DNA of 32,572 bases from Acidobacteriota bacterium (lineage in GTDB: Bacteria > Acidobacteriota > Vicinamibacteria > Vicinamibacterales > UBA8438): positions 25,500 through 58,071 of the forward strand of contig PBRZ01000030.1 of assembly GCA_002726085.1 (NCBI GenBank), written 5' to 3'. Positions 1-32,572 of the stretch are shown piece by piece. The notes beneath the pieces are model-generated. The model saw only the letters and a list, made by a program, of their open reading frames with translations, was not told the DNA's origin and ran no database searches. Every line of letters starts with the position of its first letter. Position 1 is the first letter of the stretch. The position numbers were made by a program, and so were the translations under genes.

Positions 1-1049
1 TCTGGATGGTCGACGCCTACACCGTCAGCGACCGGTATCCGTACGCGTCGCAGGCGGCCAACGGGGTCAACTACATCCGCAACGCGGTGAAGATCGTCAT
101 CGACGCCTACGATGGCACTACGTCGTTCTATCTGGCGGACCCCGCGGATCCAATCGCCAGGACGTTGCGGGCGATCTTCCCCGAGTTCCTGGTTCCGCTC
201 GACGAGATGCCCGAGGACCTGCGCCGGCACATCCGGTACCCGGAGGAGCTGTTCTCGTTGCAGACCTCGATGTACTCGACCTTCCACATGACCAACCCGG
301 CGGTCTTCTACAACCGCGAAGACCAGTGGGAAGTGCCGGTCATCGACAACGAGCAGATGCAGCCCTATTACACGATCATGCGGCTGTCGGGTGAGTCACA
401 GGCCGAGTTCATCCAGATGCTCCCGTTCACGCCGCGCGGCAAGAACAACCTGGCCGCCTGGATGATTGCGCGCAGCGACGGCGACCAGTACGGCAAGATG
501 CTGGTGTTCCAGTTCCCCAAGCAGAAGGTGGTCTTCGGACCGAGCCAGATCGTCGCCCGGATCAACCAGGACGAGGAGATCTCGCCGCAGATCACGCTGT
601 GGAACCAGCAGGGCTCCGAGGTCATCCAGGGCACGCTGCTGGTGATTCCGATCGAGGAGGCGCTGCTATATGTCCGTCCGCTCTACTTGCGGGCCTCCGG
701 CGGGCGGATCCCGGAGCTGGCGCGAGTGGTCGTGGCGTATCAGAACCAGATCGTGATGGAGGAAACGCTCGACGAGGCGCTCGAGCGGCTGTTCGGCTCG
801 GAACCCGGGCCGACGCCTGCCTCGTTACCGGCCGGGGCCGTGCTGGCCGAGCTGGACGTGCCGCAACCGGCCGCCGCCGGGACCCCGGCGGCGAGTGCAA
901 GGGTCGACACCGACCGGCTCGCGGCACAGGCGAGCGAGCACTACAGCCGCGCGCTGCAGGCACAGCGTGAGGGGGACTGGGCGCTGTACGGACAGGAGAT
1001 CGAACGACTCGGTGAGGTGCTCGCACAACTGGGCGCGGGGACGAACTAA
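1..1049 (+). CDS. UPF0182 family membrane protein, C-terminal part (5' end outside window)
   Basis: The reading frame is open from the first bases (W-M-V-D-A-Y-T follows position 3), so the gene begins upstream and the ATG at 6 is internal. About 349 residues are visible of a family that is usually around 900. The segment with [13 protein letters not shown], then the stretch rich in acidic and aromatic residues followed by [19 protein letters not shown]-like sequence, is characteristic of the large extracytoplasmic C-terminal domain of UPF0182 (COG1615) proteins, which carry several N-terminal membrane helices. The last ~90 residues are Pro/Ala rich and end in a short helical segment ([20 protein letters not shown]), typical of the family tail. 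The biochemical role is unknown. The next gene starts about 105 bases downstream in the same direction with its own ribosome binding site. Confidence 0.88.
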
Positions 1050-1155
1050 GAAGGTTCTGCCCAGGAAGCCAGGAGACAGGAGAAAGCTGGTCAGCTTCGC
1101 CGGCTTCTGTTCCTCGCTAATGCATCACACGAACAGCTTTCGAGGAGAACTGGGA

Positions 1156-2469
1156 ATGCAGGCTATACGTCTTGCCGGTGTGCTGGGCTTCGGAGTCGTT
1201 CTTGCGGTGGCGTGCGGTGGCGAGCCGGAGGCGCCGCCGGTCGAGATGACACCGGGGCTGACCGCGTTCGTCGGCGCGCGCATCATCGACGGCACCGGCG
1301 ACGCCGTCGTCGAAGACGGCGTGCTGATTGTCCGAGACGGTCGGATCGAAGCGGTCGGTTCGCAGGGTACGGTGACGGTGCCGGCGGATGCCGAGCAGGT
1401 CGACGTCAGCGGCCGCACCATCATGCCGGGGCTGATCAACGCCCACGGTCATGTCAACAACATCCGGGGCCTCGAGTCGGTCGACTTCACCGAGGCGCAG
1501 GTCGAAAGCCAGCTTGGGGTGTACGCCCGCTACGGCGTGACCACGGTGTTCAGCCTGGGTGGCGATGGTCCCGAGAGCATAGCCGTACGCGATCGTCAGA
1601 GAACCGACCTGGATCTGAACGAAGCCCGTCTGTTCGTGGCGGGTAACATCCCCACCGGTCCTTCGCCGGAAGAGGCAGTCGAGCAGGCAACGGCGGCGGC
1701 CGACATGGGCGTGGACATCCTGAAGATTCGTGTCGACGACAACCTCAACCCGGCGCGGAGCCAGAAGATGTCGCCCGAGACCTATCAGGCGGTGATCGAC
1801 ACGGCGCACGAGCGTGGTCTCAGGTTGGCGGCGCATCTCTACTACCTGGAGGACGCCAAGGGGCTGCTCGAGGCGGGGGCCGATCTGCTTGCCCACAGCG
1901 TGCGCGACGAGGAGGTGGACCAGGATCTGATCACACTGCTCCGCGACTCGGGTGTCTGCTACTGCCCGACGCTGATGCGCGAGGTCTCGACCTTCGTCTA
2001 CGAATCGCGCCCCGAGTGGTTCGACGACGAGTTCTTCACGAAGGAAACGGACCCCGCGGTTATCGCCGCACTCGATTCGGAGGAGTGGCGACAGCGCTCG
2101 AGCAGTCGGAACGCGCAGATCTACAAGGCGCAGCTCGAAGTGGCCAAGCGCAACCTGAAGACCTTGTCGGATGCGGGGATTCCGATCGCCATGGGCACCG
2201 ACACCGGGCCGGCCGCCCGGTTCCAGGGCTACTTCGAGCACGGCGAGCTCGAGCTGATGGTCGAGGCGGGACTGACGCCGATGCAGGCGATCGTTGCCGC
2301 CACGTCAGATGCTGCGCGCTGCATGGAAGTCGATGCCGATCTCGGTTCGATCGAAGCAGGCAAGTGGGCCGACTTCCTGGTGCTGGGCGCGAACCCACTC
2401 GACGATATCGCCAACACCCACTCCCTCGAGTCGGTCTACATCGCGGGGAACGCGGTGCCGGGAGTGTAG
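1156..2469 (+). CDS. Lipoprotein amidohydrolase (imidazolonepropionase/prolidase-like metal-dependent hydrolase)
   Basis: A 437-residue metal-dependent hydrolase of the amidohydrolase superfamily. The metal set is complete: HxH at 97/99 (NAHGH), Lys190 (ILKI, candidate carbamylated lysine), His227 (AAHLYY), His247 (LAHS) and Asp349 (MGTD). The N-terminal beta domain (VGARIIDGTGDAVVEDG) and the C-terminal 'GSIEAGKWADFLVLGANPL' type segment are also classic. The start at 1156 is preferred over upstream in-frame starts because GAGGAG lies 8 bases before it and it yields a signal peptide ending LAVAC (Cys20), predicting an envelope-anchored lipoprotein. The substrate cannot be told from sequence; related secreted enzymes act on cyclic amides or Xaa-Pro dipeptides. 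It is probably transcribed separately from the UPF0182 gene or at the end of its operon. Confidence 0.9.
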   Translation: MQAIRLAGVLGFGVVLAVACGGEPEAPPVEMTPGLTAFVGARIIDGTGDAVVEDGVLIVRDGRIEAVGSQGTVTVPADAEQVDVSGRTIMPGLINAHGHVNNIRGLESVDFTEAQVESQLGVYARYGVTTVFSLGGDGPESIAVRDRQRTDLDLNEARLFVAGNIPTGPSPEEAVEQATAAADMGVDILKIRVDDNLNPARSQKMSPETYQAVIDTAHERGLRLAAHLYYLEDAKGLLEAGADLLAHSVRDEEVDQDLITLLRDSGVCYCPTLMREVSTFVYESRPEWFDDEFFTKETDPAVIAALDSEEWRQRSSSRNAQIYKAQLEVAKRNLKTLSDAGIPIAMGTDTGPAARFQGYFEHGELELMVEAGLTPMQAIVAATSDAARCMEVDADLGSIEAGKWADFLVLGANPLDDIANTHSLESVYIAGNAVPGV

Positions 2470-2498
2470 TGGACCGGGGAGAGAACTCGGCCGCGCCG

Positions 2499-2620
2499 CA
2501 GGCTACGGCCTTCAGGCTTCAGGCTACTGGCGCACAACGAACAGGGCCGCGCTTCCCGTTTCTTGGGGCGCGGCCCTTGTTCGTGTCAGTGTCAGCCGAG
2601 CGCCCGAAGCCCGTAGCCTG
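2499..2620. repeat. Nested imperfect inverted repeat in the gap between convergent genes
   Basis: The outer arms at 2499-2516 (caggctacggccttcagg) and 2603-2620 (cccgaagcccgtagcctg) are complementary at 16 of 18 positions. They enclose the strong hairpin at 2537-2584. Between them lies a short tandem 'cttcagg' repeat (2510-2525). The remainder of the gap up to 2771 shows no recognisable gene. The arrangement resembles a mobile intergenic palindromic element, but only one copy is seen here. Confidence 0.6.
2537..2584. terminator. Hairpin terminator candidate between convergent genes
   Basis: The arms acgaacagggccgcgc (2537-2552) and gcgcggcccttgttcgt (2568-2584) form a 16-bp stem with a single bulged base and a 15-base loop. 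It sits after the amidohydrolase stop and before the stop of the minus-strand DUF4159 gene, so it could end transcription from both sides. The flanking DNA has only a weak T-rich character (ttgttcgtgt), so it is not a textbook rho-independent terminator. Confidence 0.5.
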
Positions 2621-2771
2621 AGACCAGCAGGCTGCGGAAGAACCACCCTACCGGACGCGACCAGGTGGTTTCCTGACGAAGCGTTCGTCTGGCAAGACGC
2701 GACGAGGGAGCAGCCAGGCGGGCTGTGACCGAGGAAGCAACGCCGTCCAGACGGGCGCCTCGTCGGGAAAC

Positions 2772-3590
2772 CTAGTGCGTCATCGCGTGCAGCAGCACAT
2801 TGACGCCGAGCGCGTAGCCATCCGGCGAGAACGCCTCGAAGAACCCCTGGTCCTCACCCTCTCGCTCCCAGGCGTCCTGGATGTCGGTGTTGTGGGTCAT
2901 CGCCACCATGATTCGACCGTCCGGGTCCTGGATGACACGGAAGTGGGGCTCGGCACTGTCGGCGCCCCGTTCGGAGGTCCCACCGGTGTCGCGCCAGAAC
3001 CCGATATTCGAGATCTGCGGAATCTCCCAGATATAGAACTGGCCGTGGAAGAGCGGATGGTCGAGCGGAAGGTCGACGATGGGGTATTGCGCCGGTGGCA
3101 GGACCTTGCTGATTTCCCCCACCCACTGCTCCCACTCGACCGAGCCCCAGAAATCATCCGCCCAGAGAAACCCGCCCTTCAGCAGGTACTCCCGCAGCCG
3201 CGCCGCCTCTTCACCCGAGAGCGTCATCGTCCCAACGGCCGAGGCCACGATGAACGGACAGGTGAAGATGGCGTCGGCGGCGATCGGCACGACCCAGTGG
3301 CTCGGCTCGCCGCGGTCGTCAAAGTTGACCGGAGTGGAGGTCAGCTCGGACAGTCGCACCATGAAGTTGATGTCGGCGAACGGGTAGTCGGTCGACCAGC
3401 GTCCGCGGCCCCACTGTCCGCTCTGATACATCAGGCGGCAGAACGAAAACCCGTTGTCGTGGGCACCGGCCGGCTTCAGGCGCGGCGGATACCGGGAACG
3501 CCGGTACCCCCACTGAGCCCCGGCGACCGAGGCGAGCAGCAGCCCCGCCAACACCCCGGCGACGATCCGACGTCCACGTAGACCAGTCAT
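2772..3590 (-). CDS. DUF4159 family secreted protein
   Basis: 272 residues with a Sec signal peptide (MTGLRGRRIVAGVLAGLLLASVAGA, cleavage before QWGY). The body matches DUF4159 as found in acidobacterial and planctomycete genomes: 'RSRYPPR', then W..DYP.AD.N...R...LT, a GEEA.RLREYLLKGGFLWADDFWG segment, then DHPLFH and a C-terminal GVNVLLHAMTH. The fold resembles glutamine-amidotransferase-like/ThuA-like domains, in which the 'GGFLWADDFWG' strand-turn lines the pocket. The exact function is unknown. It is divergent from the gene at 3733 and convergent with the amidohydrolase. No obvious Shine-Dalgarno precedes the ATG at 3590, but no better start exists. Confidence 0.85.
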   Translation of the reverse strand: MTGLRGRRIVAGVLAGLLLASVAGAQWGYRRSRYPPRLKPAGAHDNGFSFCRLMYQSGQWGRGRWSTDYPFADINFMVRLSELTSTPVNFDDRGEPSHWVVPIAADAIFTCPFIVASAVGTMTLSGEEAARLREYLLKGGFLWADDFWGSVEWEQWVGEISKVLPPAQYPIVDLPLDHPLFHGQFYIWEIPQISNIGFWRDTGGTSERGADSAEPHFRVIQDPDGRIMVAMTHNTDIQDAWEREGEDQGFFEAFSPDGYALGVNVLLHAMTH

Positions 3591-3674
3591 CTGCCAGTGT
3601 CGTTCCGAATGCCCGATTATCCCACGTGGAGCCGGCAGGCCGTGACGCCTCGCTTCACGGGTTCACTCAATTCG

Positions 3675-3705
3675 TTGCCGTGGTCGTACCGGTTCGCCGT
3701 AGAAT
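3675..3705 (+). promoter_or_regulatory. Possible promoter of the secreted companion/PQQ dehydrogenase pair
   Basis: TAGAAT at 3700-3705 is a good -10 match. TTGCCG at 3675-3680 is a plausible -35, though the 19-base spacer is longer than ideal. It lies in the 142-base gap between divergent genes, 27 bases before the ATG at 3733, which is preceded by GAGG at 3724-3727. Confidence 0.35.
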
Positions 3706-3732
3706 AGGAGCGCCCCTGAAAGTGAGGTTCAT

Positions 3733-4701
3733 ATGAGGTTCCGACCCTTCGTTCAACTCATCGCACTCGTGCTGATGCTCGGCATGCCGGCGCTTGCCTC
3801 CGGGCAGAACTGGGACCCGCCACGGCTCGCCAACGGCCACCCGGACATCAATGGCATGTGGAACAACGTCGGCTCGTCGCATGTGCCGCTCGAGCTGCCG
3901 GCCGACCTGGCCGGGAAGACGCTGACCGAGGAGGAACGCCTCGAGCTGTTCACTGCCCGCTCCGACCGGGCCAAAGCGGTCGAATGGGAAGGGCACGAGA
4001 ACAGCCGCGGGGTCGGCGCCTACGCGAACTATTGGTTCGACTGGTTCTGGAAGGAGCCTGTCGCCGGTGACGCGCCCGCCCTGGTCGTGCACCCAACAGA
4101 CGGGCAGGTGCCGGGTATGACCGAGCTGGCGAGAGACAGCGTCGGCTATTACCGGGAGCACCTGCACGACACGTACGCGAACATGGAATCGGGCGACCGG
4201 TGCCTGTCGCGGGGCGTCTTTGGCATGATGATGCCAACCGCCTACAACAACGGCAAGCTGATCGTGCAGACCGAGGACCACATCATCATTCACAGCGAGA
4301 TGATCCACAACGCGCGCATCATTCCGATCGACGCCGGTCCGCACGCCCACTCGAACATCACCCAGTGGGAGGGCAACCCGCGCGGCCACTGGGAGGGCAA
4401 CACCCTGGTCGTCGAGTCGACCAACTTCAAGGCGGTTGGCAACATGCGGGCGCCCGGATCGCGCGCGCCCCAGCACGATGGGCGACGGATGGTCGAGCGG
4501 TTCACGTTCGTCGACGCGGAGACGCTGAACTACGAGCTGACCGTGGACGACCCCGAGACCTACATCGAACCCTGGACCGTCGCCTTCCCCTACAAGCGCG
4601 ACAACGAGTACCAGCAGTTCGAGTACGCCTGCCACGAAGGCAACTGGGCCGTGCCGAATTCGCTGAATGGGGCACGGGCTCAGGAGCGCGCGCAGCCATG
4701 A
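3733..4701 (+). CDS. Secreted companion protein of a PQQ dehydrogenase (uncharacterised family)
   Basis: 322 residues. The signal peptide MRFRPFVQLIALVLMLGMPALASG is followed by NWDPPRLANGHPDINGMWNN, a 'PxLxxGxPDLxGxW' opening common in secreted acidobacterial and proteobacterial proteins. The second half carries the pattern H-W-E-G-N-T-L-V-V-E-S-T-N-F (from about residue 217) with paired Cys (CLSRG, YACHE), suggesting a beta-rich extracytoplasmic fold stabilised by a disulfide. No catalytic motif is recognised and the molecular role is unknown. Its stop (4699-4701) overlaps the ATG of the PQQ dehydrogenase at 4698, so the two are translationally coupled and likely work together in the periplasm. 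That link is inference from coupling. Confidence 0.8.
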   Translation: MRFRPFVQLIALVLMLGMPALASGQNWDPPRLANGHPDINGMWNNVGSSHVPLELPADLAGKTLTEEERLELFTARSDRAKAVEWEGHENSRGVGAYANYWFDWFWKEPVAGDAPALVVHPTDGQVPGMTELARDSVGYYREHLHDTYANMESGDRCLSRGVFGMMMPTAYNNGKLIVQTEDHIIIHSEMIHNARIIPIDAGPHAHSNITQWEGNPRGHWEGNTLVVESTNFKAVGNMRAPGSRAPQHDGRRMVERFTFVDAETLNYELTVDDPETYIEPWTVAFPYKRDNEYQQFEYACHEGNWAVPNSLNGARAQERAQP

Positions 4702-6491
4702 GGCGTGCCGGTCGATCGCGGCACGGGGCGGGCACACTTGCTGCCGCCCTCACCGCGGTCGCCATTGTGGCCCTCAGCTGGGCGGCTCCGGCAGCCGCCC
4801 AGCAGGGCTCGACCGACTGGACCAGTCAGAACCTCAATCTCGATAACAATCGGTTCGCCCAACTCGACGAGATCGACACCACCAACGTAAGTCGACTCGT
4901 GGAGCGGTGGTCGTACGAGGTGGGGCCAGGCAACAACATCGCCCAGGCCACACCGCTGGTGGTGGGCGGCGTGATGTATCTGCACTCGCGCTCGACCCTC
5001 TTTGCCCTTGACGCGACCACGGGAGAGGAGCTCTGGACGGCGGTCCTGGACGCCGGCTCGGAGAGCGGCAGCCCGGTGCGCGGGCCGACATTTGCCGACG
5101 GCAACATCTACGCCTATCGCGGAGCAGACCTGTATGCGATGGACGCCGGCACCGGCGCGCCGGTCGAGTCGTTCGGCAACCAGGGGGTGCTTCCGGTCGT
5201 CAGCACCGCGCTGCAGATGAAGTATCCGGACGACTACCCGCCGAATCTGGACCCGGTGAGCATTGGCTACCGCATCACGACGCCACCCGCGCACCATGAC
5301 GGCACAATGTATGTCGCCGCCGCGCTGTCTGAGGGGCACATTCCAGGCGGTCTGGTCATCGCCACCAGTGCCGACACCGGCGCCATCAAGTGGGTCTTCA
5401 ACACGATTCCGCAGGGACCCCAGGATGAAGGGTGGGAGATCGCGGGCGACACCTGGGGAAGCGGTGCGCGCGCCGGCGGCGGCATCTGGACACAACCAGC
5501 TGTCGACCCGGACCTGGGAATGGTCTACGTCAACGCCGGAAACCCTTCGCCCGACTACGACGGGTCCGCCCGTGTGGGGATCAACCTGTTTTCCAACAGC
5601 ACCATTGCGCTCGATCTGAACACCGGTGCTCTGCGCTGGTACTTCCAGGCGGTCCATCACGACCTCTGGGACTGGGACCACGTGACCGGCCCTGTGCTGT
5701 TCGACGTGACCGGCAACAACGGCGAGACCATCAAAGGCGTCGCCGCCGCCGGGAAGAACTGCCTCTTCTACATGTGGGATCGAGAGACCGGTAGGCCGCT
5801 CCACGCCATGGTCGAAACCCTGGTGCCTACCGAGACCGACGTGCCGGGTGAGCAGGCGTGGCCGACACAGCCGATACCGCACAATGCGGCCGGCGTACCG
5901 ATGACCCCACTGTGTGCAACCTTTGTCGAGCTCGACGATCCGGAGCTCGCCAGTCGCTCGAGTCAGTTCTACAGCCCCTACTGGGTCTCCAAGGCCGTCA
6001 TCGTGCCGCACGGCGGGTCGAGCTTCGGGTCACCGGCGTTCAGCCCCCGCACCGGGTTGGTGTATGTCACTGGCAAGAACGGCGCGATTGCCCTCGTCGT
6101 CAACCCGGTCGGCGATACGCTCGAGCCGGGACCGGACTCGCGCGGCCATACAGACAGTTTCTCCGATCTCGACCGCATCAGCGAAGACTATCCGCCGAGT
6201 GTCACCGTGTCGGCGTATGACCCGGTCACCGGCGAGCAGACGTGGCAGGCCGTGCTGCCGGCGCGATCCTCGATCGGCGCCAGCGGCAACATGGTGACGG
6301 CCGGCAACCTGGTGTTCCAGGGCGTCGAGGACGGCGGCTTCTACGCACTCGACGCCGCAACGGGCGAGGAACTGTTCCGGTTCGACGCACCACGTCCCAT
6401 TCGGGCGAGCCCGATGACCTATCAGGTGAACCGCACGCAGTATGTGACCGTGGTGGCGACCAACAGAGTGGTCACGCTGGCCCTGCCGTAA
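4698..6491 (+). CDS. PQQ-dependent quinoprotein dehydrogenase (periplasmic, alcohol dehydrogenase type)
   Basis: 597 residues. The N-terminal signal peptide ends AAPAAAQ; the mature protein begins with the WTSQNLNLDNNRFAQL strand typical of quinoprotein dehydrogenases. Repeated W-motif blades are visible (LFALDATTGEELWTA, YAMDAGTGAPV, IALDLNTGALRWYFQ, SAYDPVTGEQTWQA, YALDAATGEELFRF), indicating an eight-bladed propeller. HHDLWDWD at 320-327 is the family hallmark around the PQQ pocket. No CxxCH is present, so electrons must go to a separate cytochrome or quinone. The start at 4698 overlaps the stop of the upstream companion gene (ATGA); the frame is open further upstream but that is only shadow sequence. 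PQQ-binding and alcohol or aldehyde oxidation are family knowledge; the substrate is unknown. Confidence 0.92.
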   Translation: MRRAGRSRHGAGTLAAALTAVAIVALSWAAPAAAQQGSTDWTSQNLNLDNNRFAQLDEIDTTNVSRLVERWSYEVGPGNNIAQATPLVVGGVMYLHSRSTLFALDATTGEELWTAVLDAGSESGSPVRGPTFADGNIYAYRGADLYAMDAGTGAPVESFGNQGVLPVVSTALQMKYPDDYPPNLDPVSIGYRITTPPAHHDGTMYVAAALSEGHIPGGLVIATSADTGAIKWVFNTIPQGPQDEGWEIAGDTWGSGARAGGGIWTQPAVDPDLGMVYVNAGNPSPDYDGSARVGINLFSNSTIALDLNTGALRWYFQAVHHDLWDWDHVTGPVLFDVTGNNGETIKGVAAAGKNCLFYMWDRETGRPLHAMVETLVPTETDVPGEQAWPTQPIPHNAAGVPMTPLCATFVELDDPELASRSSQFYSPYWVSKAVIVPHGGSSFGSPAFSPRTGLVYVTGKNGAIALVVNPVGDTLEPGPDSRGHTDSFSDLDRISEDYPPSVTVSAYDPVTGEQTWQAVLPARSSIGASGNMVTAGNLVFQGVEDGGFYALDAATGEELFRFDAPRPIRASPMTYQVNRTQYVTVVATNRVVTLALP

Positions 6492-6494
6492 ATA

Positions 6495-7082
6495 CTACAG
6501 CCTCAACGTCTCGGCGACCTCGGGAAACAGGATCTGGAGGAGTGACAGCCGCGACCGCTGCCGGTCGGCGAAGCCGGTGGCGCGCTCGTACCGCTGCAGG
6601 ATCGCGAGGGCGTCGGCCAGCGAGAGTTTCCGCGTGGCCTCGAATTCGACACAGCAGACCGACCGGGCGTCGGTCGTGGCGCGGTAGTGGACAACCTCGA
6701 CATCGGGGAAGCGCCACACGTCTAGATCCTTGTGGAGTGTGCCGCTCCATCGCACACCCAGATGGTCGAGAAACGCGTCGACCGCATCGCGCTGATCACC
6801 CGCATGTTGTCCGAGGTCGAGATTGATTTCAGATCGTACCTCGGTGTCGCTTGCGACCGTCTTCAGCGTCAAGTGATGCAGCTCTGCATCGTATCGATGG
6901 CGGATGACGAAATGTCCGTTCCGACCACCGTCGGTGAGGTAGTACCGATCTCGAACGCGGTGTGAGCTCGTTCTCGCCGGGTTCAGACGACCGAGCGCGT
7001 CGCGAAAACCCGCCAGGTCGAACTCCTCTTCGACGACGAACTTGTGCTCGATCTCCTTGAACCTCAGGTCGTCGGCTGTCAC
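6495..7082 (-). CDS. CYTH domain protein (triphosphate tunnel fold)
   Basis: 195 residues. The ExExK signature of CYTH enzymes is at Glu10, Glu12 and Lys14 (KEIEHKFVV). It is followed by alternating charged strands (VRDRYYLTD, FVIRHRYDAELHHLTLK, VRSEINLDL, CCVEFEATRKLSL) that line the triphosphate tunnel. Known members are class IV adenylyl cyclases, thiamine triphosphatases and inorganic triphosphatases; sequence alone does not choose between them. The gene ends 3 bases beyond the PQQ dehydrogenase stop (convergent) and begins 53 bases downstream of the PLD-like gene on the same strand, so the two probably share a transcript. Confidence 0.85.
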   Translation of the reverse strand: MTADDLRFKEIEHKFVVEEEFDLAGFRDALGRLNPARTSSHRVRDRYYLTDGGRNGHFVIRHRYDAELHHLTLKTVASDTEVRSEINLDLGQHAGDQRDAVDAFLDHLGVRWSGTLHKDLDVWRFPDVEVVHYRATTDARSVCCVEFEATRKLSLADALAILQRYERATGFADRQRSRLSLLQILFPEVAETLRL

Positions 7083-7135
7083 CTGGTCATCCTCTCGTCT
7101 TGACCGCCGTGCGCGTGGCGGTCACCTGACGGGTC

Positions 7136-8287
7136 TCACATCCACCGCTTGAACCGACCGATCACGGCGCGGCGAACTTTCAGCATGCGCGGCAGACTGT
7201 GAAGGAACCGGTCGCTTACACGCTCATTGTGTGGATCGCGCCGTAGCTCGTCGAAGATCGACGTGGCGTGCGCGATGGCGCGACCGTCGTGGGTAGCGAG
7301 CATCGCCTCGGCCAGCCGGTCGTGAGCAGCGTCCTCGAAGTTGTAGCTACCGAAGGCGACCCAGGTGTCGTCGACCAGCACGATCTTCGAGTGCTCGCCG
7401 CGACGGTTTTCGTACACTTCGATCCCGGCGTCCAGCAACCGCTCGTAGCTCACGGCGGCGGCAATCCACGCCAGGTCGGTGGCAGGCAGCGCGTCTCGGT
7501 GCGAATGGTACACTTCCACCTGTACTCCGCGGCGGGCCGCCCCGATCAGCGCCGTCATCAGCGACTCGACAGGCTTGAAGTAGAAGCTGGTCAGCCGGAC
7601 GGTGTCCCGGGCACCGTCGAGCATGTCGACGATCCGGTCGGTCACCTCGTTGCGCCCTCGCCACCCGAGCGGCCCCCAACGACCCTGGTGCGTATTCGGG
7701 TTGCACAGCCAGTAGTCCAGCGCTATGTCGTCCGGCGTGTCCGATCGGACTCCGTCAAGCTGCCGCAGGTGGTCATCATCGATCGAACCGCCAATCGCGC
7801 GATAGCTCTCGAACAAGGTTCGCACGACCGGTCCGCGGACCGAGACCGAAAACTCGTTCCAGCCCTCGAAGGAGGACTTCGTGATGTTGCTGCTGCCGAA
7901 GATTGCCTCGCCTACCTCGGACACCTGGATCTTGACATGCTGGCCTCCGCCCAGCCGTCGCTGGAGGAAATATCTCGGCTCATAGAACGCCACAACGGCC
8001 CCGGCATGGCGCAGCTCGTCCAGGCGGGCCACAAGCGCCGCCTGGGTGTCGCGTGTCATCAACACCCCGCCCAGGCGCTGGCCGAACTTGTCCACGAGGA
8101 GGTTGACCGCGACGCCCCGACGCTGAGCCTCGAGCAGGGACGCCAGGAGCTCGACGCCGTACCGGTCGTACTCGATGTAGTAGGTCGAGAGATACAGAAA
8201 GCGCTGTGCCTCCCGGATCATGGCGAGACGGCACGCCCACTCGTCCGCACGGTCCCAGAGCGGACGCAGGAAGGAGGCGGTAGGCAT
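7136..8287 (-). CDS. Phospholipase D-like / cardiolipin-synthase-like protein with two HKD motifs
   Basis: 383 residues with two PLD half-sites. The C-terminal motif is canonical (His299, Lys301, Asp306 in EHSKIVLVD, then FGSYNF). The N-terminal one has His117 and Lys119 but Glu124 where Asp is usual (QHVKIQVSE, then FGSSNI). No membrane helix is visible, unlike classical cardiolipin synthases with their N-terminal membrane segments, so it is likely cytosolic or peripheral. Family chemistry is phosphodiester transfer or hydrolysis through a phospho-histidine; the substrate could be lipid or nucleic acid. The ATG at 8287 is the only good start. It precedes the CYTH gene by 53 bases in the same direction. 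Confidence 0.87.
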   Translation of the reverse strand: MPTASFLRPLWDRADEWACRLAMIREAQRFLYLSTYYIEYDRYGVELLASLLEAQRRGVAVNLLVDKFGQRLGGVLMTRDTQAALVARLDELRHAGAVVAFYEPRYFLQRRLGGGQHVKIQVSEVGEAIFGSSNITKSSFEGWNEFSVSVRGPVVRTLFESYRAIGGSIDDDHLRQLDGVRSDTPDDIALDYWLCNPNTHQGRWGPLGWRGRNEVTDRIVDMLDGARDTVRLTSFYFKPVESLMTALIGAARRGVQVEVYHSHRDALPATDLAWIAAAVSYERLLDAGIEVYENRRGEHSKIVLVDDTWVAFGSYNFEDAAHDRLAEAMLATHDGRAIAHATSIFDELRRDPHNERVSDRFLHSLPRMLKVRRAVIGRFKRWM

Positions 8288-8395
8288 GGGCTGGAGGGCA
8301 CCTGGCGAGCGGCGCCGCGTCAGGACTGAGAAGTCAACAGGCAGAAGTCAGAAGGAAGACAGTCTCAGATGCTCCAGTTTGCACGAGCTGTCTCG

Positions 8396-9127
8396 CTATA
8401 AGCGGTAGCCGCCCGAGACGTCGATGTTGACACCGGTGAGGTAGGCGGCGTCGAGCAGATACTCGACCGCCTGCGCGACATCGCGCAGGCTCCCGGCCCG
8501 GCCAAGCGGCACCGAGGCGCCAATCTCGTGCGGGGGTGGAAGATCGATCGAGTTCTCGAGCTGACCCGGAGAGACCATGTTGACGCGAATCTGCCGCTCG
8601 GCATGCGCTGCCGCCAGCGCGCGCGTCAGCACCAGGAGACCGGTCTTGCTCACATAGTAGTCGGTCCCGTGTACGTTGGCGCGGATGCCCTCCAGCCCCG
8701 CCATGCCGATATTGACGATGTTCCCTCCCCCGGTCATGAGGCGGAGCGCGTGGTAGCAGCAGTAGAAAGCGCCGGAGAGATTGGCGGCGAGCGTGGCGTC
8801 CCACACCGCGGGGTCGAGCTGGGTGACGTGCTGCGGGTTGTAGTTCCCCACGTTGTTCACCAACAGGTCGAGGCGCCCCTCGATGCTGGTGATGTCGTCG
8901 AAGACGCGAGCCACCTGGCCCTCGACTGCCACATCGACCGCCATCGCCCGAGCCCGCTGCCCGCCGTCGCGGATCTCCTGTTCGAGCGACCGCGCCTCGG
9001 CCTCCGAGTCGCGAAAGAGGACCACCAGATCGTAGCCGCGGGCGGCCAGCGTCGTGCACAGTTGCCTGCCCATGCGCCGGGCCCCGCCGGTCACCACCGC
9101 CACCGGGTTGGTGTGTCGTGGACTCAT
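8396..9127 (-). CDS. SDR oxidoreductase, FolM/pteridine-reductase-like
   Basis: 243 residues. Rossmann motif TGGARRMG (13-20) has the TGxxxRxG form typical of pteridine reductases and dihydromonapterin reductase (FolM) rather than the usual TGxxxGxG. NNVG is at 91-94 and the catalytic pair YxxxK is Tyr157/Lys161 (YYVSK). The usual catalytic Ser position, about 13 residues before Tyr, is Gly-rich (GMAGLEG), a departure also known in pteridine-reducing SDRs. The start at 9127 is chosen because its ATG overlaps the folB stop (ATGA); a longer frame begins at 9160 but lies inside folB. Coupling to folB supports a role in reducing a pterin or dihydrofolate with NADPH. The exact substrate is inferred. 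Confidence 0.82.
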   Translation of the reverse strand: MSPRHTNPVAVVTGGARRMGRQLCTTLAARGYDLVVLFRDSEAEARSLEQEIRDGGQRARAMAVDVAVEGQVARVFDDITSIEGRLDLLVNNVGNYNPQHVTQLDPAVWDATLAANLSGAFYCCYHALRLMTGGGNIVNIGMAGLEGIRANVHGTDYYVSKTGLLVLTRALAAAHAERQIRVNMVSPGQLENSIDLPPPHEIGASVPLGRAGSLRDVAQAVEYLLDAAYLTGVNIDVSGGYRL

Positions 9128-9483
9128 CCCCGAGTCCGCTCCACACGCACGAACGAACATGCCGCCGCCGGCACTGCCTGAGGCTTCCGGACTTCCAGAC
9201 GAACGGATCGAACCTGGCCCATGCGCTCGAGCAGCAGAGCGGCCGCTTCTTCCGCCATCGTCTCGATGAGCGTGAATTTGCGCCGCTGAACCAAGCTGCT
9301 CACCTCCGCCGCGACGCTGTCGTAGTCGACCGCGTCAGCGACGGCATCGGAACCGGCTGCCGCCTCGAAGTCGTAGTCGAGCTCGATGTCGATGAGCACC
9401 GGCTGGGGCTGCGCGCGCTCCTCTGGATAGACCCCGACGATGCACTCCACCTGCAGGCGCTTGAGCCCCGTTGTGCCGATCAT
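9124..9483 (-). CDS. folB: Dihydroneopterin aldolase
   Basis: 119 residues, the normal size for FolB, which converts 7,8-dihydroneopterin to 6-hydroxymethyl-dihydropterin in folate synthesis. Diagnostic features are the opening LKRLQVECIVGVYPEERAQP (IxGVxxxER), the VDYDSVAAEV segment, F-T-L-I-E-T-M-A-E (the catalytic ExxA helix) and VRSVRLEVRKPQAV near the end. A purine-rich ggaggggggaa lies upstream of the ATG at 9483. The stop overlaps the start of the FolM-like SDR by 4 bases. The methyltransferase gene ends about 52 bases upstream on the same strand, so a three-gene transcript is likely. Confidence 0.93.
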   Translation of the reverse strand: MIGTTGLKRLQVECIVGVYPEERAQPQPVLIDIELDYDFEAAAGSDAVADAVDYDSVAAEVSSLVQRRKFTLIETMAEEAAALLLERMGQVRSVRLEVRKPQAVPAAACSFVRVERTRG

Positions 9484-9535
9484 CGTGTCGTTCCCCCCCT
9501 CCCAAGAAAAGAAGAGATCAGATCACACCGCCACG

Positions 9536-10348
9536 TTACGCAGGCCGACGAGCAACCCACACCTGCTCGGTCGCGGTCGTCTCCGCGAACGGCGTGCTAT
9601 GGAAATCGCCAAAGCAAGCTTCGATCGCGAACCCGGTGTCTTGGAGCAGCCGCCGAGCCTGGGGCGGTTCCAGCCAGCTCAGACTCAACCGGCGATAGCG
9701 GCGCCGGTCCAGGTGGCCGACTGCGTCGAGCTCGTCCTCCCAGGTGACGACCGTCATCGACTGGGAGGGCTCGTCCACCAGCGATGTCACCCACAACAAC
9801 ATGTCCACGCCCGCCGTCGACCGATATGCCGCTCGAAGCTGCACTTGCCGCATGTGAGCCATGAGGGCCGGTGTCATGAGGAAATCATCGAAGACGAATC
9901 GTCCGCCTGGACGCACGTGGGCAAAGATATGACGCATCGCCTGACGCTTGTCGTCGAGCGTCAACAAGTGCCCGATGCTGTGATACGGGAGAGCGATGAG
10001 GCCTGCTGGCTCCTCGAGCTCGAAGTCGCGGAAGTCCGCCTCGACCAGCGTGATCTGGTCGGTGACTCCCGCCCGCTGAGCCCGCTGCCGGCAGAGCGCG
10101 AGCATCGCTGGCGACGCATCCACACCGATCACGTGGCAGCCCTGTACCGCCGCCTCGACCGCGACACGACCATCCCCCACCCCCAGCTCGACGACCGGGC
10201 CATCGGCTGCCGCATACGCGTCGACGTAGAACGCGAGGTTCGCGCGGGTCGACCGAGCCGTGTCGCTCCAGACGGCGTAGATGTCGGCGAAGCTGTCGTA
10301 CTCGGAGCCGGTTCCAGCGGCCGGGGTGAGTGTGTCGGACGACGACAT
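9536..10348 (-). CDS. Class I SAM-dependent methyltransferase
   Basis: 270 residues. Motif I VVELGVGDGRVAVEAA (about 52-67), the acidic end of strand 2 (VIGVDASPAMLALCR), motif around DFRDFELEEPAGLIALPYHSIGH and post-motif RPGGRFVFDDF define a Rossmann methyltransferase. The N-terminus (EYDSFADIYAVWSDTARS) is like small-molecule methyltransferases of the 'YdaC/BioC-like' type. No substrate motif is visible. It is the first gene of a minus-strand run continuing into folB and the SDR. A divergent response-regulator gene starts 180 bases away. Confidence 0.85.
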   Translation of the reverse strand: MSSSDTLTPAAGTGSEYDSFADIYAVWSDTARSTRANLAFYVDAYAAADGPVVELGVGDGRVAVEAAVQGCHVIGVDASPAMLALCRQRAQRAGVTDQITLVEADFRDFELEEPAGLIALPYHSIGHLLTLDDKRQAMRHIFAHVRPGGRFVFDDFLMTPALMAHMRQVQLRAAYRSTAGVDMLLWVTSLVDEPSQSMTVVTWEDELDAVGHLDRRRYRRLSLSWLEPPQARRLLQDTGFAIEACFGDFHSTPFAETTATEQVWVARRPA

Positions 10349-10528
10349 CGTCCGGGGAGGATACCACCCGATGCGACGTCGGCCCCTCGGGGTTGCACGT
10401 TCCGCCCGGAATCGCTCAAGTCACGGCCACTTGTGACGATTACCCGTGTGACGCGACTTCTGCGCGCGCCCCCCGGGCTCTGGTCACGGGCTGCGAACCG
10501 CTGGAGGCGAGAGAAGGACAGGCGTGGA

Positions 10529-11962
10529 ATGAAGATACTTGTCGTGGATGACGATCCGGGCAGCCGGATCATGCTCAAGCGCCTCTTGACGCGTGACTTC
10601 GACTGTCGGGTCACCGAGGCCGAGAACGGTCTGGAAGCCCTGGCGCGCCTCGACGAGGAACACTTCTCGGCGCTGTTGCTCGACCTGTACATGCCGGTCA
10701 TGGGGGGACTCGAGACCCTGGAGATGATCCGGCAGTCCGCCCATAGTTCTCTGCCGGTGCTCATCATGACCGCCGAACGCGGAGAGGCCATGGTGAAGCG
10801 GGCGGTCGCGTTGGGCATCACCGACTACCTGGTCAAGCCGCTCAAGCCGAATCAGACCAGTGCGCGGCTCGCCCAAGCGCTGCAGACCCTGCGTCTGAGC
10901 TCGGCCGGACAGTCCGATGCCGACAGCGAACCGGTCACGGTGGATGAGCGCCTCGTCGTACTGGTCGCTGAGGGCGACCCGGATTACCGGTGTTTTCTGA
11001 TGGATTTCTTCAGACCCCGCTGCACGGCGCTGGAGGCCTCGACAGGCGCCGACGCCTTGACGCTTTGCCTCCAGGAGACGCCGGGGCTGGTGTTCGTCGG
11101 CGGGGAGCTGGGGATCATCGACGCGGAAACCCTGGTTCAGAAGGTCCGCGGCATGAGCGCGTTGTCCACCACGCGGGTCATCGCGACCGTCCCGAGAAGC
11201 CGAATCGCCGAGACCAAGGCGCGGGGCGCGTATGACGGGGTGATCGCCTGTTCGTTTGTGCGGGACGTCTTCCTTGATCAATTCGAACGATTGACCGTCT
11301 TGACCGGCCGACCGGCGCAAGCGCTCGAGCGAATCTTTCCACGCTTCAGGATGGGTCTGATTGCGGCGACCGAAAAGGTCTGCGACATAACGCTGACCGC
11401 CAACGTCGAGGTGGACCCGGAGCTGGCGCAGGTCACCGGCGAGACCCTGGCAGCGACGATGCTGCTCACCCCACCCGAGCACCAGATGACCGTCGAGGTC
11501 ACGCTACAGCTGCAACCCGACGTTGCCGACGCGGTGACACGACGGATGGGGGACTACGCGGAGGACCGGCCGTTCACCGACGAGGACCGGACCGAGACGT
11601 TGAGTGAGCTCCTCAAGATGATTCTCGGGCGGGTGCAGAACACGCTTGCCGAACATGGAGTGCCCTCCGAGATCGGGCCTTCCGAGACCGGTCGGCGACA
11701 GGCGCCAGTGGCCACCGACGAGACGGGGGCCATCATGACGTTCAAGACCGAGGACGGGCTACGGTTCGACCTCATCGCCGTCGCCCGCAAGCTGTTGAAC
11801 AGCGACGCCGCGAAGCTCCGGCCATACCATTGGGCTGACAAGAACTTCAAAGCGACGAGCTGCGGCGAGCCTTCCTCGGGGACCGAGCATGGTCGAACCT
11901 TGGGAATCGGCAAGCTGCTGGACCGGCTCTGGCCCTCGGCAAAGCCGAAGGCCGCGGCATAG
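10529..11962 (+). CDS. Response regulator: REC + degenerate REC + CheX-like domain
   Basis: 477 residues. Residues 1-120 form a complete receiver: acidic pocket Asp7-Asp9, phospho-acceptor Asp52 (LLLDLYMP), Thr81 and Lys103 (YLVKPL). Residues ~143-260 look like a second receiver (RLVVLVAEGDPDYRCFL) but the acceptor site reads VFVGGEL without Asp, so it should not be phosphorylated. Residues ~270-385 resemble the CheC/CheX phosphatase fold (RMGLIAATEKVCDITL, then a helix SELLKMILGRVQN). In CheX the ExxN pair is catalytic; here it is Glu360 with Lys363 in place of Asn. The start at 10529 follows gagaagga (10511-10518); an open frame upstream is antisense to the methyltransferase and is not coding. 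The next gene begins 9 bases after the stop. Confidence 0.8.
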   Translation: MKILVVDDDPGSRIMLKRLLTRDFDCRVTEAENGLEALARLDEEHFSALLLDLYMPVMGGLETLEMIRQSAHSSLPVLIMTAERGEAMVKRAVALGITDYLVKPLKPNQTSARLAQALQTLRLSSAGQSDADSEPVTVDERLVVLVAEGDPDYRCFLMDFFRPRCTALEASTGADALTLCLQETPGLVFVGGELGIIDAETLVQKVRGMSALSTTRVIATVPRSRIAETKARGAYDGVIACSFVRDVFLDQFERLTVLTGRPAQALERIFPRFRMGLIAATEKVCDITLTANVEVDPELAQVTGETLAATMLLTPPEHQMTVEVTLQLQPDVADAVTRRMGDYAEDRPFTDEDRTETLSELLKMILGRVQNTLAEHGVPSEIGPSETGRRQAPVATDETGAIMTFKTEDGLRFDLIAVARKLLNSDAAKLRPYHWADKNFKATSCGEPSSGTEHGRTLGIGKLLDRLWPSAKPKAAA

Positions 11963-11971
11963 TTACAGATC

Positions 11972-12784
11972 GTGAGGATGCGGGCGTTTCGCGCCGTTGC
12001 CGGCCTGCTCCCGATTGTCGGGCTGCTCCTGGGTTGCGGTTCTGGTGGATCGAATGCATCCAACCCGATCAGCCCCTCCGGCTCGATTGACCAAGCCGCC
12101 ATGCCGACGAGCCCTTTTGGAGCAAGCTGGGAATTCAACGGACAGACCTGGCGAGCGATCGGCACACCACCCGCGTGTCCCTTCCCGCTGACCTTCATCA
12201 CGCCGATCAATCTGGCGAGAGTCACGTCGGTGCTCTACCCAGGCAATATCCGGTCTGGCGATTACAGACCGCATGGGGGGTTTCGTCTCGACGGTCCAGG
12301 CGAAACCGGCGCCATCTCCGTTGTCGCGCCGATGGCGTCGACCGTGTACCGCGCCGCGCGCTACCTCGTCAACGGTGAAGTGCAGCACATGTTCGATTTC
12401 ATCAACGCCTGCGGCATTCTGCATCGTCTGGACCACCTGCGCGACTTGTCGCCGCGGTTCCAACAGATCGCCGCGTCGCTGCCACCGGCGGCTGAAGTGG
12501 ACTCACGTACCACGCTTGTCGCACCGGGACAAACCGTGTCGGCTGGCGAGACAATCGCGACCAGTGTCGGCTTCCTCTCGGGCAACGTCTTCGTTGATTG
12601 GGGTGTCTACGATCTACGGACCCAGAACGAATCGAGCGCAAACCCGAGCTGGCTGGCCCAACACCCAGGCGAGTTCGCCGCATACGCCATCTGCTGGTTT
12701 GACAATCTCTCCCCCGGAGACAGCGCCAGGGTCCGGAGCCTGCCCCCCTCTGGCGGCCAGGGAGCGAGTGACTATTGCTTCTAG
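11972..12784 (+). CDS. Lipoprotein with degenerate M23 (LytM-like) peptidase domain
   Basis: 270 residues from a GTG at 11972, or 268 from the ATG at 11978; neither has a clear ribosome site. The signal peptide ends LLLGC (Cys22), predicting lipidation. The middle resembles an M23/LytM fold: 'YRPHGGFRLDG' (His101, Asp107), 'VVAPMASTVYRA', 'GILHRLDHLRDL' (His151, His155) and 'VAPGQTVSAGETIATS'. In M23 enzymes the first metal pair is H-x3-D and the last motif HxH; here the Asp is two residues too far and the final motif reads NVFVDWGVYD. The enzyme is therefore probably inactive, like EnvC/NlpD-type domains. It lies 9 bases after the response regulator and may be cotranscribed. Confidence 0.65.
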   Translation: MRMRAFRAVAGLLPIVGLLLGCGSGGSNASNPISPSGSIDQAAMPTSPFGASWEFNGQTWRAIGTPPACPFPLTFITPINLARVTSVLYPGNIRSGDYRPHGGFRLDGPGETGAISVVAPMASTVYRAARYLVNGEVQHMFDFINACGILHRLDHLRDLSPRFQQIAASLPPAAEVDSRTTLVAPGQTVSAGETIATSVGFLSGNVFVDWGVYDLRTQNESSANPSWLAQHPGEFAAYAICWFDNLSPGDSARVRSLPPSGGQGASDYCF

Positions 12785-12864
12785 TGGTGTGTCCCTCAAA
12801 TGGCTCGACAGACTTGCCGCCGCGCGGCGCCCGGCTGACCTCGTGCGACCGGGGCGCGCGAGCG

Positions 12865-14235
12865 CTACGCGCCGTGAGCAGCCGGCTCGGCGGTTGGCGC
12901 GACACCAAGGCGCCGGCGGAACTCCTTGATGAGCATCCACCAGCTCGCAAGGGCTTGAAGCGCCACGGTCACTGCCGAGAGATACCACAAGTGCCATAGC
13001 TCGAAGGCGGGGTAGCTGCTGAGCCAGATCGCGGGCAGCGCAAACAACACCAGGCGCATCCCGCTGGCGATGAGCGACGGCATGGTGTGCCCCATCGCCT
13101 GGAACATGCCCGAGTTCGTGAAGACGATGCCGGTCGCCAGGAAATTCCACGAGATGATGCGCAGGAACTCGGCCCCGACGGCGATGACCGCGCGATCATC
13201 GGTGAAACCGGCGATCAGTGCCTGGGGCCGTCACTGACACATCAGCGTCAGCGTCAGCATGAGGGCGCTCAGCGTCGTCACCGACGTGCGGTAGGTCGCG
13301 CGGACGCGGTCGTAGTGTCCGGCGCCCATGTTCTGTCCGGCAAGCGGCGCGGTCGCGAATGCGATCGCCATGGCGGGGAGGAAGATCGCCTGCATCACCC
13401 GTGAACCGACGCCGAACCCGGCCTGCGCCTCGGGACCAAAGCCGCGAATCGTCCAGTAGACGGTCCCCATGTAGACGAAGATCAGCGCGAACTCCCCGCC
13501 CGGCGGAAGGCCAACGGCCAGGATGCGCTTCCACGAGTTCGTCTGCGGACGCGCCAACCGTCGATCGAAAACGACGTCGCGCTCGAGACGCACGAAATAC
13601 ACGAGCATCAACGCAACCGCGACCGCTACCGAGATCGACGTCGACAGTCCAGCGCCCATCAGGCCCAGCGGCCGCCCCGTCATCCATCCGGCGATCATGA
13701 TCGGCGACAGGATCGCGTTCAGCAGCACGGTGGAAATCTGCACGACGATCGTGGGGTTGACGATGCCGGTGCCCCTGAGCGCCGACCCCATCGAGATCAG
13801 CGCGAACTGGAGGCCGAGCGCCGGAAGGAACCAGTTCAGATAGGTCACGCCGGCCTCTACGATGGCGGCGTCGGCGCCCAGCGTGGACATGTAGCGACGA
13901 GCGAACGCGTAGCCCAGGCTGAGCGTTGCCACGGCGCCCACCGCGGCCAGCCCGAGACTTTGATTGAAGATCAGGTTGGCATCGTCACGGTCCTTGCGAC
14001 CGCTCGCCTGCGCGATGAGCGCCATCGTCCCGACGCCCAAGATCGGAGTGATTGCCATGATGAGAAACTGCAGATTCCCCGCGGTGCCGAGACCGGCGAT
14101 CGCGGCGTCGCCGAGCTGGCCGACGAAGTAGAGATCGACGAGGAAATACAGCGTCTGGAACACCATTCCGATGGCAATCGGGGCGGAGAGCTTGACGAGA
14201 TGGCGCGGGATCGAGCCCCGGGTCAGGTCTTGCAT
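12865..14235 (-). pseudogene. MATE family multidrug efflux transporter interrupted by an in-frame TGA
   Basis: Read from ATG 14235, the frame gives a MATE/NorM-like transporter: LTRGSIPRHLVKLSAPIAIGMVFQ, a TM-rich body, 'GMGSALRGTGIVNPTI' type loops. After 334 residues it meets TGA at 13231-13233 (context CAG TGA CGG). Translation of the same frame beyond the stop continues without a break as clear MATE sequence (RPQALIAGFTDDRAVIAVGAEFLRI, then FQAMGHTMPSLIASG) to a natural stop at 12865. The whole frame is about 456 codons, the normal family length. One base change, for example TGG to TGA, explains the break. It is either a recent nonsense mutation or a sequencing error. The truncated product would lack the last ~3 helices. 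Confidence 0.85.
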
Positions 14236-14388
14236 GGTCTATCGAGTCCCAGTCCTAGGACAGCATCTTCGTGGGTGGTCGGCCGGCCGAAGGTATCATC
14301 TGTGGGAGGTCGATGGAAACCACCCCAAGAGCCGAGCGCCCATCCGGCATCGAGTGAAGGGCCAGCGTCTGTTCAGCAAGGAGAACGC

Positions 14389-14976
14389 ATGTATCGTCTG
14401 TGTCGCCGCATAGCAGTCCTCGTAGCACTGGCACCCCTATGCTTGGTGGTCTCAGGCGTCGCTGAAGCGCAGGGAGTTGGCGCAGGGGTGAAGGGCGGGT
14501 ATCTGTTCTCGTCGTTCGATTTCGGCGACGCCTCCGATGTGCTCGACAGCAGCAACGGATGGATGGCTGGCCTCTTCTTCGGCGGCAACCGTCCCGGCAG
14601 AGTTGGCCTGATGGGCGAGATCAATGTCTTGGCCAAGCGGGGCGACGCAGGCACAGGGAGCGCGACGATCTACTACGCGCAGGTTCCGGTGCTCCTGAGA
14701 ATCAACGTGGGCTCCCGGAGCACGAGCGGCGTCAGCGGCTACGGCATCGTCGGACCCGCCATCGATCTGAAGATCGGCGAGAACCTTGCCGACCTCGCCG
14801 ACATCGACCTCGAGAGCGGTAGTGGGAGTCTGGTGGTCGGTGTCGGTGTCGAGCTCACCCGATTCATCATCGAAGCCCGCGGCACGTGGAGCCTCCGCAA
14901 CATCGCGAAAGATGCGGCGGGAGCGGACGTCAAGTCGAAGACGTTTGCCGTTCTCTTCGGCCTGCGGTTCAACTAG
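14389..14976 (+). CDS. Outer-membrane beta-barrel protein (OmpA-like/PorT-like small barrel)
   Basis: 195 residues. AAGGAG (14378-14383) lies 5 bases before the ATG; the frame is open much further upstream but that part is antisense to the MATE gene. The signal peptide ends SGVAEAQG. The mature protein is a run of amphipathic strands with alternating hydrophobic residues (GVGAGVKGGYLFSSFDF, GWMAGLFFGGN, VGLMGEINVLAKRG, YYAQVPVLLRINVG, VVGVGVELTRFIIEARGTW) and ends with an aromatic C-terminal residue region (FAVLFGLRFN), as expected for Bam-dependent barrels. It fits the 'outer membrane protein beta-barrel domain' (PF13568-type) families. Its ligand is unknown. Confidence 0.8.
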   Translation: MYRLCRRIAVLVALAPLCLVVSGVAEAQGVGAGVKGGYLFSSFDFGDASDVLDSSNGWMAGLFFGGNRPGRVGLMGEINVLAKRGDAGTGSATIYYAQVPVLLRINVGSRSTSGVSGYGIVGPAIDLKIGENLADLADIDLESGSGSLVVGVGVELTRFIIEARGTWSLRNIAKDAAGADVKSKTFAVLFGLRFN

Positions 14977-15113
14977 TTGGGGTAAACGCACGCCGAATCG
15001 ACCACCCTGGTGTCCAAGCTCACTGGGGATTGGTTGTTTCCGTCCCAAGTCCGTCCGTTTGACATCGCAGCCACAATTGCTCACCGGTCTCTGCCCGACC
15101 AGGGTCAGACCTA

Positions 15114-15157
15114 TTGCATTCCCATAGAGTCTCGGGGTAGCCTATGGCTATCCCATA
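15114..15157 (+). promoter_or_regulatory. padR1 promoter/operator candidate overlapping its start codon
   Basis: TTGCAT (15114-15119) with TAGCCT (15138-15143) at an 18-base spacing is a possible promoter. The inverted repeat TATGG-CTATC-CCATA (15143-15157) runs into the ATG of padR1, a position expected for PadR autorepression. There is no Shine-Dalgarno, so a nearly leaderless message is possible. The core ATCCCATATG (15150-15159) resembles the duplicated ATCCCACATG upstream of ADOP2. Confidence 0.35.
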
Positions 15158-15507
15158 TGACTAGCAAGTCTCCGAAGGCAGACGTCTGGCAAGGCACCTT
15201 GGCGTTGATGGTCCTCAAGACCCTCGAGGCCCTGGGGCCACTGCACGGCTACGGCGTGGCCCGCCGTATCGAGCAGACCAGCGACCATCTCCTGGCCATC
15301 AACTACGGCACGCTCTACCCCCAGCTGATGAAGCTCGAGCAGGAAGGCTACATCGGCGGGGAGTGGGGCGTGTCGGAGAACGGCCGTAAGGCCAAGTTCT
15401 ACAAACTCACACGAGCCGGGCGCCGGCAGCTCGCGCGGGCGACCGAGGACTGGGCGCAGGCCAACGCCATCCTCGCGAAGTTCCTGGCGTCAAAGGAGAC
15501 CGGATGA
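15157..15507 (+). CDS. PadR family transcriptional regulator (padR1), ADOP-associated
   Basis: 116 residues. The N-terminal winged helix has the acidobacterial PadR signature: QGTLALMVLKTLEALGPLHGYG, ARRIEQTS, then the recognition segment INYGTLYPQLMKLEQEGYI, the wing GRKAKFYKLTRAGRRQL and a short dimerisation helix. Such regulators (TIGR03433 type) precede ADOP permeases. The start at 15157 is chosen because it gives the normal family length; the frame extends upstream to 15010 without homology. The TGA overlaps the ATG of ADOP1 at 15504 (ATGA), so regulator and permease are translationally coupled. The target is likely its own promoter; the inducer is unknown. Confidence 0.9.
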   Translation: MTSKSPKADVWQGTLALMVLKTLEALGPLHGYGVARRIEQTSDHLLAINYGTLYPQLMKLEQEGYIGGEWGVSENGRKAKFYKLTRAGRRQLARATEDWAQANAILAKFLASKETG

Positions 15508-18210
15508 ACCGTGTTCGAGCGTGGATCACGCGACTGGTCAACGTGTTGCGCAGGGGGCGCCAGGAGAACGAGCTCGACGCCGAGCTGCAAGCCCACCTGG
15601 AATTGCACATAGACGAGAACCTGCGCGGCGGGATGAGCCCGGCAGAGGCGCGGCGGGTGGCGCACGCTCGGCTGGGCGGCGTCGATCAGGTCAAGGAGCG
15701 GTGCCGCGAGACAAACCTGCTGCGCTGGCTGGGCGGGTCCTGGCTGGACGTCAAGTTGGGCCTCCGCATGCTGCGCAAGTCCTGGGGCCTGACGTTGGTC
15801 GGCGGCCTGGCGATGACGCTCGTGATCGGGATTGGCGCGGGCATTTTCGCAGCCGTCGACATGATGGTTTGGGGAAAGCTGCCCCTGGACGACGGCGACC
15901 GGGTGGTGGCCATACAGACCTGGGATGCGGCGGCGCACCGACGACACGACACGTCGCTGCTCGACTTCGAGCGGTGGCGCGACGATCTGCAGTCGGTGGA
16001 GGACATCGGCGCGTTCCAGACGGTCGAACGCAGCCTGGTCACGACTGACGGGCCGACCGAGTCGGTGTCCATTGCCGAGATGACGGCGTCCGGATTCCAG
16101 CTGGCGCGTGTCCCGCCACTCCTGGGGCGACCGCTTCTCGAAGAAGACGAGCGCGACGACGCCGACCCGGTCGTGGTGATCGGTTACGATGTGTGGCAGT
16201 CGCGGTTTGCGGCCGACCCGGCGGTGGTGGGGCAGACGGTTCGTCTCGGCGGCACGATCCACACCGTGGTCGGCGTCATGCCGGAGGACTTCGCGTTCCC
16301 ATTGAACTACCGTTTCTGGGCGCCACTTCGGGCGGACCGGTCGGGTGATCTGCGGGACGCGGGACCATCCGGCGTCGTCTTCGCCCGACTCGCTCCCGGC
16401 GTCACGTTGGAGGGCGCCCAGGCCGAGCTGACGACGCTCGGATTGCTGCCCTCCGCGAGCGTTCCGGAGACCGACGAACAGCTCCACCCGCGCGCGGTCC
16501 CGTACGCGTTCGCATTTACCGGCGACTTCGAACAAGGGGAGGTTGCTTGGGTGATCCGCCTCATCCTGTTCCTGGTCACCCTGCTCCTCGTCCCCCCTGT
16601 GCAAACATCGCCATCCTGGTCTACGCTCGAACTGTCACACGCTAGGAAGAGTTCGCGGCGCGTCATGCATTGGGCGCGAGCCGTGGCCGCATCGTCGGGC
16701 AGCTCTTCATCGAGGTGCTCGTCCTGGCAGCGGGAGCCACCGGCGTGGCGCTTGTGCTGGTTCGCGAGGGCATCGCGAGAGTGCAGCGCTTCCTGGGGCC
16801 TGAATTACGCGACGGCGCCCCATTCTGGTGGGACTTCACGCTCTCGTTCAGAACGATCCTCTTCGCCGCCGGACTCGCCGTCGTCGCCGCCACGATCGCG
16901 GGTGCCGTGCCGGCTCTCAAAGCGACCGGACGCCGTATCAATCGGGCCTCGGTAGGCTGGGCAGTCGCACGAGCATGCAGCTTGGCGCGACGTGGACCGT
17001 GCTTGTCGTGGCCCAGGTCGCCTTCTCCATGGCCGCCCTACCCGTGGCAGTGGAAATGGCCTATGGAACGGTCCGGTCCGGCATCCTGGGACCCGGCTTC
17101 GCGGCCGAGGAGTACCTGACGGCCCGGGTCATGATGGACCGGGAGACACCGTCGAGCACCGAGGTTGACGCCGAGGCCGGACCGCGCCCGTTCGCCTCTC
17201 GCTTCGGATCCCTTCAGACCGAGCTGGTCCGACAGCTCGAAGCCGAGCCCGAGGTCCTGGCGGTGACAGTGGCGGCGGCAGTGCCCAACGAGGCGCGGCA
17301 GAGGTTCGTCGAGGTCGATGACGTCTCTGCGCCGGAAGAGTCCGTCTTCACGGGCAATCACCTGATCCGATCCCTTCCGGTGGACGACGTCTTCTTCGAC
17401 GTCTACGACCTCCCTCTGCTGACCGGCCGTGGGTTCAACGCCGGAGACTTCGAGCCCGCGCGAGCCGCCGTCGTCGTGAACCGGACCTTTGTGCAGACTC
17501 TACTGGGAGACGGGAACCCGCTCGGCCGCCGCATCCGCTACTTCAACACGGAAAACCCGGACGCTCCGGCGGGTTCGGAGCAGCGCTGGCATGAGATCGT
17601 CGGAGTCGTCGACGACCTTTTTGCGGACACACGCCGGGGCACGATGTTTCATCCCGCGGAGCCTGGACAGATCCACCCGGCGACCTTCGCTTTACGCGTG
17701 GGGTCAAACTCTGCCGGCGTGACGAGCCGGCTCCGGGAGATCACCGCGGCGCTCGACCCGGGCCTGCGCGTGGACGAGGTTCGCTCACTTGATGAGATCC
17801 ACCGCCAGCACCAGGAGGGGAATTACCTCGGCGCGTCCGCTCTGACAGCGGTCACGCTCAGCGTTCTCCTGCTGTCGGCAGCCGGCATGTATGCGCTCAT
17901 GTCCTTCACGGTCAACCAGCGGCGCCGGGAAATCGGCATCCGGTCGGCGCTGGGGGCGCAACCACGCCGCCTCCTGGCGGGCATCTTCAGACGCGCAGCA
18001 GGGCAACTCGCGGTCGGGACCGTCCTCGGCATCCTGGTCGCGACGCTTCTGGATCACTATGTGCCAGCCGAGGAGGCGGGTGGCTGGAACATCCCAGGCG
18101 CTATCCCCGCGGCGGCGACGCTCATGATGGCGCTAGGTCTGTTCGCGGCGCTCGGACCGGCCCGTCGCGGCCTCCGGGTCGAACCGACCGAAGCGCTGCG
18201 GGACTGGTAG
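15504..18210 (+). pseudogene. ADOP permease 1 (MacB/FtsX-like), broken by two frameshifts and a nonsense codon
   Basis: Aligned by eye with the intact paralogues at 18413 and 21626, the full-length gene can be followed across three frames. It starts MNRVRAWITRL with the permease prefix domain, TM1 (WGLTLVGGLAMTLVIGIGAG) and the MacB periplasmic core. At the C-run 16592-16597 one base is missing relative to the paralogues, moving the frame. In the restored frame (CANIAILVYART) a TAG at 16643-16645 stands where ADOP2 and ADOP3 have CAG (Gln in RQEEF). A second single-base loss at 16944-16946 (GGG run) moves the frame again into GSRTSMQLGATW, after which the FtsX C-terminus is intact to 18210. 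Both deletions are in homopolymers, so sequencing error is possible, but the nonsense codon between them favours real decay. Confidence 0.88.
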
Positions 18211-18301
18211 CAAGCCCCTCTTCCTGCTTCAGCCCGCCACATCCGCGATCTTCGCTATCTCAGTGCTCGAGCTGGGGCGGCATGTTGCGCGCTCATTCCT
18301 C

Positions 18302-18360
18302 TTGACATCCCACATGAATCGAGACATACTCCTCTAAGCATCCCACATGGACGGATGTGG
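18302..18360 (+). promoter_or_regulatory. ADOP2 promoter with duplicated operator-like repeat
   Basis: TTGACA (18302-18307), a 17-base spacer and CATACT (18325-18330) form a good promoter. The 11-mer CATCCCACATG occurs twice, at 18306-18316 and 18339-18349, exactly 33 bases apart (three helical turns). The second copy overlaps an inverted repeat CCACAT-N6-ATGTGG (18343-18360). The positions, over the -35 and just after the start, suit a repressor that binds side by side. ADOP2 itself follows after AAAGGA at 18402. Confidence 0.55.
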
Positions 18361-18412
18361 CGCTGCTCTCGAGTGATCGGCAGTTTCGCAGCTCACAGCA
18401 CAAAGGAAACCG

Positions 18413-21160
18413 ATGGCGACGCTCATTCACGTGGTGATGGCACGCATCCGTGGCGCCTTTCGTTCGGGCGATCTCGAAGATGACTTCGACCAGGAGCTGA
18501 CGGCCCACCTGGCGATGGCGGAAGCGGACAAGATGCGGCGCGGGATGACCCGGGAAGAGGCCAGGCGGGTCGCACGTGTGGAGCTGGGCGGACTGACGCA
18601 ACTCCGAGAGGCGAGTCGCGCGGCACGCGGCCTGCCGTGGCTCGGCACCCTCTGGCTGGACGTGAAGCTGGGCGTGCGCATGCTACGCAAGTCCTGGGGG
18701 CTGACGCTGGTTGGGGGCCTCGCGATGACGATCGTGATCGCGATCGCCGCCGGTGCATTCGGCTTCCTTCAGGTGCTCTTCGGGAGCCGGGTGCCGCTGG
18801 ACGACGGTGACCGGGTCGTGGCCCTGCAGACCTGGGACGCGGCAAGGGGCCGCCCGCACGGTACTGCGCTGCCCGACTTCGAGCGGTGGCGCGACACGGT
18901 GCGGTCGGTCACCGACGTCGGCGCGTTCCGGACGGTGAGACGCAGGCTGGTCACCGGGGTCGTCCCGGCGCCAGCTGTGCTGGCGGACGGCACCGAGCCG
19001 CTGGTGTCGATCGCCGAGATGACCGCGTCGGGCTTCCAACTGGCTCGAGTGGCGCCGCTACTGGGACGGCGGCTCGTCAGGGATGACGAGCGGCCTAGCG
19101 CGATTCCAGTCGTGGTGATCGGCTACGACGCGTGGCAATCGCGGTTCGCCGCCGATCCGGAAGTGGTGGGACGGCGCGTGCGATTGGACGACTCGGTCCA
19201 CACCGTGGTCGGAGTCATGCCGGAGGACTTCGCGTTTCCGGTGGCCCACCGTTTCTGGACTCCGCTCCGCGCGGGCTCGTCCGACGATCCGCTGGACCAG
19301 GGGCCGAACGTTGTCGTCTTTGGCCGCCTCGCACCCGGCATCACGCGGGAAGGTGCTCAGTCCGAGCTGACGACCATCGGGCTGCTCCCCGCCGCCGACG
19401 ATCTGGAGCCTACGGCCCAACTCCAGCCTCGGATCGCGCCATATCCGCGGGCGTTCGGCGCCAACATCGAGCCCTGGATGGCCGGCCTCATCGTCTTCCT
19501 GGTCAGCCTGCTCCTCGCCCCGCCGTGCGCAAACATCGCCATCCTGGTCTATGCCCGCACCATCACCCGTCAGGAGGAGTTTTCCACCCGCTATGCGTTG
19601 GGTGCGAGCCGTGGCCGCATTGTCGGTCAGCTCTTCGTCGAGGCCCTCGTCCTCGCGTCTGCGGCAGCCGGTGTCGCGCTCATGCTGGTGCACCTGTCCT
19701 TTCGACGGGTGGAATTCAGCACGAGTTACAGTCCCGGCACTTCCCCCTTTTGGATGGACTTCAGCCTGTCGCCCATGATGGTGCTCTTCGCCGCGGGGCT
19801 CGCGCTGTTCGCCGCCGCGATCGCCGGTCTCGTGCCAGCCCTCCAGGCGACCGGGCGGCTGATGCAGGCCGGGCTCCACGCGTTGGGGAGCCGCACACGC
19901 ATGCAACTCGGTGCGACCTGGACCGCGCTTGTCGTCGCTCAGGTTGCTCTCGCGCTGGCGGTGCTGCCATCGGCGGCCGAGCTGGCATGGGGGTTGCTGC
20001 GGCCGGGCATCCTGGGTCCAGGATTCGCGGCAGAAGAGTTCCTGACGGCCCGGCTCAAGTTGGACCAGGGGATACTGCTCAGCGGGGGAGCCAACCGCCG
20101 CGCTGCCGGCGCACGCTTCGCCGACCTCCAAGCCGAGTTGGTGCGACAGCTCGAAGCCGAGCCTGGTGTTCTGGGCGTGAGTGTGACGGCGGCTGTGCCC
20201 GGCAACCTCGACCAGCGGGGAGCGCTCGTCGAGATCGATGGCGTGCCGTCGCGCACGATCAGCTTGAGCTCCGGTCACGAAGTCACGTTCCTTCCGGTGG
20301 ACGACGCGCTGTTCGACCTGTTCGACACGCCGCTCCTGGCGGGCCGCCTCTTCGATGCCAGCGACGTGGCTCCAGAGCAAGCCACGGTGATCATCAACCG
20401 GACCTTCGCGCAAGACATTCTCACCCTGAGCGACCGTAATCCCCTGGGTCTACGGGTCCGCTACTTTCGAGGGCAAGGCATTGCACGAAATGGGAGCGCC
20501 AGCAGGAACAGCGGCCAGACGGCTGAATTGGGCCCCTGGTATGAAATCGTCGGGGTCGTGGATGACCTCCCCGCCAACACGAACACACACTGGATGTATC
20601 ACCTCCTGGTCCCCGAACAGATGCGCTTGGTGACACTGGCGCTACGACTGGATGCGAGACACGCCGACCTCACGGCTCGGCTCCGGGAGATGACAGCCGC
20701 GTTGGATCCGGCGCTGCGTGTAGACCAGATCCGTCCGCTCGATGAGTTCTACCTGCAGCAAAGCGAGTTCAGCATTGCGGGGGCCTTCGCACTGGCGGTG
20801 GTCACGCTGAGCGTCCTGCTGCTCTCAGCGGCCGGCCTGTACGCGCTGATGGCGTTCACCGTCAACCAGCGCCGTCGCGAAATCGGAATCCGATCGGCGT
20901 TGGGGGCCCAACCGCAGCGGCTCCTTGTCGGCATCTTCCGCCGGGCGCTGGGCCAGGTCGCGATCGGGGCCCTTGTCGGCCTGCTGATGGCGTTCGTCCT
21001 CAGCAAGTACCTGATGATCGAAGAATTGGGCGGCTGGGCCGTTCCGGGTGTGGTTCCGGCCGCAGCGATCTTCATGCTCGGCGTCGGCCTTCTCGCGGCC
21101 GTCGGACCAGCCCGTCGCGGGCTCAACATCGAACCGACTGAGGCACTGCGAGACGGCTAG
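18413..21160 (+). CDS. ADOP permease 2 (acidobacterial duplicated orphan permease)
   Basis: 915 residues. Order: cytoplasmic permease prefix helix bundle (1-90, with FDQELTAHLAMAEADK and EEARRVARVELGG), TM1 (about 95-120), a large MacB-type periplasmic domain (LPDFERWRDTVRSV, ASGFQLARVAPLLGRRL, VVIGYDAWQSRFAADPEVVG, VVGVMPEDFAFP), FtsX helices (WMAGLIVFLVSLLL, EEFSTRYALGASRGRIVGQL), a second periplasmic domain and a C-terminal FtsX domain ending LNIEPTEALRDG. No ATPase gene is nearby, as usual for TIGR03434-type proteins; how they are energised is not known. Unlike its neighbours it lacks an adjoining padR gene and has its own promoter at 18302. It resembles ADOP3 closely from the first residue, indicating tandem duplication. 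Confidence 0.93.
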   Translation: MATLIHVVMARIRGAFRSGDLEDDFDQELTAHLAMAEADKMRRGMTREEARRVARVELGGLTQLREASRAARGLPWLGTLWLDVKLGVRMLRKSWGLTLVGGLAMTIVIAIAAGAFGFLQVLFGSRVPLDDGDRVVALQTWDAARGRPHGTALPDFERWRDTVRSVTDVGAFRTVRRRLVTGVVPAPAVLADGTEPLVSIAEMTASGFQLARVAPLLGRRLVRDDERPSAIPVVVIGYDAWQSRFAADPEVVGRRVRLDDSVHTVVGVMPEDFAFPVAHRFWTPLRAGSSDDPLDQGPNVVVFGRLAPGITREGAQSELTTIGLLPAADDLEPTAQLQPRIAPYPRAFGANIEPWMAGLIVFLVSLLLAPPCANIAILVYARTITRQEEFSTRYALGASRGRIVGQLFVEALVLASAAAGVALMLVHLSFRRVEFSTSYSPGTSPFWMDFSLSPMMVLFAAGLALFAAAIAGLVPALQATGRLMQAGLHALGSRTRMQLGATWTALVVAQVALALAVLPSAAELAWGLLRPGILGPGFAAEEFLTARLKLDQGILLSGGANRRAAGARFADLQAELVRQLEAEPGVLGVSVTAAVPGNLDQRGALVEIDGVPSRTISLSSGHEVTFLPVDDALFDLFDTPLLAGRLFDASDVAPEQATVIINRTFAQDILTLSDRNPLGLRVRYFRGQGIARNGSASRNSGQTAELGPWYEIVGVVDDLPANTNTHWMYHLLVPEQMRLVTLALRLDARHADLTARLREMTAALDPALRVDQIRPLDEFYLQQSEFSIAGAFALAVVTLSVLLLSAAGLYALMAFTVNQRRREIGIRSALGAQPQRLLVGIFRRALGQVAIGALVGLLMAFVLSKYLMIEELGGWAVPGVVPAAAIFMLGVGLLAAVGPARRGLNIEPTEALRDG

Positions 21161-21198
21161 ACCCGCGATTTGATTGTGTTGGGTGCGGGCGGTGGGTC

Positions 21199-21230
21199 TA
21201 GCGGGCCTGAAGGCCCTTGCTACCGTTTTT
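21199..21230 (+). terminator. Rho-independent terminator after ADOP2
   Basis: A stem TAGCGGGCC / GGCCC-tt-GCTA (21199-21222) with a TGAA loop and a two-base bulge is followed within 3 bases by a run of five T (21226-21230). It lies 38 bases after the ADOP2 stop and 48 bases before padR2, so it should separate the two transcription units. Confidence 0.65.
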
Positions 21231-21277
21231 ATCCGGGGCTGATATCGGCCACCCGCTCGAATTGGGGAGAACACAGC

Positions 21278-21622
21278 ATGACGGACACGCGGTCACCAAT
21301 TTTGCAAGGCACGCTCGACCTGATGGTGCTCAAGACATTGGAGCAGCTGGGTCCACTGCACGGCTACGGCATTGCGCGTCGTATCGAGCAAGTCGGGCAG
21401 GATGCGCTCGTCGTCAATCAGGGAACCATCTATCTGTGTCTGGTCCGTCTCGTCCAGAAGAAGTGGATCACGGCAAAGTGGGGCACCTCCGACAACAACC
21501 GCAAGGCGAAGTTCTATTCAGTGACGAAGGCTGGCAAGAAACAGCTACAGGCAGAAACGGAAAACTGGGAACGCATCTCTGGCGTCATCGGCCGGGTGCT
21601 GCAACCGGCGGAGCGGAGCTGA
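21278..21622 (+). CDS. PadR family transcriptional regulator (padR2), ADOP-associated
   Basis: 114 residues, preceded by GGGGAGA (21264-21270). The winged helix is like padR1 (QGTLDLMVLKTLEQLGPLHGYG, ARRIEQVG, wing NNRKAKFYSVTKAGKKQL). The recognition segment is unusual: NQGTIYLCLVRLVQKKWI has Leu-Cys where family members have Pro-Ala (GTIYPALxRLEQ), so the turn before the recognition helix is altered. The operator choice may therefore have changed or the protein weakened. The stop lies 3 bases before ADOP3, giving a tight two-gene operon. No clear palindrome like that of padR3 is seen upstream; the terminator of ADOP2 fills part of the leader. Confidence 0.9.
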   Translation: MTDTRSPILQGTLDLMVLKTLEQLGPLHGYGIARRIEQVGQDALVVNQGTIYLCLVRLVQKKWITAKWGTSDNNRKAKFYSVTKAGKKQLQAETENWERISGVIGRVLQPAERS

Positions 21623-21625
21623 CCG

Positions 21626-24337
21626 ATGGCGACCCTGTTTCGTGTCGTGCTGGCACGCATACGCGCCTGCTTTCGCTCGGGCGATCTCGACCGCGACTTC
21701 GACCAGGAGCTGGCCACGCATCTGACCATGGCGGAAGACGACAAGCGTCGACGCGGCATGACACGGGCACAAGCCCGGCGGGAAGCTCGCGTGGAGCTGG
21801 GGGGCGTGACCCAGCTGCGAGAAGCCAGCCGCGCGGCACGCGGCCTGCCGTGGCTTGGCACGTTCTGGCTGGACGTGAAGCTGGGCATCCGCATGCTACG
21901 CAAGTCGTGGGGGCTGACGCTGGTTGGGGGTCTGGCGATGACGGTCATGATCGCGATCGCCGGGGGCGCTTTCAGCTTCTTCGACACCGCCTTCAGAAGT
22001 CAGCTGCCACTGGACGAGGGCGACCGGGTCGTGGCGCTCATGACCTGGGATGCGGAGACGAACCGGCGGCGGAGCCCATCGCTTCCCGACCTCGAGCGCT
22101 GGCGCGAGGAGGCCCGTTCGCTGGAGGACATCGGCGGGGTCCAGACTATCGAGCAAGGCCTGGCCATCGCGGACGGTCCGGCCGAACCGGTGGCCGTCGC
22201 CCAGATGACCGCGTCCGGATTTCAGCTGGCGCGCGTGCCGCCGCTGCTGGGCCGCCCGCTCGTCGCGGAGGATGAGCGCGACGACGCCGCTCCGGTGGTG
22301 GTGATCGGTCACGAGGCGTGGCGCACAAGGTTCGCTTTCGACCCTTCCTTGGTCGGACGACAAGTTCGGCTCGACCGCACACTGCATACCGTGGTCGGCG
22401 TCATGCCGGAGGGTTTCGCGTTCCCTGTGAACCATCGTTTCTGGACACCGCTTCGGGTCGACCCGTCGCGCTATGCGAGGAACGCCGAGCCGGCGGTGTT
22501 CGGCTTTGCCCGGCTCGCGCCCGACGCCACGCTGGCGGGCGCCCAGGCTGAGCTTGCGACCCTCGGCGTACTGCCGCCGGTCACCGTGACAGAGACCGAC
22601 GAGCAGCTCCATCCCAGAGTGGCGCCCTATTCGCTCGCGCTGGTCAGCACCGGTGAGGAGAACCTACCGGTGTTCGCCGGTCTCGTCCTGCTGATCGTCA
22701 CGTTGCTGATGGTGCCGCCCTGCGCGAATGTCGCCATCCTGGTCTACGCCAAGACCGTTGCGCGGCAGGAGGAGTTCGCCACACGGTACGCCCTCGGCGC
22801 GAGCCGCGGCCGCATCGTCGCCCAGCTCTTCGTCGAGATGCTCCTGCTCGCGACAGGGGCCGCGGGCGTTGCGCTCGTGGTCGTGCGCCTGACCGGCGAG
22901 TACCTCCAGAGCATCATCACCATGACCAATGGGGTCCCCTTCTGGTTCGACTTCGGCAACCTCTCCATCGGGACCGTGCTCTTTGCCGCCGGACTGGCCG
23001 CGCTTGCCGCCACCTTAGCGGGTGTCGTGCCGGCTCGGCGGGCTACCGCCCGTCTCATGCAGTCTGGGCTCCGAGCGCTGGGGGGGCGCACCGGTATGCA
23101 GCTCGGCACGACCTGGACGGCCCTGGTCGTCGCCCAGGTCGCCTTCTGTCTGGCGATCTTACCGGTCGCCGCGGAACTGGCCTGGGGCACCCTTCGACCC
23201 AGCATCCTGGGACCCGGGTTCGCCGCCGATGAATTCCTGACCGCCCGGCTCGCCTTGAACGAAGTCCCGCGGACACGGCCAAGTCTTGAGATCGACGTCC
23301 CTGTGCGCCCGATCGCCTCCCGCTTCGCGGACCTCCAGGGCGAGCTTGGCCAGCGCCTGGAGAGCGAACCCGGCATCTCAGCGCTGACCGTCTCGGCGAC
23401 CATGCCCGGCAGCGAGCCGTGGGCCATCGTCGAGCTCGACGGGGTCAGTGCCCTCCAGCCGCCAGGCGGCGGCCCGATCGACGACTCGGACATCACGGTC
23501 TTGTTCAATCGGGTGGACGACGTTTTCTTCGACACCTTCGAAGTGCCTCTCCTGGCCGGCCGTGGCTTTTCGGCCGACGACTTCGCACTTGGGCGCACTG
23601 CGGTCATTGTCAACCGGATGTTTGCCCAGCAGATTGTCGGTGACGGCCCGCCGTTGGGTCGCCGGATTCGCTACGTCCGGTCGGCGGCCGGGTCCAGCTC
23701 TGAATCGGACCCTTGGTATGAAATCGTCGGGGTCGTGGATGACCTCCCGGCCAACACGTACAGACGCCGGCTGTATCATCCGATGGCCCCGGGCGAGGTG
23801 AACCCGGTGAGTATCGCTCTACGCGCTGGGCCCACCTCGGCCAACACGGCGGCGCGCGTTCGAGAGTTGACGACGGCGCTGGACCCGGCCCTGCGAGTGG
23901 ACGAGCTCAGGCCGCTGGACGAGGTCTACCTCCAGTACCAACGCGGCAACAACATCGGGGCCTACATGCTCGCGGCAGTGGCGGTGAGCGTACTCCTTCT
24001 CTCGGCGGCCGGTATGTACGCGTTGATGTCCTTCACTGTCGCTAGACGTCGGCGGGAGATCGGCATCCGGACAGCACTGGGGGCGCAACCGACTCGCCTG
24101 CTGGCGGGCATCTTCAAGCGCGCGCTGACCCAGGTCGCGGTCGGGGCCGGTGCCGGCGCTCTTGCAGCGCGTCTTCTCGGCATCTACCTGCCAATCGAGG
24201 AAATGGGCGGCTGGAGCGTCCCAGGCATCCTCCCCGCCGCCGCGACGCTCATGGTCGTGGTGGCGGCATTCGCCGCGATCGGACCGGCCCGTCGCGGCCT
24301 CCGAATCGAACCGACCGAAGCGCTACGAGACGGCTAG
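21626..24337 (+). CDS. ADOP permease 3 (acidobacterial duplicated orphan permease)
   Basis: 903 residues with the same domain order as ADOP2: prefix domain (FDQELATHLTMAEDDKRRRGM), TM1 (WGLTLVGGLAMTVMIAIAGG), MacB periplasmic core (SLPDLERWREEARSL, ASGFQLARVPPLLGRPL, VVGVMPEGFAFPVNHRF), central FtsX helices (EEFATRYALGASRGRIVAQL), a second periplasmic domain and the C-terminal FtsX domain (RRRREIGIRTALGAQPTRLL) ending LRIEPTEALRDG. It is intact and directly follows padR2. A 7-base inverted repeat (ggcgggc 24337-24343 / gcccgcc 24363-24369) lies just beyond the stop, without a T run. Transport substrate and energy source are unknown for the family; antimicrobial or lipoprotein traffic is only an analogy to MacB and LolC. 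Confidence 0.93.
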   Translation: MATLFRVVLARIRACFRSGDLDRDFDQELATHLTMAEDDKRRRGMTRAQARREARVELGGVTQLREASRAARGLPWLGTFWLDVKLGIRMLRKSWGLTLVGGLAMTVMIAIAGGAFSFFDTAFRSQLPLDEGDRVVALMTWDAETNRRRSPSLPDLERWREEARSLEDIGGVQTIEQGLAIADGPAEPVAVAQMTASGFQLARVPPLLGRPLVAEDERDDAAPVVVIGHEAWRTRFAFDPSLVGRQVRLDRTLHTVVGVMPEGFAFPVNHRFWTPLRVDPSRYARNAEPAVFGFARLAPDATLAGAQAELATLGVLPPVTVTETDEQLHPRVAPYSLALVSTGEENLPVFAGLVLLIVTLLMVPPCANVAILVYAKTVARQEEFATRYALGASRGRIVAQLFVEMLLLATGAAGVALVVVRLTGEYLQSIITMTNGVPFWFDFGNLSIGTVLFAAGLAALAATLAGVVPARRATARLMQSGLRALGGRTGMQLGTTWTALVVAQVAFCLAILPVAAELAWGTLRPSILGPGFAADEFLTARLALNEVPRTRPSLEIDVPVRPIASRFADLQGELGQRLESEPGISALTVSATMPGSEPWAIVELDGVSALQPPGGGPIDDSDITVLFNRVDDVFFDTFEVPLLAGRGFSADDFALGRTAVIVNRMFAQQIVGDGPPLGRRIRYVRSAAGSSSESDPWYEIVGVVDDLPANTYRRRLYHPMAPGEVNPVSIALRAGPTSANTAARVRELTTALDPALRVDELRPLDEVYLQYQRGNNIGAYMLAAVAVSVLLLSAAGMYALMSFTVARRRREIGIRTALGAQPTRLLAGIFKRALTQVAVGAGAGALAARLLGIYLPIEEMGGWSVPGILPAAATLMVVVAAFAAIGPARRGLRIEPTEALRDG

Positions 24338-24375
24338 GCGGGCAGTCGCGACGAAACACCGAGCCCGCCGCCGCG

Positions 24376-24507
24376 CTAACCGTTTGCCCGTAGCACATCG
24401 CTCGGCTCGACCCGGAGCGCGCGCGTCCGCGCGACGCACGCGATTAAGCACAGCCCCATCATGAGTTGCGCGTAGGCCACGACCAGCCCGGCTTCGCTTA
24501 CGGTCAT
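24376..24507 (-). pseudogene. C-terminal stub of an FtsX/MacB-like permease
   Basis: The minus strand encodes MTVSEAGLVVAYAQLMMGLCLIACVA, a membrane helix, then RTRALRVEPSDVLRANG and a stop. 'ARxALRVxPxxxLRxx' is the standard last line of FtsX-domain permeases (compare RRGLRIEPTEALRDG in ADOP3). Nothing upstream on that strand continues the permease; folD lies there in the opposite direction. It is therefore the remaining ~40 residues of a deleted permease gene, facing the ADOP array. Confidence 0.6.
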
Positions 24508-24555
24508 CGCACGCTGCGCGCAGATCCCATCGCCTCGACCGCCCGATGTGCAATC

Positions 24556-25422
24556 ATGGCCACGATGACTGCGACCAAGCTGGACGGAGAGCTCCTCGCG
24601 AGCGACGTGAAGACTGACCTGCGCGCGCGGATTGCGACGCTCAAGGCACGTGGTGTAACGCCGGGGCTGGGCACCATTCTCGTCGGTGAGGACGGGCCCT
24701 CGGCGAAGTACGTGGCGATGAAGCATCGCGACGCGGAGGAGCTCGGCCTCTTCTCGCGAGAGGCAGCGTTGGGAGCAGACACGACCCAAGCCGCGATCGA
24801 CACCGTGGTCGACGAGTTCAACGCAGACCCGAAGGTCCACGCTTATATCATCCAATACCCGTTTCCCAAGGGCCTGGACTACGAGGCCGCCCTGATACGC
24901 GTGAAGCCCGAGAAAGACGCTGACGGGTTGCACCCGGTGAACCTGGGGCGCCTCGTGCAGGGTGTCGAGGCCCCACTCGCGTGCACGCCCGCTGGCATTC
25001 AGATGATGCTCGAGCGCTACGACGTCCCGATTGTCGGACGTCACGTGGTCATCGTCGGGCGCGGTCTCACCATCGGTCGGCCGCTCGCAAACCTGCTGTC
25101 GCTGAAGAGGAACAACGCCAACGCAGCCGTGACGGTGGTGCACACGGGCGTAGGAGACATCGCACCCTACACGCGCCAGGCCGACATCCTGGTCGCCGCC
25201 GCTGGCTCGCCTCGCATGATCAAGGCCGACATGGTCAAACCTGGCGCGGCAGTAATAGCCGCGGGTGTGAGCTTCGAAGGCAGGAAGGCGATCTCCGACG
25301 TCGATGACGAGGTCGCGGAGGTAGCCGGGTGGCTGTCACCACGGATTGGCGGCGTAGGGCCGATGACACGCGCTTTCCTGTTGGCCAACACCGTCGCTGC
25401 CGCGGAGAAGGCCGTCGGCTAG
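24556..25422 (+). CDS. folD: Bifunctional methylenetetrahydrofolate dehydrogenase / cyclohydrolase
   Basis: 288 residues from ATG 24556 (an alternative ATG at 24565 gives 285). FolD interconverts 5,10-methylene- and 10-formyl-tetrahydrofolate. Visible active-site elements: SAKYVAMKHRDAEELG with Lys56 (E. coli Lys54), KDADGLHP with Asp123 and LACTPAGIQMML for folate. The nucleotide site reads GRGLTIGRPLANLL, where the usual first Ser of GRSxxVG is Gly. The last block is RIGGVGPMTRAFLLANT, lacking the common Pro-Gly-Gly opening. The overall sequence resembles the actinobacterial-type branch. No strong ribosome site is seen. It is followed 90 bases later by ilvE in the same direction; the pair could form a transcript. 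Confidence 0.93.
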   Translation: MATMTATKLDGELLASDVKTDLRARIATLKARGVTPGLGTILVGEDGPSAKYVAMKHRDAEELGLFSREAALGADTTQAAIDTVVDEFNADPKVHAYIIQYPFPKGLDYEAALIRVKPEKDADGLHPVNLGRLVQGVEAPLACTPAGIQMMLERYDVPIVGRHVVIVGRGLTIGRPLANLLSLKRNNANAAVTVVHTGVGDIAPYTRQADILVAAAGSPRMIKADMVKPGAAVIAAGVSFEGRKAISDVDDEVAEVAGWLSPRIGGVGPMTRAFLLANTVAAAEKAVG

Positions 25423-25512
25423 AAATGGCGGTGCGGGTCAAGACACGGTCCGCGATACACGCGGATGGGTAACGGGGTGCGGTACCGCTGATGCCACAAG
25501 GAAAGTCCGACG

Positions 25513-26589
25513 ATGCTCGAGATCCGAAATCTGACAACCGAGCCTGAAGCGACCGAGGGCGTCGACCCCCGTACGATCGAGTTCGGCCGCGACAACAGCC
25601 CCAACTTCTTTGTCATGGACTACAGCGACGGCCAGTGGAGAAATGCCCGGATCGAGCCGGTCCAGCCCTTTGTCCTGCATCCCGCCGCGAACGTCCTTCA
25701 CTATGCGCAGACAATATTTGAAGGGCTGAAAGCGTATCGACAGCCGTCGGGTTCGATCGCTTTGTTTCGTCCAAATCTGAACGCCGCGAGGTTTCATCGG
25801 TCGGCTCGGCGCATGAGTATTCCGGCGGTGGAAGAAGGGGCCTTCCTGGACGCCGTGAGCGCCCTCGTCACGAACGAACGGAACCTCGTGCCTCCAGAGC
25901 CGGGCTGCCTCTATGTTCGACCGAGTATCATCGGCGTCGAGCCGTCAGTTGGCTTGAAGAGCTCGAACGCCTTCACATTCTTCATTCTGACGTACCCGTC
26001 AGGCCCGTACTTTGGCCACGCAGGCGAGGGTGCCGGGTCGATTGACGTCCTCGTGAGCACGTCCGTGACGAGGGCGTGTCAGGGCGGAATGGGCAACGTC
26101 AAGGCCGGCGCGAACTACGCGGGCACGCTCGCGATTCTCGAGCGGGCCAAAGAACTGGGCTGCGCGCAGGTGCTGTTTCTCGATGCTGTCGGGCACCGTG
26201 GGGTGGAGGAGATGGGTGGGATGAATCTCATCTTTCTGCAGAACGGCGCTCTTCGGACGCCACCCTTGAGCGAGACCATTCTCGATGGGGTAACCCGCGA
26301 TTCCGTGCTCGCGATCGCGGAGGACTTCGGGCTCGGAGTTGAAGAGGAGTTCATCTCCATCGACGAGCTCGTGGCGGGACTGCGGGATGGAAGTGTCACA
26401 GAGGCTATCGCATGCGGGACTGCAGCCGTCACCACTGGCATCAAGACATTTCGTTTCGAGGACGGCTCGGTCGTTCCCGTCGGAACTGTGTGCCCTGGGC
26501 CCGTCACCAGCCAGCTCTATGAGCGCCTCGTCGGGATTCAGTACGGCCTTCTTCCCGACCCTCACGGTTGGGTTCATCCAGTCGTCTGA
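25513..26589 (+). CDS. ilvE: Branched-chain amino acid aminotransferase
   Basis: 358 residues, the usual length of the long (BCAT-type) class IV aminotransferases. The PLP lysine is Lys197 in GNVKAGANYAGTL. Other family blocks are HYAQTIFEGLKAYR, FRPNLNAARFHRSARRM, LYVRPSIIG, EEMGGMNLIF, and the C-terminal EAIACGTAAVTTGI that cups the phosphate. The enzyme makes or degrades Leu, Ile and Val with 2-oxoglutarate in the cytosol. AAGGAAAG (about 25498-25505) precedes the ATG. Base composition is slightly less GC-rich than in the permease genes. Confidence 0.94.
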   Translation: MLEIRNLTTEPEATEGVDPRTIEFGRDNSPNFFVMDYSDGQWRNARIEPVQPFVLHPAANVLHYAQTIFEGLKAYRQPSGSIALFRPNLNAARFHRSARRMSIPAVEEGAFLDAVSALVTNERNLVPPEPGCLYVRPSIIGVEPSVGLKSSNAFTFFILTYPSGPYFGHAGEGAGSIDVLVSTSVTRACQGGMGNVKAGANYAGTLAILERAKELGCAQVLFLDAVGHRGVEEMGGMNLIFLQNGALRTPPLSETILDGVTRDSVLAIAEDFGLGVEEEFISIDELVAGLRDGSVTEAIACGTAAVTTGIKTFRFEDGSVVPVGTVCPGPVTSQLYERLVGIQYGLLPDPHGWVHPVV

Positions 26590-26647
26590 GTAGCCTGCTG
26601 TTTCGTGTCCACTTGTTCGACCCCATCGGCTACCTGGTTAATTTCTC

Positions 26648-26700
26648 TTGACGGTCGACAGAAGCACGTGATATTCTTGTAGACCTACAAGAGGAATATC
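26648..26700 (+). promoter_or_regulatory. padR3 promoter with palindromic operator
   Basis: TTGACG (26648-26653), a 17-base spacer and ATATTC (26671-26676) make a strong promoter just before padR3. A perfect palindrome CTTGTAG-AC-CTACAAG (26676-26691) overlaps the end of the -10 and the start site, nested within GATATTC ... GAATATC (26670-26676 / 26694-26700). Aagagg (about 26689-26694) serves as ribosome site. This is the layout of an autorepressed PadR promoter. Confidence 0.7.
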
Positions 26701-27045
26701 ATGGCGCACGACCAATCCGAGCTACTTCAGGGCACCCTCGAGCTCCTCATTCTGAAGACCCTCTCACTCGAACCACTGCACGGGTGGGGAATCAGCCTGC
26801 GGATCCGCCAGATGTCGCGGGACGTGTTCCAGGTCAACCAGGGCAGCATCTACCCGGCGCTCCAGCGGATGCAGTCCAAAAACTGGATCAGCTCGGAGTG
26901 GCGGACAACGGAAAACAATCGACGGGCGAGGTACTACGTGCCGACCCCGGCGGGAACACGCAAGCTGGTCCGGGAGCGCTCGCAGTGGGAGCGCTCCGTG
27001 GCGGCGGTGAACTGGGTCCTCGACTCGACCGGAGGCCCCGCATGA
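26701..27045 (+). CDS. PadR family transcriptional regulator (padR3), ADOP-associated
   Basis: 114 residues. Standard PadR winged helix: QGTLELLILKTLSLEPLHGWG, LRIRQMSR, the recognition helix NQGSIYPALQRMQSKNWI with the usual Pro-Ala turn, wing NNRRARYYVPTPAGTRKL, and a C-terminal dimerisation helix (WERSVAAVNWVLDS). It has the best-defined promoter and operator of the three padR genes here. Its stop overlaps the ATG of a permease gene at 27042 (ATGA), but that permease is only a stub, so the regulator has lost its evident partner. It could still control itself or permeases elsewhere. Confidence 0.92.
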   Translation: MAHDQSELLQGTLELLILKTLSLEPLHGWGISLRIRQMSRDVFQVNQGSIYPALQRMQSKNWISSEWRTTENNRRARYYVPTPAGTRKLVRERSQWERSVAAVNWVLDSTGGPA

Positions 27046-27368
27046 AGTGGATTGCCGCGGGGCGGGAGCGGCTCCGGGCGCTGTTGGTCGGCGCCAAGGC
27101 GGACGCGGAAATGGACGCAGAGCTGCGCTTCCATCTGGAGCAGGAGGCAAAGCTCCTGCGCGAGGCGGGGCTCGGCCAGCGGGAAGCACGGCGGCAGGCC
27201 CAGCTCCGGTTTGGCGGGGTCGAGCGAGTGAAGGAAGAGGTGCGGGAGGCCCGCGGCATCCGGGTCCTCGATGATCTGGTGAAAGACGTGCGCTACGGCG
27301 CGTGTCCGTGTCCCTCAGCGGTCGGCGGACGACCCTCGGACGGCCGGTCGATGGGCGCACGCTACTGA
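27042..27368 (+). pseudogene. N-terminal stub of an ADOP permease
   Basis: 108 codons. The first ~87 residues are a normal permease prefix domain: MKWIAAGRERLRALLVG, DAEMDAELRFHLEQEAKLLREAG, REARRQAQLRFGGVERVKEEVREARG and DDLVKDVRYGA. In intact ADOPs the last block leads straight into TM1. Here, from about 27301, the sequence changes to CPCPSAVGGRPSDGRSMGARY and stops. The rest of the permease (about 700 residues) is absent, and the minus-strand SnoaL-like gene ends at 27362. A deletion or replacement with a junction near 27300 is the simplest explanation. The ATG overlaps the padR3 stop. Confidence 0.8.
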
Positions 27369-27889
27369 CCCGTGAATCGGTCGGTAAACAGCACGCGTTC
27401 GGCAATCTTCCAGCCCTGGTCGGTTTTCCTCCAGGTGTTTCTGTAAATGCCCGAACCGCTGATGAAGGGAACCCTGTCATCTGCGGTTTGGTGGGTGATC
27501 AATGCCATGTTCTCCGTAACGGCGACATCGGTCGACAGTTCCAGGAACACGAGTGCCGACATGTGATGCCGGGTCTGTCGATCGGCGAGCCGACCTTCAT
27601 GGGACCCCTTCGCGTAGTCAAAGATGGCTTGACGACCGACCACTCGCGAACCGCTGACCAATGCCCCGCCAAGCCGGCGCTCCATGACGCCGTCCTCGGT
27701 AAAGAGATCGGCGAAGCCCTCAGAGTCTTTGGAGTCCCACCGATAGGAGTACTGCGCAAGCTGTTCGGCGATGGCGAGCCTATCTTCTATTGATCCGATC
27801 TCTTCGGCCGACGCGTCACTCCATGATAGAGAGCAAACTACCAAGAGCGTCATCATGCCGCATGCGTGTGCTCTGTTGATGAATGACAT
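27362..27889 (-). CDS. Secreted SnoaL-like (NTF2 fold) protein
   Basis: 175 residues. The start at 27889 is chosen because ggagaga precedes it and it gives a signal peptide (MSFINRAHACGMMTLLVVCSLSWSDASA); the frame is open to 27994 without homology. The mature part is a SnoaL-like domain: SIEDRLAIAEQLAQYSYRWDSKDSEGFADLFTEDG, then RQTRHHMSALVFLEL, a beta-sheet and WKIAERVLFTDRF. The D-x-F-A-D-L-F-x-E-D-G turn is typical of PF13577-type proteins, in which a His and Asp can be catalytic, though many members have no known activity. Codon use is less GC-rich than the surroundings, suggesting acquisition from elsewhere. It converges on the ADOP stub and diverges from the ABC-F gene. Confidence 0.82.
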   Translation of the reverse strand: MSFINRAHACGMMTLLVVCSLSWSDASAEEIGSIEDRLAIAEQLAQYSYRWDSKDSEGFADLFTEDGVMERRLGGALVSGSRVVGRQAIFDYAKGSHEGRLADRQTRHHMSALVFLELSTDVAVTENMALITHQTADDRVPFISGSGIYRNTWRKTDQGWKIAERVLFTDRFTGQ

Positions 27890-28011
27890 CGATCTCTCCG
27901 TGACAAAGGCAGCGCTGTCGCGTCTTGCAGTGTTCAGGCGCGCTACGCCCGATTCCTCCGACCGACGTTCTCCGGCCAAGTGTCTCACAGGCAATCGGGT
28001 CTATTCCTGAC

Positions 28012-29445
28012 ATGAGCCTGATTCGCCTCGGTGCGGTCTCCAAGCGGTTCGACGGCAGGCAGGTGCTGCGGAAGGTCTTCTTCCGCCTGGACGCAGGCGA
28101 CCGCGTCGGTCTGATCGGGAACAACGGCTCTGGGAAGACGACCGTCCTCAGAATGATCCTCGAACATGACGAACCCTCAGAGGGTCAGATCGAGGTGGAT
28201 GAAGGGCTGCGGTTGGGCTACTTCTCCCAGTTTTCCGAGCTCAGCGGCGATCGGTCCATCGAGGATGTCCTCCACGATCTATTCACGCTCATCAAGACGA
28301 CAGAAGCAAGGCTCCGACAGACCGAGAACCTGTTGTCGCAGGAACCGGAAGGGGACGAGCTGAACCAGTTGCTCAAGCAATACGACTCGCTGATGGCCGA
28401 GGTAGACGCGCAGGGCGGCTGGACCTATCAGCATCGTATCGACACGGTGTTGAGCAAACTGGGTTTCAGCGATACCCATCGGACGCTCCCGATCGACCAG
28501 CTTTCGGGTGGCTGGCGCAACCGCGCTGCCCTCGCGAAGATTCTGCTCGAAGCACCCGACGTGTTGTTGCTGGACGAGCCGACCAACTTCCTCGATCTCG
28601 ACGGCCTGTCCTGGCTCGAGGGATGGCTGCACCGGTTCAGAGGCGCCGTGATTCTCGTCTCGCACGATCGCGACTTTCTCGACAGGGTGGTCACTCGCGT
28701 GGTGGAGATCGAGAACTACCGTCTTCAGGACTACCAGGGCGGCTTCGTCGACTACATCCAGAAGAAACGGGTTCGGACCAAGCAGCTCGAGCGGCAGTTC
28801 CGGTTCGAAGAAGAGCTGCTTGCCTTCGAAGCGGAGGCCATTCAAGATCGTCGGGATGCGGCGACCGACCCCAGCGCCTCGCTCAACCGGCGCCTGGCAA
28901 ATATCAAGAAGGAGATGGCGCCCCGCGAGGTCGACACGATCGTGACGGCGATCTATCGCGGCCTGCGGCCTCCTGACGATCTGTGCAAAGTGGATCAGAT
29001 CTCGAAGAACTATGGCGCCGGCGCGTTGTTCAAGGGTCTCGCATTCGAGCTCCACCGGGAGTGGTGGGCGCGCCGCGCACACCGAGCCGCTCGAATAGCT
29101 CGAGGACGCGGTCGCGGCGGCCAACCTCCTCGCCGACCCGCTGCGGGCCGGGACCCTGGCCGATGCGCACCTTGCGGCCGTGCAGCGCCGACGGGAGCTC
29201 CCGGCTCGGTTCATCCAGGGCTTTCAGGGTATCGTGCAGCGCCTGCTTGTTGCCCGCGCGCTGGATGGCCAACCATTCCGGCTACCGCTGCCGGCCAGGA
29301 TCATCTCGTCGCTCCCGCTGCTCCGGAACGTCCCCGCGCGGCTGGTCGGCTGGGGGCTGCGACCCGAACGCGTGCGGCCGTCCACCCTCGCATCATAGGC
29401 CAGGCCAGAGCGGTGTGGACGAGCATCCTTACGTCCCGGCGGTGA
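28012..29445 (+). pseudogene. ABC-F ATPase truncated in the second ATPase domain and fused to foreign DNA
   Basis: The first nucleotide-binding domain is complete: Walker A GNNGSGKT (36-43), signature LSGGW (164-168), Walker B LLLDEP (185-190) and His218 of LVSHDRDFL. It is followed by the long charged linker that in ABC-F proteins reaches toward the ribosome (YIQKKRVRTKQLERQFRFEEELL). The second domain begins (KVDQISKNYGAGALFKGLAFELHRE, to about 29062) and then breaks off before its Walker A. The frame remains open to 29445, but those ~127 residues are Arg/Ala/Pro-rich shadow of a monooxygenase fragment in another frame. ABC-F proteins need two ATPase domains, so the product is unlikely to work as a normal translation factor. 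Confidence 0.85.
29099..29398 (+). pseudogene. C-terminal fragment of an FAD-dependent monooxygenase
   Basis: In a frame shifted from the ABC-F gene, after a TAG at 29096, the DNA reads LEDAVAAANLLADPLRAGTL, ADAHLAAVQRRRELP, RFIQGFQGIVQRLLVARAL, then LPARLVGWGLRPERVRP and a stop. 'DAVAAANLLA.PL..G' followed by 'VQRRRE.P...IQ' and 'RL.G.G.RPE.VR' is the usual end of PHBH/UbiH-like FAD monooxygenases. The preceding GGxGxN FAD loop and all upstream parts are missing. About 99 residues remain without a start codon. Confidence 0.7.
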
Positions 29446-29461
29446 ACTTGACTGCGCCATC

Positions 29462-29754
29462 CTGGGACAGGTGTGCTTCCTGGCGATCGGGGGATCACCA
29501 GCTGAGCCACCGGGCTGACAGTGCAGGGGGTGGGCGCCACCAGCGGGCTGCAGTTCGAGCGGATCTTCTTCAACGTGTGGACCAACCTGTTGCCGAGCTT
29601 CGCGACCTTCAGCGTCGCGGCTGACTGCCTGATCCAGTCGGCCGTCGAGCTCTACGGTCCGACGCACCCAGCCACCGCCGCGATCGCGCAGGCGATCGCG
29701 GCGGTGGGAATTCCCAACACGGCAACCTGTCACGACACCGAGGCGTGCCGATGA
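29462..29754 (+). pseudogene. C-terminal fragment of an M4 (thermolysin-type) metallopeptidase
   Basis: LGQVCFLAIGGSP (29462 onward) and, in the next frame, GLTVQGVGATSGLQFERIFFNVWTNLLPSFATF, SVAADCLIQSAVELYG and AIAQAIAAVGI line up with the end of M4 peptidases (FYLAxxGGT...SGLxVxGVGxxxxxxIExIFYRA...LLPxxATF...A). The frame changes within about 29505-29520. No zinc-binding HExxH part is present, so this is a residue of a deleted secreted protease gene. Confidence 0.6.
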
Positions 29755-29830
29755 TGAAGACGAGGTGCACCCTGAAGTCGGCCGTCGGCACGGTGACGAA
29801 ATCGACGGACACCGGGTCGACCGGAACCGG
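29750..29830 (-). pseudogene. Sliver of a DDE integrase/transposase
   Basis: The minus strand encodes VDPVSVDFVTVPTADFRVHLVFIIG. This resembles the start of the catalytic core in a common family of integrase-core transposases, where 'LVSVDFFTVPTATFRVLFVFVVLAH' carries the first catalytic Asp. Only about 25 residues are recognisable, and the rest is lost on both sides. It abuts the M4 fragment. Confidence 0.45.
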
Positions 29831-29986
29831 CGGCGCTACCGCGCACGATTGGACACTCCTCCAACGCCGATCGAGTTTCTGGTAGGGACAGGCCTCAATG
29901 CCCTCGGGAGCGGTCTGATCATGTAGGCCCCACGGCCCCCGCGCCCGATTCTTGACACCCCCCACACCTTTCACTACGCTCCGAAC
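29831..29986. other. Non-coding remainder upstream of the haem-c/propeller gene
   Basis: No intact gene is seen between the integrase sliver and the next promoter. A plus-strand frame ending in EFLVGTGLNALGSGLIM and a stop (to about 29925) reads smoothly but cannot be assigned. Confidence 0.4.
29952..29980 (+). promoter_or_regulatory. Possible promoter of the haem-c/propeller gene
   Basis: A perfect TTGACA (29952-29957) is followed after 17 bases by TACGCT (29975-29980), which matches the -10 consensus only in part. It lies 30 bases before the chosen start at 30011. Confidence 0.4.
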
Positions 29987-30010
29987 ATGGTCGCGCACGA
30001 AGGAGAAGAC

Positions 30011-32194
30011 ATGCACATGCGAAAAGGCAACGGCGGGCGGTCTGGTCTGTTCTCTCCGGCGGTGCTCCTCGCCGCTGTCTTCGTCTGGCTGGGCAGCGCC
30101 TCGCCGCGCGCGGCGAGCGGCGACATCAGCGGGGTGGTCAACGGACCGGACGGACCGGAGGCCGGGGTCTGGGTGATCGCCGAGACCGATGAGCTGGAGA
30201 CCCTGCTGATCAAGATCGTGGTGACCGACGACGACGGCCGGTTCCTGATCCCCGAGCTGCCCGATGCCACTTTTGACGTCTGGGTGCGCGGGTACGGCTT
30301 GAAGGACTCGACACCGGTCGAGAGCGCTCCGGGTGCGGAGCTGAGCCTGAGCGCGGCCGCCGCGACCCCGGCCGAGGCGGCCGAGATCTACCCGGCAAGC
30401 TACTGGTCTTCGCTGCTGGAGGCACCGCCGCCGAGCGCGTTTCCCGGGACCGGTCCGAGCGGCAACGGTATCGGGCGGGGGATGACGAGCCAGGAGGCCT
30501 GGGTCGACCAGATGAAGCAGGGCTGCCAGCTCTGCCACCAGATCGGGTCCAAGATCACGCGTGAGATCACCCACATCCGCGACCGCTTCGATTCAACCGT
30601 GGACGCCTGGGACCACCGGGTGATGTTCGGCCAGGTCGGGGGCTGGATGAACAGAATTCTCGCCGGCATGGGCCGCCAGCGCGCGATCGCGATGTATGCC
30701 GACTGGACCGATCGGATCGCCGGCGGCGAGCTCCCGCCGCCGCCGCCGCGACCGCAGGGAGTAGAGCGCAACCTGGTCATCACGATGTGGGACTGGGGGC
30801 ATGGCTATTCGTTCGTGCACGACGAGGTGGTGAGCGACAAGCGGGACCCCCGGGTGAACGCCAATGGCCCGCTGTACGGCGTGTCGATGTCCGACGATCA
30901 CCTCGTGATCGGCGACCCGGTGAGTCATCGCTCGACCTCGCTCCAGGTGCCGGTGCGCGACCCGGCGACCACCACCTGGGAGCCGTTCGTGCAAGACAAC
31001 TTCGAGCCCTCGCCGTTCTGGGGTGAGCAGCCGATCATGAACGCGCCGGCCAACCTCCACAACCCGATGATGGACGGCAAGGGAAGGGTCTGGATGACCT
31101 CGCGGGTCCGACCGATACCGAACGATGCCTGGTGTCAGGAAGGCTCGGGCCATCCCTCTGCCAGCTACTTTCCGCTCGCCCGGAGCAGTCGGCAAGCGTC
31201 CTACTTCGACCCGGCGACACAGAAGTTCGTGCTGGTCGACACCTGCTACGAGACCCATCACCTCCAGTTCGCCGAGGACGCGGACGACACGCTCTGGTTC
31301 AGCGGCGACACGCAGGTGATCGGTTGGCTGAGCACCGGGATGCTCGACCGGACCGGCGACGAGCGAGTGTCCCAGGGCTGGTGCCCGACAGTCCTCGACA
31401 CCAACGGCGACGGTCGGATCACCAGGCCGTGGAATGAGCCGGGGGCCGGAGCGGAGGGCGACTCGAGTCGCGACACCCGCATCAACGGGTTCGCGTACGG
31501 CATCATTCCGCACCCGGTGGACGGCTCAATCTGGGTGGCGCGGACAGGCGCAGTGCCCGGCCGTCTGGTGCGACTCGAGCTGGGCGACAACCCGCCCGAG
31601 ACCTGCAAGGCGGAGGTCTACGAACCCCCGTATGGCACCGACAGCGTGCCACGCGAGCAGTGGGGGTACGCGCCGCGCGGGATCGACGTGACCCGCGACG
31701 GCATCATCTGGACCGCGCTGTCGGGCAGTGGGCACCTGGCCAGCTTCGACCGGAGCAAGTGCGCGGTGACAAGCGGACCCACCGCCACCGGCCAGCAGTG
31801 TCCGGAGGGCTGGACGCTCTACCCGACCCCGGGCCCGCAGATGAAGGGGGTCGACTTCGCCGGCAGCGCCGACTTCCACTACTACAACTGGGTGGACCAG
31901 TTCGACACGCTGGGACTGGGCCGGGACGTGCCGATCGCCAACGGGACCAGCTCGGACTCGCTGCTGGCGCTGCTGCCGGCAACCGGCGAGTGGGTGATCA
32001 TGCGCGTGCCGTATCCGCTCGGGTTCTACACACGCGGGCTCGACGGCCGGGTCGACGACCCGACCACCGGCTGGAAGGGGCGCGGGACCTACGCCGACTT
32101 CGGGACGATCGCGAACTGGCACCTCGAGGGCGGCAAGAACACCAACAGCAAAATCGTGAAGTTCCAGATGAGGCCGCATCCGCTCGCCAACTGA
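30011..32194 (+). CDS. Secreted protein: carboxypeptidase-regulatory-like domain, haem c site and propeller-like C-terminus
   Basis: 727 residues. The start at 30011 has AGGAG 5 bases upstream; an in-frame ATG at 29987 lacks one. After a signal peptide (SPAVLLAAVFVWLGSASPRAASG) comes a carboxypeptidase-regulatory-like beta sandwich (GDISGVVNGPDGPEAGVWVIAE ... DDDGRFLIPELPDATFDVWVRG). CxxCH at 172-176 (CQLCH) predicts one covalent haem c. The remaining ~470 residues contain strand repeats such as DGKGRVWMTSRV, ADDTLWFSGD, VDGSIWVARTG and RDGIIWTALSG. These match the streptogramin-lyase (Vgb)-type propeller, each blade ending in D-G-x-[IV]-W. Paired Cys suggest disulfides. Related proteins are common in acidobacterial genomes but uncharacterised. 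A periplasmic redox or binding role is inferred. Confidence 0.8.
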   Translation: MHMRKGNGGRSGLFSPAVLLAAVFVWLGSASPRAASGDISGVVNGPDGPEAGVWVIAETDELETLLIKIVVTDDDGRFLIPELPDATFDVWVRGYGLKDSTPVESAPGAELSLSAAAATPAEAAEIYPASYWSSLLEAPPPSAFPGTGPSGNGIGRGMTSQEAWVDQMKQGCQLCHQIGSKITREITHIRDRFDSTVDAWDHRVMFGQVGGWMNRILAGMGRQRAIAMYADWTDRIAGGELPPPPPRPQGVERNLVITMWDWGHGYSFVHDEVVSDKRDPRVNANGPLYGVSMSDDHLVIGDPVSHRSTSLQVPVRDPATTTWEPFVQDNFEPSPFWGEQPIMNAPANLHNPMMDGKGRVWMTSRVRPIPNDAWCQEGSGHPSASYFPLARSSRQASYFDPATQKFVLVDTCYETHHLQFAEDADDTLWFSGDTQVIGWLSTGMLDRTGDERVSQGWCPTVLDTNGDGRITRPWNEPGAGAEGDSSRDTRINGFAYGIIPHPVDGSIWVARTGAVPGRLVRLELGDNPPETCKAEVYEPPYGTDSVPREQWGYAPRGIDVTRDGIIWTALSGSGHLASFDRSKCAVTSGPTATGQQCPEGWTLYPTPGPQMKGVDFAGSADFHYYNWVDQFDTLGLGRDVPIANGTSSDSLLALLPATGEWVIMRVPYPLGFYTRGLDGRVDDPTTGWKGRGTYADFGTIANWHLEGGKNTNSKIVKFQMRPHPLAN

Positions 32195-32196
32195 CG

Positions 32197-32211
32197 GGCG
32201 GCGTCGCCGCC
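32197..32211 (+). terminator. Short GC hairpin after the haem-c/propeller gene
   Basis: GGCGGC-GTC-GCCGCC immediately follows the stop codon. It has no T run, so it is at best a weak or rho-assisted terminator. Confidence 0.3.
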
Positions 32212-32376
32212 GTATCGTGGGGCCGTCGCCGAGCGCGATCGGCCGAACCGGGTCCTCAGTCGTTCCTGAATGGCGGCAAGGGGATGGTCGGAGCGGTCGA
32301 GGGGTAGCCTATCTTGCGCCGGCTATGCGAGGGGCGCAGGATCTCTGCTCGACGAGCGGAAGGGATCAGTGAAGAC

Positions 32377-32572
32377 ATGGCCGATCGTCTTGCAACCCAC
32401 CGCTCGACTGCCGTCGCACTCACCGTGGCGCTGGTGCTGTTTGCGGCTCCACTCCCTGCCCAGGCCTCCGGCGAATACGGTACCCCGCCGAACAGCCGGA
32501 GCGGTTCTGTCAACTTAGCGGAAGCGAGCTGGGTTCTCGGTCGGGTCGGACCTGGGTTACGGGGTCACGAAG
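32377..32572 (+). CDS. Start of a secreted protein gene (3' end outside window)
   Basis: From the ATG at 32377 the frame is open to the end of the window (65 codons). It begins with a Sec signal peptide: MADRLATHRSTAVALT, a hydrophobic VALVLFAAPL core and cleavage after AQA. It continues SGEYGTPPNSRSG. The mature part visible here is too short to name. A GTG at 32369 in another frame gives no signal peptide and stops at 32518, so it is less likely. The gap 32212-32376 holds no recognisable gene. Confidence 0.6.
   Translation, partial: MADRLATHRSTAVALTVALVLFAAPLPAQASGEYGTPPNSRSGSVNLAEASWVLGRVGPGLRGHE

Follow-up and report, generated by a model that had tools for sequence, protein, structure and literature searches.

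The 477-residue protein encoded at positions 10529–11962 (+) of the window (the whole 32,572-nucleotide stretch analysed, from Acidobacteriota bacterium contig PBRZ01000030.1, GCA_002726085.1, order Vicinamibacterales) is, on the profile and alignment evidence below, a derived member of an order-level, motility-linked family with the domain order receiver, pseudo-receiver and CheX. We give about even chances to the view that it is a motility-type regulator kept in a genome without detected motility genes, its CheX domain acting as a pseudophosphatase that binds a phosphorylated receiver.

Gene and domain organization

The coding sequence begins with the ATG at 10529. The same open frame continues in the 5' direction as far as 9440; a start at that position was rejected because the upstream part runs antisense to a methyltransferase gene (9536–10348, minus strand), which leaves 10529 as the sensible start. 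The features of the gene are as follows.

10529–10894 (+), residues 1–122: REC1, phospho-acceptor receiver (PF00072, E 1.2e-29)
10895–10948 (+), residues 123–140: linker (dN/dS 1.8 on very few sites; low pLDDT over 122–138)
10949–11302 (+), residues 141–258: REC2, pseudo-receiver (family alignments; lowest dN/dS among the domains, 0.086)
11303–11788 (+), residues 259–420: CheX-like domain, profile match 274–418 (PF13690 below cut-off; relatives-only profile 68.6 bits)
11606–11617 (+), within the preceding domain: ExxN motif position, E360-L-L-K363 (GAG 11606–11608, AAG 11615–11617; alignments)
11789–11962 (+), residues 421–477 and stop: C-terminal extension (alignment; dN/dS 0.61)

This layout bears out the three parts proposed in the first-pass annotation, namely a live receiver with Asp52, an Asp-less second receiver and a CheX domain with ELLK for ExxN. 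The protein spans positions 1–428 of the three-domain family profile (of which it is one of the 20 rows), and among the 20 aligned rows the C-terminal extension is complete only in this protein and in the copy from a sister genome, G001.

A lipoprotein-like ORF (11972–12784) begins 9 bases past the stop codon. It had been described as a degenerate M23 lipoprotein gene; the spacing is as stated, the M23 match is very weak (E 0.21) and no conserved link to the regulator was found. Among 60 genomes searched, the ORF is present in full only in its own, which makes it an improbable partner, and a functional operon was dismissed. The sister genome contains a 37-residue match with an internal stop, and is weak as an adjacency test, being 74% complete and having a regulator contig that ends 71 bases after the last sense codon, where adjacency is not visible. 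Further along the window, two ORFs (15504–16955, with MacB_PCD, and 16828–18210, with MacB_PCD and FtsX) overlap in different frames and look like a single permease of ~900 residues split by a frameshift; after them, at 18413–21160 and 21626–24337, come two relatives that are intact, with 915 and 903 residues.

The two receiver domains

REC1 gives a clear match to the Pfam Response_reg family, and its active-site set is complete (Asp7/Asp8, Asp52 at 10682–10684, Thr81 and Lys103). The phospho-acceptor aspartate is kept in 34 of the 35 three-domain proteins assembled here, the exception having Glu, and Lys103 is likewise kept in 34 of 35. The Glu-bearing member (L088, genome G159) retains ExxN and could possess a permanently 'on' receiver.

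Two stand-alone receivers are encoded elsewhere in the same genome (L002, 1492–1884 (−) on contig C119, and L003, 1465–1857 (−) on contig C78). They share 54% and 60% identity with REC1, group with REC1 of the host genus in a quick tree (SH-aLRT 99) and, by reading, retain the Asp and the Lys; no remnant of REC2 or CheX was found behind either of them. These receivers would be candidate phospho-partners of the window protein in trans. Their grouping suggests that, in the host lineage, REC1 was either copied out of the three-domain gene or built into it.

The second receiver-like domain (residues 141–258) has no Pfam match. Gly191 (11099–11101) occupies the position of the phospho-acceptor aspartate and, in a weak AF2 model, closes the third strand of REC2 as Asp52 does in REC1. 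The absence of Asp noted in the first-pass annotation stands; the residue is Gly in 35 of 35 three-domain members, making it a hallmark of the family and no peculiarity of this protein. Residue 241, assigned by reading to the position of the receiver lysine, is Arg in 32 of the 35, Cys in two (including Cys241 of the window protein) and Trp in one. With a receiver position that lacks the phospho-acceptor Asp and is conserved as such, REC2 is a pseudo-receiver, and the presence of Gly in all 35 second receivers makes a clear case of a conserved one.

The CheX domain and its motif

The Pfam CheX profile PF13690 alone gives 21.1 bits (E 3.2e-4) in the whole protein, 22.7 bits (E 1e-4) on residues 273–477 and 24 bits in the genome search, none of which reaches the curated threshold of 27. 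When the profile is instead made from 12 relatives, leaving out the window protein and its 90%-identical sister copy, residues 274–418 score 68.6 bits, against 10.5 bits for the best of 2000 shuffles of residues 259–477. A 14-row profile that includes the window protein matches eight PDB chains at E < 0.001 (3hm4, 3iic, 6vpw, 3h4y, 3h2d, 3hzh, 1squ and 1xko, ranging from E 3e-10 for 3hm4 to 3e-4 for 1xko), which carry the names CheX, CheC-type or putative chemotaxis protein. The alignment with 3hm4 places its ExxN onto that of the three-domain family, and each of the 14 rows gives a PF13690 match at E ≤ 1 (best 5e-10). Since the relatives-only score lies far above the shuffles and is accompanied by the PDB and PF13690 profile matches, the assignment of residues 259–420 as CheX is secure at the level of sequence.

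Comparison of predicted structure with CheX neither supports nor contradicts this assignment. The AF2 models, made from three-row alignments, are weak (pLDDT 53 and 57, the latter for the CheX domain), and a Foldseek search of the CheX-domain model against the PDB gave nothing at E ≤ 0.001 and no CheX in the best 50 of 908 rows. The matches listed, among them cGAS, OAS1, Rel, TdT and dioxygenases, have query TM-scores no higher than 0.45 and were set aside as noise from a poor model.

In the alignments, E360-L-L-K363 falls on the ExxN/ElaN columns of the relatives, with the acidic residue kept and Lys (codon AAG, 11615–11617) at the Asn position. The first-pass annotation had proposed a CheC/CheX-like domain with Lys363 for the catalytic Asn, and had asked whether the conserved Asn might be placed elsewhere; the alignment confirms the substitution, and the motif column of the window protein is without Asn. 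The sister genome, which is 93% identical in DNA to the window over 9.2 kb, carries the same ELLK, so the substitution is not a sequencing error.

The best-known task of CheX-type phosphatases is to reset CheY. The available portion of one account (PMC3035606) describes Asn99 of CheX as orienting the attacking water and the acidic residue as forming a salt bridge to the receiver lysine and being required for wild-type activity. With the catalytic Asn absent, the CheX domain of the window protein is probably not a phosphatase. Hydrolysis could nevertheless persist if the chemistry came from Lys363, from some other residue or from an ExxN paralog joined with the protein in a hetero-oligomer. Both the window copy and its sister retain Glu360, and an ExxN paralog is also present in the sister genome, two facts that would fit such an activity; against it, the window gene is the sole CheX match in its own genome and the Asn amide is the water-orienting group in CheC, CheX and FliY alike, as far as the portion of PMC3035606 available describes them. 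We consider retained phosphatase activity improbable.

The three-domain family

CheX profile matches occur in 38 of the 162 genomes of the order. From the profile-search hits, 40 regions were picked, which yielded 34 proteins matching all three domains, or 35 with the window protein. ExxN is intact in 22 of the 35 members and absent from 13. Its state changes at least nine times on the tree, in which ten of 32 inner branches are poorly supported. A same-genus paralog with EIGN groups with both ELLK copies (100/100), the ExxN and ELLK copies of the host genus being about 45% identical. Because 22 of the 35 members keep ExxN, the loss of Asn in the window copy looks derived, and losses of this kind have occurred more than once in the family.

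The occurrence of REC1 and CheX on one chain in 35 members, which follows from how the set was constructed, raises the possibility of an intramolecular timer in which the CheX domain sets the lifetime of phosphorylated REC1 in the same chain. Such a timer is plausible for the 22 ExxN copies, but the window copy is without the catalytic Asn, and for this protein the idea is very doubtful. Of the two roles suggested in the first-pass annotation, the timer thus suits the ExxN relatives better than the window copy, and a phospho-controlled adaptor is the best guess for a domain whose catalytic Asn is absent.

A REC2–CheX search of the phylum gave matches in 365 of 396 genomes, mostly stretches with only a receiver or only CheX. 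Among the matches listed, the long ones across both domains belong to the same order; the search scored at most six candidates per genome, and rare members elsewhere could be missed. Candidates from outside the order that span the REC2–CheX junction come from G344 (L127) and G364 (positions 81–288, with a stop inside). The former was rejected as a family member, being by reading a receiver protein without CheX. No paper on a REC–REC–CheX protein was found among the best-ranked matches in the open-access literature.

Several relatives combine CheX with other signalling domains. An HPt domain stands behind CheX in L032 (1018–2715 (−), by reading) and in L103 (by profile), which suggests a phosphorelay within one chain; L103 and L083 are two-domain relatives. 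One ORF of L084 (6470–8437 (−)) carries CheX together with a histidine-kinase ATPase domain.

Genomic context and link to motility

Besides the gene itself, no chemotaxis gene was found among the 28 ORFs of the window scanned with Pfam. The earlier remark that no chemotaxis genes are nearby is therefore correct for the window, but it does not hold for the family. Ten neighbours of family genes scanned with Pfam comprise six histidine kinases (one each in L076, L082, L089 and L094 and two in L078), one REC–HPt protein (L080) and three unrelated proteins. A profile made from five of the neighbour kinases places a histidine-kinase-type ORF immediately beside the family gene in ten of 34 regions (L076, L078, L082, L086, L089, L091, L096, L097, L104 and L109); the L094 kinase seen by Pfam is missed by this profile. 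The family protein of L103 carries a fused HPt domain, as by reading does the second copy of L075, and HPt adjoins the family gene in L080, L081, L083 and L085; gene calls in these regions are heuristic and overlooked a few family genes. A CheY-sized receiver and a stand-alone CheX lie next door in L090, L091 and L093, and MotB is paired with MotA in L096 and also in L075 and L082, where the pair is followed by an HD_5 gene.

By coordinates, a MotA_N or CheW domain is encoded within 15 kb of at least 13 of the 35 family genes (at least 11 of the 22 ExxN copies versus at least two of the 13 Asn-less copies). These counts are lower bounds, since many contigs are short and the CheW domains counted are those among the matches listed; neither domain was found within 15 kb of the other 22 genes. 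Across the order, FliM was detected in 43 of 162 genomes and co-occurs with the CheX profile in 31 (Fisher p 6e-17, kinship ignored), leaving 12 FliM genomes without a CheX match. Among the 23 genomes that contribute a three-domain protein to the assembled set, 19 have FliM (Fisher p 1e-9, kinship ignored); the carriers without a FliM match are the host (G000), its sister G001, G074 and G143. Since two ExxN copies are retained in G143, where FliM gave no match, and Asn-less copies occur in several genomes with FliM, loss of Asn does not simply follow the loss of flagella.

Host genome and selection

No FliM, MotA_N, CheW or HPt match was found in the host genome (88.65% complete, 5.64% contamination), and CheW was found in only one (G002) of the four genomes of the host genus. 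The sister genome (74% complete) encodes three family members, one with ELLK (contig C588), one with EIGN (C420) and a third, truncated where its contig stops, with a PAS/GAF histidine kinase directly upstream.

A structural role in the flagellar C-ring, in the manner of FliY or FliM, has in its favour that FliY belongs with CheC and CheX and that some FliY proteins lack phosphatase active sites, according to the portion of PMC6946799 available. The host, however, yields no FliM or MotA_N match, and the window protein has no SPOA domain, its Pfam matches at E ≤ 1 being confined to REC and CheX, so that we regard a C-ring role as barely credible.

The protein might instead be the relic of a lost swimming system, tolerated but drifting and now without a function. 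None of the 43 genomes with FliM, and only two of the 38 CheX-positive genomes, belong to the taxonomic family of the host, and G010, from another genus of that family, contains a decayed remnant of a family gene in two frames (L107, contig C41, about 7024–7451) in which no CheX part was detected. The ORF is, however, intact in two genomes at 93% DNA identity and keeps the phosphorylation residues of REC1. Comparison of the window and sister copies, a single pair, gives dN/dS of 0.28 overall, 0.26 for REC1, 0.086 for REC2, 0.26 for CheX and 0.61 for the tail, and these low values argue against a freely drifting relic, which we consider unlikely.

Proposed function

In the family at large, a histidine kinase or an HPt domain, as the neighbouring genes suggest, would phosphorylate REC1, the pseudo-receiver would provide a constant docking site and the CheX domain would dephosphorylate the aspartate of REC1 or that of another receiver acting as its partner. 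For the window protein, retention of Glu360 together with the change of Asn to Lys makes docking without hydrolysis the simplest expectation. On the pseudophosphatase reading, the likeliest one, the CheX domain would dock on a phosphorylated receiver with slow or absent hydrolysis, and the docked domain would read or shield the phospho-state. The receiver so bound is likely to be REC1 of the protein itself, in the same or another molecule, or else the pair of stand-alone REC1-type receivers that the genome encodes. We infer the loss of catalysis, the docking and the identity of the partner from sequence.

A bolder proposal, put forward tentatively, is that the Lys-bearing CheX domain clamps and stabilizes the phosphorylated receiver and so forms a new output module for response regulators, that this conversion has been repeated in the family and that here it outlived the motility machine to serve stand-alone REC1-type receivers in a non-swimming bacterium. 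Repeated loss of the catalytic Asn with the rest kept, and persistence of one member without detected motility genes, offer a test of how an enzyme becomes an adaptor, and one genus supplies, in its ExxN and ELLK copies, a natural pair for testing the change from terminating a signal to reading it.

Comparison with known systems

The closest counterparts are the three-domain relatives (L072, L075, L082 and others), which have the identical order of REC, pseudo-REC and CheX over their full length. In most of them ExxN is intact, kinase or motility genes are close to many, and the C-terminus of the window copy is longer. With CheX itself (PF13690; PDB 1squ, 1xko and 3hzh chain B) the protein shares the domain by profile, the E-x-x-(N) motif on a long helix and the acidic residue. 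It differs in being fused behind two receivers, in having Lys for Asn and in a host without detected chemotaxis genes.

Inactive members of the wider family are known, since FliY of Campylobacter, Helicobacter and Leptospira is described, in the available portion of PMC6946799, as lacking the phosphatase active sites. Like these proteins, the window protein has a CheC/CheX-type domain without such a site; FliY, in contrast, is a C-ring protein with a SPOA domain, whereas the window protein has receivers and its host is without detected flagellar genes. REC2 may be likened to the pseudo-receiver of FrzS from Myxococcus xanthus, a receiver without the phospho-acceptor Asp that serves as a recognition module (PMC1974792, abstract); in that description of FrzS there is no mention of a CheX domain or of another receiver. 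Fusions of CheA with CheC/CheX in Leptospirae, as reported in the accessible part of PMC10542144, likewise place a CheX-type domain in another signalling protein, but that protein is a kinase and not a response regulator; the CheX and kinase ATPase ORF of L084 recalls these fusions.
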